NCBI RefSeq assembly: GCF_024055725.1
Contig: NZ_JAMXMX010000014.1
Coordinates: forward strand, 1 to 64,000
DNA length: 64,000 nt
From: Actinoallomurus spadix
GTDB taxonomy: Bacteria; Actinomycetota; Actinomycetes; Streptosporangiales; Streptosporangiaceae
Reading direction: 5' to 3'
In this document: in pieces, positions 1 to 64,000 of the stretch
How positions within the stretch are numbered: position 1 is the first letter of the stretch
Layout of the letters: every line of letters starts with the position of its first letter
Position numbers and translations under genes: made by a program
The notes under the pieces: generated by a model
What the model saw: the letters and a program-made list of their open reading frames with translations, nothing else
The model's database searches: none
What the model was told of the DNA's origin: nothing

Positions 1-996
1 GTAGAAGTCACCGCCGATCAGCTCGCTGCGCACCGACGCGCGGTACCCACCGGCGTATGCCACCCCGTGGACGAGCCGCAGTTGTGGCGGTAGCAGCTCG
101 CGCATGAGGATCGCGGTGATCCCCGCCTGGTCGGCGTACACGCGGGCCGCCGACAGCGCCGCGCCCGCCCGCGCCGCGAACAGCCGGGCGAAGACCTCCT
201 CATCGTCGTCGAATCCCCGCCGGTCGCTACGGCGCAGCAGGATGAGGGCGCCGGCCGGGAGGCCGTGCCCGGGCAGCGGCATCACCGCCACGGCGCCGGC
301 CGGCCCGCCGAACCCCTCCGGCACGGCCCACGGCGCCAGGTCGCGCGGATCGATCCACCGGCATGGAGTGGGCGGGAAACCCTGCAGCGCCTCGCCCAGG
401 CCCGGCACATCGGCGGGGTCCGCCCGCACCGTGCGGCGGGAGACCCGGCCCCCGCGGATCGCCTGCGCCACCGGCAGCCGTTTCCCGGCGAGGGGCGCGA
501 CGAGGACCGCGGCGTCGGCCAGGTGCTCGGTCGCCAGCCGGACCGCGACCTCCAGGCACCGGTCGAAGTTCAGCGTCGTCAGCAGGGCACCCGCCGCCTC
601 CGCCCGAAGCGTCGCGCGCCTGCGCTCCGCCGCCAGCGCCTTCTCGGCCCGCCGCCGGGCGGTGTCCTCGACCAGCCACCAGATCACGTCGCCGTCCGGC
701 GAGAAGGTCGCACGCGCCTCGAATCCGCGTTCCCCCGCCTCGCCCCGTACGGGCTCGCCCGGGGTTCCCGAGCGCACCACGGCGCGGTGCGCCTCCGCGA
801 GCCACCCGGGCATCGTCTCGTCGAGGCTCGCCCCCGGCTCCGCGCGCGGGAACAGCCGGGCGGCCGCCTCGTTGAGTTCGACGACCCGGCCGCCGGCGTC
901 GGCCGCCACCGCGGGGTACGGGGTCGCGGTCCAGGAGGTACCGGTCACCCGCCCGGTGACCTGCCGTTCCGTGGAGGCAGCGCTGGAGACGTCCAC
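1..996 (-). CDS. PAS-GAF-PP2C (SpoIIE-type) serine phosphatase, 3' part cut by window edge
   Basis: Reading leftward from a GTG at 996, the first in-frame start after a stop at 1024-1026, the frame gives a PAS-like segment (about residues 20-85, with TPYPAVAADAGGRVVELNE). A GAF-like domain follows (about 110-270), then the start of a PP2C/SpoIIE domain ending in the metal-site motif GGDFY exactly at base 1. The catalytic domain therefore continues outside the window. Proteins of this layout dephosphorylate anti-sigma-factor antagonists in partner switching and are cytoplasmic sensors. No strong ribosome binding site precedes the GTG, so the start is uncertain. It is divergent from the gene at 1278. 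Three more SpoIIE-type phosphatases lie in this window. Confidence 0.8.
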   Translation of the reverse strand, partial: MDVSSAASTERQVTGRVTGTSWTATPYPAVAADAGGRVVELNEAAARLFPRAEPGASLDETMPGWLAEAHRAVVRSGTPGEPVRGEAGERGFEARATFSPDGDVIWWLVEDTARRRAEKALAAERRRATLRAEAAGALLTTLNFDRCLEVAVRLATEHLADAAVLVAPLAGKRLPVAQAIRGGRVSRRTVRADPADVPGLGEALQGFPPTPCRWIDPRDLAPWAVPEGFGGPAGAVAVMPLPGHGLPAGALILLRRSDRRGFDDDEEVFARLFAARAGAALSAARVYADQAGITAILMRELLPPQLRLVHGVAYAGGYRASVRSELIGGDFY

Positions 997-1277
997 GCGT
1001 CGGGCCCACGGACGCGCGAGCCCTCACCACCTTCCCGATCGAGCGCCTTGCCGGACGACAACCGTCCCCCAAGTGAGGTATGGCGGATTTCGGTCTTTCC
1101 CCTGCCACGCTAGCCGCTCCTCCCGCGTGCCCGGTCCAGCGGCGTGGCCACCCACCATCAGGAGTCGCAAGTCATTCGACTTATGGACGTTTCACCATGT
1201 TGAGGGACATTAGGGACAACGGGACCCGCGGCCTCCGCCGACCCCACCTCCCCTCATCCGCATCACGAGGAGCCGCC

Positions 1278-2297
1278 GTGCCCGCCGACCACCCTGAGAA
1301 CACGCGGCCCGCCACGGTCCGCCGGGTTCCGCTGAACCTGTTCGGCATGGCGTTCGGGATCGCCGGGCTGGCGGTCACCTGGCTCACCACCGCCCGCTAC
1401 GGTCACGCCCCGCTGTGGGCGGGGCGGGCGCTCCTGGCGGTCTCGGCCGTGGTCTGGGCGATCACCGTGGTGCGCTACGCGCGGTACGCACTGTCGGTGC
1501 GCGGCGCGTTCGCCGCCGATTTGACCGACCCGGTCGCCGCCCCCTTCGCCTCCCTCGCGGTGATCACTCCGATGCTGCCGGCGGCGCAGGGCCTCCACGC
1601 CTACGACTCCCGCGCCGGAACGATCGTCTTCGACGTGTTCCTCGTGCTGACCGTGCTGTTCGGCGGATGGCTGACCGGCCAATGGATCTACGGATCCCTG
1701 AATCTCGACCAGCTCCACCCGGGGTACTTCCTGCCGACCGTGGCCGGCGGCCTGGTCGCGGCGGCCGGCGCCGCGGCGGTCGGACAGCGGACGCTGGGCT
1801 ACGCCATGCTCGGCCTCGGTCTGATCTGCTGGTTCATCCTCGGCTCAATGATCCTCGCGCGGCTGTTCTTCCGCCCCGCGCTGCCGCCGGCCCTCTACCC
1901 GACGCTGGCGATCGAAGTCGCGCCCGCCGCCGTGGCGACCGTCGCCTACCTGTCACTGCGCGGCCCTCACGTGGACGTCTTCGCCGCGATCCTGGCCGGC
2001 TACGGCGTGCTGATGGTGCTCGCGCAACTGCGGCTGCTGCCCGCCTTCCTCCGGCTGCGGTTCGCCCCGAGCTTCTGGGCGTTCACCTTCTCCTGGGCCG
2101 CGGTCGCCACCGGCGTCGTGCACTGGACGCAGATCCTCCGCCCGCCCGGGTACCTCATCTACACCTACGCCGCGCTCAGCGCGGTCACCCTCCTGATCGC
2201 CGGCATCGCCGCCCGTACCGTGCTCGCCGCCTTCTCAGGGGGCGGTGTCCGCACCGGGCCACCCCATACCTCCACCGCGCTCGCCGAAGAACACTGA
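1278..2297 (+). CDS. TDT/TehA-SLAC1 family membrane transporter
   Basis: A 339-residue polytopic membrane protein with about nine or ten hydrophobic segments from residue 15 to 325. Family resemblance is to the tellurite-resistance/dicarboxylate transporter (TDT) group, whose members move anions such as C4-dicarboxylates or sulfite across the inner membrane; the substrate here cannot be told. The GTG at 1278 was chosen because GAGGAG lies 6-12 bases upstream, although the frame is open from about 1080. The gene ends 11 bases before the hydrolase at 2309, so the two probably share a transcript. Confidence 0.65.
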
Positions 2298-2308
2298 GAG
2301 GACCTTCC

Positions 2309-3130
2309 ATGCCCACCATCACGACCGCCGACGGCACCCGCATCTTCTACAAGGACTGGGGCAGCGGGCGGCCCGTCGTGTTCAGCCACGGCTGGCCGCT
2401 GAACGCCGACGCCTGGGACGAGCAGCTGCGTCTGCTGGCCGAGAACGGCTACCGGGCCATCGCCCACGACCGCCGGGGGCACGGCCGCTCCGACCAGCCC
2501 TGGACCGGCAACGACATGGACACCTACGCCGACGACCTGGCCGCCCTCATCGAGCACCTGGACCTGCGGGACGCCGTTCTCGTCGGCCACTCGACCGGCG
2601 GCGGCGAGGTCACCCGCTACCTCGGCCGCCACGGCAGCGCCCGCGTCGCCAAGGCCGTCCTCCTCGGCGCCGTCCCGCCGGTGATGCTGCGGAGCGAGAG
2701 CAACCCCGAGGGCACCCCCATCGACGCGTTCGACGGCATCCGCGCCGGTGTGGACGCCGACCGCTCCCAGTTCTACTGGGACCTCAGCGAGAGTTTCTAC
2801 GGTTTCAACCGCCCCGGGGCGGCCGTCTCCGAGGGCGCCCGCCGCGCCTTCTGGCTTTGGAGCATGCAGGTCGGCGTCAAGGCCGCCTACGACTGCGTCG
2901 AGCAGTTCTCCGAGACCGACTTCACCGAGGACCTCAAGGGCATCGACATCCCGGTGCTGATCGCCCACGGCGACGACGACCAGATCGTCCCCATCCAGGC
3001 CGCCGCCCTCAAGACCGCCGAACTGGTCAAGGACGCCACCCTCAAGGTCTACCCCGGCGCGCCCCACGGCCTCTACGGCACCTTCCGGACCGCATTCGAG
3101 AAGGACCTCCTGGAGTTCATCCGCGGCTGA
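2309..3130 (+). CDS. Alpha/beta hydrolase, non-heme chloroperoxidase-like
   Basis: A 273-residue alpha/beta hydrolase. The nucleophile elbow is GHSTGG (Ser about residue 97), the acid lies in HGDDDQIVP and the histidine in GAPHGL near the C-terminus, so the triad is complete. The early FSHGWPL supplies the oxyanion region. Overall sequence resembles bacterial non-heme (cofactor-free) chloroperoxidases/arylesterases, which hydrolyse esters and can perform perhydrolysis; the physiological substrate is unknown. The ATG follows GAGAGGACC at normal spacing. No signal peptide is visible, so it is cytoplasmic. It lies just behind the TDT transporter and is probably co-transcribed with it. Confidence 0.85.
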
Positions 3131-3256
3131 TCCGGCCCGAGCCGGGCCCGCGTCTCCTCCTCTGGACCGAACGCTCCTCGAACCATCTGAACCCGCCTTT
3201 TACTCTTGAAGCTCGCGATCGCGCGATTTCGCGGGTGACGGGACAGAGGAGCAGGA

Positions 3257-6055
3257 ATGGTTCGCGGGGGCGATGCGGGCCCGCCCGTAATCGGGATCAT
3301 CGGCCGGGAGGAGGAGCTCGCCCGCGTCCGCCGGCTGCTCGATCCGGCGGACACGGATCGTTCCCCCTCGCTGCTGGTCGTCGGCGAGCCCGGCTCCGGC
3401 AAGAGCACGCTGCTGGACGTCGCCGCCCATGAGGCCGAGGACCGGGGCCTGCGGGTCCTGCGGTGCCGGGGCCACGAGGCCGAGACCGGGCTCGTCTTCG
3501 CCGGACTGCACCAGTTGCTGGGCCCGAGGTCGGCCGAGATCCAGGAACTGCCCGGTCCCCAGCGCGACGCCCTCCTGCGGGCGTTCGGCCTGAACGAGGC
3601 CGAACCCGCCGGCGCGGCGGGAGAACCCGAGCGGCTGCTGATCAACCTCGCCGTGCTGACGCTCCTGTCCGACGCGGCCTACCGGCGACCGCTGCTGGTC
3701 GTCGTCGACGACGCGCAGTGGCTCGACGCGTGCTCGCTGGACGCGCTGGCCTTCGCCACCCGGCGGCTGGCCGGCGAACCGGTCTCCGTCCTCGCGGCCG
3801 CGCGGAGCGAGTCCGTACCCGAGCAGTTCGGGGCGGAGTTCCCCCGGCTGTTCGTACCCCCGCTCGCCGAGGCCGCCGCGGGCCGGCTGCTGGACGTCCA
3901 GCCGTTCCCCCCTGCGGGGCCGCTGCGCAGGCAGATCCTGCGGCAGGCGGCGGGCAACCCCCTGGCCCTGGTGGAGCTGGCCAGGGCGACGGCCGACTCG
4001 CCGGCCTCCCTCGCGGACGGCGCCGTCGAGAGACTCCCGATGACCGCCCGGCTGGAGCGCATCTTCGCCGACCGCCTGGCACGGCTCCCGGAGGACACCC
4101 GGCGCGCGCTGCTGTTCGCCGCCGCCGCGGACGACCCCGACCTGCCCGCCGCGCTCCTCGCGTCGTCGGCCGCCGCCCCGGACGGCGGGATCGAGGCGTG
4201 GCTGCTCGCGGAGAAGGCCGGCCTCGTCAGCCTGGACAGCGGCCGCGTCACCTTCCGTCATCCGCTGATGCGCTCCGCGGTGTACCAGGCCGCGTCGTTC
4301 GCGGCCCGCCGCGAGGTCCACCTCGCCCTGGCGGACGCGCTCGCCGGCAACCCCGACCGCCGCGCCTGGCACCTCGCGGCCGCGGCCCTCGCGCCCGACG
4401 AGACGATCGCCGCCGCCCTGGAGGCGACCGCGGACCGGGCGCGCCGGCGCGGCGGCTACCGCGTCGCCGCGGCGGCGCTCGAACGCGCCGCGCGGCTCAG
4501 CCCCGACCCCCACCGGCAGGCAGGACGCCTGCTGGAAGCCTGCGACCTGGCGATGCACGCGGGCCGGCCCCTGTGGGTGGAGCAGCTCACCACCGGAGTC
4601 GTCGCCGCCACCGACGACCCGGACCTGCTGACCGAGGCGGCGCTGTGGACCGGCTGGGCCCTGGGGGCCACCACGCGCCAGAAGGCCGCGCTGTCCCACC
4701 TGCTGCCGCTCGCCGCGTCGACCGCCGGCACCGCGCCGGCCGTCGCCCTCACCGCGGTCCGCCACGCGGCCATCGTCATCTACAACATGGGAGACGAGGG
4801 CTACCGCCGCGAGGCGCTGGACCTGCTGGCCCGGATACCGACGGACGCCGGAGAGGACCCCGATCAGACGTGGCCACGGGCGGCCCTCGACCCCTTCGGG
4901 GACCGGCCAGGCCACCTGCGCCTGCTGGACCGGGCCCTCGCCCTGCCGGACCTCGGCGCCAACGAGCTCAACGAGATGGGGGCGTGCGCCTGGGTCCTCG
5001 ACGAGACCGCCACCGCCGTCCGGCTGTACGGCGAGTCCATGGAGCACCTGCGGCGCGTGACCACCGCCGGATCCAACGCCACCCTGGGACAGGCCCTTGC
5101 CATCGCCCAGTTCGAGAGCGGAGCGTGGGACGCGGCCGAGGTGACCGCCGACGACGCCCGCCGGGTGGCCGCCGAAAACGGCCTGGACATGGCAGGGCGG
5201 GCCGCGAGGTACGTCGGCGCGGCACTGCTGGCGCTGCGCGGCGACACCGGCCGGGCGCGCGAGCTGATCGACCGGGCGGTGGCCGGCATCGACCCCGCCG
5301 AGAGCCGCGCGCTGCAGGCACGCGCGCTGGCCGTACGGGGCGCCATCGCGACCGCCGAAGGCAACCACCCGCTGGCGTACGAGCTGCTGCGCGGCCTGTT
5401 CACGACGGATCCCGATCCGGTGCCGCTGCATTACCACGCCTCCTACTACGGCCTCGGCGACCTGGCCGCGGCGGCCGTACGCGCACGGCAGAGGAAGGAC
5501 GCCGCGCACGTGGTCGACTCCGTCGAACGCCGGCTGGCGGGCCGGATGTCGACACGGCTGACCCTGCTGGTGCACCGGGCGCGGGCGCTGCTGGCCCCGG
5601 CCCACGAGGCCGAGGAGCACTTCCAGACCGCGCTGGCCGGCCCGGCGGGCGAGCAGTGGCCCTTCGAACGGGCGCAGACCCGCCTGGAGTACGCCGAGTG
5701 GCTCCGTCGCCGCCGCCGCACCGGCGAGGCCCGCACGGCGCTGACCCAGGCCCTGCCGGTGTTCGAGCGGCTCGGCGCGCGGCCGTGGGTCGCGCGCACC
5801 ACCGCCGAGCTGCGCGCCTGCGGGGTGACGATGCCCGCCGGGAGGGAGCCGGCACGGCAGGTGGAGCGGCTCACCGCGCAGCAGCTGCAGATCGCACGGC
5901 TCGCGGCGAGCGGGCTGACGAACCGGGAGATCGGGGAACGCCTGCTCCTGTCCCCCCGCACGGTCGGCTTCCACCTGTACCAGGTGTTCCCGAAGCTCGG
6001 CGTCACGACGCGCGCGCAGCTACGCGACGCCCTGAACGACGCGGAGCTCGGCTGA
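3257..6055 (+). CDS. Large ATP-binding LuxR-family transcriptional regulator (LAL)
   Basis: A 932-residue STAND-type regulator. Residues about 13-270 form an AAA ATPase with Walker A GEPGSGKST (43-51) and Walker B LLVVVDDAQW. The middle 300-850 is helical and TPR-like. The last 65 residues form a LuxR helix-turn-helix (LTAQQLQIARLAASGLTNRE, then LSPRTVGFHL). Such LAL proteins activate nearby biosynthetic or catabolic genes after ligand and ATP binding. No biosynthetic cluster is adjacent, so the target is unknown. The ATG at 3257 follows GAGGAGCAGGA. It is convergent with the PepSY gene. Confidence 0.9.
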   Translation: MVRGGDAGPPVIGIIGREEELARVRRLLDPADTDRSPSLLVVGEPGSGKSTLLDVAAHEAEDRGLRVLRCRGHEAETGLVFAGLHQLLGPRSAEIQELPGPQRDALLRAFGLNEAEPAGAAGEPERLLINLAVLTLLSDAAYRRPLLVVVDDAQWLDACSLDALAFATRRLAGEPVSVLAAARSESVPEQFGAEFPRLFVPPLAEAAAGRLLDVQPFPPAGPLRRQILRQAAGNPLALVELARATADSPASLADGAVERLPMTARLERIFADRLARLPEDTRRALLFAAAADDPDLPAALLASSAAAPDGGIEAWLLAEKAGLVSLDSGRVTFRHPLMRSAVYQAASFAARREVHLALADALAGNPDRRAWHLAAAALAPDETIAAALEATADRARRRGGYRVAAAALERAARLSPDPHRQAGRLLEACDLAMHAGRPLWVEQLTTGVVAATDDPDLLTEAALWTGWALGATTRQKAALSHLLPLAASTAGTAPAVALTAVRHAAIVIYNMGDEGYRREALDLLARIPTDAGEDPDQTWPRAALDPFGDRPGHLRLLDRALALPDLGANELNEMGACAWVLDETATAVRLYGESMEHLRRVTTAGSNATLGQALAIAQFESGAWDAAEVTADDARRVAAENGLDMAGRAARYVGAALLALRGDTGRARELIDRAVAGIDPAESRALQARALAVRGAIATAEGNHPLAYELLRGLFTTDPDPVPLHYHASYYGLGDLAAAAVRARQRKDAAHVVDSVERRLAGRMSTRLTLLVHRARALLAPAHEAEEHFQTALAGPAGEQWPFERAQTRLEYAEWLRRRRRTGEARTALTQALPVFERLGARPWVARTTAELRACGVTMPAGREPARQVERLTAQQLQIARLAASGLTNREIGERLLLSPRTVGFHLYQVFPKLGVTTRAQLRDALNDAELG

Positions 6056-6071
6056 CGCGTCGCCGTGCCGG

Positions 6072-6140
6072 CCGGCGATCGCCGGAGGCCGATCGTCTCG
6101 ATCGCTCCGTGCTGATCGCCGGCCGGATCCGGCCGACCGG
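6072..6140. terminator. Possible bidirectional terminator between convergent genes
   Basis: The 93-bp gap between two convergent stops carries a perfect palindrome CCGGCGATCGCCGG at 6072-6085 and a second, CGGCCGGATCCGGCCG, near 6119-6134. There is no U-tract, which is usual for actinomycetes. Function is inferred from position only. Confidence 0.35.
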
Positions 6141-6148
6141 CCGATGGC

Positions 6149-6655
6149 TCAGCGGCCGCCGCGGTGGTCGTCCCCGCCCGGGTGGTCGTGCCGGTGTCCG
6201 CGCGACGCGTGCCGGACCTCGTTCTTGATGATCTTCCCGGTGCGGGCGTCGATGAGGAGTTCCCGCTGGACGCCCTTCGCGGTCAGCTTGACCTCCCAGG
6301 CGGGAGCCCGCCGGTCGCCGTGGAACTCGGTCGAGGTGACGCGCGCTCCGGGGACCGCCTTGCGCGCGATCCTCCCGGCCTGCGCGGCGCTGATCCTGGC
6401 ACTCGCCGCGGCGACCGTGTCGTCGTGGTGGCTTCCGGCGGTGTCGTCGTGGTGCCTTCCGGTGGTGGAGTCGTCCCGGTGACGGCCGGTGGTGGAGTCG
6501 TCGTGGTGCCTTCCGGCGGTGGTGGAGTCGTCACGCGTGGCGGCGACGGCGGTGGCCGGCCGGGGGTGGTGATCGTCGGCGAGTGCGATCCCGCCGGCGG
6601 TGGCGATGGCGGTGGCGGCGGCGAATCCGACGCCGAGGATGGTGAGACGGCCCAT
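6149..6655 (-). CDS. Secreted PepSY-domain protein with Asp/His-rich repeats
   Basis: 168 residues. An N-terminal signal peptide (about 1-26, ending ATAGGIALA) is followed by a low-complexity stretch (42-79) of near-tandem units such as DDSTTGRHH. A PepSY-type domain follows from about residue 85 (SAAQAGRIARKAVPGARV, then AWEVKLTAKG and LLIDARTGKI). The tail is again His/Gly/Asp-rich (RGHRHDHPGGDDHRGG). PepSY domains are commonly extracytoplasmic and linked to protease inhibition or envelope sensing. The many His and Asp residues suggest metal binding, which is inference. It lies downstream of a histidine kinase on the same strand, with direct repeats in its promoter (6715-6752). Confidence 0.8.
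   Translation of the reverse strand: MGRLTILGVGFAAATAIATAGGIALADDHHPRPATAVAATRDDSTTAGRHHDDSTTGRHRDDSTTGRHHDDTAGSHHDDTVAAASARISAAQAGRIARKAVPGARVTSTEFHGDRRAPAWEVKLTAKGVQRELLIDARTGKIIKNEVRHASRGHRHDHPGGDDHRGGR
6419..6532 (-). repeat. Coding tandem repeat (DDSTT-GRHH units)
   Basis: Four imperfect 24-30 bp units encode DDSTTAGRHH, DDSTTGRHR, DDSTTGRHH and DDTAGSHH. The DNA repeats GTCGTGGTGCCTTCCGG within the region. Slippage would change the number of His/Asp clusters without breaking the frame. Confidence 0.75.
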
Positions 6656-6714
6656 GGCGGGTGTCCTCCCGATGGTGGGGTTCGGTTACGGGAGTCAGAT
6701 TGCCGCCGGGGACG

Positions 6715-6752
6715 ATAAGCCCGTGCTGCGGCGTGGCTAAGGGCGGGCTAAG
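6715..6752 (-). promoter_or_regulatory. Direct repeats, putative operator of the adjacent OmpR-type regulator
   Basis: On the minus strand, reading toward the PepSY gene, CTTAGCC occurs with 5' ends at 6752 and 6741 (exactly 11 bp apart). A CTTATC follows at 6720, two turns further. The first repeat overlaps the end of the kinase gene by a few bases. The same element type is found at 8761-8790. Tandem direct repeats one helical turn apart are how OmpR/PhoB-family regulators bind. Confidence 0.55.
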
Positions 6753-8028
6753 AGATCGCGGAAGGCGCGGGCAGCGTCATGGTGATCTGCGCGCCGCCGC
6801 TCGGGGAGCGGCCGAGGGTGAGGGCGCCGCCCGCGGCGTGGGCCGTACGCCGCGCGATGTCGAGGCCGAGTCCGGTGGAGGCGCGGCCGCTCCGGCCCCG
6901 GCCGGGCAGTCCGGCGCCGGGCAGGCCGGGGCCGTCGTCGCCGATGACGATCCGGGCCCCGCTCGTCGTCGCCTCCAGCCGCACGGTGAAGGCCGTGGCC
7001 TCCGGGGTGTGCGCGAAGACGTTCTCGAGCAGCGCGTCGACGGCGGCGGCCAGTTCGTCGCCGTCGACGGCGACCGGGACCGGGTGGCCGGGCAGGACGG
7101 TGCCGACGGGGCGGTCCTGTTCGTCGGCGAGCGCGGACCAGTAGGCGACGCGTTCGGTGAGGACCTGGCGCGCGTCGCACCGCCCGCCGGATCGGCGTGG
7201 GTGGCGCGTGTCGCTGATGATCTGGTTGACCGTCCGCTCCAGCGCGTCGACGACGGTGGTCACCCGCTCGGCCTCGGCGGGGTCCCGGAGCGATTCGGTC
7301 TCCAGCCGCAGCGCGGTCAGGGGGGTGCGCAGCCGGTGCGACAGGTCCGCGGCGGCCTCGCGTTCCCCGGTGAGCAGGTCGCCGATGCGGCCGGCCAGGT
7401 GATTCAGCGCGGCGCCGACGTCACGGATCTCCGGTGGCCCGCCGGGCTCGATCCGGGCGTCCAGGTCGCCGCCGGACAGCCGCTGGGACAGGGTGGCCAG
7501 GGCGGTGACGGGTACGAGCATCGACCGGGCGATCGCGTCGGCCACGACCAGCCCGACGCCCAGCAGCCCGATCCCGAGCAGGCCCAGGATCAGCCAGGCG
7601 CGCAGGACCCCGGCGCGCAGTTCGGCGGTGGTGACGAACGTGCGGATGACGATGGTGCCGGCCGGGGCGCCCTGCACCGCGACGAGGATCTCGCGTCCCC
7701 CCGGCGCCTCGGCGGTGACGCTACGCCCGCGCGCGGCCAGTTCCAGCGCCCGGCTGCGGGGCGCCGGCGCGCCGATGAGGCCACCGCCGGCGGGCCAGAA
7801 CACCGTGATCGGGTACCGACTCGTCGCCCGGGCCTGGGACACGGTCAGCTCGACGGTTCCGCGATCGGCCGTCGCGACGACCGGTACGAGCGACTGGGCC
7901 GCGGTGGTGGCGGCCGTGGTCGCCCGGTCGGCGGCCACCTGGCGTACGAGAAGTGCCAGGGGCACCAGGAACGCGATGAGGACGAGGGAGGCGGTCGCGG
8001 CGACCAGCCGGAACAGGCGGCTCCTCAT
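6748..8028 (-). CDS. Membrane sensor histidine kinase
   Basis: 426 residues. The first membrane segment is residues 8-28, an extracytoplasmic loop spans about 30-143, the second membrane segment is 145-166, and a HAMP-like linker covers 167-220. HisKA carries the phospho-acceptor His231 in DLSHRLRTPLTAL, and the HATPase domain has VDALLENVFAHTP (N box) and GDDGPGLPG. It overlaps the regulator gene by 4 bp, so the pair is translationally coupled and forms a two-component system. The signal is unknown. The downstream PepSY protein and the divergent secreted protein at 8812 are candidate outputs because of shared repeats. Confidence 0.93.
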   Translation of the reverse strand: MRSRLFRLVAATASLVLIAFLVPLALLVRQVAADRATTAATTAAQSLVPVVATADRGTVELTVSQARATSRYPITVFWPAGGGLIGAPAPRSRALELAARGRSVTAEAPGGREILVAVQGAPAGTIVIRTFVTTAELRAGVLRAWLILGLLGIGLLGVGLVVADAIARSMLVPVTALATLSQRLSGGDLDARIEPGGPPEIRDVGAALNHLAGRIGDLLTGEREAAADLSHRLRTPLTALRLETESLRDPAEAERVTTVVDALERTVNQIISDTRHPRRSGGRCDARQVLTERVAYWSALADEQDRPVGTVLPGHPVPVAVDGDELAAAVDALLENVFAHTPEATAFTVRLEATTSGARIVIGDDGPGLPGAGLPGRGRSGRASTGLGLDIARRTAHAAGGALTLGRSPSGGAQITMTLPAPSAIS

Positions 8029-8711
8029 GCGCCCGGGTCAACGATCTTCACGCCTGCTCCCCGTATCGAGTGCAGGTAGCGGGGTTCTTTCGCGGTCTCG
8101 CCGAGTTTGCGGCGCAGCCATGCCACGTGCACGTCGACGGTCTTGTCCGCTCCCCCGTACGGGGTCCGCCAGACCTGGGTCAGCAGTTCACGCTTGCTCA
8201 CCACCTGCCCGGCGCGGGCGGCCAGGTAGTGCAGGAGGTCGAACTCCTTGGGCGCCAGTTGGAGCGGCCGCCCGTCCAGGTCGGCCTCCCGGGCCCTCGG
8301 GTCGACGCGCAGCGCGCCGACGACGACCGGCCCCTGCTCGTCCTGACGGTCCTCGGCCCGGCGCAGCACCGCGCGGATCCGCGCGTCCAGTTGCCCGGCC
8401 CCGAAGGGCTTGACGAGGTAGTCGTCGGCCCCGGCGTCGAGTGCCCGGACGATCTCGCTCTCGTCGTCGCGCGCGGTGGCCACGATGACCGGCACCCGGC
8501 TGACCCCCCGCAGCATCCGCAGCACCTGCGTACCGTCCAGGTCCGGGAGGCCCAGATCGAGCACGACGAGGTCGGGCCGTGCGTCGACGGCCTGTTGCAG
8601 GCCGGTCATGGCGGTGGCGGCGGTGGTCACCGCGTGACCGCGTTCGGACAGCGCCCGTACCAGCGCCGTCCGCACCGACACGTCGTCCTCGATCAGCAGT
8701 AGTTGCGGCAC
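8025..8711 (-). CDS. OmpR-family response regulator
   Basis: 228 residues: a receiver domain with acidic pocket EDD (8-10), phospho-acceptor Asp52 (VVLDLGLPDLDG) and the conserved Lys in YLVKPF. A winged-helix DNA-binding domain (about 130-226) follows, with LAPKEFDLLHYLAARAGQVV and VDVHVAWLRRKLG. It is the partner of the kinase that begins inside its last codons. The 100-bp region upstream is shared with the divergent gene at 8812 and holds three 11-bp-spaced repeats, consistent with autoregulation. Confidence 0.95.
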   Translation of the reverse strand: MPQLLLIEDDVSVRTALVRALSERGHAVTTAATAMTGLQQAVDARPDLVVLDLGLPDLDGTQVLRMLRGVSRVPVIVATARDDESEIVRALDAGADDYLVKPFGAGQLDARIRAVLRRAEDRQDEQGPVVVGALRVDPRAREADLDGRPLQLAPKEFDLLHYLAARAGQVVSKRELLTQVWRTPYGGADKTVDVHVAWLRRKLGETAKEPRYLHSIRGAGVKIVDPGA

Positions 8712-8760
8712 AGACCAACCGTAACCAGGTGATCGGCGGCAGAGCAGGTCATAGCACTGC

Positions 8761-8790
8761 CTTATCAGCGTCTTATCAGGCTCTTAGCCG
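8761..8790 (+). promoter_or_regulatory. Three 11-bp-spaced direct repeats, putative response-regulator operator
   Basis: CTTATCAG at 8761, CTTATCAG at 8772 and CTTAGCCG at 8783 are spaced exactly 11 bp and lie 22 bp before the ATG at 8812. They sit in the divergent promoter region of the response regulator. The same heptamer (CTTAGCC) is repeated at 11-bp spacing before the PepSY gene. This is a typical OmpR/PhoB binding arrangement. Confidence 0.6.
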
Positions 8791-8811
8791 TGTTCGTGGC
8801 AGCCTGTCCCA

Positions 8812-9303
8812 ATGACCAGACGCGTCCTGATCGGGATCACCGCCTGGGCGGCCGCCGCCGCGGTCTCGACCGGCATCGGCATCGCCGCGATCTCCGTGCT
8901 GGGCGCCGGCATCACCGATCGCGGTGTCCGCCCGCTGACGTCCGACCAGGTCGACCGGGCTCTGGCCGCCGCCACGACACCGGCGCCGGCGACCACGACG
9001 CCGGCCCCCCCGACCGCGACGCCGCCCCCTCACGCCACGGGCGGCGCTCCCACCGCCGGGACCACCCGGGCGCTGTCCACCTCGGGCGGAAGCGTGCTGG
9101 CCCGCTGCGGACCGGCCGACACCGCCTATCTGCTCTCCTGGACGCCGGCCCAGGGGTACGGGGTCGACGACGTCGACCGCGGGCCGGGAGCCCGCGCGTC
9201 GGTGAAGCTGGAGGCCGGCCACGGTCGCAAGCTCGTCATCCAGGTGACCTGCCGATCCGGCGTTCCGACCGCGACCACCACGGACGGCCGGCGGCACGAC
9301 TGA
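8812..9303 (+). CDS. Secreted or membrane-anchored protein of unknown function
   Basis: 163 residues. One hydrophobic N-terminal segment (about 5-30, a signal or anchor) is followed by an exported Thr/Pro/Ala-rich linker (about 57-90, repeated TPAP and TATPPP). A C-terminal portion of about 70 residues contains two cysteines (LARCGPAD and VTCRSG) that could pair. I do not recognise the family. Its promoter holds the three 11-bp repeats that also mark the PepSY gene, so it is probably a target of the neighbouring two-component system. Confidence 0.75.
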   Translation: MTRRVLIGITAWAAAAAVSTGIGIAAISVLGAGITDRGVRPLTSDQVDRALAAATTPAPATTTPAPPTATPPPHATGGAPTAGTTRALSTSGGSVLARCGPADTAYLLSWTPAQGYGVDDVDRGPGARASVKLEAGHGRKLVIQVTCRSGVPTATTTDGRRHD

Positions 9304-9530
9304 GCGTGTGGCACGACCGAGCCGCGCGACGCGGTGCCGGGGCGCGCACGGGAACGCCCGGTACGGTTCCGCGTCGGTCAGACGATCTGTTCCGGCTCTT
9401 CCGCGTCCTGGGCGGGGGTGTCCGCGGGCCGGAGGCGGACGCAGCATTCGCCCGGCCGGGGGGCGAGGACGGCCCGGAGGCCGGTCAGCTGAGCGGCACC
9501 ACGCTCCTCACCGCGAGGGATCGGGGATCC

Positions 9531-9998
9531 ATGGACGCACTGGACCGCGCGCGACCGTACGTACTGGCGCTCTACCGGATCATCGTCGGCTTCCTGTTCG
9601 CCTGCCACGGCGCGGCCGCTCTGTTCGGCGTGCTCGGCGGCGCGCCCGGCCGCGGCACCGCGGTCCCGGCCGGCGTCTGGCCCTACTGGTGGGCGGCCCT
9701 GATCGAGTTCGGCGGCGGGATCCTGGTGCTCGTCGGCCTCGGTGGCAGGGCGACGGCGCTGCTCTGCTCGGGCACGATGGCGTACGCCTACCTCGTCGTG
9801 CACCAGCCCCGGGCGCTGTTCCCGCTCCAGAACGCCGGGGAGCCCGCCGTCCTGTTCTGCTGGTCCTTCCTGCTGCCCGCGGTGTTCGGCCCAGGCGCGT
9901 GGGCCCTCGACGGCGTGGTGCTGCGTTCGGCGGCCGTCACCGGGCACGGTCACGCCGGCGCGATCGAGCCCCGGCGGTTCCGGCCGGGCAGGCGATGA
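9531..9998 (+). CDS. DoxX-family membrane protein
   Basis: 155 residues with four hydrophobic helices (about 12-35, 52-75, 78-98, 105-128), typical of DoxX proteins. Conserved features include LYRIIVGFLFACHGAAALFG, the WAALIEFGGGILVLVGLGGR loop and AFLFP-like residues. Members are small integral membrane proteins, some linked to sulfur or redox stress; no specific role can be given here. The ATG at 9531 was chosen because the membrane family homology starts there, although the frame is open upstream. The 227 bp between 9304 and 9530 shows nothing I can support. Confidence 0.8.
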   Translation: MDALDRARPYVLALYRIIVGFLFACHGAAALFGVLGGAPGRGTAVPAGVWPYWWAALIEFGGGILVLVGLGGRATALLCSGTMAYAYLVVHQPRALFPLQNAGEPAVLFCWSFLLPAVFGPGAWALDGVVLRSAAVTGHGHAGAIEPRRFRPGRR

Positions 9999-10024
9999 CG
10001 CCACCGGCGTGAGACCGTGGTGCG

Positions 10025-10045
10025 GCATCACCGAGCGGGTGATGC
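10025..10045 (+). terminator. Hairpin terminator after the DoxX gene
   Basis: An 8-bp perfect stem (GCATCACC / GGTGATGC) with a 5-nt loop starts 27 bases after the DoxX stop. There is no U-tract. Confidence 0.5.
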
Positions 10046-10119
10046 GCGCGTCGAAGACCGGGAGCGGTATGCCGGTGTCGTGCCTCGACCGCACACCGTA
10101 CGCAGGGAGGGAACGCTCC

Positions 10120-10431
10120 ATGACCGCCACCGTCCGTGACAACCCGGCCGAGAACCGCTACGAGATCGAGGAGGACGGGCAACGGGTCGGGATCGCCGTC
10201 TACAGGCTCGACGGTGACACGATCGCCTTCACCCACACCGAGGTCGACCCCGCATTCGGCGGCCGCGGTCTGGCCCGGCGGCTCGTCACGACCGCGCTCG
10301 ACGACGCCCGCCGGCGCGGGCTCGCCGTTCTCCCATTCTGCCCGTACGTCCGGAAGGTCATCGCCGAGAACGCCGAGACCTACCTCGACCTCGTCCCGCC
10401 TGCGCAGCGCCACCGCTTCCGGCCGGCCTGA
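10120..10431 (+). CDS. Small GNAT-type N-acetyltransferase (YjdJ/GCN5-related group)
   Basis: 103 residues, the length of the compact GNAT_2 family (YjdJ/Gtl3B-like). The acetyl-CoA binding stretch VDPAFGGRGLARRLV is followed by ALDDARRRGLAVLPFCPYVRKVI, and both are characteristic. Such proteins acetylate amines of unknown small molecules or proteins in the cytoplasm. The ATG follows GCAGGGAGGGAAC. It is transcribed alone between two hairpin- or GC-rich gaps. Confidence 0.85.
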   Translation: MTATVRDNPAENRYEIEEDGQRVGIAVYRLDGDTIAFTHTEVDPAFGGRGLARRLVTTALDDARRRGLAVLPFCPYVRKVIAENAETYLDLVPPAQRHRFRPA

Positions 10432-10658
10432 GGCCACGGCCGCCCGCCCGCCGCACCCGGCGGCCGGCGGGCCGGCCCGCGTCCCGGACCGGCGCGACCT
10501 GCGGTGATGAGCGAACGCCCCGGTAAGGTGGCGCTAGATCAGCGCCGCAACGGCCGCTTCGGCGAAGCGGCTCTCACCGAAGGGGCCGTGGTATCCGCTT
10601 CGTCCTCCATCGCGCCGAGCCCGCCCGTGGGAGACCCCTCGCCTCGCCCGCTCCCCGG

Positions 10659-11888
10659 TTGGCCTGGCTCGACCTGCTGCGGGGGATCGCGGCCATGGTC
10701 GTCGCGCTGCACCACGCCACCTACTACTACGTCCCGCGATGGCGAGCGGGGCTGGGGATCGACTGGTTCGATCCAGGGCTGTACGGCGTCCTGGTCTTCT
10801 TCCTGGTCAGCGGCTTCATCATCCCCGCCTCGCTGGAGCGCCACGGGCAGGTCCGCCGCTTCTGGATCGGCCGGGTGCTGCGCATCCACCCCCTCCTGAC
10901 GACCGCCTGCGCGATCACCCTGCTGCCCTACCTGCTCGGCGTCCGCGGCCTGCGCGCCGGACTGGAGGCGTACCGGCCGGGGACCGCCGTCCTGGCGCAC
11001 CTCACCATGCTCCAGGACGTGCTCGCGGTGCCGAACGTGATCAACGTGCTGTGGACGCTGTCGTACGAGATGCTCTTCTACCTGCTGGTCGTCGCCCTGT
11101 TCGTCACCGGGACGCACCGGCTGTCCGCGCCGATCGCCGTGACGCTCGCGGCCGCCGCCGTCCTGGTCGGCGGGCTCCTGCCGATGGCGGCGCTGTCGCG
11201 AACGGCCGGGGTCGGGCCGGTCACCGCGCTGGCCGCGCTGGTCATGGTGACCGCGATCGCCGCGGCCGTCTCGGCCCGGCCGTCCGTACGGACCGCGGGC
11301 GGAATCCTCGGTGGCGTCCTGGCGATCGTCCTGGTCGGCGTGAACGGCCGCATCGGCCCGTGGGAGAGTCTGATCATCCTCGCCGTGATGTTCACCGGCA
11401 CCGCGCTGTACCGCGCCGAACACGGCCAGATCCACTCCCGTACGGCGGTGCTCTCGGCGGCCGTCGTCCTGGTCTGCGCGGTGACCGCCGGTGCCCTGCA
11501 CGCCCGGGTGAGCATGGCACCGGCACAGGCCGACGCCTTCGCGGTCTACTGGAGTGGTTCGCTGCTCCTGGCCGCCCTGACGTTCGCCGGGGGCCGGGCG
11601 CTGCGCCACCGCCGGATCCCCCGGTGGCTGACCGGCCTGGGCGCCATCAGCTTCTCGCTGTACCTGCTGCACCCGGTGCTGCTCATGCTATCCGACCAGT
11701 TCGGCGGCACCCCCGACCATGACGACGCGGTCCGCCTCACCGTCTTCGTCGCCGTCCTGATCGCGGTCAGCGCTCTGACCTACCGGTACATCGAGCTCCC
11801 GTTCCAGCGCCTCGGACGGCGCATCGGCCGCCGCACGGCCCCGGCCGCCCGGATCACCGAACCGGCGCCGGACAACGTGTCCTCATAA
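10659..11888 (+). CDS. Acyltransferase-3 family integral membrane protein
   Basis: About 409 residues. It opens with WLDLLRGIAAMVVALHHATY, the usual first helix of acyltransferase-3 proteins with the catalytic-type His. Arg/His motifs (RFWIGRVLRIHP) and about ten membrane helices follow, ending YRYIELPFQRLGRR. Such enzymes O-acylate cell-surface glycans or lipids at the membrane. No ATG or GTG exists in this frame between the stop at 10524 and the domain. I therefore use the TTG at 10659, though the frame is open upstream and the start is uncertain. Confidence 0.8.
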   Translation: MAWLDLLRGIAAMVVALHHATYYYVPRWRAGLGIDWFDPGLYGVLVFFLVSGFIIPASLERHGQVRRFWIGRVLRIHPLLTTACAITLLPYLLGVRGLRAGLEAYRPGTAVLAHLTMLQDVLAVPNVINVLWTLSYEMLFYLLVVALFVTGTHRLSAPIAVTLAAAAVLVGGLLPMAALSRTAGVGPVTALAALVMVTAIAAAVSARPSVRTAGGILGGVLAIVLVGVNGRIGPWESLIILAVMFTGTALYRAEHGQIHSRTAVLSAAVVLVCAVTAGALHARVSMAPAQADAFAVYWSGSLLLAALTFAGGRALRHRRIPRWLTGLGAISFSLYLLHPVLLMLSDQFGGTPDHDDAVRLTVFVAVLIAVSALTYRYIELPFQRLGRRIGRRTAPAARITEPAPDNVSS

Positions 11889-12019
11889 CCTCAGCGCTGG
11901 CCCTCGCGCCACAGAGATCACCGGGCAGTCATAAGCTGCACCTCGACACAGTTGCCATTTTGGCTACTCCTGCTGCTCTTCCGCCACAAATCGTCGGAGA
12001 GTTCCGAATTCGGGGGCAT
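11883..12019 (-). pseudogene. Truncated/frameshifted DUF397 partner gene
   Basis: Eighteen bases after the XRE gene stop, a ribosome site (GAGAGG) and ATG (12019) open a frame giving SDDLWRKSSRSSQNGNCVEV, the unmistakable N-terminal half of a DUF397 protein. The frame then reads QLMTAR and stops at 11918-11920 after only 33 residues instead of about 60-65. Shifting frame just after CVEV gives PVISVARGPALRL before a TGA at 11883-11885. This resembles the usual VVAVRDSKDPDGPAL end with several residues missing. I read this as a frameshift plus small deletion. Confidence 0.65.
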
Positions 12020-12036
12020 TCGTCTACCTCTCTGCA

Positions 12037-12921
12037 CTACTCGGAAAGATCCTTGGCCGCCTCACCGATGAGCGCTAGTGATTCATCGGGATGCAGGGCT
12101 GCGGCGACGAGTCGGTCGAATGCGACCGTATAGAGTGTAACGTCCTCGGGAGCTTCGAGATAGATCTCGCCGGCGAGGGTCTCGATATAAACCACGTTGG
12201 GATCGGCCGGTTCCGAGAAACCCAAGATGACGAACGGTCCGGTCGTTCCTGCGTGCGCGCCCGCATGGAACGGAACCACCTGAATCGTGGTCCTGCCCTC
12301 ATCGGCGGCTTCCATGAGCCGGTACAACTGCTCACGCATGATCTTCGGGCTGCCGACGACGCGCCGGATGGCGGCTTCGTCGATGACCGCCCACAGACGA
12401 GGGCGCTGGGGCTGCTTCAGGATTCCCTGACGAGTTGATCTGACCTGCACACGGCGTTCCACGTCATCGCGGTCCAACTCGCGGGGACCCCCGTGAAACG
12501 TGGCCCGCGCGTACTCCTCCGTCTGAAGGAGTCCAGGGATGACCAACGGCTCGAAGTTTTGTACGGATGCGGCAGCAGACTCGAAGCCGATGTAGGCCGC
12601 GTAGGGGTCAGGCAGCACGTCGCGGAACGAGTGCCACCAACCGGGCTGACGAGCCTCGCGGGCAAGTTGGAGCAGACCTTCGCGCTCGGCACCCACGATG
12701 CCGTAGAGCTCCAGTAGCGCGCGCATGCTTCGGGGCTGTGGCACAGAACGACCGGTTTCGATTCGAAAGATCGTCGACGTCGACCATTCCAAGCGGCCGG
12801 CCACCTCTTCCCGGCTTAGATGCAAAGCTTCGCGCCGGCGAGCGAGTTCGAGTGCCAGCTGACGAGCGCGCAGCGTCGAACTGCGATTCGCTCCGTCTTG
12901 CCGGGATTGTCGCCGCGACAT
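12037..12921 (-). CDS. XRE-family regulator with DUF5753 domain (WhiJ-like)
   Basis: 294 residues. An XRE helix-turn-helix at about 20-80 (LSREEVAGRLEWSTSTIFRI) is followed by a DUF5753 ligand/effector domain (about 100-285) with the family signature FEPLVIPGLLQTEEYARA and WAVIDEAAIRR. In Streptomyces such WhiJ-like proteins pair with a small DUF397 protein and often an HATPase protein to control development. Here the adjacent DUF397 gene is broken (11883-12019). Base composition is visibly less GC-rich than neighbours. The upstream gap 12922-13157 separates it from a divergent gene and must hold both promoters; no clear boxes were identified. Confidence 0.9.
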   Translation of the reverse strand: MSRRQSRQDGANRSSTLRARQLALELARRREALHLSREEVAGRLEWSTSTIFRIETGRSVPQPRSMRALLELYGIVGAEREGLLQLAREARQPGWWHSFRDVLPDPYAAYIGFESAAASVQNFEPLVIPGLLQTEEYARATFHGGPRELDRDDVERRVQVRSTRQGILKQPQRPRLWAVIDEAAIRRVVGSPKIMREQLYRLMEAADEGRTTIQVVPFHAGAHAGTTGPFVILGFSEPADPNVVYIETLAGEIYLEAPEDVTLYTVAFDRLVAAALHPDESLALIGEAAKDLSE

Positions 12922-13157
12922 CCTTGATCCCTTCGCTCGATTCCGTTTGCACTATTGCATCGCCCTGCTCACGGTGCCATGCTGCCCACATGCTGTCACC
13001 GGCCGGATGCCGAGCGTGGCCTAGTTGATGAATGTCGATGTGAGCACCATGCCCTATCGCTCGATCACGGCCGATCAGCCTTAAGCAGAGAAATCCGCCT
13101 TGCGGGACTGTGACCACGGTCCGGCCTCCTTCCATGAATCACACAGAAAGGACGCTC

Positions 13158-13463
13158 ATGGCATCTGTTCCAGTCAACGCTCATGGGTCACCCAGAGAAG
13201 GCATCGCATCTCTGGAGAGGCTCGCGGAGCGGCTGCGGGCGGAGGGGTGGTACGCGCGGGTCATCGCCTCCGAGGGACAGGCGGCTTTACTGCGGGTGGT
13301 GAACCCGCTCGCACCGCCGCTGAACGACGACCTCGCGCTGCGGCGGGACCAGGCGGGGCTGTGGTGGTTCTGCTGGTCGTTCGGCGACCGGATCGCCCAC
13401 GTCGACAACCTCGACATCGCCGCCGCCCGCATCACCCAGGTCCTCGGCTACCCCGAAGCCTGA
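13158..13463 (+). CDS. Small hypothetical protein of the WhiJ/ATPase neighbourhood
   Basis: 101 residues, no signal or membrane segment. A helical N-terminal part (SLERLAERLRAEGWYARVI) is followed by VVNPLAPPLNDDLALRRDQA and WWFCWSFGDRIAHVDNLDIA. Short proteins like this commonly sit beside XRE/DUF5753 and HATPase genes in actinomycetes, but no function is established that I know of. The ATG at 13158 follows AGAAAGGA at good spacing; an in-frame ATG at 13134 is possible but has no ribosome site. Confidence 0.7.
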   Translation: MASVPVNAHGSPREGIASLERLAERLRAEGWYARVIASEGQAALLRVVNPLAPPLNDDLALRRDQAGLWWFCWSFGDRIAHVDNLDIAAARITQVLGYPEA

Positions 13464-13470
13464 ACAGGCC

Positions 13471-13512
13471 ACCGCGGCGGCCGGGTCTCCCCCGATGCCC
13501 GGCCGCCGCGGT
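13471..13512 (+). terminator. Strong hairpin between 13463 and 13540
   Basis: A perfect 15-bp stem (ACCGCGGCGGCCGGG with its complement) encloses a 12-nt loop and begins 7 bases after the upstream stop. It lies just before the ATPase ribosome site, so it could act as a terminator or an attenuator. Confidence 0.7.
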
Positions 13513-13539
13513 CACTCACACCTCCTGGAGGTCCCAGCC

Positions 13540-14055
13540 ATGTCCCCCGAGTGCACCGCCGGCCCGTCCCGCGAGCAGCAGTGGTCCTGCCGTCTCGACG
13601 GCGACGCCTACGCCGTCGTCACCGCCCGCGCCCTGGCCACCGCCGTCCTGGTCGGCTGGGACGCCGACCTGGTCGAGGACGTCGTCCTGGTTACCAGCGA
13701 ACTGGTCACCAACGCCATCGCCCACGGCGCCGCCCCCGTCGTCTACGCCCTCACCGTACGGAAAGGCGACGAGCCGGCCATCGTCGTCGACGTCACCGAC
13801 GCCTCGGCGGACCTGCCCGTACAGCATCTGCCCGGCGAGGTCGGCCACTTCGGCCTGTGGATCGCCGAAGAACTCGCCCGCGTCACCGTCCACCCGAACC
13901 CGCCCGGCAAGACCGTACGCGCCACCTTCGACGTCATCAACGCAAGCCTCCTGCCGTCGCCTTGTAAGAGGCCGATTCGCTGCCCCTGCCGAGGCGGCAC
14001 GCTGGCGGTACAGGACGACATGGCGCTGGGCGCGTGGGATGCTTATCGGGGGTGA
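13540..14055 (+). CDS. HATPase-type ATP-binding protein (anti-sigma-like) with aberrant C-terminal tail
   Basis: 171 residues. A single GHKL/HATPase_c_2 domain (about 10-125) has LVTSELVTNAIAHG (N box with the Mg-binding Asn) and LPGEVGHFGLWIAEELA (G box). This is the type found as anti-sigma kinases or WhiJ/DUF397 partners. The family normally ends near VRATFDV. Here the frame continues about 40 residues with Cys-rich, unrelated sequence (PSPCKRPIRCPCRGG) up to 7 bases before the ATPase gene at 14062. The tail starts near 13930 and looks like a junction with foreign DNA. The ATG follows CTGGAGGTCC. Confidence 0.8.
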   Translation: MSPECTAGPSREQQWSCRLDGDAYAVVTARALATAVLVGWDADLVEDVVLVTSELVTNAIAHGAAPVVYALTVRKGDEPAIVVDVTDASADLPVQHLPGEVGHFGLWIAEELARVTVHPNPPGKTVRATFDVINASLLPSPCKRPIRCPCRGGTLAVQDDMALGAWDAYRG

Positions 14056-14061
14056 GAAAAG

Positions 14062-15465
14062 ATGTTGACGCGGCTTGAGGTCGACGGGTTCAAGAACCTG
14101 TTGGGCCTGGAGATCGATCTAGGCGCCTTCACCTGCATCGCAGGGGTCAACGCAACCGGTAAGTCCAACATCTTCGACGCAATCCAGTTCCTCAGTCTCC
14201 TAGCGGACAAAACGCTTTTGGACGCCGCGCAGGAGGTTCGCGGTGTTCACGGCGACCGCCTCGGTGACCCCCGTGACCTGTTCTGGAATGGCTACGCGGC
14301 CGGTGCGCACCGGATGAGCTTCGCCGCCGAGATGATCGTGCCGTTGCAGGTCGAGGACGACTTCGGGCGGTTCGCCAAGCCCACGACCTCCTACCTTCGA
14401 TATGAGCTCGAGCTCGGTTACCAGCCGCCGAGCGGCGCGGAGAAGGTCGGCAGACTCGTGCTGCTCGCTGAGAACCTTCGGCACATCAACCTCGGAGACG
14501 CGGCCAGGAGGCTCCGTTTCCCGCACAGCGCGGGCAAGTTCCGCAAAGCCGTGCTCTCCGGCCGCCGTAGCGGCACGGCCTTCATTTCGACCTCGTGGGA
14601 CAACGGGCAGCCGATCATCAGCATCCACCAGGACGGCGGCAGCAGGGGACAGCCCAAGCCAGCGGCGGCGGCACGTGCCCCGGCGACCGTCGTCAGCACG
14701 GTGACGAGCAGCGACGATCCGACGATCCTCAGCGCTCGCCGTGAAATGCAGTCCTGGCGGCGGCTCGCCCTCGAACCATCCGCGCTTCGTACCGCCGACC
14801 GGTACGTCGATCCGCAGGTCATGGATGTCACCGGACGACACCTGGCCGGTGCGCTGCACCGCATCGCGTACGAGGACGGCGACCCCGAGCGCGTTTACGC
14901 CAGAGTCGCCGGACGCCTCGCCGAGCTCGAAGGCGTCGCGGTGCGGTCATTGAAGGTCGAAGAGGACGATGTCCGGGAGCTCTTCACCGTCCACCTGACC
15001 GAGTCCGGGGGGCTCACGCTGCCCGCCCGGAGCCTGTCCGAGGGCACGCTGCGGTTCCTCGCCCTGTGCGTCCTCCTCGAAGACACGAGCGTCACCGGCC
15101 TGCTGTGCATGGAGGAGCCGGAGAACGGCATTCACCCCGCCAATCTGACCGCGATGGTCGACCTCGTTCGGGACCTCGCCGTGGACGTGAACGGAACCCC
15201 AGGAGATGACAACCCGTTCCGGCAGGTCATCATCAATACTCACTCGCCGAACGTAGTTCAGCTCGTGGACCCTCGCGACCTTCTGTTCGCTGACGCGGCG
15301 ATGCGCCAGGCACCCGATGGCACCGTCACCCCCGCACTTCAGCTACGGCCGCTCGCCGACACCTGGCGTGTCGCAACGTCGACCATCCCCCCGGTGACAC
15401 GCGCCGACATCCTCCCCTACTTGACAGAGCCACCCGGGGCCCAGTTGCGCCTGGAGATCGCGTGA
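14062..15465 (+). CDS. AAA (OLD/SMC-like) ATPase of a two-gene ATPase-TOPRIM module
   Basis: 467 residues. An N-terminal LEVDGFKNLLGLEIDLG leads to Walker A GVNATGKS (28-35). ABC-type signature ARSLSEGTLRFLAL (about 316-329), Walker B GLLCMEEPENGIHP and a switch His in INTHSPNVV follow. This order is that of AAA_21/OLD-type ATPases in anti-phage and DNA-repair systems. The sequence between 14640 and 14720 is a charged low-conservation linker. The stop overlaps the next gene (GTGA), so the two are translationally coupled. Codon use is less GC-biased than nearby housekeeping genes, suggesting acquisition. Confidence 0.88.
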   Translation: MLTRLEVDGFKNLLGLEIDLGAFTCIAGVNATGKSNIFDAIQFLSLLADKTLLDAAQEVRGVHGDRLGDPRDLFWNGYAAGAHRMSFAAEMIVPLQVEDDFGRFAKPTTSYLRYELELGYQPPSGAEKVGRLVLLAENLRHINLGDAARRLRFPHSAGKFRKAVLSGRRSGTAFISTSWDNGQPIISIHQDGGSRGQPKPAAAARAPATVVSTVTSSDDPTILSARREMQSWRRLALEPSALRTADRYVDPQVMDVTGRHLAGALHRIAYEDGDPERVYARVAGRLAELEGVAVRSLKVEEDDVRELFTVHLTESGGLTLPARSLSEGTLRFLALCVLLEDTSVTGLLCMEEPENGIHPANLTAMVDLVRDLAVDVNGTPGDDNPFRQVIINTHSPNVVQLVDPRDLLFADAAMRQAPDGTVTPALQLRPLADTWRVATSTIPPVTRADILPYLTEPPGAQLRLEIA

Positions 15466-16103
15466 CGCTCAGAGTCCTGTTCCTCGGAGAGGGCACCAGC
15501 GATAGCGGCATCACCGTTCACGTCCAGCGAATCGCCACGGAGAGCGGCGTGGACGTAGTGATCACCGACCCGCTGATCGACCGCCTCGGTCGCCCACCGA
15601 ACAAGACCGTCGCCGGAAAGCTTCAGGCGATCAAGGATATCGGAGGCGTCTACGATCTGGTCGTCATTCATCGGGACGGTGACCGCGACGGCCGAGAAGC
15701 TCGCGTAGCCGAGATCGAGCGGGCCGTCGCCGATGTCATGCCCGAGGCGGTTCACGCCCCGGTGATCCCGATCCGGATGACCGAGGCCTGGCTGTTGCTC
15801 GACGAGCGGGAGATTCGGCAGGTTGCCGGCAACCCGAACGGCAAAGCGGCACTCGGCCTGCCCGCTGTCCGCAAGGTCGAAACGGTCCCCGACCCCAAGG
15901 CGACGCTCAAGGAAGTGCTCTGCCGCGCCTCTGATCTGAACGGCCGTCGACTCGACAAGTTCAAGCAGCGATTCCCTCATCACCGACGACAGTTGCTGGA
16001 GCGCATCGATCCGAACGGCTCCATCGCCCTGGTGCCCTCCTGGTGCGACTTCGTCGCCGACCTGACGAAGGGACTGGAGATCGCCGCGACGAGGAACGGT
16101 TGA
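15462..16103 (+). CDS. TOPRIM-like/DUF4276-type partner of the AAA ATPase
   Basis: 213 residues. The first strand carries the acidic GEGTSDSG (Glu10), and a later strand LVVIHRDGDRDG provides Asp72 and Asp74. A conserved E followed by DxD is the metal-binding pattern of TOPRIM folds, seen in DUF4276 and RloB-like proteins encoded beside AAA ATPases. The middle contains IRMTEAWLLLD, also typical of DUF4276. I infer a metal-dependent nuclease or nucleotide-acting partner in a split OLD-like system. Assignment as DUF4276 is by remembered motif, not by search. Confidence 0.7.
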   Translation: MTLRVLFLGEGTSDSGITVHVQRIATESGVDVVITDPLIDRLGRPPNKTVAGKLQAIKDIGGVYDLVVIHRDGDRDGREARVAEIERAVADVMPEAVHAPVIPIRMTEAWLLLDEREIRQVAGNPNGKAALGLPAVRKVETVPDPKATLKEVLCRASDLNGRRLDKFKQRFPHHRRQLLERIDPNGSIALVPSWCDFVADLTKGLEIAATRNG

Positions 16104-16142
16104 ACGAAGGTCGTGCCACCGTCACGGTCTCGATGCAAGGCT

Positions 16143-16189
16143 GCTCCCGCCACTTCCTGGAGTCCTTGCCCTCGTGAAGCGGCGGGAGC
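16143..16189 (+). terminator. Hairpin terminator after the ATPase-TOPRIM operon
   Basis: 14-nt arms (GCTCCCGCCACTTC and its complement with one mismatch) enclose a 19-nt loop and begin 39 bases after the stop at 16103. Confidence 0.6.
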
Positions 16190-16562
16190 GGCTGGGCGGG
16201 CCTGTCCGTTCTGAGTCACTGAACGATGCGCGTCCAAGGTGTCCCGGTGAGATGTGGCCGCAGGGACGGAACGTGTAGTCCGGCGGGATAGTCGGTCGAC
16301 TTTTCCCTACCGAACGTTAACAATCTCGTTACCGTCAGTGATTGTCACTGGTCATCCCACCGAAGCCGGTGGCGACGGGGACTTGTCGTACCTGCTTAGG
16401 AGCGCGAGATGCCGGGACGCACGCCAATCGGGTCGTCGTTCGAGGGTTCGGTGCCCGGAGTCGCCCGTGCTCGCGTCGGCGCCGGGTGGCGTCGCGCAGG
16501 GCGCCGTTCCCGGCTCGGCGAGTTGCGGCCCGGGCGGGCGGACTTCGAGGCGATGCTCCGGC
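16190..16562. other. Gene-free stretch
   Basis: About 370 bases between the terminator hairpin and the UspA gene. It is locally AT-richer around 16290-16350 (GAACGTTAACAATCTCGTTA), which probably includes the promoter for 16563. No coding frame with convincing codon bias was found. Confidence 0.5.
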
Positions 16563-17021
16563 ATGGGCGGTGAGACCGTCCTGGTGGGCGTGGACGGCGG
16601 CGACTCGGGGCGAGCCGCCCTGCGCGCGGCGGCGGCGTACGCCGCGCGAGACCGCGTCCGGCTGCGCGCCGTCCATGTCCGGCCCGGCCCATTGCCCGGC
16701 GAGTGGCTCGGCTGGCCGTCGATGGAGCTGTACGACACGGCCTGGCGTGACGCCCTCGAACTCGACGCGTGGCTATGCTGCACGCTCCTGCTCGGCGGGC
16801 AGGGCCTCGACTGGGAGTTCGTCGCCACCGAGGGGAGGCCGGCCGATGCCCTGCGCGAGCGGGTCCGGCTCGATGCCGCGTGCGCGGTGTACGTCGGCGC
16901 GCGGGTCCGTTCCCGCTGGGCGGCGCGCCTGCACCGGTGCACGGCGGTGGACCTGGCCCGCAGGTGCGCCTGCCCGGTACGTGTGATCCGCTTCGCGGGC
17001 CCCGGTTCGGTGACACCGTGA
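16563..17021 (+). CDS. UspA-type universal stress protein
   Basis: 152 residues with the Usp fold pattern. The start TVLVGVDGGDSGRAALRAAA is the first strand plus nucleotide-binding loop, VRLRAVHVRP is strand two, and the C-terminal CPVRVIRFA is the last strand. The ATP-binding GxxGxxxxxxxxG(S/T) loop is poorly preserved (VYVGARVRSRWAARLHR). This suggests a non-ATP-binding member. Cytoplasmic. The ATG at 16563 is chosen because the fold begins there; the frame is open upstream to 16254 but that part looks non-coding. Confidence 0.75.
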   Translation: MGGETVLVGVDGGDSGRAALRAAAAYAARDRVRLRAVHVRPGPLPGEWLGWPSMELYDTAWRDALELDAWLCCTLLLGGQGLDWEFVATEGRPADALRERVRLDAACAVYVGARVRSRWAARLHRCTAVDLARRCACPVRVIRFAGPGSVTP

Positions 17022-17264
17022 GCCGACCCTTCTCGAGAGACGCGCGGGACAGGCCGGGCTTGCCGTCTGCGCGGCGGCGCTCGTCGGTGTTCGCCTGACG
17101 GCCGCGACGCTGGAAGCGCGGCGGGGCCGATGGCCCGGCCGTCGCGGCGACGGCCCGACGGCCGGGCCTCGGGATTCCGCGTGACCCGTGCGTGAGAGGC
17201 TCGTGACCTGAGGCGGCTCCGCGTCCGAGCGGGGGTGGAGCGGGTGGAGCAGGAGGGACGAGCG

Positions 17265-18680
17265 GTGGACGAGTTCGATGTCGTGGTGCTGGGCGCCGGG
17301 CCGACCGGGGAGAACCTCGCGGAGCGGGCCCACGCGGGCGGGCTGACCGTCGCGATCGTGGAGAGCGAGCTGGTGGGCGGCGAGTGCTCGTACTGGGCCT
17401 GCATGCCCAGCAAGGCGCTGCTGCGCCCGGCGGCGGCGCTCGCCGACGCCGGGCGGGTCGCCGGCGCGCGCGAGGCGGTGACCGGGACGCTGGACGCGGC
17501 GGCGGTGCTGCGGCGGCGGGACGACTTCGCGTCGCACTGGAAGGACGACGGCCAGGTCGGCTGGCTGGACTCCGCCGGGATCACCCTGGTGCGCGGCCAC
17601 GGCAGGCTGGACGGGGAGCGCCGCGTCGCCGTGGAAACGCCCGGCGGTGAGCGGCGCGTCCTGACGGCGAGGCACGCCGTGGCGGTGTGCACGGGCACGC
17701 GCGCGGCGCTGCCGGAGCTGCCCGGTCTGGCCGAGGCGCGGCCGTGGACCAGCCGGGAGGCGACGAGTTCGCCGCGCGTGCCGGAGCGGCTCGCGGTGGT
17801 CGGCGGGGGCGTCGTCGCGGTGGAGATGGCCACGGCCTGGCGGGCGCTGGGCAGTGAGGTGACCCTGCTGGTGCGCGGGGACCGCCTGCTGGCGAAGCTG
17901 GAGCCCTTCGCGGGCGAGCTGGTGGCCGAGAGCCTGCGGGCGGCAGGCGTCGACGTGCGGTTCGGCACGACGGTGACGGGGGTGCGCCGCGACGGCCCGG
18001 TGGTCCTGACACTGAACGACGGGCCGGACCTGACGGCGGACGAGGTGCTGTTCGCGACCGGCCGGGTTCCGGCGACCGCGGATCTCGGTCTGGAGACGGT
18101 CGGCCTGGAGGCGGGCAAGCCGATCGAGGTCGATGACACGGGCCTGGCGGCCGGTGTCGCCGGCGGCTGGCTGTACGCGGCCGGGGACGTCAACGGCCGG
18201 GCGCTGCTGACCCACCAGGGCAAGTACCAGGGGCGGATCTTCGGCACGGTGATCGCCGATCGCGCCGCGGGCCGGGAGCTCGACCGGGCGCCGTGGGGGC
18301 GCAGCGTCGCCACCGCCGACGAGCGGGCGCTCCCGCAGGTGGTCTTCACCGACCCCGAGGTCGCGGCGGTCGGACTCACCCTCGAACAGGCGGAACGGCG
18401 GGGTCACCGGGCGCGGGCGGTCGACTACGACCTGGGCTCCGTCGCCGGGTCCTCTCTCTACGCCGACGGTTATCAGGGTCGTGCCCGTGCCGTGGTCGAT
18501 CTGGATCGGGAGACGCTGCTGGGGGTGACGTTCGTCGGCTCCGGTGTCGCGGAGCTGCTCCACTCGGCGACGATCGCGGTCGCCGGAGAGGTCCCGATCG
18601 CGCGCCTGTGGCACGCGGTGCCGTCCTACCCGACGATCAGCGAGATCTGGCTGCGGCTCCTGGAGACCTACCGCGGCTGA
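17265..18680 (+). CDS. FAD pyridine nucleotide-disulfide oxidoreductase (mercuric reductase/lipoamide dehydrogenase-like)
   Basis: 471 residues. An FAD Rossmann motif (VVVLGAGPTGENLAERA, about 6-22) and the redox-active disulfide in GGECSYWACMPSK (two Cys separated by four residues) come first. An NAD(P) Rossmann motif (LAVVGGGVVAVEMA) and FAD site (LYAAGDVNGRALLTHQGKYQ) follow. A C-terminal dimerisation domain has HAVPSYPTISE, aligning with the catalytic His/Glu region. It lacks the C-terminal Cys pair of true mercuric reductases, so the electron acceptor is unknown. The GTG at 17265 follows AGGAGGGACG; two other GTGs upstream in frame are less well placed. Confidence 0.85.
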   Translation: MDEFDVVVLGAGPTGENLAERAHAGGLTVAIVESELVGGECSYWACMPSKALLRPAAALADAGRVAGAREAVTGTLDAAAVLRRRDDFASHWKDDGQVGWLDSAGITLVRGHGRLDGERRVAVETPGGERRVLTARHAVAVCTGTRAALPELPGLAEARPWTSREATSSPRVPERLAVVGGGVVAVEMATAWRALGSEVTLLVRGDRLLAKLEPFAGELVAESLRAAGVDVRFGTTVTGVRRDGPVVLTLNDGPDLTADEVLFATGRVPATADLGLETVGLEAGKPIEVDDTGLAAGVAGGWLYAAGDVNGRALLTHQGKYQGRIFGTVIADRAAGRELDRAPWGRSVATADERALPQVVFTDPEVAAVGLTLEQAERRGHRARAVDYDLGSVAGSSLYADGYQGRARAVVDLDRETLLGVTFVGSGVAELLHSATIAVAGEVPIARLWHAVPSYPTISEIWLRLLETYRG

Positions 18681-18740
18681 CGTCTCCGGGGCCCGTTCGT
18701 CCCGGCCGGGGTCCGGCCGGGGCCCCCACGGCCGAGGGGG

Positions 18741-20393
18741 TTATGACGCGGAGTCCCAGGCGATCTCCGGCGAGTGGTAGAAGTTCACGCCCATGGCCGT
18801 CCAGCGCGGGCCCTGCGCGGCCAGCCGCGTCCGGTACTCCTCCCACGACCGGCCCTGCCGGGGCGACCAGCCGATCTCGGCGATCCCGGCGAGGCGGGGG
18901 AAGGCCATGTACTCCACCTCGTGGAGATCGGTGAGCGTCTCGCTCCAGATCGGCGCCTCCACGCCGCGCACGTCGTGCTCGGTCACGCCGGTGAAGATCG
19001 TGGTGGGATCCCACTGGTACGACTTGCGCACGCTCACGTAGCCGGCCCAGTGCAGGCCGTACGGCGAGTCCTTGTCGTACTGCATGTCCAGGTAGGCGTG
19101 GTTGGCGGGCGACAGGACCAGCTGGACGCCCTTCCGCACCGCCGCGGTGGCCAGCGGGTCGTCGACCGGCGTGGTCCCGTCGGCGATGCTCCAGTTCTGC
19201 GCCAGCGTCGCCGGGCCCGGTTTCACGTCCGCCTGCGCAATCTCGTTCCAGCCGACCATGTTCTTGCCGTGCGCGTGGACGAGGGGCTGCACGCGGTCGA
19301 TGAACTTCACATAGTCGGCGAGCGGCGTGCTGTGCGCCTCGTCGCCGCCGATGTGGACGTACGAGCCGGGGGTCAGCCTCGCCAGCTCGCCGATCACGTC
19401 GTCGAGGAACCGGTAGGTGAGGTCCTTGTCGACGCACAGGGAGCTGAAGCCGACCTCCGTGCCGGTGTACAGCGGCGGCGCCTTACCGTCGCAGTTCAGG
19501 TCCGCGTACGACGCGAGCGCGGCGTTGGTGTGCCCCGGCGTGTCGATCTCCGGGACGACGGTGATGAAGTGCTTCCGGGCGTACGCGACGATGTCCTGGT
19601 ACTCGGCCTGGGTGTAGTAGCCGCCCGCGCCCCCGCCGACCTCGGTGCTGCCGCCGTACGTGGCGAGTCTCGGCCAGCTCTTGATCGCGATGCGCCAGCC
19701 CTGGTCGTCGCTGAGGTGCAGGTGCAGCGTGTTGATCTTGTACAGCGAGATCTCGTCGATGTACCGCTTCGTCTCGGCCACGGTGAAGAAGTGCCGGGAC
19801 ACGTCGAGCATCGCGCCGCGCCAGCCGAAACGGGGCCGGTCGGAGATGTGCACGGCCGGGACGGTCCAGGGGCCGGGCCGTACGCTCCGCGCCTCGACCT
19901 TGGCGGGCAGCAGCTGGCGGAGCGTCTGGACGCCGTAGAACAGGCCGGCCGCGGTCGGGGCCTGGATCCGCACGCCGCCGCCGGTGACGTCGAGCCGGTA
20001 CCCCTCCGTCCCGAGGCCGGACGCCGGGGCCAGGCTCAGCGTGATGGCGTGCGGCGAGCCGGCGGGTCCCGTGACGACCGGGAGCCGGTATCCGGTCGAC
20101 GGGCGGACCAGCCCGGCAAGGTACGTCGCCACGCCGACGGCGTCGCGGGAGCGCGAGGTCACCACGATCCGGGTCGCGCGGGTGAGGGCGAAGGACCGTC
20201 CCGGCACGGTCCGCAGGGACGCCGGAGCCGGGATGATCCGGGGTGTGGCCGTCGCCGCCTCCGCCCGCACCGGCCCGGCCAGGCCCGCGATCAGCGGACT
20301 CGCCGTGGCCAGGGCCGCGGCGGCGGTGAGCCGTGCGCCCGGATGGCCGGCGCACCGCCGGGGCGTCAGTGCGTTGATGAGTTTCTTCACCAT
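18741..20393 (-). CDS. Secreted beta-N-acetylhexosaminidase (GH20)
   Basis: 550 residues. A signal peptide is present (about 1-45, KKLINALTPRR then a long hydrophobic stretch, cleavage near VRAEAATA). A GH20b domain (50-180) precedes a GH20 TIM barrel (about 185-540). The catalytic pair Asp351-Glu352 lies in HIGGDEAHS. The substrate-assist and sugar-binding motifs DVSRHFFTV, HLHLSDDQGWRI and PEIDTPGHT are present. It releases terminal GlcNAc/GalNAc from chitooligosaccharides outside the cell. It is transcribed behind the DedA gene after a 145-bp gap. No DasR-type palindrome was seen in that gap. Confidence 0.95.
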   Translation of the reverse strand: MVKKLINALTPRRCAGHPGARLTAAAALATASPLIAGLAGPVRAEAATATPRIIPAPASLRTVPGRSFALTRATRIVVTSRSRDAVGVATYLAGLVRPSTGYRLPVVTGPAGSPHAITLSLAPASGLGTEGYRLDVTGGGVRIQAPTAAGLFYGVQTLRQLLPAKVEARSVRPGPWTVPAVHISDRPRFGWRGAMLDVSRHFFTVAETKRYIDEISLYKINTLHLHLSDDQGWRIAIKSWPRLATYGGSTEVGGGAGGYYTQAEYQDIVAYARKHFITVVPEIDTPGHTNAALASYADLNCDGKAPPLYTGTEVGFSSLCVDKDLTYRFLDDVIGELARLTPGSYVHIGGDEAHSTPLADYVKFIDRVQPLVHAHGKNMVGWNEIAQADVKPGPATLAQNWSIADGTTPVDDPLATAAVRKGVQLVLSPANHAYLDMQYDKDSPYGLHWAGYVSVRKSYQWDPTTIFTGVTEHDVRGVEAPIWSETLTDLHEVEYMAFPRLAGIAEIGWSPRQGRSWEEYRTRLAAQGPRWTAMGVNFYHSPEIAWDSAS

Positions 20394-20538
20394 GTGTCAG
20401 ATCGAACATAACCAACGAAACGCCGTCAAGGGGGCTGCGAGCGTTCCCGCACATCCGCCGACGACGCGGGCCCCCGGGGCGTTCTACATGTCGAGAACGG
20501 CTCTTCTCTGTTCGTCGTCCGGACCGCCGGGAGAACGA

Positions 20539-21159
20539 TCAGTCGGCGCGGTGACGGTGGTACCGGTGGTACGCGAAGCGGGCCAGGAGCACGGCCGCCA
20601 GGCCGGCGAGCGCGTAGATCTGGTAGCGGAACGCCTGCTGGGAGATCGCCCCGATGTGCGTGCCGGCGGCGTACCCCAGGCCCGTCCACAGACCGGCCCA
20701 CAGCACGGCGCCCAGCACGTTGAAGGCCAGGAACCGCGGCCAGCGCATGCCGATGATGCCGGCGAGGATCCCGTTGGCCTGGCGGAACCCTTCGACGAAC
20801 CGGGCGATGGTCACCACCTTCCCGCCGTGGCGGGCGAAGAAGTCCTCCGCGCGCCGCAGGCGTTCGGGGGTCAGCAGCACGTAGCGGCCCCATCTGCGGA
20901 CGAGGGCGCAGCCGCCGGTGCGGCCGATCAGGTAGCCGACGTTGTCCCCCGCCACCGCCGCCGCGACGGCGATGACGCCGAGGACGACGATGTTCAGCCG
21001 CCCGGCCCCCGCGTACACGGACGCGGCGACCAGGATCGTCTCCCCGGGAACGGGGATGCCGAAGTCCTCCGCGAAGACCAGCACCCCGACCGCGGCGTAG
21101 CCGTACTGGTCGAGGACCGGGGCCAGGTGGGCCAGCGGGCCGGGCAACGGCGGCGCCAT
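20539..21159 (-). CDS. DedA/VTT-family membrane protein
   Basis: 206 residues with the DedA pattern: an N-terminal re-entrant segment FAEDFGIPVPGETIL, a glycine-rich GDNVGYLIGR, the conserved RFVEGFRQANGILAG, and three or four further membrane helices. DedA proteins are inner-membrane proteins implicated in lipid (undecaprenyl phosphate or phosphatidylethanolamine) flipping and membrane potential. The gene at 21222-21467 lies 62 bp upstream on the same strand. Confidence 0.92.
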   Translation of the reverse strand: MAPPLPGPLAHLAPVLDQYGYAAVGVLVFAEDFGIPVPGETILVAASVYAGAGRLNIVVLGVIAVAAAVAGDNVGYLIGRTGGCALVRRWGRYVLLTPERLRRAEDFFARHGGKVVTIARFVEGFRQANGILAGIIGMRWPRFLAFNVLGAVLWAGLWTGLGYAAGTHIGAISQQAFRYQIYALAGLAAVLLARFAYHRYHRHRAD

Positions 21160-21221
21160 GCCCCTTCCCTACCCGCTCCGGCGGGGGGGTGAGGTCGCGT
21201 CCGGTGGGTGTCCCCGGCCGC

Positions 21222-21467
21222 TCAGGCCTCCTCCAACGCCTCGCCCAGGGCGTGCAGCGCCCGGCGATGCCGCTGGTCGGCGAGCAGGTGGCCCGTACCG
21301 ATCACCAGCGCGACCGGCCACTCCACCACCTCGAGCACGGCGAGGAGGCCGAGCCCGGCGTAGTAGACCAGTCTCTCGGGCGGAGGCAGCTCCACCCGTC
21401 CCAGGACCGGCAGCTCCACGCACCCGCCCAGGTGATGTTCGAGCCTCTCGATCGCGGTCTCCGCCAT
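21222..21467 (-). CDS. Small hypothetical protein with one membrane segment
   Basis: 81 residues from an ATG at 21467. A short N-terminal charged part (AETAIERLEHHLGG) is followed by ELPVLGRVELPPPERLVYYA and one hydrophobic helix (about 36-60, LGLLAVLEVVEWPVALVIGT). The tail HLLADQRHRRALHALGEALE is polar and helical. This layout recurs in actinomycete membrane-associated hypotheticals of unknown function. Upstream of dedA on the same strand. Confidence 0.6.
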   Translation of the reverse strand: MAETAIERLEHHLGGCVELPVLGRVELPPPERLVYYAGLGLLAVLEVVEWPVALVIGTGHLLADQRHRRALHALGEALEEA

Positions 21468-21595
21468 GGCACGGCACCTTCGGGTTCGGCATCGCCGTGT
21501 CCTCGGCGTACCCCTCCCGGCCGGACCGCATGCCCGGGAGACGGGCCGCCGCAAAAACGGTTGCCCGCCCAGGAGGCGGGGGTCACACTCCTCTG

Positions 21596-22519
21596 ATGGC
21601 CGACACGACGTACGCGGACGGACGCGCGGGCATCGACGCCGGGCTGGTACGGCGGCTGATCGCGGCGCAGTTCCCGCAGTGGAGCGACCTGCCGGTCCGG
21701 CCGGTGGAGGTCGACGGGTGGGACAACCGCACCTACCGCCTCGGCGACGAGATGACCGTACGCCTGCCGACGGCCGCGGGCTACGCCCCGGCGATCGACA
21801 AGGAACACCGCTGGCTGCCCTACCTGGCCCCGTTCCTCCCGGTCGAGATCCCCGTTCCGCTCGCCAAGGGGACGCCGGGCGAGGGGTACCCCTTCAACTG
21901 GTCGGTCCGCCGCTGGCTGGACGGGCGGCTCGCCCGGCGGGAGCACATCGCCGACCTGCCCGCGTTCGCCGCCGGCCTGGCCGGTTTCATCCGCGCCCTG
22001 CAGCGCGTCGACGCCACCGGCGGGCCCGCGGCGGGCGCGCACAGCTGGTACCGCGGCGCCTCCCTGACGCACTACGACGAGGAGACCCGGCGCTGCCTCG
22101 CCGCGCTCGGCGTCCGCGTCGACGCCCGCCGCGCGACGGCCGTGTGGGAGACCGCGCTGGAGGCCGAATGGAGCGGCCCGCCGGTGTGGTTCCACGGTGA
22201 CGTCTCCGTCAACAACCTGCTGGTCAGGGACGGGAGACTGGCCGCAGTCATCGACTTCGGCACCTCGGGCGTCGGCGATCCCGCGTGCGACCTGGTGATC
22301 GCGTGGACGTTCTTCTCCGGCGAGAGCCGGGAGACGTTCCGGGCCGCCGTCGACCAGGACGCGGCCACCTGGGCGCGTGCCCGCGGCTGGGTCCTTTGGA
22401 AGTCCCTTCTCGGCGTGACCGGCTCCGACGCCGCACTCGCCGCCTCCGACCACCGCGTGATCGGGGAGGTCCTGGCCGACCACGAAGCCGCGTCCCGTAC
22501 GGCTCCCCCCACCGGGTGA
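21596..22519 (+). CDS. Aminoglycoside phosphotransferase-family kinase
   Basis: 307 residues. The fold begins with VDGWDNRTYRLGDEMTVRLP (nucleotide-binding lobe). The catalytic loop is WFHGDVSVNNLLV and the Mg-binding segment AVIDFGTSGVGDPACDL, so the kinase is complete. Proteins of this group phosphorylate hydroxyls of small molecules, and most chromosomal members are not proven resistance enzymes. The ATG at 21596 is preceded by AGGAGGCGG about 20 bases upstream, so the exact start is not certain. Confidence 0.88.
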   Translation: MADTTYADGRAGIDAGLVRRLIAAQFPQWSDLPVRPVEVDGWDNRTYRLGDEMTVRLPTAAGYAPAIDKEHRWLPYLAPFLPVEIPVPLAKGTPGEGYPFNWSVRRWLDGRLARREHIADLPAFAAGLAGFIRALQRVDATGGPAAGAHSWYRGASLTHYDEETRRCLAALGVRVDARRATAVWETALEAEWSGPPVWFHGDVSVNNLLVRDGRLAAVIDFGTSGVGDPACDLVIAWTFFSGESRETFRAAVDQDAATWARARGWVLWKSLLGVTGSDAALAASDHRVIGEVLADHEAASRTAPPTG

Positions 22520-22637
22520 GCGAAGGATCCGCCGGAGGGCCAGGGGATCCGGCCATTCGGGGGGAGGCCGCGGATCGCGCCGCCTGGGAGGTTCGAGACA
22601 CGGGCGACACGGCCCGTACGTTCCTTAGGAGCCTTCC

Positions 22638-23264
22638 ATGGCAGTCTCATTCGCGAAGGTCACGGCGGCCGGGATCGGCGGCGTCGTCCTCCTGACGGGC
22701 ACCGCCTCCCAGGTCGCCTCCGCGTCACCCCGGGGACCGGTGGCCCACGCGGAAGGCCACGTCACCGGGGACGCGTGGGTGAGGTACCCGCTCGATCCCC
22801 AGAATCCCCTCCGGCGCTTCATCTTCGACGCGCACGGCAACGCCTTCCGGTTCGTCGGCAAGAAGATGGTCATGGGGGCCGCCCGCGGCACCGTACGGTT
22901 CGACCACCCCGTTCCGCAGCCGGACGGCACCGTCCAGCACTACTGGGGCACCGTACGGGTCGACTACCTGATGACCGCCGGGCCCGTCGCCGTCGTCTCG
23001 GGGACCAGCGAGGGCGTCATCGGCGAGGCGGACGGCACACGCATGGCGTTCAGCGTCTACGCCGACCCCCGCGGCCACCGGTACGACCGGGTCGGCTTCT
23101 CCTGGGGCGCCGTCGACGGCCGGTGCGTCCGCATGGGCCTCGCCCCGGCGCCGTTCACGGCGTACGCGTCCGGCCGGGGATACCGGGTCGAGCACGCCGA
23201 ACTCCCCGCGATTCCGGAGGGCGCCGAGCCTCCTGTCGACCCTCCCGCCTGCACGCGGAACTGA
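22638..23264 (+). CDS. Secreted hypothetical protein
   Basis: 208 residues with a signal peptide (1-29, SFAKVTAAGIGGVVLLTGTA, cleavage after ASA). The mature part is beta-rich with no membrane segment and has two Cys (GRCVRMG and PPACTRN) that may form a disulfide. A pattern such as DAHGNAFRFVGKKMVMG / WGTVRVDYLMTAGPVAVVSG suggests a repeated beta-sheet barrel, but I do not recognise the family. The start follows TTAGGAGCCTTCC, and a strong terminator follows the stop. Confidence 0.75.
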   Translation: MAVSFAKVTAAGIGGVVLLTGTASQVASASPRGPVAHAEGHVTGDAWVRYPLDPQNPLRRFIFDAHGNAFRFVGKKMVMGAARGTVRFDHPVPQPDGTVQHYWGTVRVDYLMTAGPVAVVSGTSEGVIGEADGTRMAFSVYADPRGHRYDRVGFSWGAVDGRCVRMGLAPAPFTAYASGRGYRVEHAELPAIPEGAEPPVDPPACTRN

Positions 23265-23278
23265 GATGTGGGATCATT

Positions 23279-23315
23279 GTCCTTGCCGTCCTCGATGACC
23301 GAGGACGGCAAGGAC
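23279..23315 (+). terminator. Perfect 16-bp hairpin terminator
   Basis: The arms at 23279-23294 and 23300-23315 (GTCCTTGCCGTCCTCG and its exact complement) enclose a 5-nt loop, 15 bases after the secreted-protein stop. Between here and 23560 a frame around 23348-23500 (starting VTVRGRATTWPIED) has some coding character but ends in stops, and may be a gene remnant. Confidence 0.85.
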
Positions 23316-23560
23316 CGGTAACGATGTCCTGACCTCCCCGTCTTCGGCGGACGGTGTCACCGTCCGGGGCCGTGCGACCACATGGCCCATCGAGGACATC
23401 TCGGGCGAGCAGACCGCGCTGATGACCACGGGCGGAACCCTGGTCGGCGGCCCCGCCCCGGACTCGACGGCGAGTCCGAACGATGGTCATCGCCCTCGGT
23501 GGTGTCCATCAGGTTGAGGTCGGCACCCTGCTGTTACCGGCTGATCCACAGGAAGAGCCA

Positions 23561-23761
23561 GTGAAAATCCCCCGCGATCTACGACAACTTGCCCGGCGCG
23601 CCGAAGCCGCCGGGTGGACCATCACCCTGACCAGCAACAACCACCTCGCCTGGAAGCCGCCGTCAGGGCGCACCGTCTTCTGCCCGTCGACGCCGTCGGA
23701 TCACCGCTCCGTCCAGAACGTCATCGGCAAGCTCCGGCGGGCCGGGCTGAACACCCGCTGA
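23561..23761 (+). CDS. HicA-like mRNA interferase-type protein (orphan)
   Basis: 66 residues from a GTG preceded by AGGAAGAGCC. The sequence IPRDLRQLARRAEAAGWTI, then SNNHLAWKPPSG and VFCPSTPSDHRSVQNVIGKL, matches small HicA/YcfA dsRBD-fold proteins. The conserved His sits in the NNHLAW strand (catalytic in HicA). HicA toxins cleave mRNA and are normally next to HicB. No HicB-like gene follows, because the next gene (23793) is on the other strand. Either the antitoxin is lost or this is one of the phage-type solo HicA proteins. Possible in-frame ATG at 23483 lacks a ribosome site. Confidence 0.65.
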   Translation: MKIPRDLRQLARRAEAAGWTITLTSNNHLAWKPPSGRTVFCPSTPSDHRSVQNVIGKLRRAGLNTR

Positions 23762-23792
23762 CGTTGCGACGGCTCTGGAGCGTCCGTACGCC

Positions 23793-24350
23793 TCATCGCG
23801 CCGGGCAGCGCGCGAGGCGGTCGAGGACCCGCGCCAATGACGCGTTAACGAGATCACGAACCGGCGCGTACTCCCGCTCCGGATACTGCCGGGGCCCGTT
23901 CTCCACCAGCATGATCAGGTAGAGGTACGCGCGGTAGAGGTCGAGACGGACCCGGGCCGCCGGGGTCAGCTCCAGCGGCGTCACCTCGCGGTAGCCCGCC
24001 AGCAGCGGGTCGTCCTCCTCCAGGTCGCCGAAGATCGTCGGTGTGACGAACTCGGCCAGCGGGTCGCCCCAGAACGCCCGCTCGTGGTCGATGATCGCCT
24101 GGATCCGCGGCGTGGCGTACGCCTCGGCCTCGGTCCGCAGCAGGAAGCGCTCGTAGCCGAGCTGTTCGAAGTCCGGTGGCGGTGCCAGTTTGAGCACCAC
24201 CTCGCGGCCGTCGTCGAGGGTGAGCCGCCAGACCGCGTTGGCGTACCCGTCCGTCAGCTCGGTCGACGCGACCACGCCGGCCCCGAGGGCCCGCCGCGCC
24301 AGCCCGTCGAGCTCGGCGCCGCTCAGTCGCCGTTTCGTCCTGCTCTCCAC
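23793..24350 (-). pseudogene. Phosphotransferase (APH family) with catalytic core deleted
   Basis: The frame is intact (185 residues from GTG 24350; upstream starts at 24386 or 24440 are possible) but internally deleted. The N-lobe is present (STELTDGYANAVWRL, then VVLKLAPPPDFE and LLRTEAEAYA). At about 24105-24113 it jumps directly to IQAIIDHERAFWGDPLAEF, the Mg-binding DFG-like segment and C-lobe. Roughly 100 or more residues, including the HxDxxxxN catalytic loop that family members carry between these parts, are absent. It therefore cannot be an active kinase. It overlaps nothing if 24350 is the start and follows the XRE-cupin gene on the same strand. Confidence 0.7.
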
Positions 24351-24406
24351 GGCATGATTGTGCGGCCCGTCCGGCCGCCGGTCCACCGCTTCCCATCGTT
24401 GGCCGG

Positions 24407-24988
24407 TCAGGTGCTCCAGGAGGCGGGGGCGATGACCCACAGCGCCTCGGCGACGGCGGTCTCGTCCGGGTTGAGCCAGCTGTGCGGTTCACGGCCGGAG
24501 AACGTCAGCGTGTCGCCCTCGGCCAGCAGCACCGCCGAGTCGCTGAATCGCACCTCGACGGCGCCGCGCAGCACGTGGACGACCTCGACCTCGCAGTTCA
24601 GGGTGTAGAGCTCGTCCCCGCCCGTGCTGCGGGGCTCCATGACGGAGCGGATCAGCTGGAGCCGTCCCTGGCCGCGCGGGGTCAGCAGGCGCTCCTCCGC
24701 GCCCTGCCCCGTGAGCTGGATCTCCGGGGCGACGTCCTTGCGGATGACGTCGGTCTTCGGGGCGGTGAACAGCTCGCCGACGGGCAGCGACAGCGCGGCG
24801 CAGACCGTCACCAGTGTCGCCACGCTCGGCGAGGTGACGTCGCGCTCGATCCGGCTGATGAAGCCCTTGGTCAGCCCGGTGCTCTGGGCGACCTGGTCGA
24901 TCGTCAGCCCCTGGCGCCGCCGCGCGTCGCGCAGCCGGGCGCCGATGCGCGGCTCCTGGCCACCGGCGGCGATCGGCACTGACTTCAT
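24407..24988 (-). CDS. XRE-cupin transcriptional regulator (PuuR-like)
   Basis: 193 residues. An XRE helix-turn-helix (about 16-70, [20 protein letters not shown]) is followed by a C-terminal cupin (about 110-188, with [24 protein letters not shown] and GREPHSW). The PuuR type controls polyamine/GABA catabolism by sensing a pathway metabolite with the cupin. It is divergent from the ureohydrolase-gabT-gabD operon at 25132, with an imperfect palindrome in the 143-bp gap. I infer it regulates that operon and itself. Confidence 0.9.
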
Positions 24989-25066
24989 CCGGTCCCCTCA
25001 TCCTGTCGCCGGCCCGGGCCGGCGGCGCGGCGACGGCGGCCGATCGAGGTCACCGTCGGCACCCCA

Positions 25067-25088
25067 CAGGTTTCTTGGCAGGAAACTG
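25067..25088. promoter_or_regulatory. Imperfect palindrome, putative operator of the XRE-cupin regulator
   Basis: CAG-GTTTC-ttggcag-GAAAC-TG is an inverted repeat (outer CAG/CTG, inner GTTTC/GAAAC). It lies in the divergent region between 24988 and 25132, 44 bp before the ureohydrolase ATG. Confidence 0.45.
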
Positions 25089-25131
25089 CTGTTGCCTTAT
25101 GGTTATCACGCCAGGTGGCTGGGAGGAACCC

Positions 25132-26106
25132 ATGTCTGACGATCCGCCGCGCACGATCGAGAACGGGCACGTCGGTCCCGTGGTGGCCAGTGTGGTGCCG
25201 CGCTTCGCGGGCCCCGCGACGTTCGCCCGGCTGCCGCGACTCGACGAGGTCTCCGACGTCGACGTCGCCGTGGTCGGCGTGCCCTTCGACTCCGGAGTGA
25301 GCTACCGGCCGGGCGCCCGGTTCGGTCCTGCGCACGTGCGGGAGTCGTCCCGGCTGCTGCGGCCCTACAACCCGGCGCTCGACGTCAGCCCGTTCGGGCG
25401 GCAGCAGGTGGTCGACGCGGGCGACATCGCGGTCAACCCCTTCTCGATCGACGAGGCCGTACGGCAGATCGAGGCGGGCTCGGACGCGCTCCTCGACCGC
25501 GCGGGCCGGTTGCTGACCATCGGCGGCGACCACACGATCGCCCTGCCGCTGCTGCGGTCGCTCGCGCGGCGCCACGGCCCGGTCGCGGTCGTGCACTTCG
25601 ACGCGCACCTGGACACCTGGGACACCTACTTCGGCGCGGCGACCACGCACGGCACCCCGTTCCGGCGGGCGTCCGAGGAGGGCCTGCTCGACCTGTCCGG
25701 CTGTGTGCACGTCGGCATCCGGGGCCCGCTGTACGGCGCGGCGGACCTGACCGACGACGTCGCGCTCGGCTTCCAGACCGTGCACGCCCGGGAGCTGGAG
25801 GACCTCGGCACGCGGGGCGTCGTGGAGCGGATCCGCGAGCGGGTGCGGGACCGCCCGGTCTATGTCTCGGTCGACATCGACGTGCTCGACCCGGCGTTCG
25901 CGCCCGGCACGGGCACTCCGGAGTCCGGCGGGCTGCTCAGCCGCGAGCTGCTCGCCATCCTCCGCGCCTTCGCCGGCCTCAGGCTCGTCGGCGCCGACAT
26001 CGTCGAGGTCGCCCCGGCCTACGACCACGCGGAGATCACCGGTATCGCCGCCGCACACGCCGCCTACGAGCTGCTGTCGGCGATGGCCCTGAGCGACGGG
26101 GCCTGA
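25132..26106 (+). CDS. Agmatinase/guanidinobutyrase-type ureohydrolase
   Basis: 324 residues of the arginase/agmatinase family. Mn ligands are [15 protein letters not shown] and [18 protein letters not shown], and the early loop [18 protein letters not shown] is typical of agmatinase and guanidinobutyrase. The enzyme releases urea from agmatine (giving putrescine) or 4-guanidinobutyrate (giving GABA). The next two genes degrade GABA directly and no putrescine-to-GABA genes are present, so guanidinobutyrase is the better guess. The ATG follows GGGAGGAACC. Confidence 0.88.
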
Positions 26107-26211
26107 CGATGGCACGCGCGTACGGCGCCGGGGGCCGCCCTCGAATCGGACACCTCGCGCCTAACATCGCATATTGAGCCGTATAAACCGCCTCACCTGG
26201 AGAGTCACAGC

Positions 26212-27558
26212 ATGACCCCGCCCTCCGGCATCGAACAGCGCCGCATCCTCAAGACGGCGATCCCCGGTCCGCGTTCGGCCGAACTGCACGCGCGCAAGAA
26301 CGCCGCGGTCTCCGCGGGCGTCTCCACCGGCCTCCCCGTCTACGTCGAGCGCGCCGGCGGGGGCATCCTGGTCGACATCGACGGCAACCAGCTCATCGAC
26401 TTCGGCTCGGGCATCGCCGTCACCACGGTCGGCAACGCGGCGCCGCGCGTGGTCGAGCGCGTCCAGGAGCAGGTCGCCGACTTCACCCACACCTGCTTCA
26501 TGATCACCCCGTACGCCGAGTACGTCGAGGTCGCCGAGGCCCTGAACGAGCTGACGCCCGGCGAGCACGAGAAGCGCTCCGCGCTGTTCAACTCCGGCGC
26601 CGAGGCCGTCGAGAACGCCGTCAAGATCGCCCGCTCGTACACCGGCCGGTCGGCCATCGTGGCCTTCGACCACGCCTACCACGGGCGTACGAACCTGACC
26701 ATGGCGCTCACCGCGAAGAACATGCCCTACAAGCACCGCTTCGGGCCGTTCGCCAATGAGATCTACCGGGTGCCGATGGCGTACCCGTACCGCTGGCCGA
26801 CCGGCCCGGAGAACTGCGCCGACGAGGCGTTCGAGGCGTTCGTCTCCCAGCTGCACGCCCAGGTCGGCGAGGAGAACACCGCCGCGGTGATCATCGAGCC
26901 GATCCAGGGTGAGGGCGGATTCATCGTGCCGCCCGCCGGCTACCTCGCGCGGGTCGCGGAGTGGTGCCACGACAACGGCATCCTGCTCATCGCCGACGAG
27001 ATCCAGACCGGCTTCTGCCGCACCGGCGACTGGTTCGCCTGCGACCGCGAGGGCGTCGTCCCCGACCTGATCACCACGGCCAAGGGCATCGCGGGCGGCC
27101 TGCCGCTCGCCGCGGTGACCGGGCGTGCTCAGGTGATGGACGCCGTCCACGGCGGCGGCCTCGGCGGCACGTACGGCGGTAACCCCGTCGCCTGCGCGGG
27201 CGCCCTCGGCGCGATCGAGACGATGAAGGCCGAGGACCTGCCGGCGCGCGCCCGCGCGATCGAGGCGCTGTTCGTGCCCCGGCTGCGGGAGCTGGCCGCG
27301 AAGTACCCGCAGATCGGCGACGTGCGCGGCCGCGGCGCGATGCTCGCGGTCGAGCTGGTCTCCGACCCCGGGGCCAAGACCCCGGACGCCGGGCTGACCG
27401 CCGCGGTGAACCGCGCGTGCCACGCCGCCGGCCTGGTCACCCTCACGGCGGGAACATACGGCAACGTGCTGCGGTTCCTTCCCCCGCTGTCCATCACCGA
27501 CGAGCTGCTGGCCGAGGGCCTCGACATCCTCGAAGAGGCCTTCGCCGCGTCCGTCTGA
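26212..27558 (+). CDS. gabT: 4-aminobutyrate--2-oxoglutarate transaminase
   Basis: 448 residues, a class III PLP aminotransferase. Substrate-region [13 protein letters not shown], cofactor-binding [20 protein letters not shown], the Asp of [13 protein letters not shown] and Schiff-base Lys291 in [12 protein letters not shown] are all present. It converts GABA and 2-oxoglutarate into succinate semialdehyde and glutamate in the cytoplasm. The 105-bp gap from the ureohydrolase could hold its own promoter. The ATG follows CCTGGAGAGTCACAGC. gabD follows 20 bp downstream. Confidence 0.95.
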
Positions 27559-27578
27559 GCTCCCTGAGGACGAAAGTC

Positions 27579-29012
27579 ATGTCAGACGTCACTCCGTTCT
27601 TCCTGTCCGGCGTGCCCACCACCGGTGCGGACACCCTCGAGGTGACCTCCCCCTGGGACGGTTCCGTCGTCGGCGTCGTCTCAATGCCGACCGACGCGCA
27701 GGTCGAGCAGGCGGTCGCCGACCTCGACGCCGTACGCCGGGAGGCGCAGGCCACTCCCGCGCACGTACGGGCCGCAGCTCTCGACCACATCTCGGCGCGG
27801 CTCGCGGAACGCGCCGAGGAGATCGCCCGGCTGATCACCGCGGAGAACGGCAAGCCGCTGGTCTGGTCGCGCGGGGAGGTCTCCCGCGCGGTCTCGACGT
27901 TCCGCTGGGCGGCCGAGGAGGCCCGTCGTTTCTCCGGTGACCTGCAGCGCCTGGACACCGACGCGGCGGCGACCGGACGGCTCGCCGTCGTAAGGCGCTT
28001 CCCGCGCGGGCCGGTGCTGGGCATCGCGCCGTTCAACTTCCCGCTCAACCTGGTCGCGCACAAGGTCGCCCCGGCCATCGCGGTCGGCGCCCCGATCCTG
28101 GTGAAGCCGGCGCCGGCCACGCCGCTGTCCGCGCTGCTGCTCGGGGAGATCATCGCGGAGACCGACCTGCCGCCCCGGATGGTCTCGGTGCTCCCCGTGC
28201 CGAACGACCGGATGGCCGCCCTGGTCGACGATCCACGGCTGCCGGTCATCTCCTTCACCGGATCCGGCCCGGTCGGCTGGGCGATCCAGCGGCAGGCGCC
28301 GCGTAAGCACGTCACTCTGGAGCTCGGCGGCAACGCCGCCGTCGTGGTGAACGACGACTGGCCGGATCTGGCCGGAGCGGCCCGCCGGATCGCGCTGTTC
28401 GCCAACTACCAGGCAGGCCAGTCCTGCATCTCCGTCCAGCGGGTGCTGGTGCACGCCGGTATCTACGACGCGTTCGTCGCCGACCTCGTCGCCGAGGTGG
28501 AGAAACTGCCGACCGGCGACCCGACGGCCGACGGCGTCCAGGTCGGCCCGGTGATCAACGACGCGGCGGCCGAAAGGATCACGGACTGGATCGACGAGGC
28601 CCGCCGGGGCGGCGCGTCGGTCCTGACCGGCGGTGACCGCGACGGCCGTACCGTGGCGCCGACCGTCCTCGCCGACGTCCCCGCCGGGTGCGCGCTGGCG
28701 GAGGAGGAGGTCTTCGGGCCGGTCCTCACGGTCGCCCCGTTCCGCGACCTCGACGAGGCGTTCGACACCGTCAACGCCTCGAAGTACGGGCTGCAGGCGG
28801 GGATCTTCACCACCGACGTGCGGGCGGCCTTCCGCGCCCACCGCGACCTGGAGGTCGGCGGCGTGATCGTCGGAGACGTCCCGAGCTTCCGCGCGGACCA
28901 GATGCCGTACGGCGGCTGGAAGGACTCCGGCGTGGGCCGGGAGGGCGTCCGGGCCGCGATGAACGACCTCACCGAGGACCGCGTCCTGGTCCTCACCGGT
29001 CTCGACCTCTGA
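27579..29012 (+). CDS. gabD: Succinate-semialdehyde dehydrogenase (aldehyde dehydrogenase family)
   Basis: 477 residues, a complete ALDH: NAD(P)-binding FNFPLNLVAHKVAPAIAVGA and FTGSGPVGWAI, general-base Glu in LELGGNA, and catalytic Cys283 in YQAGQSCISVQ. The EEEVFGPVLTV and GGWKDSGVGREG motifs are present. By sequence alone a generic aldehyde dehydrogenase. Position directly after gabT makes succinate semialdehyde the likely substrate, with succinate as product. Start ATG follows GAGGACGAAAGTC. Confidence 0.9.
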   Translation: MSDVTPFFLSGVPTTGADTLEVTSPWDGSVVGVVSMPTDAQVEQAVADLDAVRREAQATPAHVRAAALDHISARLAERAEEIARLITAENGKPLVWSRGEVSRAVSTFRWAAEEARRFSGDLQRLDTDAAATGRLAVVRRFPRGPVLGIAPFNFPLNLVAHKVAPAIAVGAPILVKPAPATPLSALLLGEIIAETDLPPRMVSVLPVPNDRMAALVDDPRLPVISFTGSGPVGWAIQRQAPRKHVTLELGGNAAVVVNDDWPDLAGAARRIALFANYQAGQSCISVQRVLVHAGIYDAFVADLVAEVEKLPTGDPTADGVQVGPVINDAAAERITDWIDEARRGGASVLTGGDRDGRTVAPTVLADVPAGCALAEEEVFGPVLTVAPFRDLDEAFDTVNASKYGLQAGIFTTDVRAAFRAHRDLEVGGVIVGDVPSFRADQMPYGGWKDSGVGREGVRAAMNDLTEDRVLVLTGLDL

Positions 29013-29024
29013 CGACCGGTCCGG

Positions 29025-29052
29025 CGGCTCCCGCTCCGGCGGCCGGGAGCCG
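29025..29052 (+). terminator. Hairpin terminator of the gab operon
   Basis: A 9-bp perfect stem (CGGCTCCCG / CGGGAGCCG) with a 10-nt loop, 12 bases after the gabD stop. Confidence 0.65.
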
Positions 29053-29187
29053 TCGCACGGGCGCTTCAACGGCCATTACCCGGCCTGACAAAATCAGCAA
29101 GTGCAGTCCGCAAAGTCGCCGGTGTGCCGTTTCCGGCCGCGCCGGGTCCGACCTGAGCGGGCGCGCCGACGTCCTAACCTCGACCTC

Positions 29188-30141
29188 ATGGGCATCGAGG
29201 ACGATGAGGGCGAGGCCCCCCGGATTCCGCGGGCGATGAACGCTTCCGGGAGCCATTCCTCCGGTGTGACGGAGTTCTCCGGCGCCCTGCGAACGGCGAT
29301 TCAGAACAGTGGTCTCACGCTGGAAAGCCTGCGCACCCGGCTCCGGCAGCGGGGAATCCGGGTCAGTGCCGCCACATTGAGCTACTGGCAGGGCGGGCGG
29401 AGCCGGCCGCAGCGCCCCGACTCCATCGCCGCCGTCGGCGTGCTGGAACAGATCCTCGAACTTCCGGCCGGCACCCTGACCGACCTGCTGCGACCGCGCC
29501 GGCGCCGCGGCCAGGCGGGCGGCGGCCCCCTGCACCCGGCCCGCCTCTGGTCCGACCCGCGCCCCGTCCTCACCATGCTCGGCCAGCTCGACCGGTCGTC
29601 CGACCACCGGCTCGAATGGCTCGCCGTGCACGACGTCTACGAGGTCGGCGCGGACCGGCGCCCCCGGTCGCTGGTGGTACGGCAGGTGGTGCGGGCCTCG
29701 GGCGACGACGTCGACCGGGTCGTCGCCGTGCATCGCGCCGAGGCCGAGACGGACCCTCCCCCGGCGCTCGGCGACCTCCGCCACTGCCGGCGCGGGCGGG
29801 TACGCCACGAGGCGGGGTTCATCGCCTTCGAGCTCTTCTTCGACCGGGTGCTGGCACGCGGCGACACGGCGGTCGTGGAGTACGAGCTCGGCTTTCCGGG
29901 AGACCGGCCGATCACGCGATTCCACGAGCGCCGTTTCCGGCATTCGGTAAAGGAATATCTGGCCATCGTTCGGTTCGACCGGCAAGTGTTGCCGGCACGT
30001 TGCTACCGGTACGACCGCGACACCGTCGATGTGCCACGGCGCCGCACCGCCGAGCTGTGGGTCGGATCGTCCGGCGGCGTCCACATCACGAGGAGCGGTG
30101 TGGCGGGCGGAATCACCGGCCTGGAATGGGAATGGGAGTGA
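29188..30141 (+). CDS. HTH-domain protein of unknown function, first of a tandem pair
   Basis: 317 residues. The N-terminal XRE-like helix-turn-helix (about 30-100) contains LTLESLRTRLRQRGIRVSAA and LSYWQGGRSRPQRPDS. A C-terminal domain of about 200 residues has no family I recognise. It contains FELFFDRVLARGDTAVVEYE, IVRFDRQVLPARCYRY and the terminal GLEWEWE. The next gene (30445) is a paralog with the same layout and ending. Likely a cytoplasmic DNA-binding regulator. ATG 29188 is used; an in-frame ATG at 29236 is possible. Confidence 0.75.
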   Translation: MGIEDDEGEAPRIPRAMNASGSHSSGVTEFSGALRTAIQNSGLTLESLRTRLRQRGIRVSAATLSYWQGGRSRPQRPDSIAAVGVLEQILELPAGTLTDLLRPRRRRGQAGGGPLHPARLWSDPRPVLTMLGQLDRSSDHRLEWLAVHDVYEVGADRRPRSLVVRQVVRASGDDVDRVVAVHRAEAETDPPPALGDLRHCRRGRVRHEAGFIAFELFFDRVLARGDTAVVEYELGFPGDRPITRFHERRFRHSVKEYLAIVRFDRQVLPARCYRYDRDTVDVPRRRTAELWVGSSGGVHITRSGVAGGITGLEWEWE

Positions 30142-30156
30142 CCCCGGGCGGGGCGC

Positions 30157-30172
30157 GTTAACCGGCGTTAAC
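30157..30172. promoter_or_regulatory. Inverted GTTAAC pair between the tandem HTH genes
   Basis: GTTAAC-CGGC-GTTAAC forms a 16-bp near-perfect palindrome 16 bases after the first HTH gene. The rest of the 303-bp gap to 30445 holds no gene that I can support. The site could be an operator for either regulator; this is inference. Confidence 0.4.
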
Positions 30173-30444
30173 AGTGAATTCTGTACGCCCTGAAAACGTT
30201 GACGTCCGCTCGCCGTGGCCAGCACTATTCCTCCATCCGCCCCACTCCGCGGGGAGGACCGCACGTCCCGACCGGATCACCCCGGACCTCGACTCCCCGC
30301 CTGCCGAGGTACGGGGTGATCGCCTTTCCCGGGACCTTGCCAACCGGCGGCTCTACTGAGATCTTTCATGGCGTACACGACGCTGTCCGTACTTCAGTCA
30401 GGCCAGGCCGGGGGTGGCCGTCCTCAACCGGAGGCACGCGAACA

Positions 30445-31353
30445 GTGCGGAGCACGGTGGAGGATGATCTCCTCCAGACGATCCGGAGTGGCCCCTTCGA
30501 CGTGGCGCTGCAGGCCGCCATCCAGGCTCGTGGCCTCACGCTGGAGACCCTCCAGCGGCGGCTGCGGGAGCGGCGCATCCACGTCAGCCTCTCCAGCCTC
30601 AGCTACTGGCGGCGCGGCCGGACCCGGCCGGAACGCGCCGACTCGCTCCGGGCGGTGCGCGGCCTGGAGAGCATCCTCGACCTCCCGCGCAACTCCCTCA
30701 TCACGCTGCTCAAACCGCCGGACGGCCGCCCGGCCGGGACCCGGTCGCTGGACGAAATCTTCCCGACTCCCGGAGCCCTCGACCTGCTGGACGAGATCGG
30801 CGAGCGGGTGGACGGCCGGATCACCTGCCTGAGTCTCCACGACCGGTACGTCCTCGGCCCGGACCGGGACCTCCTGTCGGCGCAGACCCGCGCGGTGCTT
30901 CAGGCACAGCGGCCGGGAGTGGACCGCTGGATCTGCCTCTACCAGAACGAACACGGCGTGCTGCCGACGCGCAAGGACGCGAGCCGCTGCAGGTTCGGCC
31001 GGATCCGCACCGACGAGGCGAGCGCGATCATGGCGACGGAGCTGCTGTTCGACCGGCCACTGGCTCGCGGCGAGACGTACCTCATCGAGTACGGCTTCGG
31101 CTTCACCTCGCCGGGGCCGCCCGACACCGAGGAGGGCCGGGGCTTCCGGTACCCCCAGCACGAGTACCTCCTGGAGATCGAGTTCCATCCGTCGGCGATC
31201 CCGGCCCGCTGCTACCGGACGTGGCGTCCGGACGGCGCCGCCCGGACGGCGGAGGAGACCGACCTGCGGCTGTCCAGTTCCCACACGGTCCACGTCATCG
31301 AGTTCGGGCTGCAGGCCGGCGGATACCTCGGGATCGGCTGGGAGTGGGAGTAG
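30445..31353 (+). CDS. HTH-domain protein of unknown function, second of a tandem pair
   Basis: 302 residues, paralogous to the product of 29188-30141. The N-terminal helix-turn-helix aligns closely (LTLETLQRRLRERRIHVSLS, LSYWRRGRTRPERADS). The C-terminal domain shares ATELLFDRPLARGETYLIEY, IPARCYR and the same end LGIGWEWE. GTG 30445 is taken because CCGGAGGC lies 10 bases upstream; the frame is open further upstream. The family and function are not known to me. It is followed by the decarboxylase gene with a separate promoter. Confidence 0.75.
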   Translation: MRSTVEDDLLQTIRSGPFDVALQAAIQARGLTLETLQRRLRERRIHVSLSSLSYWRRGRTRPERADSLRAVRGLESILDLPRNSLITLLKPPDGRPAGTRSLDEIFPTPGALDLLDEIGERVDGRITCLSLHDRYVLGPDRDLLSAQTRAVLQAQRPGVDRWICLYQNEHGVLPTRKDASRCRFGRIRTDEASAIMATELLFDRPLARGETYLIEYGFGFTSPGPPDTEEGRGFRYPQHEYLLEIEFHPSAIPARCYRTWRPDGAARTAEETDLRLSSSHTVHVIEFGLQAGGYLGIGWEWE

Positions 31354-31466
31354 CCCGCCCGGAGACGTGATCTCCCGCGTCACGAGAACGGGAGCCTCCG
31401 GGACGCGGCCTACTGCAGCGCGGGACCGCACCCCCGAGATATGACCTTCCGCGACTTTGCCGACAC

Positions 31467-31495
31467 TTTCCGTCGCCAAGGACGGGTGTTACAGT
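31467..31495 (+). promoter_or_regulatory. Possible promoter of the decarboxylase gene
   Basis: TTTCCG (31467-31472), a 17-bp spacer and TACAGT (31490-31495), 81 bp before the ATG at 31576. A weak match to the vegetative consensus. Confidence 0.35.
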
Positions 31496-31575
31496 TCGCA
31501 GTGATCCGAGCACTCTGAGTGTCGACCGGCGGTGTCCTGCCGCCGGCGTGTCCCGACCCAGCGGAGGTCCTGGCC

Positions 31576-33834
31576 ATGGAACGCGCGATCCTTCTCGCCG
31601 TCGACGAGCGACCCGACGCCGACTCGGCGGTCGCCGAACAGCTGCGCCGCCTCTGCACGGCGATGGACGAGCACGGCCTGCAGGTGCGCTGGACCCACCG
31701 CAGCGCCGACGCGCTGGCGGTGATCCGCTCGGACGCGACGCTCACGGGACTGCTGGCCGGCTGGGGTGCTCCCGGCGCCGAAGAGATCATGAAGGCGGTG
31801 ACCGAACGCTTCAACCGCCTGCCGGTCTTCCTGCTCACCGCCGACCACGAGCCGCGCGACGTCCCCCTGTGGGTGTACGAGGTGATCCAGGGCTACGTCT
31901 TCCCCCTGGAGGACACCCCCGGCTTCATCGCCGGGCGCATCGCGCACGCCGCCGAGGAGTACACCGAGCAGACGCTCCCGCCCTTCTTCGAGGCGCTGCG
32001 GCACCTGGAGGACCACCACCGCTACTCCTGGCACACCCCGGCCCACGCCGGCGGCGTGGCGTTCCTGAAGTCACCCGTGGGCCGGGCCTTCTTCGACTAC
32101 TACGGCGAGCGGCTGCTGCGCACCGATCTGTCGATCTCGGTGCCCGAGCTGGGCTCGCCGCTGGAGCACACCGGCCCGATCGGCGACGCCGAGCGCAACG
32201 CCGCACGGATCTTCGGCGCCGAGCGGACGTACTTCGTCATGAACGGCAACTCGACCGCCAACCGCATCGTCGGTCACCACGCGGTCGCGCGCGGCGAGCT
32301 GGCGCTGGTCGACCGCAACTGCCACAAGTCGATCCAGCACGCCCTCGCCATCAACGGCGCCCGGCCGGTCTACCTGGTTCCCGAGCGCAACGGGCTCGGC
32401 CTGGCCGGCCCGATCCCGGCCGGGAGCCTGTCGGCGCCGGCCGTCCGCGGCCGCCTGGGCGGCCATCCGTTCACCGCGGACGCGGTGGCGCCGGAGCCCA
32501 CCTACGCGGTGGTCACCAACTCGACCTACGACGGCCTGTGCTACGACGCCGTGCGCGTCGCGGAGCTGCTCGGCACGTCGGTCCCCCGGGTGCACTTCGA
32601 CGAGGCGTGGTTCGCCTACGCCCGGTTCAACCCGCTGTACGCACGCCGGTACGGCATGGCCGTCGACGAGCGATCCGTCCCAGGGCCGGACCGGCCGACC
32701 GTGTTCGCCACCCAGTCCACGCACAAGCTGCTGGCGGCGCTGTCACAGTCGTCGATGCTGCATGTGCGCCCGGCGCCGCGCGCGCCCGTCGACCACGACC
32801 GGTTCAACGAGACCTACCTCATGCACGCCAGTACGTCACCGCTCTACCCGATGATCGCGTCACTGGACGTGGCCGCCGCGATGATGGACGGGCCGTCCGG
32901 GACCTTCCTCACCGGGGAGGCGATCGTCGAGGCGATCCGCTTCCGGCAGGCGATGGTGCGGCTGGCCGGCCGTATCCGCGAGGACGGCACCCGCCCGGAC
33001 TGGTTCTTCGGCGTTTGGCAGCCCCCGCAGGTGACCGATCCCCGTACGGGCCGGCCGGTGGCCTTCGAGGACGCCGACGTGGAGCTGCTGGCCACCGAGC
33101 CGGGCTGCTGGACGCTGCGGCCCGGCGCCGCCTGGCACGGATTCGACGGCCTGGACGACGGGCACTGCATGCTCGACCCGATCAAGGTGACGATCACCTG
33201 CCCCGGCGCGGACGCCGTCGGCGGCACCACCGAGTGGGGGATCCCCGCCAAGATCGTGGCCGCCCATCTCGAGCGGCGCGGCATCGTCGTGGAGAAGACC
33301 GGTGACCACACGCTGCTGGTGTTGTTCTCGCTCGGCATCACGAAGGGCAAGTGGGGCACCCTGATCGACGCGCTCATCGACTTCAAGAACGCCTACGACA
33401 GGGACGCGCCCCTGGCGGAGGTGCTGCCCGGCTTCGGCCCGTCCGGGGGGACGCTGCGCGCCCTCTGCGCCCAGGTCCACGGCAGGCTGCGGGACGCGAA
33501 GCTCGACGTCCTGCTCGACGAGGTCTTCACCGACCTGCCGGAGCCCGTCCTCACCCCGGCCGACTGCTACCAGGCGCTCATCCGGTCCCGCACCGAGCGG
33601 GTCCCGCTGAGCGAGCTGGCGGGGCGTGTCTCCGCCACGGTCGTCGTCGTGACACCGCCGGGCATTCCGATGCTGATGCCGGGCGAGTCCACCGGCCCCG
33701 ACGACGGGCCGGTCATGAGCTACCTGCGCGCCCTGGAGGACTTCGACCGGGCGTTCCCCTTCATCGACACCGACATCCACGGAGCGCACCGCGACGACAC
33801 CGGGCGCTACTGGATCGAGTGTGTCGCCGATTAG
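31576..33834 (+). CDS. Biodegradative-type Arg/Lys/Orn decarboxylase (likely arginine decarboxylase)
   Basis: 752 residues, close to E. coli AdiA (about 755) and longer than lysine decarboxylases. The N-terminal 120 residues form the response-regulator-like wing. The PLP core has HTPAHAGG, FVMNGNSTANRIV, HFDEAWFAYARF and Schiff-base Lys384 in TQSTHKLLAALSQ. The C-terminal domain ends with ALEDFDRAFPFIDTDIHGA. Substrate is not certain from sequence. An arginine decarboxylase would make agmatine, a substrate for the ureohydrolase type encoded 5 kb upstream. ATG follows GCGGAGGTCCTGGCC. Confidence 0.9.
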   Translation: MERAILLAVDERPDADSAVAEQLRRLCTAMDEHGLQVRWTHRSADALAVIRSDATLTGLLAGWGAPGAEEIMKAVTERFNRLPVFLLTADHEPRDVPLWVYEVIQGYVFPLEDTPGFIAGRIAHAAEEYTEQTLPPFFEALRHLEDHHRYSWHTPAHAGGVAFLKSPVGRAFFDYYGERLLRTDLSISVPELGSPLEHTGPIGDAERNAARIFGAERTYFVMNGNSTANRIVGHHAVARGELALVDRNCHKSIQHALAINGARPVYLVPERNGLGLAGPIPAGSLSAPAVRGRLGGHPFTADAVAPEPTYAVVTNSTYDGLCYDAVRVAELLGTSVPRVHFDEAWFAYARFNPLYARRYGMAVDERSVPGPDRPTVFATQSTHKLLAALSQSSMLHVRPAPRAPVDHDRFNETYLMHASTSPLYPMIASLDVAAAMMDGPSGTFLTGEAIVEAIRFRQAMVRLAGRIREDGTRPDWFFGVWQPPQVTDPRTGRPVAFEDADVELLATEPGCWTLRPGAAWHGFDGLDDGHCMLDPIKVTITCPGADAVGGTTEWGIPAKIVAAHLERRGIVVEKTGDHTLLVLFSLGITKGKWGTLIDALIDFKNAYDRDAPLAEVLPGFGPSGGTLRALCAQVHGRLRDAKLDVLLDEVFTDLPEPVLTPADCYQALIRSRTERVPLSELAGRVSATVVVVTPPGIPMLMPGESTGPDDGPVMSYLRALEDFDRAFPFIDTDIHGAHRDDTGRYWIECVAD

Positions 33835-33860
33835 GACGACGCCCGCCGCCGCCCGCTCCT

Positions 33861-33880
33861 GGCCGAGTGCGTGCTCGGCC
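33861..33880 (+). terminator. Hairpin after the decarboxylase gene
   Basis: GGCCGAG / CTCGGCC with a 6-nt loop, extendable with one mismatch to about 11 bp, 26 bases after the stop at 33834. Confidence 0.5.
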
Positions 33881-33933
33881 GGGAGCCGGCCGCCCGGCGC
33901 GGTTCTTCCGGGCGTACGGCCGTTGATGCGCTA

Positions 33934-33963
33934 TTGACACTGTTGGACGTATCGTCCCTATAT
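33934..33963 (+). promoter_or_regulatory. Sigma70-type promoter of the PP2C phosphatase gene
   Basis: A perfect TTGACA (33934-33939), an 18-bp spacer and CTATAT (33958-33963), 45 bp before the ATG at 34009. Confidence 0.6.
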
Positions 33964-34008
33964 GGGGAGTTCCTGCAGGTCGGCTTCGAGGGACCTGCGA
34001 GGCGCACC

Positions 34009-36144
34009 ATGACCGAGTGCGGTGACGAGATCGACGCCGCCGAGTCGCTGGACCGAGCGCTGGACGGGGAGCTGGCCGCGATGGTGCGCCGTACGGGCGC
34101 CGCGACCGGGAGCGTCTACCTGTGCTCGGATGGGCGGCGGGACCTGCGTCTGGCCGCGATCTGCGGCGTGCCGGAGGCGCTCATCGCGCCCTGGGAACGC
34201 ATGCCGCTGGACCGGTCATGCCCGCTCTGGGACGCCGTCCGGGAGGACCGCCTCGTCTGGGTGTCCGGCCAGGGGGACATGGTCCGCCTGTATCCGAGAC
34301 ACGCGGCCGCGATGCCCTATCGGTACGCCCTCGCCGCCCTGCCACTGCACGGCACGCGCGGGCTCTGGGGGGCACTGGTGATGACGTGGCCCGCCGAGCA
34401 CCCGGCACCCCTGGACCACCGTGAACGCGCCGGCATCGAAGCCGGTGCCGGGCGTATCACCCGGTCGCTCGACGACGCGGGCCCCCCTCCCTGCCTCCCC
34501 GACCGGCCGCGGATCGTCTCCATCCAGCCGGACGAGCCGCGTCCTCCGCCGCTCGCGGCCGTCGACTTCGCCGAGCGCCTGCCCGAAGGCGGTCTCACGC
34601 TCGACCTCGACGGCCGCATCACCTTCGTCACCACGACCGCCGCCGTACTGCTCGGCCGGGACGCGGAGGACCTGCTGGGGACCCGGCCGTGGGAGTCGCT
34701 GCCCTGGCTGGACAACCCGATCTACAAGGACCGGTACCGCACCGCGGTGATCAGCCGGGAACCGGTCCGCTACACCGTCCTGCGGCCACCGGACGTCTGG
34801 CTGGATCTCAAGCTCTATCCGGACGCCGGCGGGATCAGCGTCCGGGTGATCCGGAGCGACACGAAGGCTGGACGGCCGGGCGGCCACCGACCGGCGGACG
34901 CCGCTCCGGCCGCCCCCTGGGCCGACACCGATCGCATCGGGCGACTCTACGAACTGGTGCACCTGGCCGCCGCGCTGACGGAGGCCGTCGGCGTACGCGA
35001 CGTCGTGAACCTGGTCGCCGACCAGGTCCTGCCCGCGTTCGGCGCCCAGGGCATGCTGATCTCCGTCGCCGAGGGCGGCCGCTTCAAGATCATCGGCCAC
35101 TGCGGGTATCCGTCCCAGGCGATCGAGCGCTTCGACGGCGTATCGGTGGACATCATCGACAACCCCGCCGCCCTCTCCGTCGCCAGCGGCGCTCCCCGAT
35201 TCTTCGCCGATCCCGCGGAGATCTCCGCCGTCTATCCCGAGGGCCCCGGCGTCGGCGGCAAGCAGGCCTGGGCGTTCCTGCCGCTGATCGTCTCAGGCCG
35301 GCCCGTCGGCTGCTGCGTCATCTCCTACGACGAGCCGCACACCTTCAGCCCCGACGAACGCGCGGTCCTCACCTCACTCGCCGGCCTGATCGCCCAGGCA
35401 TTCGACCGCGCCCGGCTCTACGACACCAAGAACGACCTCGCCCACGGTCTGCAGCAGGCCCTCCTCCCGCACAGCCTCCCCCGCATCGCCGGGCTCGACG
35501 TCGCCGCCCGCTACCTGCCCGCGACCCACGGCATGGAGATCGGCGGGGACTTCTACGACCTGGTCCGCCTCGACGACACGACCGCGGCCGCCGTCATCGG
35601 CGACGTGCAGGGGCACAACGTCAACGCGGCGGCCCTGATGGGGCAGGTCCGCACGGCGGTGCACGCCTACGCCGCCGCGGGCGCGTCACCGGACGAGGTC
35701 CTGGGGCACGCCGACCAGATCCTCAACGATCTCGGGACCGACCTGTTCGTCTCCTGCCTCTACGCCCAGATCGATCTCGCCGGCGACGAGGTCGCCCTGG
35801 CCAGCGCCGGGCACCCGCAGCCGATCCTGTGCTGCCGCCCCGGCCAGCCCCCGGCCGCCCAGCCGCTCGAGGTGGAGCCCGGCCCGCTGCTCGGCATCGG
35901 GGATTCGGCCTGGTTCCCGGTGACCATGGCGCCTATGCACCGGGGAACCACCCTCCTTCTCTACACGGACGGTCTCGTGGAGGTCCCCGGCATCGACCTC
36001 ACCGAGAGCACCGCCGCGCTGGCGCGGCGGCTCTCCGACGCCGCGGACCTCCCGCTGGACGACCTCGTCGACGAACTCATCCGCACCAGGACGATCGGCC
36101 GGCACACCGACGACATCGCCGTGCTCCTCCTGCGGAGGACGTGA
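34009..36144 (+). CDS. GAF-PAS-GAF-PP2C (SpoIIE-type) serine phosphatase
   Basis: 711 residues. A first GAF-like domain (about 15-155), a PAS domain (about 185-285, LDLDGRITFVTTTAAVLLGR) and a second GAF (about 310-470) come first. A SpoIIE phosphatase follows (about 480-711) with LQQALLPHSLP, the metal site GMEIGGDFYD, GDVQGHNVNAAALMG, LASAGHPQPIL and LYTDGLVEVPG, ending TDDIAVLLLRR. It would dephosphorylate an anti-anti-sigma protein in response to signals bound by GAF/PAS. No antagonist or sigma gene is adjacent. The ATG follows CGAGGCGCACC; a longer in-frame start at 33871 is unlikely because of the promoter at 33934. Confidence 0.92.
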   Translation: MTECGDEIDAAESLDRALDGELAAMVRRTGAATGSVYLCSDGRRDLRLAAICGVPEALIAPWERMPLDRSCPLWDAVREDRLVWVSGQGDMVRLYPRHAAAMPYRYALAALPLHGTRGLWGALVMTWPAEHPAPLDHRERAGIEAGAGRITRSLDDAGPPPCLPDRPRIVSIQPDEPRPPPLAAVDFAERLPEGGLTLDLDGRITFVTTTAAVLLGRDAEDLLGTRPWESLPWLDNPIYKDRYRTAVISREPVRYTVLRPPDVWLDLKLYPDAGGISVRVIRSDTKAGRPGGHRPADAAPAAPWADTDRIGRLYELVHLAAALTEAVGVRDVVNLVADQVLPAFGAQGMLISVAEGGRFKIIGHCGYPSQAIERFDGVSVDIIDNPAALSVASGAPRFFADPAEISAVYPEGPGVGGKQAWAFLPLIVSGRPVGCCVISYDEPHTFSPDERAVLTSLAGLIAQAFDRARLYDTKNDLAHGLQQALLPHSLPRIAGLDVAARYLPATHGMEIGGDFYDLVRLDDTTAAAVIGDVQGHNVNAAALMGQVRTAVHAYAAAGASPDEVLGHADQILNDLGTDLFVSCLYAQIDLAGDEVALASAGHPQPILCCRPGQPPAAQPLEVEPGPLLGIGDSAWFPVTMAPMHRGTTLLLYTDGLVEVPGIDLTESTAALARRLSDAADLPLDDLVDELIRTRTIGRHTDDIAVLLLRRT

Positions 36145-36182
36145 CCCGCATAGCCGCGGGCGGAAGGGGGAACGCCGAAGCG

Positions 36183-36977
36183 ATGGACATCGACCTGTCG
36201 GGCCGCCGGGCCCTCGTCTCCGGATCGAGCCAGGGCATCGGACTCGCGATCGCCACGGAACTCGCCCGCGCGGGCGCCGCCGTCATCGTGAACGGACGCG
36301 GACAGGACAGGACCGCGCGTGCCGCCGCGACCATCACCGAGCGGCTGCCGGACGCGGACGTCACCGCCGTCGCCGCCGACCTGGCGACGGCGGAGGGCGC
36401 GGCCGGGCTGCGCGACAGGGTGCCCGACGTGGACATCCTCGTGAACAACCTCGGCATCTTCGGCGCCCGGCCCGTCCTCGAAATCGACGACGACGAGTGG
36501 CGCCGGTACTTCGAGGTGAACGTCCTGTCGGCCGTCCGCCTCACCCGTGCGTACCTGCCCGGCATGATGGAGCGCCGCTGGGGGCGGGTGCTGAACATCG
36601 CCAGCGACTCGGCGATCGTCATCCCCGCCGAGATGGTGCACTACGGCATGACGAAGACGGCGCTGCTGGCGGTCACCCGGGGCTTCGCGAAGGCGGCCGC
36701 GGGCACCGGCGTCACGGTCAACTCCGTCATCGTCGGCCCCACCCACACCCCGGGCGTGGAGACCTTCGTCGGCGAACTCGTCGGCGAGGACCTGCCCTGG
36801 GACGAGGCCGAGCGCCGTTTCATGCGCGAGCACCGTCCGGACTCCCTCATCCAGCGGCTCATCGAGCCCACCGAGATCGGCAACGTGGTCGTCTACCTGA
36901 GCTCGGAGTTCTCCTCGGCGACGACCGGCGGCGCCGTCCGCGCCGACGGCGGATACGTCGACGCCATCCTCCCCTGA
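36183..36977 (+). CDS. Short-chain dehydrogenase/reductase
   Basis: 264 residues, a classical SDR: cofactor motif VSGSSQGIGLAIA, NNLGIFGARP, catalytic Ser in NIASDSA, Tyr-x3-Lys in MVHYGMTKTALL, and a C-terminal TTGGAVRADGGYVDAI. NAD(P)-dependent oxidoreductase acting on an unknown alcohol/ketone. It starts 38 bp after the phosphatase and may share its transcript. ATG follows GGAAGGGGGAAC. Confidence 0.92.
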   Translation: MDIDLSGRRALVSGSSQGIGLAIATELARAGAAVIVNGRGQDRTARAAATITERLPDADVTAVAADLATAEGAAGLRDRVPDVDILVNNLGIFGARPVLEIDDDEWRRYFEVNVLSAVRLTRAYLPGMMERRWGRVLNIASDSAIVIPAEMVHYGMTKTALLAVTRGFAKAAAGTGVTVNSVIVGPTHTPGVETFVGELVGEDLPWDEAERRFMREHRPDSLIQRLIEPTEIGNVVVYLSSEFSSATTGGAVRADGGYVDAILP

Positions 36978-37036
36978 GCGTCTCCGATCCGCTGAGGGTC
37001 ACTCGCCGGCGAGTGAAGATCATTAGACTTCCGCGG

Positions 37037-37468
37037 GTGCCAGACGATCCCGAGGCCGCGGACACGACCGGGGAACCCGCCGAGGACGACGCGCCCGCGT
37101 CCGCGGCGCCGTGGGCTCCGCCGGACCCCGCACGATCGAAGCCCCGATCCCCGGACCACGCGCGACCGGAGCCGGCACCGCCGGACACCGGAGGGCCGGA
37201 GCCGGCACCGCCGCCCCCTGCGACCGGTGGGAGAGGCGCTCCCGGCGAGGACGGCGCTCTGGGCGATGCTCCGCCGCGACGCCGCGGGCGCCGCAGATCC
37301 GTCGTCCTCGCGATCGCCGGCGCGATCGGCCTCATCGCGGGCGTGACCTGCCTGGTGCTGGAGTTCGATCGGGCGCCGACCGGGGCCGAGCGAACCGCCT
37401 CCGTGTCGAAGGAACTGGCCGCCCGCTGGCGTATCCGCACGGCGGGTGAGATCTTCGTACACCGATGA
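37037..37468 (+). CDS. Pro-rich single-span membrane protein, N-terminal part of a split gene
   Basis: 143 residues from a GTG. An N-terminal cytoplasmic Pro/Ala/Asp-rich region (about 1-85) precedes a basic RRRGRRRS anchor and one membrane helix (VVLAIAGAIGLIAGVTCLVL, 92-111). A short outside part follows: LEFDRAPTGAERTASVS, ARWRIRTAGEIF, then an abrupt VHR-stop. The outside part looks like the beginning of a larger extracellular domain. The overlapping +1-shifted frame (37446-37823) supplies sequence that would continue it. It is probably half of a frameshifted or deleted gene upstream of the mycosin-like protein. Confidence 0.55.
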   Translation: MPDDPEAADTTGEPAEDDAPASAAPWAPPDPARSKPRSPDHARPEPAPPDTGGPEPAPPPPATGGRGAPGEDGALGDAPPRRRGRRRSVVLAIAGAIGLIAGVTCLVLEFDRAPTGAERTASVSKELAARWRIRTAGEIFVHR

Positions 37469-37823
37469 GTCCCGCACGCTCCTCACCACGGTGGGAGTCG
37501 CCGTCATGCCGGACCAGAACCACGTCGACGCCGCGCTCGGCTCCCTGTCCGTAGGCGGTCACGAAAGGGCCGGTCTGCGGGTGGTGCCGTTCCCGCACAC
37601 CGTGGCCGCCGACTGGAGCGACGCGCGACGACAGGAGACGTCTTCTCGATCCGGTCCCATGCCCTACGCCATCCTGCAGGTCAGCGGATGGGCCGACGGG
37701 AGGACGATGCCCGAACTCGCCGACGCGGAACCCTTCCGGCACGCGGACACGCTGCTCGATCACCTGTCGGAATTCTTCGTCCACACGGAACGTCCGTGCG
37801 AGGAACGAGGAGTACGGTGCTGA
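37446..37823 (+). pseudogene. Shifted-frame continuation of the 37037 membrane protein
   Basis: This frame starts inside the previous gene (GTG 37446, no ribosome site) and encodes about 125 residues: SYTDESRTLLTTVGVAVMP, then HERAGLRVVPFPHTVAADW, DARRQETSS, PYAILQVSGWADGRTM. The composition and spacing look like the extracellular domain of membrane proteins commonly encoded before S8 mycosin-like genes in actinomycetes. I read the junction (AGEIF to SYTDES) as a frameshift, probably with a deletion because a Cys-containing stretch I expect is absent. It overlaps the next gene by 7 bp. Confidence 0.5.
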
Positions 37824-39019
37824 CCGGCGACCGAGCGACCGGGCGGGGTCGCCGGCTCACGGCACTCGCGCTGGCGGGACTCGTGTTCGCGGCCGCCGCC
37901 GGTACGCCGCGGCCGGCGCACGCGGCATCGGATGACCCGCAGGTGCGTCTTCGGGCCGAGATATCGCTGGCCCACGACGTCGCCAGGGGTGATGGCGTGA
38001 CCGTCGCCGTGCTCGCCTCCGGCGTCGATCCCCGCGTACGCCCGAGGTCCGGCGTCCTCCGGCAGGGGACCGATCTCGTTCACCTGCCCCATCCCCAGCG
38101 AATCGAGGGGACGCTGCTCGCCACCCTGATCGGCGGCGACCGCTCGGTCCCCGGTCTGCCCGCCCTCGCCCCTGGGGTCGGCATCCTGCCTGTCCGGATC
38201 TTTCCGGAGAAAGGCGACCACGGGGAGGATGACTGGCGGGAGAACACCAACTCCTGCGAAGTGATCACGCGGGGGATCCGGTACGCCGTCGACCATGGCG
38301 CGGGCGTGGTGCTGGTGGGTGATGCCTGCTCGGACGGCACCAGCAGAGACATGGAAGCGGCACTGGAGCGCGCCCGGAGAAGGAACGTCGTGGTGGTGGC
38401 GCCGAACGAGCCGATCGGCTATGGAGATCCGCCGCCGATGCCGGCCTCCCTCCCCGGTGTCATCGGCGTCGGGACGCTCGCCAAGGACGGCACCCGATGG
38501 CCGAAGTACTCCCTCAAGAGCAGCGTCACGATGGTCTCCGCGCCCGGCACCGCGACCACCGCGGTCGGGCCGGACGGGCGGAGCGGATGGACGTTCTGGG
38601 GATCTCAACCCGCCACGGCCTGGGTGGCGGCCACCGCCGCGCTGGTCAGGTCGAAGTTTCCGCGGCTGACGCCGTCGCAGGTGGCCCAGGCGATCGCGGT
38701 CTCCGCCCACCACCCCGAGGGTGGCTACAACGCCGATGTCGGGTTCGGAGTGGTGAACCCCGTGCAGGCCCTGAGCGCGGCGAAGGACTTCGAGCGGCGG
38801 CCGGTCGCCCCGACCGCCACCGGCGTCGGCGACGACGCCCACTTCGGTGGCCGCCAGGGCACGATCGATGCCGCCCGGCACGATCCCGCGTTGCTGGCGG
38901 GCCTCGGCGGCCTCGTCCTCGTGAGCGCCGGCGCGCTCGCCGCCGCGGCGCTCCGGCTGCGTGCCGCCCGCCGCGACGCCGAAGCCGTGCAGGCTTACCC
39001 GTGGATCTCGGCGACCTGA
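37817..39019 (+). CDS. Mycosin-like S8 pseudopeptidase (catalytic triad replaced)
   Basis: 400 residues with a signal peptide (1-36, cleavage AHA-A), a subtilisin-fold domain (about 45-310) and a C-terminal membrane helix (LLAGLGGLVLVSAGALAAAA, about 360-380), the mycosin layout. All three catalytic residues are substituted. The Asp strand reads VAVLASGVD (Ala67 where IDTG has Asp). The His loop reads RIEGTLLATLIGG (Glu97 for HGT). The Ser loop reads WGSQPATAWVAA (Gln264 for GTS). The oxyanion Asn197 (VVAPNEP) is kept. The frame is intact, so it is probably a non-catalytic binding protein rather than a dead gene. GTG follows CGAGGAGTAC. Confidence 0.8.
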   Translation: MLTGDRATGRGRRLTALALAGLVFAAAAGTPRPAHAASDDPQVRLRAEISLAHDVARGDGVTVAVLASGVDPRVRPRSGVLRQGTDLVHLPHPQRIEGTLLATLIGGDRSVPGLPALAPGVGILPVRIFPEKGDHGEDDWRENTNSCEVITRGIRYAVDHGAGVVLVGDACSDGTSRDMEAALERARRRNVVVVAPNEPIGYGDPPPMPASLPGVIGVGTLAKDGTRWPKYSLKSSVTMVSAPGTATTAVGPDGRSGWTFWGSQPATAWVAATAALVRSKFPRLTPSQVAQAIAVSAHHPEGGYNADVGFGVVNPVQALSAAKDFERRPVAPTATGVGDDAHFGGRQGTIDAARHDPALLAGLGGLVLVSAGALAAAALRLRAARRDAEAVQAYPWISAT

Positions 39020-39079
39020 CCACGCGAGATCATCCACTTATGGACGGACGACGATGCGGTTTTCCGGTCCTGACAGACC

Positions 39080-39108
39080 TTGTTGAGTCGGAGGCCCGGA
39101 CTTAAGAT
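39080..39108 (+). promoter_or_regulatory. Promoter of the snapalysin gene
   Basis: TTGTTG (39080-39085), a 17-bp spacer and TAAGAT (39103-39108), 53 bp before the ATG at 39161. Confidence 0.55.
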
Positions 39109-39160
39109 CAGGCCGACCTGACCCGGGACAGAGCCGTCCCGCCAGAGGAAGGCCCCGCCA

Positions 39161-39742
39161 ATGCCGTTCCGTACCCCCGCCCTCGCCCTCGTCGGCGCCC
39201 TCGCCCTCTCCATCGCCGCCGCTCCCGCCGCCGGCGCTTCGGCGGCGACCGCTCCCCAGCACGCCGCCGCGCTCGCCACGACCACCCTCTACTACGACGA
39301 CAGCCAGGCCGCGGAGTTCAAGAGCGCCGTGGTCGCCGGTGCTCAGGTGTGGAACGCCAACGTCCGCAACGTCCGGCTGGTCGAGGCCCCCGCCGGCACG
39401 ACCGCCCAGATCCGGATCATCGCCTTCGACGGCTGGCCGCAGTCGACGCTCGGCCCGGTGCGCCCCGGCGGACGCGGCACGGTGTACTTCGGCCGGGAGG
39501 CGGTCGACGAGGGGTACAACACCACGCGCATCGCCGCCCACGAGCTCGGCCACATTCTCGGACTGCCGGACGCCAAGCCCGGCCCGTGCTCGTCCCTCAT
39601 GTCCGGCTCGACCGGTGGCGTCTCATGCACCAACGCCACGCCGAACGCCTCCGAGCGCGCCGCCGTCGAGCGGAACTACGGTGGCGCGGTGGCCGCCGCG
39701 GCACAGCCCGTCGCGGGCGGAACCGTGACGGACGCGCCGTGA
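39161..39742 (+). CDS. Snapalysin-family zinc metalloprotease (M7), secreted
   Basis: 193 residues with a signal peptide (about 1-29, ALVGALALSIAAAPAAGASA). The mature part begins near TTTLYYDDSQAAEFKSAV. The zinc motif is HELGHILGLPD, the snapalysin HExxHxxGxxD pattern, followed by PCSSLMSGSTGG (Met-turn region) and a Cys pair. A small extracellular protease that typically prefers aromatic residues. It has its own promoter and a strong terminator, so it is monocistronic. Confidence 0.93.
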   Translation: MPFRTPALALVGALALSIAAAPAAGASAATAPQHAAALATTTLYYDDSQAAEFKSAVVAGAQVWNANVRNVRLVEAPAGTTAQIRIIAFDGWPQSTLGPVRPGGRGTVYFGREAVDEGYNTTRIAAHELGHILGLPDAKPGPCSSLMSGSTGGVSCTNATPNASERAAVERNYGGAVAAAAQPVAGGTVTDAP

Positions 39743-39799
39743 CCCCCTGACCGTCCGCTCGGCGACCGCGTCACCCCACGTCATCCCACGGTCGAGGAT

Positions 39800-39825
39800 G
39801 GGTGCCCGGGGAGCCCCGGGCACCC
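39800..39825 (+). terminator. Hairpin terminator of the snapalysin gene
   Basis: A perfect 11-bp stem (GGGTGCCCGGG / CCCGGGCACCC) with a 4-nt loop, 58 bases after the stop. Confidence 0.75.
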
Positions 39826-39928
39826 GTCGCCGCCTGTTAGGGTCATCGCGCTTCATGAAATAGGATTCCGTAAAACGACGTCAGAGGTCGTCGGACGGCC
39901 GGCACTCGCCCTCAAGGGCAGGCGGCCC

Positions 39929-40531
39929 ATGCCCACCACAGCACCGACCCGAGCCGCCCGTTCCGCCATCCCGCACCCCGACCGTCGAATCGAGGAACTC
40001 CGCACCGTGTTGATCCGACAGGACGACGAGCAGGCCCCGGCCGCTCCCGGCCCCGCAGAGCCCGCGGCCGGGAGCGGGACGCGCCGCCGGTCCGTGCACA
40101 TCCTCGTCGTCGAGGACGACCCGGGCGATCAGATGCTGATCGAGGAGGCGTTCTCCGAGTCCGAAGGCGGCCCGCCGCCCCGGCTGGCCATCGTTGAGGA
40201 CGGCGAGGAGGCGCTCGACTTCCTCCACCGGCGGGGAACGCACACCGGCGCGTCCCGGCCGGACCTCGTGCTGCTCGACCTGAACCTCCCGAAGTACAGC
40301 GGGCGCGCGGTGCTGGAGCAGATCAAGACCGACACGGATCTGCGGTCCATCCCGGTGGTCATCTTCACCACCTCCGCCAGCGCCGACGACGTCGCCGCGA
40401 CCTACCTCCTGCACGCCAACGCGTACGTCACCAAGCCCGTCGACCTCGACGGCTTCACCACGACCGTCCAGCGGATCAACAGCTTCTTCACCCGGACCGC
40501 GCGCCTGCCGGAGCCGCCGGTGGCCGCCTGA
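39929..40531 (+). CDS. Single-domain response regulator (Rcp1-like)
   Basis: 200 residues from ATG 39929, of which about 60-195 form a lone receiver domain: acidic pocket ILVVEDDPGDQ, phospho-acceptor Asp in LVLLDLNLPKYSG, Thr in VIFTTSAS and Lys in YVTKPVDLDGF. The extended loop (LEQIKTDTDLRSIPVV) is typical of Rcp1-type regulators that partner phytochrome or PAS kinases and have no output domain. The 55-residue N-terminal extension is unconserved; a GTG at 40007 may be the true start. No kinase is adjacent. Confidence 0.85.
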   Translation: MPTTAPTRAARSAIPHPDRRIEELRTVLIRQDDEQAPAAPGPAEPAAGSGTRRRSVHILVVEDDPGDQMLIEEAFSESEGGPPPRLAIVEDGEEALDFLHRRGTHTGASRPDLVLLDLNLPKYSGRAVLEQIKTDTDLRSIPVVIFTTSASADDVAATYLLHANAYVTKPVDLDGFTTTVQRINSFFTRTARLPEPPVAA

Positions 40532-40537
40532 GCGGAC

Positions 40538-40549
40538 CGAACGTGTTCG
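40538..40549. promoter_or_regulatory. Putative TetR autoregulatory operator
   Basis: CGAACGTGTTCG (palindrome except the central two bases) lies 14 bp before the TetR ATG at 40563. Its half-site GAAC/GTTC matches the palindromes in front of the monooxygenase at 42473-42505. Confidence 0.55.
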
Positions 40550-40562
40550 CTACCGTGGGCGC

Positions 40563-41255
40563 ATGACAGGTCATTCCACGGCACCGCGCAGCCGCCGGGA
40601 ACGGCCGGCCAAGCCGGCCCTGACGCGGGACGGCATCGTCGCCACCGCGGTGGAGATCCTCCAGGCCGAGGGCCTGAAGCGCGTCACGATGCGGCGCCTG
40701 GCGCAGGAGCTGGACACCGGGCCGGCGTCACTGTACGTCTACGTCCGCGACACCGCGGAGCTGCACGCCGCGGTCCTCGACCGGCTCCTGGGAGCCGTGG
40801 ACCTCGGTCCGGTACGGGCCGCGGGCGACTGGCGTGAGCGTCTGGAGACGGTGCTCACCTCCTACCTGACCGTGCTGTTCGCGTATCCCGGTCTGGCCCA
40901 GGCCGCGCTGGTGGCCCGGCCCGACGGAGAGCACTACCTGGACCTGATCGAGGCGCTGCTCGCGCTGCTCGACGAGGGCGGCGTCCCGCCCGGCCAGGCG
41001 GCGTGGGGCGTGGACCTCCTCCTGCAGTACGCCACGGCGACCGCGGCCGAGCACGCGCCGCGCGCCGGGGGCGACGCCGCCCGGTCCGAGGGGGACTGGA
41101 GCGCCCTGCTCGACGCCGTGCTCGCCACTTCGCCCGCCACCCGCCCCCATATCGCCGCCGTCGCCGGCGACCTGCTCTCCGGGGCGCCCGGGTCCCGCGT
41201 CTCCTGGGGATTCCGCACGTTGATCAACGGAATCGCGCAGACTCCTCGCCCCTGA
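40563..41255 (+). CDS. TetR-family repressor with TetR_C-type ligand domain
   Basis: 230 residues. A helix-turn-helix (about 20-65, VEILQAEGLKRVTMRRLAQE then TGPASLYVYVRDTAELHAAV) is followed by a C-terminal TetR_C-like helical domain, the group that includes tetracycline repressors. It is convergent with the TetX-like monooxygenase gene (41301-42434). Near-identical operator half-sites lie before both genes, so it most likely represses itself and the monooxygenase. Confidence 0.9.
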   Translation: MTGHSTAPRSRRERPAKPALTRDGIVATAVEILQAEGLKRVTMRRLAQELDTGPASLYVYVRDTAELHAAVLDRLLGAVDLGPVRAAGDWRERLETVLTSYLTVLFAYPGLAQAALVARPDGEHYLDLIEALLALLDEGGVPPGQAAWGVDLLLQYATATAAEHAPRAGGDAARSEGDWSALLDAVLATSPATRPHIAAVAGDLLSGAPGSRVSWGFRTLINGIAQTPRP

Positions 41256-41300
41256 TCGCCGCCCGCCCGGCCGGACCGGCGGACCGCAGCCGGCGGCCGG

Positions 41301-42434
41301 TCAGCGCGCGCCGGCGAACAGGGCGAGCACGCCGTGCGGGGCGTCCGCGCGGAAGGACAGGTCGAGACCCGCCAGCGATTCGGCGGCGGCGCTCTCGCCG
41401 CGCGGGAACATCGCCCGCTCGTAGGCGGCCAGCGCGGCCTCGGTGTCGCCGGGGTGCGCGGCCAGGGCCTGGCCGAGTTCGGCGCCGTCGAGCAGGGCCA
41501 GGTTCGCGCCCTCGCCGGCGAACGGCGGCATCAGGTGGGCGGCGTCGCCGAGCAGGGTGACGCCTGGGACGCGCTCCCAGCGATGGCCGGCGGGCAGGGT
41601 GTACAGCGACCGCGGGACCAGTGGCCCGTCGGCGTCGGCGATCAGGGCCCGCAGGCTCTCGTCCCAGTCGGCGAAGTGGCCCAGCAGTGCCGCCTTGGCG
41701 GCGTCGGTGTCGGAGAAGTCGATCGCCGCGAGCGTCTCGGGCGGGGTCCGCAGCGCGATGTAGACGTGCAGGCTCCCATCGGGCTCGCCGTGGGACAGGA
41801 AGCCCTTGCCGGGGCCGAGCGCCTGGGTGAAACCGCCACCGAGGAGGGCGGCGTGCCGGGGGTGGCGCACGCCGGCGTCCCGCAGATCGGCCTCGACCAG
41901 GGACACGCCCGCGTACGCCGGGGCGGCGCCGGAGACGAGGGGGCGGATGCGGGACCAGGCACCGTCCGCGCCGACCAGCAGGTCGGTGGTGAAGGCGGAG
42001 CCGTCGACGAGGGTCACCTCGTGCCGCCCGCCGCCGAGCGGGCGGGCCCCGGTGACCCTGGCGTTCCAGCGGACCGCGTCCCGCGGCAGCGCGTTCAGCA
42101 GGAGGTCGCGCAGGCGTCCGCGGTCGACCTCGGGGCGGCCGCCGTCGCCGTTGTCGTCCTCGTCGAGGTGGACGACGGCGTCCTTGTCGAGGACGCGCAT
42201 GGCCTGACCACCGTGGTGGACGATCGCCCGGAAGCCGTCGTAGAGACCGGCGGCCCGCAGGGCGGCCTGTCCGGAATCCTCGTGGATGTCGAGCATGCCG
42301 CCCTGCGTCCGGACGGCCGGTGACGCCTCTCCTTCGTAGACCGCCGCGGAGATGCCGTGGACGTGGAGCACGCGGGCGAGGGCGAGGCCGCCGAGGCCGG
42401 CGCCGACGATCGCGATGGGGTGATGCGTGGTCAT
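41301..42434 (-). CDS. FAD-dependent monooxygenase (TetX-like)
   Basis: 377 residues. An FAD Rossmann motif (IAIVGAGLGGLALARVL, about 7-23), VRTQGGMLDIHEDSGQ, the DG motif DLLVGADGAWSRIRPLV and the second FAD motif GVTLLGDAAHLMPPFAGEGA match class A flavin monooxygenases of the TetX group. Those hydroxylate tetracyclines or other aromatic compounds. Substrate is not shown by sequence, and similarity to TetX does not prove resistance. Its promoter holds two overlapping palindromes that match the operator of the convergent TetR gene. Confidence 0.9.
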   Translation of the reverse strand: MTTHHPIAIVGAGLGGLALARVLHVHGISAAVYEGEASPAVRTQGGMLDIHEDSGQAALRAAGLYDGFRAIVHHGGQAMRVLDKDAVVHLDEDDNGDGGRPEVDRGRLRDLLLNALPRDAVRWNARVTGARPLGGGRHEVTLVDGSAFTTDLLVGADGAWSRIRPLVSGAAPAYAGVSLVEADLRDAGVRHPRHAALLGGGFTQALGPGKGFLSHGEPDGSLHVYIALRTPPETLAAIDFSDTDAAKAALLGHFADWDESLRALIADADGPLVPRSLYTLPAGHRWERVPGVTLLGDAAHLMPPFAGEGANLALLDGAELGQALAAHPGDTEAALAAYERAMFPRGESAAAESLAGLDLSFRADAPHGVLALFAGAR

Positions 42435-42472
42435 GGGGGACTCCTCAGAAGGGCGATTTCTGTCCCCATCAA

Positions 42473-42505
42473 CGTAACGAACATGTTCGTTACGAACAAG
42501 TTCGT
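42473..42505. promoter_or_regulatory. Two overlapping palindromes, TetR operators of the monooxygenase gene
   Basis: A perfect 22-bp palindrome at 42473-42494 (core GTAACGAACATGTTCGTTAC) overlaps a second near-palindrome ACGAACAAGTTCGT at 42492-42505. They lie 39-71 bp upstream of the monooxygenase ATG. The half-site recurs before the TetR gene. The rest of 42506-42676 shows nothing further. Confidence 0.7.
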
Positions 42506-42676
42506 CGAACCCGAGAACGGGTCCTATCCGGCGGGCGGCGTCCGGGGCGGCGGCTCATGGGGCCGCAAGCTTTGCGCATCTGACCAGATATCTACGCAGG
42601 TCAGACGAAGCTCTCCTTCTCGGCTGGGCACGGCAAATGGTGCAGAGATGGCGCGGCACGGAGGAGGGTGTGCCGG

Positions 42677-42850
42677 ATGCTGATCACGGCACTGGTGGCA
42701 CCTGTGATCATCCCTATCGCGGCGCTGCTCCTGGTCCTGGGCCTGGCCCGGCTGGAGCGGATGCTCGTCGACGAGGGCGACCGGCCGGTACCGGCGGCCG
42801 ACGACCGGCCGGAGAGCCGGACCGAGAGCGCCGGTGCGACCCCGGCCTGA
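42677..42850 (+). CDS. Small single-span membrane protein
   Basis: 57 residues: one N-terminal membrane helix (LITALVAPVIIPIAALLLVL, 2-21) and a polar acidic tail (VDEGDRPVPAADDRPE). The ATG follows GGAGGAGGGTG at 9 bp. No family recognised. Clear codon bias and ribosome site support it. Confidence 0.6.
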   Translation: MLITALVAPVIIPIAALLLVLGLARLERMLVDEGDRPVPAADDRPESRTESAGATPA

Positions 42851-42941
42851 ACACCCGGCGAGCGGCGGAGGCGTCGGTTAGGGTCGCTGTGGCCGTCGAG
42901 CCGTCAGGACGAACCGATGCCGCAGGAGGCCCGCCCCCGCC

Positions 42942-43298
42942 ATGGAGATCTGGATCAACCCACGCTGTTCGAAGTGCCGGTCGGCGATCTCGCTCCTGGA
43001 CGCCGAAGGGGCGGACTACACGGTGCGGCGCTACCTGGAGGACCCTCCCACGCGCGAGGAGCTCGAGAAGGTATTGAACCGTCTCGGCCTCGAACCGTGG
43101 GACATCGCCCGTACCGGTGAGGCCGTCGCCCGCGAGCTGGGCCTGGCGTCCTGGGAGCGGGAGCCCGCCGCCCGCGGCCGATGGCTCGACGCCCTGGCCG
43201 CGCACCCGATCCTGATCCAGCGGCCGATCATCACCGCCGACGACGGCACGGCCGTGATCGGCCGTACTCCCGAGTCGGTCAGGTCGGTCCTGGAGTGA
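42942..43298 (+). CDS. ArsC/Spx-family protein (thioredoxin-fold arsenate reductase-like)
   Basis: 118 residues, the normal family length. It begins EIWINPRCSKCRSAISLLDA with the CxxC-type active site. The family Arg-containing loops LIQRPIITADDG and VIGRTPESVRSVL follow. Members reduce arsenate with glutaredoxin-type thiols or act as Spx/YffB proteins of other function. No other ars genes are adjacent, so arsenate reduction is unproven. ATG 42942 is directly preceded by GCCCGCCCCCGCC without a strong ribosome site. Confidence 0.85.
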   Translation: MEIWINPRCSKCRSAISLLDAEGADYTVRRYLEDPPTREELEKVLNRLGLEPWDIARTGEAVARELGLASWEREPAARGRWLDALAAHPILIQRPIITADDGTAVIGRTPESVRSVLE

Positions 43299-43303
43299 CC
43301 CGG

Positions 43304-43335
43304 GCGGGGCCCGGAATCACCGGAACGGGCCCCGC
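43304..43335. terminator. Bidirectional hairpin terminator
   Basis: A perfect 10-bp stem (GCGGGGCCCG / CGGGCCCCGC) with a 12-nt loop fills the 48-bp gap between the convergent ArsC-like and CHAP genes. Confidence 0.7.
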
Positions 43336-43346
43336 AGGTTCCGGGC

Positions 43347-44069
43347 TCAGAAGTGGAGGTAGTTCCCGACGCTGCTCGCGCTGATCGTCCGGGTGTCGTA
43401 GTTGTGCGCGCTGAGGTAGTTGTACTCCTCGACCAGGATCGTTCCGTCGCTGTTGACCCGGGCCACGTAGGCGACGTGGCCGTACGTTCCGGTGTTCCAC
43501 TGCGCGACGGCCCCGACCTTGGCGGTGTGGTCGACCTTGACGCCCGCGGACAGCGCGGCGTTGTCCCAGTTGATCGCGTTGCCCCAGTGGACGCCCCGGT
43601 AGGAGTTGGTGAAGTCGACACCGAGCCGCTGCCGGACCCGCCACGCGGCGAACGAGACGCACTCCCGCTTGTAGAAGAGCCAGGGGTCCGCCTCGCTCGA
43701 CGAATCGGACTTGTACGGATAGTCGTTGGTCACCGTCTGGACGCAGGGCGGCGCGACGGTGCCGTCCGAACCGGTGTAGACGTAGGCGTCCGCGACGTAG
43801 CCGGCCGGACTGGTGATCTTGTCCCAGACGCTGCTGGTGCCGTACGTGCCGGTGACCGTCGTTCCCCGCGTCTGGCAGCTGATGGTGACGCTCGCCCCGT
43901 CCGCCACGCTCCCGGTCGCCGTGTAGCCGGTGCCCGCGCCGGAGCGCACGGTGAGGGCGACGCCGCTGGTGTTCACGGTGCCGGTCGCCGCGCTCGCGGC
44001 CGGCACGCCCAGCATGACCCCGGCGGCGGCCGCCAGGACCGTCAGCCCGCTTCGCCTGATCCACGCCAT
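43347..44069 (-). CDS. Secreted SH3b-CHAP cell-wall hydrolase
   Basis: 240 residues. A signal peptide (1-28, VLAAAAGVMLGVPAASA) precedes an SH3b-like domain (about 32-100, VNTSGVALTVRSGAGTGYTA to PAGYVADAYVYTG). A CHAP domain (about 115-235) follows, with catalytic Cys in FYKRECVSFAAWRVRQ, His in TYGHVAYVARV and acidic residue in ILVEEYNY. It would cleave peptidoglycan cross-bridges or stem peptides outside the cell. The 158-bp upstream gap (44070-44227) was checked for a ydaO-type riboswitch and none was recognised. Confidence 0.9.
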   Translation of the reverse strand: MAWIRRSGLTVLAAAAGVMLGVPAASAATGTVNTSGVALTVRSGAGTGYTATGSVADGASVTISCQTRGTTVTGTYGTSSVWDKITSPAGYVADAYVYTGSDGTVAPPCVQTVTNDYPYKSDSSSEADPWLFYKRECVSFAAWRVRQRLGVDFTNSYRGVHWGNAINWDNAALSAGVKVDHTAKVGAVAQWNTGTYGHVAYVARVNSDGTILVEEYNYLSAHNYDTRTISASSVGNYLHF

Positions 44070-44227
44070 GTCGGACCCCTTTCTGACGGGGAAGATCCGA
44101 TCAGACGGTAAGTGATCAACTAACGCACTGGAATTAGCGAATGTGACAAATTAACGGCCCTCTGCTGGCAACCCGTACCACCGCCGGAGGTCCGGGCGGG
44201 CCGCGCCTCAGCCGAGCTGAGCTCCGG

Positions 44228-45211
44228 TCAGGCGGGACGACGCCAGGGGCCGGTCGGCGCCACCGGCCGCTGGTCGCGGGCCGCGGCGGCGCGGTGCTCG
44301 CGCGGGCTGACCCCGCGGACGCGCTTGAACGCGGCGCTCAGCGCGAAGGAGGTGCCGTATCCGACCCGCTCGGCGACCTGGCCCACGGTCAGCGCGGGGT
44401 CGCGCAGCAGGTCGGCGGCGAGCGCGAGACGCCAGGCGGTGAGGTAGGCCATCGGCGGCTGCCCGACCAGGGCGGTGAAGCGGCGGGCCAGGGCCGCCCG
44501 CGAGACGTTGACGGCGGCGGCCAGGCTCGCCACCGTCCACGGGCGCTCCGGGGCGTCGTGCAGGAGCCGCAGGACCGTGCCGACGACCGGGTCGCTCTGC
44601 GCGCGGTACCACGGAGGCGGGTCCGCCTCCGGCCGGGAGAACCACGTACGCAGGGCGGCGACCAGCAGGAGGTCGAGGAGCCGGTCGAGGACGGCGTCCT
44701 GGCCGGGCTCCTCCTTGACGACCTCCGCCGCGAGCAGGGGGACGAGCGGGCCCTCCCACGCGTCGTTCCGCAGGACGACCAGCGGGGGCAGCGCGTCCAG
44801 CAGCGGACGGCAGATCTCGCTGAGCACCTGGTAGGTGCCGGTCACCAGCACCGTGACACCCTCGGCGGCGTTCCCCCACGTGCGGACACCGAGCTCCCCC
44901 AGGTCCGCCAGGTCGCCACCGTCCGGGGTGGTGCAGCGCTGGCCGGGGTGGATGACCGCCCGCGGGGCCGTGCCGGGGTCGTCGGCGAAGGTGTACGGGT
45001 CGGGGCCGCGCAGGATCGCGACGTCGCCGGGGCCCAGCTCGGTCGCGCCGCCGCTCTCGGGGATCACCCAGGCCGTGCCGCGGACCGTCGCGACGAGCGT
45101 GAGCGGCGCCTCGTCCCGCACGCGCAGCGACCAGGGAGGTGTCAGGGAGGACCGGAGCAGGAAGGCTCCCTGCGCCCGGGGCCCGTTCAGAAGGCCGGCC
45201 ACGATGTCCAT
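44228..45211 (-). CDS. AraC-family regulator with cupin-type N-terminal domain
   Basis: 327 residues. The cupin_6-type sensor domain (about 1-195: LTLVATVRGTAWVIPESG, LGPGDVAILRGPDPY) is followed by two AraC helix-turn-helix motifs (about 215-315: VASLAAAVNVSRAALARRFT and VGQVAERVGYGTSFALSAAF). A cytoplasmic ligand-responsive activator. It is divergent from the DUF1772 membrane protein at 45292, the likely target. Confidence 0.9.
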   Translation of the reverse strand: MDIVAGLLNGPRAQGAFLLRSSLTPPWSLRVRDEAPLTLVATVRGTAWVIPESGGATELGPGDVAILRGPDPYTFADDPGTAPRAVIHPGQRCTTPDGGDLADLGELGVRTWGNAAEGVTVLVTGTYQVLSEICRPLLDALPPLVVLRNDAWEGPLVPLLAAEVVKEEPGQDAVLDRLLDLLLVAALRTWFSRPEADPPPWYRAQSDPVVGTVLRLLHDAPERPWTVASLAAAVNVSRAALARRFTALVGQPPMAYLTAWRLALAADLLRDPALTVGQVAERVGYGTSFALSAAFKRVRGVSPREHRAAAARDQRPVAPTGPWRRPA

Positions 45212-45291
45212 GCCGCGACTGTAGACGAACGCGCATGTTTCCGAGAGCTTCGGCCATGGGCCGTCTCGCTCGCGCGTCGTTCAATCGAGCC

Positions 45292-45897
45292 ATGACCCAG
45301 AAGAGCTTTCAAACCGTCCTCCTGGTGCTCGGGACCGTCACGACCGGGCTCATGGCCGGGCTGTTCGCCGCCTTCGCGTACTCGGTGATGCCCGGGCTGC
45401 GCCGCAGCTCCGACCGCGCCTTCGTCGAGGTGATGCAGAACATCAACAAGGCGATCCTCAACGGCTGGTTCATGTCCTGCTTCGTCGGATCGCTGTTCCT
45501 TCTCATCGGCGCGGCCCTCCTGGCCTGGCGCGGGCACGGCCGGCCGGCCCTCCCCTGGATCGTCGCCGCCCTGGTCCTGTATCTCGTGATGTTCTTGGTC
45601 ACGAGCGGGGTGAACGTCCCGCTCAACGACCGGCTCGCCAGGGCCGGCGACCCCCGGCACATCGCCGACCTGGCCGCCGTACGGCAGCGGTTCGAGGCCC
45701 GGTGGGTCGCCTGGAACGTCGTCCGCGCCGTCGCGAACCTCGCCGCCTTCGCCTGCCTCGTCTGGGCCCTGGTCGTGTACGGCGCGCACCGCGACGACCG
45801 GGCCTCCGCCGGCCGGTCCTCGGCGGCGACGCCGGACGTGGCGCGAACGGCGGGGTACGCGGCGCCGCACGTACCCCACGGGGACCGCGGGCTGTGA
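45292..45897 (+). CDS. DUF1772 (anthrone oxygenase-like) membrane protein
   Basis: 201 residues with four membrane helices (about 10-32, 58-80, 88-108, 145-165). The motif SGVNVPLNDRLARAG followed by RFEARWVAWNVVRAVANL is diagnostic of the DUF1772/anthrone-oxygenase group. Some members oxygenate polyketide anthrones, but most are of unknown function. The gene is divergent from the AraC regulator with an 80-bp gap, which suggests it is regulated by it. Confidence 0.8.
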   Translation: MTQKSFQTVLLVLGTVTTGLMAGLFAAFAYSVMPGLRRSSDRAFVEVMQNINKAILNGWFMSCFVGSLFLLIGAALLAWRGHGRPALPWIVAALVLYLVMFLVTSGVNVPLNDRLARAGDPRHIADLAAVRQRFEARWVAWNVVRAVANLAAFACLVWALVVYGAHRDDRASAGRSSAATPDVARTAGYAAPHVPHGDRGL

Positions 45898-45974
45898 GAG
45901 GCTGTGTCGCGGCGCGCGGACGGCCGGTCGGCGGGCGTCTCGCCGCCTCCTGCGACGATGCGAGGAGGTGGGAG

Positions 45975-46613
45975 TTGACGCGTACGGCGGACGACTTCCT
46001 CACCGTGGCCCGCTCGGCGGCGGCCCTGCTGCGCGACCCGGCGGTGGCCGAGCGGTGGAGCGGGCCGAGCGCGCTTCCCGGCTTCCGGGTCAGCGGCCTC
46101 GCCGGCCACCTCGCCTACCAGGTCCTCGCCGTCCCGCGAATCCTGGCGCAGCCGGTCCCGGCCGAGCCGACGATTCCCCTGCTGGAGCACTACGCCCGCG
46201 TCGACTGGGTCGACGCGGGCCCCGACGCCGAGATCAACGTCCGCATCCGGCAGGGCGGCGAGGAGGCCGCCGCCGGCGGGCCGGAGGCGCTGGCGGCGGA
46301 GGTCGACGCCGTCATCGAACGGTCAGCGGCCGGCCTCGCGTCCGCGCCGGACCGGCCGGTGCGCATCCCCTTCTGGGGGCCGTGGTCGCTGACGCTGGAC
46401 GACCTGCTGATCACCCGGACGATGGAGCTGGCGGTCCACTCGGACGACCTCGCGGTCAGCGTCGGGATCCCGGCCCCCGAACTCCCCGAAAGCGCCGCCG
46501 AAACGGTGATCGGCCTGCTGACCCGCCTGGCCGTACGCCGGCACGGCCCGACCGGCGTGCTGCGCGCGCTGAGCCGCGCCGAGCGGGCCCCGGCCACGAT
46601 CGCGGCGTTCTGA
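45975..46613 (+). CDS. Mycothiol-dependent maleylpyruvate isomerase-family (DinB-like) protein
   Basis: 212 residues from TTG 45975, chosen because GAGGAGGTGGGAG precedes it. A four-helix DinB-type fold: SALPGFRVSGLAGHLAYQVL (metal-binding His), then RTMELAVHSDDLAVSVGI with the second His/Asp cluster. These cytoplasmic actinobacterial proteins use mycothiol or a divalent metal for isomerase or transferase reactions; substrate unknown. A broken relative lies at 58923. Confidence 0.8.
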   Translation: MTRTADDFLTVARSAAALLRDPAVAERWSGPSALPGFRVSGLAGHLAYQVLAVPRILAQPVPAEPTIPLLEHYARVDWVDAGPDAEINVRIRQGGEEAAAGGPEALAAEVDAVIERSAAGLASAPDRPVRIPFWGPWSLTLDDLLITRTMELAVHSDDLAVSVGIPAPELPESAAETVIGLLTRLAVRRHGPTGVLRALSRAERAPATIAAF

Positions 46614-46650
46614 CGGCCGGATGCCGAGCGAGAGCAGAAAGGATCGACGG

Positions 46651-47358
46651 ATGGACGACAAGGAACTCCGGCGGCGCTTCGAGACGCTGACCACCGCGCA
46701 TGCGGCGGACGCGTGCATCCGCGCCGGCCTGCCCGTGCGGTGCGCCCCCGCCGCGATGAGCGCCGTCGAGCCCGGAACCCGCCTGCTGGGCCGCGCGCGT
46801 CCCGCCCGGCACCTCGGCAGCGTCGACATCTTCCTGGAGGCGTTCGAGGAGGCCGCGCCCGGCGAGGTGCTGGTGGTCGACAACGGCGGGCGTCTCGACG
46901 AGGCGTGCGTCGGCGACCTGGTCGTCCTGGAGGCGGCGGCCGCCGGCCTCACGGGCATCGTGATCTGGGGTCTGCACCGCGACACCGCCGACATCCGCGC
47001 GATCGGGCTGCCGCTCTTCAGCCTGGGGGCGATCTCGACCGGCCCGCTCAGCCTCCGTGACCGGCCCGCCGGCGCGCTCAGGTCGGCCACCGTCGGCGAC
47101 CAGGTCGTGAGCGCGGACGACCTCGTGCTCGGCGACGACGACGGCGTGCTGTTCGTCCCGGCCGCCGACGCCGAGCGCCTCCTGACGATCGCCGAGCGCA
47201 TCCGCGACACCGAACGCGCGCAGGCGGAGCGGATCCGCGCGGGCGTCACCCTGCGCGAGCAGGTCGGCTTCGCCGCCTACCTCGCCGCGCGCCGCGAGAC
47301 GCCGTCGCTGACGTTCCGCGAGCACCTGCGCTCCGTGGGCGGCGCCATCGAGGAGTGA
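46651..47358 (+). CDS. RraA/HMG-CHA aldolase-family protein
   Basis: 235 residues. RraA-fold motifs are APGEVLVVDNGGRLDEACVGDLVVL and GIVIWGLHRDTADI, where G-x20-R-D forms the metal/oxyanion site of class II pyruvate aldolases. Many actinomycete members are annotated as demethylmenaquinone methyltransferase in error. Either oxaloacetate decarboxylase/HMG aldolase activity or RNase E regulation is possible. ATG 46651 follows GAAAGGATCGACGG, and an ATG at 46621 is upstream in frame. Only 37 bp after the preceding gene, so likely co-transcribed. Confidence 0.85.
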   Translation: MDDKELRRRFETLTTAHAADACIRAGLPVRCAPAAMSAVEPGTRLLGRARPARHLGSVDIFLEAFEEAAPGEVLVVDNGGRLDEACVGDLVVLEAAAAGLTGIVIWGLHRDTADIRAIGLPLFSLGAISTGPLSLRDRPAGALRSATVGDQVVSADDLVLGDDDGVLFVPAADAERLLTIAERIRDTERAQAERIRAGVTLREQVGFAAYLAARRETPSLTFREHLRSVGGAIEE

Positions 47359-47382
47359 ACACGCACCCCGGGAGGGGAACGC

Positions 47383-49335
47383 TCAGAGCTCCACCTGGGT
47401 CCCCATGACGACGGTGCGCCCCTCCGGCAGGCGGAAGTACTCGGCGGGGCTCGCGGCGTTGTTCGCCAGGGTGAGGAACAACCGCTTGCGCCACCGGCTC
47501 ATGCCCGGTTCCCGGGTGAGGCGCAGCGTGCCGCGCGACAGGAAGTACGAGGCGTGGTCGGGGTCGATGTCGAGCAGTTCGGCGTCCCGGGCCTCCGCCT
47601 GGGAGGCGGCGAGCCGCAGGGCCCCGGGGATGTCCTGGTCGTCCTGGAACCCGTACTTGATCGTGAGGTGCACGATCCCGTCGTCCCGGTAGCCCAGGTC
47701 GTCGACGACGATCCGCTGCTCTCGCGGAACGTGCGGGATGTTCTCGTACGTCACCGAGACGATCACGACGTGCTCGTGGACGACGTGGTTGTGGTCCAGG
47801 TTCGCCCGCAGCGCCAGGGGCGTGGTCTCCTTCCCCGGGTGCGGGAAGACCGCGGTGCCGGGCACGCGCGGCACCTTCGCCGTGCGCAGCTTCCGCACGA
47901 GCTCGGGCAGCGCGCCCTCCTTCTCGGCCCGGCGGGCCGTGACGATCTCCCGGCCCCGTTCCCACGTCTTCATGACGGTGAACACGGACACCGCGATCAG
48001 CAGGGGCAGCCAGCCGCCGTGCGTGACCTTCGTCAGGTTGGCCGCGAAGTAGGTGATCTCGGCGCCGCCGATGACCACGCCGATCAGCACGAGCCGCCAC
48101 GCCGGCCACCGCCACTGGGCCCGGGCGATGACCAGGAAGAGGATCGTCGTGATGATGAGGGTCCCGGTGACCGCCACGCCGTACGCCGTCGCCAGGTGCT
48201 CCGACGACTTGAACCCGAACATCAGCGCGAGCACGCCGATGAACAGGATCCAGTTGACCGCCGGGACGTACACCTGCCCGATCTCGCGCGGCGAGGTGTG
48301 CCGGATCCGCAGGTACGGCAGGAAGCCGAGCCGTACGGCCTGCCGGGAGACCGAGAACGCCCCGGTGATCACGGCCTGGGAGGCGATCACCGTCGCCACG
48401 GTCGCGAGGATCACCATCGGCAGCCGTGCCCAGCCCGGCAGCAGCAGGAAGAACGGATTCGCGACGCTCTTGGGGTCGCGCAGGATCAGCGCGCCCTGGC
48501 CCAGGTAGTTCAGCGTCAGGGCCGGGAAGACCACGCCGAACCAGGCGCGCCGGATCGGACCGCGGCCGAAGTGCCCCATGTCGGCGTACAGCGCCTCGGC
48601 GCCGGTGATCGCCAGGACGACCGCGCCCATCGCGATGAAGGCGATGTAGGGGTGGTCGAGTATGAAGGCGCCGGCGTACGTCGGCGACAGCCCGAGCAGG
48701 ATGCGCGGTCTCCGGACCACCTCGCCGAGCCCCGCGAGGGCGATCGCCGCGAACCAGAGCACCATGACCGGCCCGAACAGGTTGCCGACGCGGTGCGTGC
48801 CCCAGCGCTGCGCGAGGAACAGCAGGGTGAGGATCGCCGCCGCGATCGGCAGGACCAGGTGGGAGACGGCGGGGCTGGAGACCTTGAGGCCCTCCACCGC
48901 CGACAGCACCGAGATCGCCGGCGTGATCACGCTGTCGCCGTAGAAGAGCGAGGCGCCGAACACGCCGAGCGCCATCGCCACCACGGCCCTGCCGCGCACG
49001 CCGCCGAGCACCCGCCGCACCAGTGCGGCCAGCGCCATCACGCCGCCCTCGCCCTCGTTGTCGGCGCGCAGGATGAAGATGACGTACTTCACGGAAACGA
49101 TCAGCGTGACGGACCAGAACACCAGGGAGATCACGCCGTAGACGTCGCCGCTCGTCGGGCGGACGGCCCCGTTGTCGATGCGGAACACGGTCTGGAGGGA
49201 GTAGAGCGGGCTGGTGCCGATGTCGCCGTAGACGACACCGAGGGCACCCAGCATCAACGCCAGGAGTCCGGACCGGTGCTCGGAGGCGCCCGGCCCGGAC
49301 TTCGACGCGGTGTCCCGCACCGCAGAATCGGCCAT
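47383..49335 (-). CDS. kup: Kup-type potassium uptake protein
   Basis: 650 residues: twelve predicted membrane helices to about residue 440, with the Kup signature ALGVVYGDIGTSPLYSLQTVF near the N-terminus. FYGDSVITPAISVLSAVEGL and YADMGHFGRGPIRRAW are also present. A 200-residue cytoplasmic C-terminal domain ends in VVMGTQVEL. It is a proton-coupled K+ importer in the plasma membrane. The start at 49335 is chosen over 49371 because family homology begins at MADSAV. It is 76 bp downstream of the OYE gene on the same strand. Confidence 0.95.
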   Translation of the reverse strand: MADSAVRDTASKSGPGASEHRSGLLALMLGALGVVYGDIGTSPLYSLQTVFRIDNGAVRPTSGDVYGVISLVFWSVTLIVSVKYVIFILRADNEGEGGVMALAALVRRVLGGVRGRAVVAMALGVFGASLFYGDSVITPAISVLSAVEGLKVSSPAVSHLVLPIAAAILTLLFLAQRWGTHRVGNLFGPVMVLWFAAIALAGLGEVVRRPRILLGLSPTYAGAFILDHPYIAFIAMGAVVLAITGAEALYADMGHFGRGPIRRAWFGVVFPALTLNYLGQGALILRDPKSVANPFFLLLPGWARLPMVILATVATVIASQAVITGAFSVSRQAVRLGFLPYLRIRHTSPREIGQVYVPAVNWILFIGVLALMFGFKSSEHLATAYGVAVTGTLIITTILFLVIARAQWRWPAWRLVLIGVVIGGAEITYFAANLTKVTHGGWLPLLIAVSVFTVMKTWERGREIVTARRAEKEGALPELVRKLRTAKVPRVPGTAVFPHPGKETTPLALRANLDHNHVVHEHVVIVSVTYENIPHVPREQRIVVDDLGYRDDGIVHLTIKYGFQDDQDIPGALRLAASQAEARDAELLDIDPDHASYFLSRGTLRLTREPGMSRWRKRLFLTLANNAASPAEYFRLPEGRTVVMGTQVEL

Positions 49336-49411
49336 GAGCCCATACCTACCTGACCGCGGGAAGGACCGCACACTCGGGTGGCGGATGGCCGGGCGGCCAC
49401 TGCCGGCCGGG

Positions 49412-50485
49412 TCAGGCCGCGTGCTGGTAGGTGGAGTAGGTCAGGTATCCCTTGTCGCCGCCCTGGTAGTACGTGGCCTCGTCGACGGGGGCGATCGGGA
49501 GCCCGATGCGCAGCCGCTCGACCAGGTCGGGGTTGGCGAGGAACGCGCGCCCGAAGCTGATGAGCTCGGCCCCGAGCCCGAGCCAGTGGTCGGCGTCCTC
49601 CCGGCCGGTCTGCTTCGGCCCCATCGGAAGGACCGGGTTCATGATCAGGGTGCCCGGCCACGCACGGCGCAGGCCGACCAGCACGTCCTCGTCGGCGGTG
49701 GCCTCGACGTGGACGTACGCGATCTCCAGCCGGGCCAGTTCGGTCAGCAGCGCGGCGTAGAGCTCGGGAACGTCGGTCTCCTCGACCCCCCAGAACGTGC
49801 CGCCCGGGGAGAGACGGATGCCGGTCCTGGCGGCGCCGACGGCCTCGACGGTCGCGGTCACCGCCTCGACCGCGAACCGGATCCGGTTGGCGACCGGGCC
49901 TCCGTAGCGGTCCGTGCGCAGGTTGGCGTTGGACGAGAGGAACTGCGAGATCAGGTAGCCGTTGGCGCCGTGCAGCTCCACACCGTCGAACCCGGCGTCG
50001 ACGGCCCGGCGCGCGGCCTCGGCGTACGACCGTGCGTGCTCGGGCACCTCGGCGGTCTCCAGGGCGCGTGGTACGGGCGCGGGTTGCGGCCCGGCCGGGG
50101 TGAACACGTCACCGACGGCGGGGACGGCCGAGGGCCCGACCGGCTGGAAGCCGGTGGTGTCGGGGTGTGAGACCCGCCCGCCGTGCATGATCTGGGCGAA
50201 GATCCGCCCGCCGTTGACGTGCACGGCGTCCGTCACGGGCCGCCAGGAGGCGACCTGCTCGTCGGTGTGCAGTCCCGGCGTGCCGGGGTTGGACTGCCCG
50301 ATCAGGCTCGGCTGCACGCCCTCGCTGATGATCAGGCCGGCCGTCGCCCGCTGGGCGTAGTACGTGGCCATGGACGGCGTCGCCAGGCCCCCGGCGGCGG
50401 CCCGGACCCGCGTCATCGGCGCCATCACCAGCCGGTTCGGCAGCGTCAGGTCACCGAGCCGGTAGCTGCTGAAGAGGGACGTCAT
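49412..50485 (-). CDS. Old Yellow Enzyme-family alkene/NADPH reductase
   Basis: 357 residues, a complete OYE TIM barrel: LPNRLVMAPMTRVRA, IFAQIMHGGRVSHP, the substrate His-x2-Asn in VELHGANGYLISQFLS, RTDRYGGPVANRIRF and the C-terminal FGRAFLANPDLVERL. It reduces activated C=C bonds or nitro compounds with FMN and NAD(P)H in the cytoplasm. It is divergent from a MerR regulator with a MerR-type promoter in between, so it is likely induced by an electrophile. Confidence 0.95.
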   Translation of the reverse strand: MTSLFSSYRLGDLTLPNRLVMAPMTRVRAAAGGLATPSMATYYAQRATAGLIISEGVQPSLIGQSNPGTPGLHTDEQVASWRPVTDAVHVNGGRIFAQIMHGGRVSHPDTTGFQPVGPSAVPAVGDVFTPAGPQPAPVPRALETAEVPEHARSYAEAARRAVDAGFDGVELHGANGYLISQFLSSNANLRTDRYGGPVANRIRFAVEAVTATVEAVGAARTGIRLSPGGTFWGVEETDVPELYAALLTELARLEIAYVHVEATADEDVLVGLRRAWPGTLIMNPVLPMGPKQTGREDADHWLGLGAELISFGRAFLANPDLVERLRIGLPIAPVDEATYYQGGDKGYLTYSTYQHAA

Positions 50486-50532
50486 CTCAGGACTCCTTCG
50501 CTCCGCCGTGCCCGGATCTCGGGCACGGCGAT

Positions 50533-50564
50533 ACGCTAAAACCTGACATTGACGTCAGAGGCAA
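50533..50564 (-). promoter_or_regulatory. MerR-type promoter with long spacer
   Basis: On the minus strand toward the OYE gene: TTGCCT (50564-50559), a 20-bp spacer and TAGCGT (50538-50533). The spacer contains the dyad CTGAC-attgac-GTCAG (50543-50558). A 19-20 bp spacer with a central dyad is the hallmark of MerR-activated promoters. Confidence 0.55.
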
Positions 50565-50599
50565 GCGTTGTGGCGCGAGTCACAGCCGGAGGAGACGAC

Positions 50600-50977
50600 A
50601 TGCGCATCGGAGAACTCGCCGCACGGGCCGGCGTCAGCGTCCGGTCTCTGCGCTACTACGAGGAGCAGGGCCTGCTCAGGAGCACCCGCAGCACCAGCGG
50701 GCAGCGGCACTACACGGAGGAGGAGGTCGAGCGGGTCACGTTCATCCAGCGGATGTACGCCGCGGGCCTGTCCAGCCGCACCATCGCCGAAGTGCTGCCC
50801 TGCGTCGAGACGCCCAGCGAGGAGCACTCCGACGCCGCGCTGGAGCGGATGGCGCAGGAACGCGACCGGCTCTCCGAGCACATCGCCGAGCTCACCCGCA
50901 CCCGGGACAAGCTCGACGAGCTGGTGGCCGTCGCCCGAGCGTACCGCGAGAGCCTCCGCCTGCCGGCCGCCGGCTGA
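50600..50977 (+). CDS. MerR-family regulator
   Basis: 125 residues. The winged helix-turn-helix RIGELAARAGVSVRSLRYYE is followed by QGLLRSTRSTSGQRHYTEEE. A coiled-coil dimerisation helix (about 80-115) comes next, with a short C-terminus. Two features suggest sensing: Cys67 in IAEVLPCVET, possibly redox or electrophile responsive (inferred), and its position opposite the OYE gene. ATG follows GGAGGAGACGAC. Confidence 0.92.
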   Translation: MRIGELAARAGVSVRSLRYYEEQGLLRSTRSTSGQRHYTEEEVERVTFIQRMYAAGLSSRTIAEVLPCVETPSEEHSDAALERMAQERDRLSEHIAELTRTRDKLDELVAVARAYRESLRLPAAG

Positions 50978-51032
50978 TCGCCTCGGCGCGGCGCACCGAA
51001 ACGATCGAGCCGGCGGCCCGCGCACACCCCGC

Positions 51033-51410
51033 TCAGCCGCGCCGGAAGTAGTGCCCCTGCTCCAGGTCATCGAGGAGGCCCGGATGCGCCGGCTCCCACC
51101 CGAGCGTCTTGCGCGTCACCTCGCTGGAGGCCGGGTTGTCCACGCCCACGGCGGGACCGAGGAAGGCGAGGCGCTCGGTGGCGTCCGCCGCGGAGATGCT
51201 CGCCGTGGAAACGCCGAGGCCGCGTCCGATGGCCGCCGCGATGTCACGGAAGGGGATGCCCCCGTCCCCCACGTACGCCGACACGCCTGCCTGACGGGCG
51301 ATGCCGATCAGGATGTTCACGAAGCCGTGGTGGTCGAGCGGGCTGTGCACGATCGGGGGCAGCCGGACGACGGAGGACCGCACGCCGTGCTCGGCGAGCC
51401 CGGTCACGCC
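51033..51410 (-). pseudogene. Remnant of an extended SDR/NAD-epimerase-like gene
   Basis: The frame encodes only the C-terminal half of an SDR family oxidoreductase (LAEHGVRSSVVRLPPIVHS, GFVNILIGIARQAGVSAYVG, then GIPFRDIAAAIGRGLGVS and SSEVTRKTLGWEPAHPGLLD). The N-terminal Rossmann half is missing. In addition YVGDG joins directly to GIPFRD, where relatives have about 35-40 residues (the dimer/active-site linker), so there is an internal deletion. Upstream sequence to 51503 is in frame but non-homologous. Classed as a pseudogene. Confidence 0.65.
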
Positions 51411-51444
51411 GTCGCGGTCCGCGACCGGACATCGCGAGCAGCGA

Positions 51445-51579
51445 TTACGACAACTCCGCCGCACGTGGGGGCGTCGACCGTATGGGCAGGTCGAGATCGA
51501 CACCTCCGACCGCCTCGAAAAGCTCGAGAAGCGCCGTGATGAGGCCCTCGGACTCGCCCACCTCCATATTGTCCGACAC
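51445..51579 (-). CDS. Possible small ORF/gene remnant, 44 residues
   Basis: A GTG at 51579 opens a frame to a TAA at 51445: SDNMEVGESEGLITALLELF, then EAVGGVDLDLPIRS. Codon bias is plausible and an amphipathic helix is visible, but I recognise no family and no convincing ribosome site. It might be the start of a truncated gene whose rest was lost with the SDR N-terminus. Confidence 0.3.
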   Translation of the reverse strand: MSDNMEVGESEGLITALLELFEAVGGVDLDLPIRSTPPRAAELS

Positions 51580-51601
51580 TAGCGTCCAACGAAGGCGGGC
51601 G

Positions 51602-52252
51602 CTAAGCCGCCGGGCGGGGGCGGAGGCCGTCGAAGGCGACCTTCGTGACGGCGTCCGCGAGGTCGGGGCCGCCGATGTCGCCGCCGTGCGGGCGGTACCA
51701 CTCGATCAGTGAGTTGACCATGCCGAACAGCAGGCGGGCGGTGGTGGCCGGGTCGACGTCGCTCCGCAGGTCGCCGTCGGCGACGGCGTCGGCGACGAGG
51801 CCGGCCACGATGCGGTCGAACTCCCGCCGCCGTTCGAGGGCGTCCCGCTCGACCTGGGTGTTGCCGCGCACCCGCAGCAGCAGCGTGACGAACGGCAGCC
51901 GGTCGACCAGGACGGTCACACTGCCCCGTACGAGGTGCTCCAGGCGGTCGACCGCACGCCCGGGGACGGAGTCCAGCTCGCCGACCAGCGCGAACAGCCC
52001 GTCGAGGGCGCGGTCGACGGCCAGCCGCAGCAGCTCCTGTTTGCCCGGGACGTGGTGGTAGATCGCGGCCTTGGTGACGCCGAGCTCACGGGCGAGGTCG
52101 TCCATGCTCGTGCCGTCGAAGCCGCGCTCGTTGAACAGGCCGACCGCGACCCGCAGCAGGGACTCCCGGTCGTAGCCGGGCCGGCCCCGCCGGGTCCTCC
52201 GCCCCGCCGTCCCGGCCGTACGGTCCCCCGGTCGCCCTCTTCCCTCCACCAT
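51602..52252 (-). CDS. TetR-family regulator, probable PaaR-type repressor of the paa operon
   Basis: 216 residues: an Arg-rich N-terminus, then a helix-turn-helix (about 27-75, VAVGLFNERGFDGTSMDDLA and GVTKAAIYHHVPGKQELLRL) and a C-terminal ligand domain. It is divergent from paaZ with a 61-bp AT-rich gap containing a partial palindrome. By position it likely represses phenylacetate genes and responds to phenylacetyl-CoA, as PaaR proteins do in other bacteria. Position-based inference. Confidence 0.85.
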   Translation of the reverse strand: MVEGRGRPGDRTAGTAGRRTRRGRPGYDRESLLRVAVGLFNERGFDGTSMDDLARELGVTKAAIYHHVPGKQELLRLAVDRALDGLFALVGELDSVPGRAVDRLEHLVRGSVTVLVDRLPFVTLLLRVRGNTQVERDALERRREFDRIVAGLVADAVADGDLRSDVDPATTARLLFGMVNSLIEWYRPHGGDIGGPDLADAVTKVAFDGLRPRPAA

Positions 52253-52272
52253 GGTCGCACGGTAGCATTAAT

Positions 52273-52293
52273 TACCTACCATTCGGTCAGTTA
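52273..52293. promoter_or_regulatory. Partial palindrome, putative PaaR operator
   Basis: The 21-bp stretch TACCTACC-ATT-CGGTCAGTTA is symmetrical at several positions (TAxCT...AGxTA). It lies in the AT-richest part of the gap between the TetR gene and paaZ, 21 bp before the paaZ ATG. Confidence 0.5.
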
Positions 52294-52313
52294 TTCCTCT
52301 GGAGGCCGGCTCG

Positions 52314-54368
52314 ATGACCGCACTGCACAGCTACGTCGGCGGCCGGTGGCAGGCGCCGACGGGCGAGGGGATTCCGCTGCACGACGCGGTGACCGGCGAG
52401 GAGATCGCCCGCGTCTCCACCGCGGGGATCGACCTGGCCGCCGCCCTGGAGTACGGCCGCCGCGTCGGCGGGCCGGCGCTGCGCGAGCTCACCTTCCACC
52501 AGCGCGCCGCCCTGCTGAAGGCCCTGGCCTCGCACCTGCGTGAGCACCGCGAGGAGCTGTACGCGCTGTCGGCCCGGACCGGCGCGACGCTGAACGACTC
52601 GCGCTTCGACGTGGACGGCGGCATCGGCGTGCTGTTCGCGTACGCGAGCCGGGGCCGCCGCGAGCTGCCGAACGACACGGTCTACGTCGAGGGGGCCGTC
52701 GAGCCGCTGGGCAAGGGCGGCACGTTCGCCGGGCAGCACGTCTGCACGCCGCTGCGCGGCGTCGCCGTCCAGATCAACGCGTTCAACTTCCCGGTGTGGG
52801 GGCCGCTGGAGAAGCTCGCCCCCGCGTTCCTCGCCGGGATGCCCTGCCTGATCAAGCCGGCGGAGCAGACCGCGTACCTCACCGAGCGGCTGGTCCGGCT
52901 GATCGTCGACTCCGGCCTGCTGCCGGAGGGCACCGTACAGCTCGTCTGCGGCCCGCCCGGCGACCTGCTCGACCACGTGACCGACCAGGACCTGGTCGCG
53001 TTCACCGGCTCGGCCGCCACCGCGCGCAAGCTCCGGGCGCACCCGGCGATCGTCCGCGACGCGGTGCGGTTCACCGCCGAGGCCGACTCGCTGAACTGCT
53101 CGATCCTCGGGCCGGACGCCCGGCCCGGCACGCCCGAGTTCGACCTGTACGTCAAGCAGCTCGTCACCGAGATGACGGTGAAGGCCGGGCAGAAGTGCAC
53201 CGCGATCCGGCGGGCCCTGGTCCCCGCCGAGCTGATGGACGACGTCGCGGCGGCGGTGCGGGAGCGGCTGGCCAAGGTCACCGTCGGCGACCCGTCGCGT
53301 GAGGACGTCCGGATGGGGGCCCTGGCGAGCCTCGACCAGCGGGAAGAGGTCCGCCGGTCCGTCAAGGCCCTGCGCGGCGCCGCTCACCTGATCTTCGGCG
53401 ACCCCGACCGCGTCGAGGTGCTGGGCGCCGACGCCGACCGGGGCGCGTTCATCTCCCCCCTGCTGCTGCGCTGCGACGACCCCGACCGCGCAGAGCCGCA
53501 CGAGGTGGAGGCGTTCGGGCCGGTGTCCACGCTCCTGCCGTACGCCTCGGCCGAGCAGGCGATCGAGCTGGCCGCGCGCGGCCGGGGCAGCCTCGCCGGC
53601 TCCGTGGTCACGGCCGACACCGACTTCGCCCGGGAGATCGTGCTCGGCCTCGCGCCGTGGCACGGCCGGCTGCTCGTCCTCGACCGCGACGACGCGAAGG
53701 AGTCGACCGGGCACGGCTCGCCGCTCCCGGGCCTGGTGCACGGCGGGCCGGGCCGCGCGGGCGGCGGCGAGGAGATGGGCGGCCTGCGCGGCGTGCTGCA
53801 CCACATGCAGCGCACCGCCGTCCAGGCCGACCCGAGGACGCTGAGCGCGATCACCGGCCGCTGGGTCGCGGGCGCCCCGCGGCGTACGCACGTCTCCGGC
53901 AGCGGCGAGGGCGTTCACCCGTTCCGCAAGTCCCTGGCCGAGCTGCGGGTCGGCGACGCGGTCACCGCCGGGCCCCGCACGGTGACCCTGGAGGACATCG
54001 ACCACTTCGCGGAGTTCACCGGCGACACGTTCTACGCCCACACCGACGAGGAGGCGGCGCGGGCGAACCCGCTGTTCGGCGGGATCGTCGCGCACGGCTA
54101 CCTGGTCGTGTCGCTGGCCGCCGGGCTGTTCGTCTCCCCCGAGCCGGGCCCCGTCCTCGCCAACTACGGCCTGGAGAATCTCCGGTTCCTCACACCGGTC
54201 AAGCCGGGCGACGAGCTGACCGTGACGCTGACCGCCAAGCAGATCACCCCGCGCGCGAACGCCGACTACGGCGAGGTGCGCTGGGACGCCGACGTGACCA
54301 ACCAGACCGGGGAGTCGGTCGCCAAGTACGACGTGCTCACCCTGGTCGCGAAGGAGAAGACGTCATGA
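52314..54368 (+). CDS. paaZ: Oxepin-CoA hydrolase/3-oxo-5,6-dehydrosuberyl-CoA semialdehyde dehydrogenase
   Basis: 684 residues, bifunctional. An N-terminal ALDH domain (about 1-520) has [20 protein letters not shown], general-base Glu in [11 protein letters not shown] and catalytic Cys in [14 protein letters not shown]-terminal MaoC-type hydratase (about 540-680) has the hot-dog motif [20 protein letters not shown] and [10 protein letters not shown]. It opens the oxepin-CoA ring and oxidises the resulting aldehyde in phenylacetate catabolism. ATG follows CTGGAGGCC; it leads the operon, and paaA starts inside its stop codon. Confidence 0.95.
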
Positions 54369-55303
54369 CCGTCGTGGCCGAGGAGGGCCTGGAGCGGCAC
54401 TTCGAGCACACGATCGAGCGGGACCAGCGGATCGAGCCCCGGGACTGGATGCCGGACGCGTACCGCGCCACGATGATCCGGCAGATCGCGCAGCACGCGC
54501 ACTCCGAGATCATCGGGATGCAGCCGGAGGGCGACTGGATCACCCGGGCGCCGTCGCTGCGGCGCAAGGCGATCCTGCTCGCCAAGGTGCAGGACGAGGC
54601 GGGTCACGGCCTGTACCTCTACTCCGCCACCGAGACCCTCGGCGTCGACCGGGCCGACCTGACGACCCGGCTGATCGAGCGGCGGCAGAAGTACTCCTCG
54701 ATCTTCAACTACCCGACGCTGACGTACGCCGACGTCGGGGTGATCGGCTGGCTCGTCGACGGCGCCGCGATCTGCAACCAGGTGCCGCTGTGCCGCAGCT
54801 CGTACGGCCCGTACGCCCGCGCGATGATCCGCATCTGCAAGGAGGAGTCGTTCCACCAGCGGCAGGGTTACGAGCTGCTGATGACGATGATGCGCGGCAC
54901 CGGCGCCCAGAAGGAGATGGTGCAGGACGCCGTGAACCGCTGGTGGTGGCCGAGCCTGATGATGTTCGGCCCGCCCGACGCGGACTCGCCGAACACCGCC
55001 CGGTCGATGGCCTGGAAGATCAAGCGGCACACCAACGACGAACTGCGCCAGCGGTTCGTCGACATGACGGTCCCGCAGGCCGAGGCGCTGGGCGTCACGC
55101 TCCCCGACCCCGACCTGAGGTGGAACCCCGAGCGCGGCCACCACGACTTCGGCCCGATCGACTGGGACGAGTTCAAACGGGTGCTGAGCGGCGATGGACC
55201 GTGCAACGCCGAGCGCGTCGCCCGGCGCCGCCGCGCCCACGAGGAGGGCGCGTGGGTCCGCGAGGCCGCAGCCGCCCACGCCGCGAAGCGGAGGACGCGA
55301 TGA
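54365..55303 (+). CDS. paaA: 1,2-phenylacetyl-CoA epoxidase, catalytic subunit A
   Basis: 312 residues, ferritin-like diiron oxygenase. Iron-binding helices carry ExxH in [17 protein letters not shown] and [16 protein letters not shown]. The family landmarks [20 protein letters not shown] and [16 protein letters not shown] are present. It epoxidises the aromatic ring of phenylacetyl-CoA with PaaC and PaaB and electrons from PaaE. It overlaps paaZ by 4 bp and paaB by 4 bp. Confidence 0.97.
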
Positions 55304-55581
55304 GCGAGACGTTCCTGTACGAGGTGTTCGTGCGGGGGAAGCGCGGGCTGAACCACGTCCACGTCGGCTCGCTGCACGCACCGGACGACGAGATGGCCCT
55401 GCGCAACGCGCGGGACCTGTACACCCGCCGCAACGAGGGCGTGAGCATCTGGGTCGTGAAGGCGTCGCACATCGCGGCGTCCAGCCCCGACGAGAAGGAT
55501 CCGTTCTTCGCGCCGTCGGCGGACAAGGTCTACCGGCACCCGACCTTCTACGACATCCCCGACGACGTGCCGCACATGTGA
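55300..55581 (+). CDS. paaB: 1,2-phenylacetyl-CoA epoxidase, subunit B
   Basis: 93 residues, typical length. [40 protein letters not shown] and [16 protein letters not shown] are conserved in PaaB. It is a small structural subunit bridging PaaA-PaaC units. ATG overlaps the paaA stop. Confidence 0.96.
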
Positions 55582-55591
55582 TCGGAGCGTC

Positions 55592-56458
55592 ATGTCCTTC
55601 GACAACGTCTACGAGGCCCTGAGCGAGGACGGCGACGCCCGGTGGGCGTTCGGCACCGGGTTCGCCGATCCGCTGGCCGGGGTCGACACCACCGTCCCGC
55701 CGGACGTCGCCGGCGCCGATCTGGCCGCCTACTGCCTCATGCTCGGCGACGACGCCCTGGTCATGTCGCACCGGCTCCAGGAATGGTGCACGAACGCGCC
55801 GGACCTGGAGGAGGAGGTCGCGCTCGCCAACATCGGGCTCGACCTGCTCGGCCAGACCCGCATGCTGTACGCCCGCGCGGGCCACGCCGACGGCACCGGC
55901 CGCGGCGAGGACGCCTACGCCTACTTCCGCGAGCCTGAGGACTTCGCCAACGTCCGGCTCACCGAGACGCCTCGCGGCGACTTCGGCGACCTGATCGCAA
56001 AGCTGCTCGTGTTCGCCACCTGGCGGCTCGCGCTGCTGCAGCGCCTGATCACGTCCCGCGACCCGGTCCTGGCCGCGATCGCCGCCAAGGGCGTCAAGGA
56101 GGTCGCCTACCATCGCGACCACGCCGCCCAGTGGGCCGTGCGCCTCGGCGACGGCACCGAGGAGTCGCACCGCCGGATGCAGGCCGGGCTCGACCGGCTG
56201 TGGCCGCTGGTCGGCGAGCTGTTCGCGCCGCACGAGGTGGAGGAGCGCCTGGCCCGCGCGGGCGTCGCGGCCGACCCGGCCGGTCTGCGCGCGGAGTTCG
56301 ACGCCGTACTCGACCAGGTCCTCACGGCGGCGACGCTGCGCCGTCCCGACGTGCCGCCGGAGCCGGGCGGGGGCCGTGGCGCGCACACCGACGCCCTCGC
56401 GCCGCTGCTGGCCGAGCTGCAGAGCGTGGCCCGCGCGCATCCGGAGGCGACATGGTGA
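55592..56458 (+). CDS. paaC: 1,2-phenylacetyl-CoA epoxidase, structural subunit C
   Basis: 288 residues of ferritin-like helices without the full diiron set: LMLGDDALVMSHRLQEWCTN, EEVALANIGLDLLGQTRMLY, and VKEVAYHRDHAAQWAVRLGD. The last third is Ala/Arg-rich. It stabilises PaaA. paaD starts inside its last codons. Confidence 0.95.
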   Translation: MSFDNVYEALSEDGDARWAFGTGFADPLAGVDTTVPPDVAGADLAAYCLMLGDDALVMSHRLQEWCTNAPDLEEEVALANIGLDLLGQTRMLYARAGHADGTGRGEDAYAYFREPEDFANVRLTETPRGDFGDLIAKLLVFATWRLALLQRLITSRDPVLAAIAAKGVKEVAYHRDHAAQWAVRLGDGTEESHRRMQAGLDRLWPLVGELFAPHEVEERLARAGVAADPAGLRAEFDAVLDQVLTAATLRRPDVPPEPGGGRGAHTDALAPLLAELQSVARAHPEATW

Positions 56459-56955
56459 CCGCGACGACGGACGCGCGGTCGGTGGCCGAGACGGTCACCG
56501 ACCCGGAGCTGCCCATGCTCACCCTCGCCGACCTCGGCGTGCTGCGCGACGTGACCGAGGAGGACGGCCGGGTCGTCGTGACCATCACCCCGACCTACTC
56601 CGGCTGCCCCGCGATGGACGCCATGCGCGCCGACCTCATCCGCGCGCTGCGGGCGGCGGGCCACGAGCGGGTCGAGGTGCGCACCGTCCTGCACCCGCCG
56701 TGGAGCACCGACTGGATCAGCGCGGCGGGCCGCCGCCGGCTCGCCGAGGCCGGCATCGCGCCGCCCGGCGCCGCCCCGCGCCGCGCGGACGGGCCGATCC
56801 CCCTCACCCTCGGCCCCACCGTCCGTACGGTCCGGTGCCCCCGCTGTGGGTCCGCGGACACCGAGGAGACCTCGGCGTTCGGCGCGACCGCCTGCAAGGC
56901 GCTGCGCCGGTGCCGTGCCTGTCTCGAACCGTTCGAGCACGTCAAGGAGATCTAG
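56452..56955 (+). CDS. paaD: Phenylacetate epoxidase maturation protein (SufT/MIP18-like)
   Basis: 167 residues. The DUF59/MIP18 domain (about 8-95: VTDPELPMLTLADLGVLRDV, TPTYSGCPAMDAMRADLIRA) is followed by a C-terminal zinc ribbon with four Cys (CPRCGS and CRAC). It helps assemble the iron-sulfur centre of PaaE or the diiron centre of the complex. ATG 56452 overlaps paaC by 7 bp. Confidence 0.95.
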   Translation: MVTATTDARSVAETVTDPELPMLTLADLGVLRDVTEEDGRVVVTITPTYSGCPAMDAMRADLIRALRAAGHERVEVRTVLHPPWSTDWISAAGRRRLAEAGIAPPGAAPRRADGPIPLTLGPTVRTVRCPRCGSADTEETSAFGATACKALRRCRACLEPFEHVKEI

Positions 56956-58044
56956 GTGACCGTCAGCACACCGGCGCCCGCGCGGGCGCGCGGAGGATTC
57001 CACCGCCTGCGGGTCGCGTCGGTGGAGCGGCTGTGCGCCGACGCGGTCGCGGTGACGTTCGACGTCCCGCCGGAGCTCGGCGACGCGTACGCCTTCCGCG
57101 CCGGCCAGTCGCTGACGCTGCGCCGCGAGATCGGCGGGCGGGAGGAGCGGCGGTCGTACTCCATCTGCGCGGCCGAGGGCGCCGCACCGCGCATCGGCGT
57201 CCGCGAGGTCCCGGACGGCCTGTTCTCCTCCTGGCTCGTACGGGAGGTCCGCCCCGGCGACGAGATCGAGGTGGGACCGCCGACCGGCGGGTTCACACCC
57301 GGCGACGAGACGGCCGGCCACCACGTGTTCGTCGCCGCCGGGTCCGGCATCACGCCGGTCCTGTCGATCGCCGCCACGGTCCTGCGCGATCCCACCGCCA
57401 CCGCGACCCTGCTGTACGCGAACCGGCGCACGGACACCGTGATGTTCGCCGACGAGCTGGCCGACCTGAAGGACCGCCACCTCGACCGCCTGGAACTCGT
57501 CCACGTCCTGTCCCGCGAACCGCTGGAGACCGAGCTGTTCACCGGGCGGCTGGACGCGGCCAAGTTCACCGCCCTGCGCGCGCTGCTGCCCCCGCTCGCG
57601 GACGTGGCGCACTGGTGGCTGTGCGGGCCGTACGCCATGGTCGAGGACCTGCGGGCCGTACTGGACCGGGCGGGCGTCCCGGCGGGCCGGATCCACCGGG
57701 AGCTGTTCTTCGTCGACGACGTGCCGCCCGTGCCGGTCCGCCACGAGGACGCCGCGCCCGACGGCGCCACGAGCGAGGTGACGATCCTCCTCGACGGCCG
57801 CTCGACGACGGCCGCCGTGCCGCGCGACACCCCGCTGCTGGACGCGATGCAGCGAGTCCGGCCCGACCTGCCGTTCGCCTGCAAGGGCGGCGTCTGCAGC
57901 ACCTGCCGCGCCCGGGTCACCGACGGCAAGGTCCACATGCGGCGCAACTTCGCCCTGGAGGAGTCCGAGGTCGACGCCGGCTTCGTGCTGACCTGCCAGT
58001 CGACGCCCCTGTCCGACCGCGTCGGCCTCGACTACGACGCCTAG
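56956..58044 (+). CDS. paaE: Phenylacetate epoxidase reductase subunit
   Basis: 362 residues: a ferredoxin-reductase FAD domain (about 13-115, RRSYSICAAEG), an NADPH-binding domain (about 120-245, VFVAAGSGITPVLSIAATVL), and a C-terminal plant-type [2Fe-2S] domain (about 270-360, CKGGVCSTCRARVTDG plus a fourth Cys in VLTCQST). It passes electrons from NADPH to PaaA. GTG at 56956 follows the paaD stop at once. paaK, paaG, paaF, paaH and paaJ are not in the window. Confidence 0.96.
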   Translation: MTVSTPAPARARGGFHRLRVASVERLCADAVAVTFDVPPELGDAYAFRAGQSLTLRREIGGREERRSYSICAAEGAAPRIGVREVPDGLFSSWLVREVRPGDEIEVGPPTGGFTPGDETAGHHVFVAAGSGITPVLSIAATVLRDPTATATLLYANRRTDTVMFADELADLKDRHLDRLELVHVLSREPLETELFTGRLDAAKFTALRALLPPLADVAHWWLCGPYAMVEDLRAVLDRAGVPAGRIHRELFFVDDVPPVPVRHEDAAPDGATSEVTILLDGRSTTAAVPRDTPLLDAMQRVRPDLPFACKGGVCSTCRARVTDGKVHMRRNFALEESEVDAGFVLTCQSTPLSDRVGLDYDA

Positions 58045-58065
58045 TCCCGCGTCGAACAGGTCTGA

Positions 58066-58203
58066 GGTTCTGGCTCACTTTCCGTGATGCCTGCGGCTCG
58101 CCGTTGGCTGGGTGTGTTCCATCTGTACAGTGCGGGCTGGTTCTGGCCGGCGCCGGAGTGCCGGCTTGTTTCCCAGGGGTGTCTGCCCAGGCGAGAGAAT
58201 TCG
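58066..58203 (+). repeat. Left arm of a ~135-bp imperfect inverted repeat
   Basis: The left arm runs GGTTCTGGCTC...CGTGATGCCTGCGG, then CTCGCCGTTGGC, GGGTGTGTTCC, CAGTGCGGG, CCGGCGCCGG, TGCCGGCTTGTTT and ends with GAGAGAATTC. The same series, with about 85% identity, occurs reverse-complemented at about 58555-58707. The two arms are separated by roughly 350 bp, so the region could form a large cruciform or be two insertions in opposite orientation. Confidence 0.75.
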
Positions 58204-58426
58204 GTTCTGGCTCGAATCGCGTGATGAGTCGTCGTGACCGTCGCGGCGTCCTCGTCCGTGCCGGCGTGCCCTGTCGCGTTGGGCGTTGTCTCCTTTGGGC
58301 CTACGGTTTCCCGTGAGCCCGTTCGCGCACAAAGCGCCTGAACGATCTCCGCTTCGCTGGGAGAACTCGCAGCGGGGAAGCGGTTCGTGTGAGAACGACT
58401 CATGATCAGATCGCACCCCCATTTCG

Positions 58427-58450
58427 GGCTCTGGCTCAGATCTCGTGATG
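58427..58450 (+). repeat. 24-bp motif, one of four copies
   Basis: Motif GGYTCYGGCTCRnnnYnCGTGATG. Copies: 58066-58089 (+), 58203-58226 (+), 58427-58450 (+), 58677-58700 (-). All four are exactly 24 bases. The first and last are the outer ends of the inverted arms, which resembles terminal inverted repeats of an insertion sequence or miniature element. No transposase frame is present. Confidence 0.65.
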
Positions 58451-58523
58451 GGGGCTCATCGTCGCCGCACACTCAGGGACACAACGCACCACCTCGGGCA
58501 AAGCGGGCACCACCGAGAGGCAC

Positions 58524-58544
58524 CTTGTTCCCGTCAGCGTCTAC
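58524..58544 (-). repeat. ~21-bp motif, one of four copies
   Basis: Motif GYAGACRCYnnYGRnAACAAG. Copies: 58165-58186 (-), 58524-58544 (-), 58569-58590 (+), 58717-58737 (+). The middle two face each other 24 bp apart and could form a stem (CTTGTT..CGTCTAC against GTAGACG..AACAAG). Confidence 0.6.
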
Positions 58545-58554
58545 CGAGGGAAGA

Positions 58555-58707
58555 ATCCTCTCTCTTGAGTAGACGCCCCTGGAAAACAAGCCGGCACCCC
58601 CGGCGCCTGCCAGGACCACCCCGCACCAACCCCGCACTGGCAGGCGGAACACACCCGGCCAACGGCGAGCCGCAGGCATCACGGGAACTGAGCCGGAACC
58701 GAGAATT
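58555..58707 (-). repeat. Right arm of the ~135-bp imperfect inverted repeat
   Basis: Reverse complement of this arm gives GGTTCCGGCTCA, CGTGATGCCTGCGG, CTCGCCGTTGGCC, GGGTGTGTTCC, CAGTGCGGGG, GGCGCCGGGGGTGCCGG and CTTGTTTTCCAGGGG in the same order as the left arm. It is about 10 bp longer in the middle because of small insertions. Confidence 0.75.
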
Positions 58708-58787
58708 CTTCTTTCAGTAGACGCCTATGAAAACAAGGTGCGCCAGTTTCGATCGCGCGACAAAGAGACGATCAAGGAGATGACCGC

Positions 58788-58895
58788 GTGAAGACGGACG
58801 CAGCGTCGGCAGAATGGCGAAAAAGCAGCAGGTCAGACAGCGTCGGTAACCAATGTGTCGAAGTCACCCTCCTGGACTTCGCCGACGACTTCTGA
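58788..58895 (+). pseudogene. N-terminal fragment of a DUF397 gene
   Basis: After AAGGAG at 58773, a GTG at 58788 opens TDAASAEWRKSSRSDSVGNQ and CVEVTLLDFADDF before a TGA at 58893-58895. WRKSSRS...NQCVEV is the DUF397 signature, but the remaining half (VAVRDSKDP and after) is missing. The next codons continue in the same frame into the DinB-type remnant, so the stop sits at or near a recombination junction. There is no XRE partner nearby. Confidence 0.6.
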
Positions 58896-58922
58896 TCTCG
58901 CATTCAGGTCGTTCTGCCGACG

Positions 58923-59437
58923 ATGCTGGACGGGGACGCCCCGCCGCAGGCGACGGTCTCGGCCGTCGACTACTACCGGGGCGATGCTCGTTTCTCGCCT
59001 GAGACCAACAGTCGGCGTATCGAGCTGGCCCGCGAACGCGCGGCGCAGGCACCCAGCGGAAACGACCTCGTCCAAGAGTTCGACGACGTATGGAGAACGG
59101 CGGCCCGCCTGTGCGAGAAGGAGCCCGGCGATCGCGTGGTCCGCACGCGTCACGGTGATCCGATGCTGCTGACCGACTTCCTGGTCACCCGCGTGGTCGA
59201 GGTGGCCGTGCACGGCCTGGACCTCGCCGCCGCCATCGGGCGCCGACCCTGGCTGACCGCGTCCGCCGGCCGTCTGCTCACCCAGTTGCTCCTCGGCCCT
59301 CGTGGACTTGAAGAAGTGCGCCGCCTGGGCTGGGACCGAGTGACATTCCTGCGCAAGGCCACCGGCCGGAGCCGATGACCGACGAGGATACCGCCGAGGT
59401 CGAGCGCGCGGGCATCCGCTGGCTGTCCCTCGGCTGA
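58923..59437 (+). pseudogene. Broken maleylpyruvate isomerase-family (DinB-like) gene
   Basis: The frame from 58923 encodes the middle and end of a DinB-type protein: LDGDAPPQATVSAVDYYRGD, RIELARERAAQAP, VVRTRHGDPMLLTDFLVTRV, VEVAVHGLDLAAAIGRRPWL, ending LRKATGRSR at a TGA (59376-59378). The N-terminal metal-binding His segment is missing. Beyond the stop, the -1 frame (ATG 59375) reads MTDEDTAEVERAGIRWLSLG to a TGA at 59437, which is the expected family C-terminus. So the gene has lost its 5' end and also has a frameshift near 59377. Confidence 0.7.
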
Positions 59438-59441
59438 GGAC

Positions 59442-60467
59442 TTACGAGGCGTGGTCGGGGCCGGGGCGGTGGGCGGGGCCGTGGGAGTCGCCGCAGTGCT
59501 CCTCCGGCCGGGGGCCGATCGACAGCAGCGGGCCGGAGTTGTGGTCGACCTGGAGCGTCGTGTGGGTGATCCCGTACGACTCGGCGAGCACCGCCTCCAG
59601 GTCGGCGCGTACCGAGTGGCAGTCCTCGCCCGGGGCGACGAGAACGTGCGCGGAGGCCGCGGTCTTCCCCGCCGTGATCTGCCAGATGTGCAGGTCGTGC
59701 ACCTCGGTGACGTACGGGCGGGCGGCCAGGGCCTTGCCGACCTCATCCGGGGAGACTCCCGCGGGCGCGGCCTCGAGGAAGATCCGCCCCGACTCGCGCA
59801 CCAGTCCGAGCCCCGCCCGCACCATCAGGACGACCACGACCAGGGAGGCGATGGCGTCCGCGCGGGCGAAGCCGGTCACGATCATGACGAGGCCGGCGAC
59901 GGCCGTGGCGATGAAGGCGTACGCGTCGGTGAGGATGTGCCGGAAGGCGCCCTCGATGTTGAGGCTGGTGCGGTCGGCGCGGGAGATCATCCAGGTGGCT
60001 CCGGCATTGACGACGATGCCGACCAGCGCGGTGCCGAGCACGAGGCCGCCGGTGACCTCGGGCGGGCTGATCAGCCGCCGGATCGCCTCGTAGGTGAGCC
60101 AGGCCGACAGCAGCAGCAGGGACAGCCCGTTGGCCTGGGCGGAGAGGATCTCGGCGCGCTGCAGACCGTACGTGTAACCGCCCTTCGGCGGCTTGGCGGC
60201 CAGTCGCATGGCCACCAGCGCCAGGGCGATGGAGGCGGCGTCGGTCAGCATGTGCGCCGCGTCGGAGATCAGCGCCAGGGAGCCCGCCAGCAGGCCGACG
60301 GCGACCTCTCCGGCCATGAACGCGAGGATCAGGCCGAGTGCCCCGCTCAGCAGGCGCGCGTCGGCGTTCTCGCCGATGCCGTGGGCGTGGCCCGCGTGGC
60401 CGCCGGCGGACGGGGAGTGGTCGTGGCCGCCGGCGGACGGGGAGTGGTCGTGGCCGTCGGCGCTCAT
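59442..60467 (-). CDS. Cation diffusion facilitator (CDF) metal efflux protein
   Basis: 341 residues. A His-rich N-terminus (1-32, with GGHDHSPSAGGH units) precedes six membrane helices with HxxxD-type metal sites in SDAAHMLTDAASIALALVA and ILTDAYAFIATAVA. A cytoplasmic C-terminal domain (about 255-341) ends in a further His/Glu-rich tail (EEHCGDSHG...HRPGPDHAS). It exports Zn2+ or a related divalent ion by proton exchange. Its ATG overlaps the stop of the ArsR gene. Confidence 0.93.
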   Translation of the reverse strand: MSADGHDHSPSAGGHDHSPSAGGHAGHAHGIGENADARLLSGALGLILAFMAGEVAVGLLAGSLALISDAAHMLTDAASIALALVAMRLAAKPPKGGYTYGLQRAEILSAQANGLSLLLLSAWLTYEAIRRLISPPEVTGGLVLGTALVGIVVNAGATWMISRADRTSLNIEGAFRHILTDAYAFIATAVAGLVMIVTGFARADAIASLVVVVLMVRAGLGLVRESGRIFLEAAPAGVSPDEVGKALAARPYVTEVHDLHIWQITAGKTAASAHVLVAPGEDCHSVRADLEAVLAESYGITHTTLQVDHNSGPLLSIGPRPEEHCGDSHGPAHRPGPDHAS

Positions 60468-60895
60468 GTCGCGTCTCCCTCGGTCTCCTGGCGTTCGGGG
60501 TGGGCCGCGGCCGGTGCGTGGCCGATGTGGGTGAGCGCGACGTCCAGCAGCATGCGCACGTGCGCGTCGGCGAGCCGGTAGTAGGCCATCCGCCCGGACC
60601 GGCGCGCCTGGACGACCCGGTGGGCGCGGAGCAACCGCAGGTGGTGGGAGACCGCCGACTCGCTGGCGCCGGCGACCGCCGCCAGGTCGCAGACGCACAT
60701 CTCGCCCTCCAGCAGGGCGACCAGGACCTTCAACCGGCCGGGGTCGGCGAGCAGCCCGAAGACGTCCGCGACCTCGGCGACGTCGTCCGCGGGCGGCATC
60801 GACGCGCACACGGTCGCGACGCGGTCGGCGTCGACGACCCGGACGGTGCAGGATTCGAGACCGACGACCACCTGATCATCTGAACGATTGCTCAT
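60464..60895 (-). CDS. ArsR/SmtB-family metal-sensing repressor
   Basis: 143 residues. Winged helix-turn-helix: VFGLLADPGRLKVLVALLEG, then CVCDLAAVAGASESAVSHHL. The CxC (MCVCDL) in helix alpha-3 and the C-terminal DAHVRMLLDVALTH (Asp, His and further His) resemble alpha3N and alpha5 metal sites of CadC/CzrA/SmtB-type sensors. It presumably de-represses the CDF pump when Zn or Cd is high. It is the first gene of the pair. Confidence 0.93.
   Translation of the reverse strand: MSNRSDDQVVVGLESCTVRVVDADRVATVCASMPPADDVAEVADVFGLLADPGRLKVLVALLEGEMCVCDLAAVAGASESAVSHHLRLLRAHRVVQARRSGRMAYYRLADAHVRMLLDVALTHIGHAPAAAHPERQETEGDAT
60881..60894. promoter_or_regulatory. Possible ArsR operator at its own start codon
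   Basis: TGAAC-gatt-GCTCA, four of five pairs complementary, overlaps the ATG of the ArsR gene. The location next to the promoter fits autoregulation, but the bases are also coding. Confidence 0.3.
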
Positions 60896-60906
60896 ACGTC
60901 GTCACC

Positions 60907-62082
60907 CTATGATGGGCTCCGGAGGCCGCCAAGCCCCTGCCCCGGCATCCGCTTGACGGCGATCACGGCGACGTCGTCGTCCAGCCGGTCCGCCGCGTAG
61001 GCGCACAGGTCCTCGTGCAGGCGCTCGACGAGCCGGCCCGGATCGTCCTCCTCCCACGCGAGCAGCCGTTCCCGGAGGGGATAGAACCTGCGGTCGGCGT
61101 CGCGGGTCTCGATCACTCCATCGGTGTACAGGAGCAGCAGGTCACCGGGCCGGAACGGGAACGAGTCGGCGTGGGCGTCCGGCGCGGCCAGGTTCCCCAG
61201 GCCGAGCGGCGGCGCGGGCCGCGTCGCCCGGAGTTCCCTGACCCGGCCGCCGGTCAGCAGCAGAGGTGAGGGATGCCCGCGGTTCACGATGTGCACGCGC
61301 GGCTCTTCGTCGGGGATGTCCACGACGGCGGCGGTGACGAAGTTCTCTCCCGCCCCCGCCTCCCCCTCCTCGCTGGTGGCGAGCTCGACGGTGGCGGCGC
61401 CGTCGAGGAAGGCGAGCAGATCGCGGAGCGCCGCCCGCTGGTGGGCCGCCGCGCAGAACGCCCCGATGACCAGGGCGGCGGTGTCGACGGCGGCCAGGCC
61501 CTTGCCGCGGACGTCTCCGATGATCAATCGCGTGCCCCGCGCGATGCGCGCCGCACCGTACAGATCACCACCGATCCTGGCCTCCTCCTGGGCGGTCAGG
61601 TACAGCGAGGCGATCCGCAACGGACCGACCCGCTCCGGCAGAGGACGCATCAGCACCTGCTGCGCCGTCTCGGCCACCGAGCGCACGAGCGCGAGCTGGC
61701 GCTGATGCCGCCGGCGTACGGCGGAGAAGAACACGATCACGACCGACATGAGGACCAGCGAGGACAGGTGCGACTCGTACTCCACAAGCCCTCGCCAGCG
61801 GTCGGCCGCGGCGATGACCACCTCGGCGCCGATCGCCGCCACTCCGATCAGCGCGACCTCCACCGGCCCGGCGAAGGAGGCGGTGAGCGCCGGCGCCGCG
61901 ATCAGCAGCGGCCCCAGGTGGACCCGGGGCCCGGTGGCGAAGTCGGCCACCATGATCACCGCGATCAGCGCCAGCGGCAGCAGCACCAGCGCCCGGCCCC
62001 GCCACCATGCCCACGGCCGGGCCGCACGGACGTCCTGGAACCGTCGCACGATCCCTGCGTACCCGCTGGTGGACGCCGACAC
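60907..62082 (-). CDS. Membrane-anchored PP2C (SpoIIE-type) phosphatase, second of tandem pair
   Basis: 391 residues: an N-terminal block of several short hydrophobic helices (about 25-125), then a SpoIIE phosphatase domain (about 145-385). Motifs are RIGGDLYGAARIARGTRLII, GDVRGKGLAAVDTAALVIGA, IVNRGHPSPLLLTGG and LYTDGVIETRDADRRFYPLR, ending DDDVAVIAVKR. It is the close paralog of the 62090-63202 product, and in the catalytic part the DNA is about 94% identical. GTG 62082 begins only 7 bp after the previous stop. A GTG at 62049 matches the paralog's start better. Confidence 0.88.
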   Translation of the reverse strand: MSASTSGYAGIVRRFQDVRAARPWAWWRGRALVLLPLALIAVIMVADFATGPRVHLGPLLIAAPALTASFAGPVEVALIGVAAIGAEVVIAAADRWRGLVEYESHLSSLVLMSVVIVFFSAVRRRHQRQLALVRSVAETAQQVLMRPLPERVGPLRIASLYLTAQEEARIGGDLYGAARIARGTRLIIGDVRGKGLAAVDTAALVIGAFCAAAHQRAALRDLLAFLDGAATVELATSEEGEAGAGENFVTAAVVDIPDEEPRVHIVNRGHPSPLLLTGGRVRELRATRPAPPLGLGNLAAPDAHADSFPFRPGDLLLLYTDGVIETRDADRRFYPLRERLLAWEEDDPGRLVERLHEDLCAYAADRLDDDVAVIAVKRMPGQGLGGLRSPS

Positions 62083-62089
62083 CGGGCAT

Positions 62090-63202
62090 CTAGGGTGCCC
62101 GCTTGATCGCGATGACCGCGACGTCGTCGTTCAGAAGCTCGTCGGTGTACGCGCACAGGTCCGCGTGCAGGCGCTCGACGAGCCGGCCGGGGTCGTCCTC
62201 GGCCAGGGTCCGCAGGCGCTCCTGGAGGGGGTAGAACCCGCCGTCGGCGCCGCGGGCCTCGATCACGCCGTCGGTGTAGAGGAACAGGACCTCGCCGGGA
62301 CCGAAGGGGAAGGTGTCGATCCGTGCGTCGTACGGAGCCAGGTCCCCCAGGCCGAGCGGCGGCGCGGGCCGCGTCGCGACCAGCTCCGTGACCTCTCCTC
62401 CCGCCAGGAGCAGCGGCGGCGGATGCCCGCGGTTCACGACGTGCACGCACGCCTTCTCATCGGGGATGTCCAGCAGGGCCGCGGTGACGAACCGCTCGCC
62501 CCACCCCGGACCGCCGCCGTCGGCCGGAACGGGGTCGGCGGCGGCGGCGCCGTCCAGGAAGGCGAGCAGATCGCAGAGCGCCGACCGCTGGTGGGCCGCC
62601 GCCCAGAACGCCCCCACCACAAGGGCGGCGGTGTCGACGGCGGCGAGGCCCTTGCCGCGAACGTCCCCGATGATCAACCGCGTGCCCCGCGCGATGCGCG
62701 CCGCACCGTACAGATCACCACCGATCCTCGCCTCCTGCTCGGCGGTGAGGTACAACGAGGCGATCCGCAACGGACCGACCCGCTCCGGCAGAGGACGCAT
62801 CAGCACCCGCTGCGCCGTCTCGGCCACCGAGCGCACGAGCGTCAGCTCTCGCCGGCGCCGCTTCCGCAGGGTGGAGGCGAACATCATCACGCCCAGGATC
62901 ATGATCAGCGATGAGAGCTGCATCTCGTACTCGGCGACGCCGCGCCAGGTCTCCGAGACGCCGACGATCACGTACGCCGTGACGGCCACCAGCCCGATGA
63001 CGGCGACCTCACCGGGACCCGCGAAGCAGGCCGCCGCCGCCGTCGCCACGCTGAGCAGCGGGCCGAGGTGGACATGCGGCCCATTGACGAGGTCGGCGGC
63101 TCCGATCACCATGACCAGGGCGAACGGGAGGAGCATCAGCGCGCGACCTCGCCACGAGGACCGTGGCCGGTCCGAACGGTCAGTACGCAACCGTCGCACC
63201 AT
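62090..63202 (-). CDS. Membrane-anchored PP2C (SpoIIE-type) phosphatase, first of tandem pair
   Basis: 370 residues with the same layout as the neighbouring copy: hydrophobic helices (about 20-110) and a SpoIIE domain with RIGGDLYGAARIARGTRLII, GDVRGKGLAAVDTAALVVGA, VVNRGHPPPLLLAGG and LYTDGVIEARGADGGFYPLQ. The metal-binding Asp residues are retained, so it should be active. Such membrane forms could read envelope stress and dephosphorylate an antagonist of an anti-sigma factor. No regulator or antagonist gene is adjacent. Confidence 0.9.
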   Translation of the reverse strand: MVRRLRTDRSDRPRSSWRGRALMLLPFALVMVIGAADLVNGPHVHLGPLLSVATAAAACFAGPGEVAVIGLVAVTAYVIVGVSETWRGVAEYEMQLSSLIMILGVMMFASTLRKRRRRELTLVRSVAETAQRVLMRPLPERVGPLRIASLYLTAEQEARIGGDLYGAARIARGTRLIIGDVRGKGLAAVDTAALVVGAFWAAAHQRSALCDLLAFLDGAAAADPVPADGGGPGWGERFVTAALLDIPDEKACVHVVNRGHPPPLLLAGGEVTELVATRPAPPLGLGDLAPYDARIDTFPFGPGEVLFLYTDGVIEARGADGGFYPLQERLRTLAEDDPGRLVERLHADLCAYTDELLNDDVAVIAIKRAP

Positions 63203-63246
63203 CCCTGCGTACCCGCTGGTCGGCGGCGAACCGTCCCGGAGCCGCG

Positions 63247-64000
63247 CTAATCCCGGACGGCCACAGGCGCTCCGGTCCCGGCCCGCCGCTCCGGGGTGCG
63301 AACGTGCTCCGGCAACAGTCCGTAGAGCATGATCCTGGCCATCACCCGGGACAGCAGCCGCCTGCCCCGGGAAGTCTCGAGGACCGCGGGCAGGCGCGGC
63401 TCGGCCTCGTCCAAGACTCGGTCGACGACACGACGCTGGACGACCCGCTGGACGGTCTGCGTGCCGATCGTGGGCACCGCCCGGCGGCGCTGGACGCGGC
63501 GTACCAGGCCGGGGTTGAGCGTGCGGTCGAACCGCGCCGGATCGGCCTGCGCGCGGTACAGCGGATCGGCCAGGAGGTTGGCGGCCGCGACGGCGTCCTG
63601 AACGGCGAGGTTGATGCCGACGCCGCCGATCGGCGACATCGTGTGGGCGGCGTCCCCGATGGCGAGCAGGCCCGGCCGGTCCCAGCGAGAGAGCCGGTCG
63701 AGGCCGACTTCGAGGAAGGCGACCTTGCCCCAGTCGTCGACCTCCCCGACCCGGTCGGCCAGGAACGGCACCAGCGCCGCCAGCCGGTCCCGCAGCATCG
63801 GGAGCCCCTGGGCGCGGACCCGCTCGTACGACCCCTTCGGGATCAGGTAGGCGATCTGCCAGTAGTCCCCGCGGTCGATCGCCGCCGCCATCTGGCCCCG
63901 GCCGAGGTAACCGCCGAGGCCGCTCCCGTCGCCGGGCCGCCGGGAGATCCGCAGCCAGAGGACGTCCATCGGCGCGCCGAGCTCGGTGGGGACCATGCCG
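63247..64000 (-). CDS. FAD-dependent monooxygenase/oxidoreductase, N-terminal part cut by window edge
   Basis: The 249 residues seen (the frame runs off the window at 64000) contain the second FAD motif GLLAIGDAAHTMSPIGGVGINLAVQDAVAAANLLADPL in part (RPGLLAIGDAAHTM, then GVGINLAVQDAVAA) and a C-terminal helical segment ending VAVRD. The Rossmann start lies outside. It is a class A flavin monooxygenase-type protein of the ubiquinone-hydroxylase/aromatic hydroxylase group; substrate unknown. Confidence 0.85.
   Translation of the reverse strand, partial: GMVPTELGAPMDVLWLRISRRPGDGSGLGGYLGRGQMAAAIDRGDYWQIAYLIPKGSYERVRAQGLPMLRDRLAALVPFLADRVGEVDDWGKVAFLEVGLDRLSRWDRPGLLAIGDAAHTMSPIGGVGINLAVQDAVAAANLLADPLYRAQADPARFDRTLNPGLVRRVQRRRAVPTIGTQTVQRVVQRRVVDRVLDEAEPRLPAVLETSRGRRLLSRVMARIMLYGLLPEHVRTPERRAGTGAPVAVRD

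Follow-up and report, generated by a model that had tools for sequence, protein, structure and literature searches.

Does a mycosin-like gene in which all three catalytic residues have been replaced still encode a useful protein, and what could such a protein do? The question is raised by a gene in the window, the whole stretch of 64,000 nucleotides of Actinoallomurus spadix DNA analysed here, which a reading made from the sequence alone had described as an intact frame for a subtilisin-like (S8) protein with Asp, His and Ser changed to Ala67, Glu97 and Gln264. The frame was indeed found to be open from start to stop (Table 1), and the S8 fold was recognised by the Pfam profile PF00082 (51.3 bits), by the type VII secretion mycosin profile TIGR03921 (182.6 bits, under its cut-off of 278.75) and in the predicted structure, which retained the substrate-cleft fold and had MycP1 and MycP3 among its top-ranked crystal structures. 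Compared with a TIGR03921 equivalog, the protein has the S8/mycosin fold and the C-terminal membrane anchor, and lacks the curated score, the triad and, as judged by EccD, coding in an ESX locus. The proposed C-terminal anchor was borne out by hydropathy and by a model helix, and the proposed signal peptide corresponds, by the same two methods, to a hydrophobic N-terminal helix.

Table 1. Features of the pseudo-mycosin gene and of the partner gene preceding it, in window positions.
Feature	Position	Strand	Remarks
Partner fragment 1: proline-rich N-terminus, one transmembrane stretch, start of outer domain	37013..37468	+	
Partner fragment 2, in another frame: C-terminal part of sensor-like outer domain	37446..37823	+	
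Overlap of 7 bases, GTGCTGA: last Cys codon and stop of the partner over the pseudo-mycosin start	37817..37823	+	
Pseudo-mycosin CDS, 400 aa	37817..39019	+	GTG start, TGA stop; S8 fold at about residues 40-330
Layout: hydrophobic N-terminus, S8 fold, linker, C-terminal transmembrane helix	37817..39019	+	
Signal-like N-terminal stretch, residues 1-36 (end set by eye)	37817..37924	+	model helix 12-27
Ala67 codon, catalytic Asp site	38015..38017	+	opposite Asp in 95/95 active relatives; end of model strand 62-67
Glu97 codon, catalytic His site	38105..38107	+	opposite His in 91/95; start of model helix 96-106
Asn197 codon, putative oxyanion Asn of the sequence-only reading	38405..38407	+	opposite Asn in 17/95
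Gln264 codon, catalytic Ser site	38606..38608	+	opposite Ser in 95/95; start of model helix 263-280
C-terminal transmembrane helix, about residues 357-384	38885..38968	+	hydropathy peaks 358-384; model helix 357-393

The assignment of the three sites was confirmed both by the predicted structure, where they lie in what we take to be the usual places of the triad, and by pairwise alignments of the window protein to 95 active relatives, from which the counts in Table 1 derive. When the motifs were looked up in reverse, from the active proteins, Asp mapped to Ala67 in 82 and was unmapped in 13, and His mapped to Glu97 in 35, to Y202 and D108 in one each and was unmapped in 58, the unmapped rows presumably being due to the motif search itself. 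The claim that the oxyanion Asn is kept had to be given up, as Asn197 faces Asn in so few of the active relatives and only 7 of the 28 members of the clade described below have Asn there; sought from the active side, the oxyanion motif was found in 36 of the 95, with 7 mapping to Asn197 and 17 to Pro199.

Across eight genomes of the window's genus, an orthologue (68%) flanked by the same genes was found in genome G004. It too has lost the triad, with Ser/Glu/Pro at the three sites instead of the Ala/Glu/Gln of the window. A more distant relative (39-41%, Ala/Ser/Pro) was found in G001; this copy groups with copies of genus g55, away from the window/G004 pair, a placement in keeping with transfer or differential loss. 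Asp, His and Ser are all in place in each of the eight further mycosin-like proteins found in the window's genome (L002-L009). A profile search with typing by alignment revealed at least 28 copies without a complete triad in 26 of 341 genomes of the family, all of them in one clade (clade 1); the count, in which the near-identical Nonomuraea antri copy L114 and the G138 copy are taken as the same, is a minimum, since the matches with lower scores were only partly typed.

To place these copies, 166 distinct mycosins (130 canonical, 36 not) were compared; one of the 36 (OUT_L003) was the tail piece of a canonical paralogue, and another, called with a truncated start (L212), gave way to the full-length version of that gene (L055). 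In a tree of 137 of them computed without the triad columns, leaving out 25 Streptomyces rows and four paralogues from the window's own genome, the dead copies formed two clades. Clade 1 (28 rows, SH-aLRT 100) includes the window copy and spans many genera, and clade 2 (7 rows, SH-aLRT 99; L091, L092, L096, L097, L089, L093 and L095) comes from Microbispora, Sphaerimonospora, Acrocarpospora, Microtetraspora and strain NEAU-GS5. The dead/active label changed twice on this tree, compared to a mean of 31 changes for shuffled labels. A single origin of the 35 dead copies was rejected on a quick tree (p-AU 0.005), a value that is weakened because the group was named only after the tree had been seen. 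By these phylogenies, the triad appears to have been lost two separate times in the family.

When the columns of the 28 clade-1 and 7 clade-2 rows were compared to those of 94 active proteins (three paralogues and five divergent rows being left out), the Asp site of clade 1 was Ser, Gly or Ala in 27 of 28, and 14 and 13 residue types were present at the His and Ser sites, respectively. Small residues thus occupy the first triad site, and almost any residue the other two. Single triad residues persist in a few members (Asp in L114, His in L195, Ser in L207 and L215_9501) and all three in none.

Relatives sought from the window protein alone came to 67 pattern-matching stretches, none of which was a relative by tblastn; the named loci were obtained, among the best 80 matches, with the clade alignment as query. 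The score itself was discarded as a separator of dead and active proteins, as dead G138 reached 316.9 bits and active G144 316.3. When 394 genomes of the class, including members of the family, were searched for clade 1, the best match besides the window copy scored 299.8 bits and belonged to the family, and the best outside the family scored 263.9 bits; the latter is untyped, and absence of clade 1 there is not claimed.

The genomic surroundings were analysed in the same way. Directly upstream of 125 of 133 mycosins examined lies a membrane protein of one type, and a common arrangement is moeZ, then one or more of these partner-mycosin modules, then MGMT and/or UvrD genes, the three names being read from translated sequences rather than from a family search. 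A tandem array that opens with one or two active modules ends in the dead one at ten clade-1 loci, and in G208 three dead copies are flanked by active ones. The other 15 clade-1 copies, including that of the window, have no active module adjoining within the fetched stretch, which in two cases (L203, L216) ends near the gene at a contig end. All 7 clade-2 copies occupy the second module position at moeZ. An active copy accompanies the dead one in all 20 genomes looked at, and an active module is also present in each of the nine genomes with relocated dead copies examined (those of the window, G001, G004 and six more); in the window's genome it lies, with its partner, on contig C6.

The partner is a one-pass membrane protein with a four-cysteine outer domain resembling the PknH sensor. 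With the PF14032 (PknH_C) profile, 14 of 58 partners matched at E ≤ 1 (best 7.1e-7), and the member chosen for modelling, which was not among them, matched only DUF7373 (E 0.11) by profile and gave a modest fold match (best Foldseek E 0.017). NCBIfam gave two single-member matches and nothing coherent for the 58, and the partners had no match in PDB by sequence. Compared to known proteins with this domain (PknH, 4esq; TiME, 7cu8), the partners are just 256-261 aa long, which leaves no room for a kinase. The sequence-only reading had placed a split membrane protein directly upstream of the pseudo-mycosin, and two fragments in different frames were found there, the stretch with the first two invariant Cys being missing between them. 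This split protein is a broken form of the conserved partner gene, whose end lies over the mycosin start. Of the 32 other non-canonical mycosins with a partner, 29 have an overlap of exactly 7 bases between their own start and the partner stop, and the heptamer RTGYTGA stands at the called start in 30/34, so that the last Cys codon and stop of the partner form part of the start region. The start positions come from our own gene calling, whereas the partner stop can be read directly from the DNA. Such overlaps, mostly of 7 or 13 bases, are also seen in many active modules. The partner tree departs somewhat from the mycosin tree: it needs five label changes, two of them forced by starred branches, with long branches meeting, and so gives no demonstration of strict co-descent.

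By computation, the protein retains its fold without the triad, shares this loss with a clade of many genera and is constrained in sequence. The view of the window protein as a membrane-tethered S8 pseudoprotease, that is, an S8 fold with the triad lost in orthologues also, is supported by its sequence, the predicted structure, the 68% orthologue and the family-wide clade; a role in peptide binding or as a decoy would be compatible with it. The retention of dead copies beside active ones and behind a sensor-like protein suggests that they may have kept a regulatory role. We consider the chances even that the window protein, held at the outer side of the membrane, is a paralogue of the module that has a binding or regulatory function without catalysis and tunes the active module. 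It would sit on the outer membrane face through its C-terminal helix, act by binding rather than cutting, and occupy a surface otherwise used by the active mycosin, whether this surface belongs to the sensor partner, to a substrate or to that mycosin itself; such occupation could tune the active module, as CspA/CspC may illustrate by analogy in Clostridium difficile. With its own partner broken, it would work with the partner of the active module on contig C6, work alone, or represent an early stage of loss. More tentatively, the family may have evolved, at least twice, a sensor-gated protease/pseudoprotease system of tandem modules, each with a PknH-type sensor and an anchored mycosin, in which the last mycosin is dead and gates, or receives signals for, the active one.

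The Csp proteins are the closest parallel considered. CspA and CspC are reported to be S8 paralogues that have lost catalytic residues and kept the fold, and to form a signalling complex (PMC6636752, PMC6199464, PMC12880746), and are encoded side by side with active CspB (PMC6636752, PMC6199464). Since that complex reportedly does not include CspB (PMC12880746), the parallel concerns signalling by pseudoproteases and not a stable pair of dead and active proteins. It is an analogy only and implies no shared ancestry of the loss. The Csp proteins are soluble spore proteins of a Firmicute, whereas those described here come from actinomycetes, are of the mycosin type, are anchored in the membrane and have a one-pass partner.

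Because the partner is broken, the main competitor of this regulatory reading is decay: the module would have been copied or moved, its protease died, its partner broken, and the gene would be on its way out with little or no function. We hold this to be unlikely, if seriously arguable. The partner is broken in a different way in G004, where the N-terminal transmembrane part is missing; the distribution is patchy, as counted above, with relocations; the G007 copy lacks its N-terminal half, and the profile match of the G264 copy crosses two stops in its C-terminal part. Genome G003 of the same genus, the sole informative one, has the same flanks without the module (G005 gave no match in this check). 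Between the window and G004, the pseudo-mycosin showed a dN of 0.22 and a dS of 0.52, compared to 0.02-0.12 and 0.16-0.25 for 11 neighbouring orthologues (ratios 0.13-0.52, excluding one poor paralogue pairing with 41.6% identity and a ratio of 0.78), so that it evolves fast, silent sites included, and yet is constrained. Its dN/dS of 0.42 (bootstrap 0.31-0.57) argues against decay, although this ratio spans all the time since the split and is compatible with decay that is recent. The three gaps are all whole codons and there are no stops; as no stop arose in 116 of 2000 neutral simulations either, their lack alone is weak and dN/dS carries the case. Against decay also stands the persistence of the dead clade over many genera with fold positions and gene overlap conserved.

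A structural role in type VII secretion, with the protein stabilising an ESX membrane complex without cutting, was judged improbable. It finds a precedent in a report in which mycosins are essential to type VII secretion but their protease activity is not, ESX complexes lose stability when MycP is missing, and secretion in M. marinum is restored by inactive MycP1 and MycP5 (PMC5082899); the MycP1 and MycP3 matches of the model point the same way. However, EccD, the only ESX marker searched, was found in the window's genome on contigs C22, C4 and, below cut-off, C37, and not on the window's contig C5, in agreement with the earlier remark that no ESX cluster is present here. The protein, unlike MycP, belongs to a mycosin type that goes with the sensor-like partner, often near moeZ, and its TIGR03921 score falls short of the cut-off; four active moeZ-type mycosins (248-275) are also under it, and another paralogue of the window's genome scored 281.7. 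The membrane-tethered pseudoprotease of the sequence-only reading stands, and its suggestion of a secretion scaffold found no direct support.

It is very improbable that the protein cuts by means of a rearranged or otherwise unusual active site: the cleft is kept and Ser263 adjoins the Ser site, but His89 and His92 both vary (23-row clade alignment), Ser263 is present in just 4/28 clade members, so that none of the residues named beforehand for a substitute triad is conserved, and His, Cys and Lys have no invariant column among the clade members. Asp is well conserved at columns 48, 86 and 159 and Ser at column 296, all of them outside the triad positions, and the window protein itself has Glu at column 48. 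A sequencing or assembly error in an active mycosin, of which the split partner could be a sign, is practically dismissed by three separate in-frame substitutions, a triad-less orthologue in another species and a whole clade alike.

S8 pseudoproteases being known already, the kind of protein is not new. A mycosin pseudoprotease was not found in the open literature searched, nothing relevant to actinobacterial or Streptomyces pseudoproteases appeared there by title and abstract start, the match for mycosins in Actinomadura was by its title a study of a keratinase, and the subtilisin-pseudoprotease papers among the matches listed dealt mainly with Clostridium and Plasmodium. As far as these searches reach, a conserved clade of mycosin pseudoproteases that goes with a sensor-like partner, and a second, separate loss, are new. 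With catalysis gone and fold and anchor retained, such a natural clade can reveal which surfaces are important independently of cleavage; the two losses and the tandem arrays of active and dead copies lend themselves to comparison, and the sensor-like partner provides a testable connection from an outside signal to a membrane protease.

Some minor observations were also made. G211 (L211, L247) has an active mycosin with a clade-2 dead one alongside and a clade-1 dead one elsewhere. At L215 (G208:C28, 9501-13172), two active mycosins enclose three consecutive dead ones, of which the second and third lack a partner gene of their own. L020/L218 (G007:C101, about 244856-248380) is a broken mycosin remnant with Asp at the Ser site and the N-terminal half absent; it adjoins small genes that look YbaB-like and WXG-like by eye, and an intact mycosin was not called there. 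Within the window, the adjacent genes at 29188-30141 and 30457-31353 both match one G004 gene (42% and 93% identity) and look like tandem relatives whose N-terminus, judged by eye, resembles a helix-turn-helix motif. Directly 3' of the pseudo-mycosin lies a gene for a snapalysin-type (M7) metalloprotease (39161-39742, motif HELGHILGLPD); both G004 and G003 have it, and in G001, G002, G006 and G007 the 1.5 kb fetched with the best SDR match (71-76%) contained no M7 gene.
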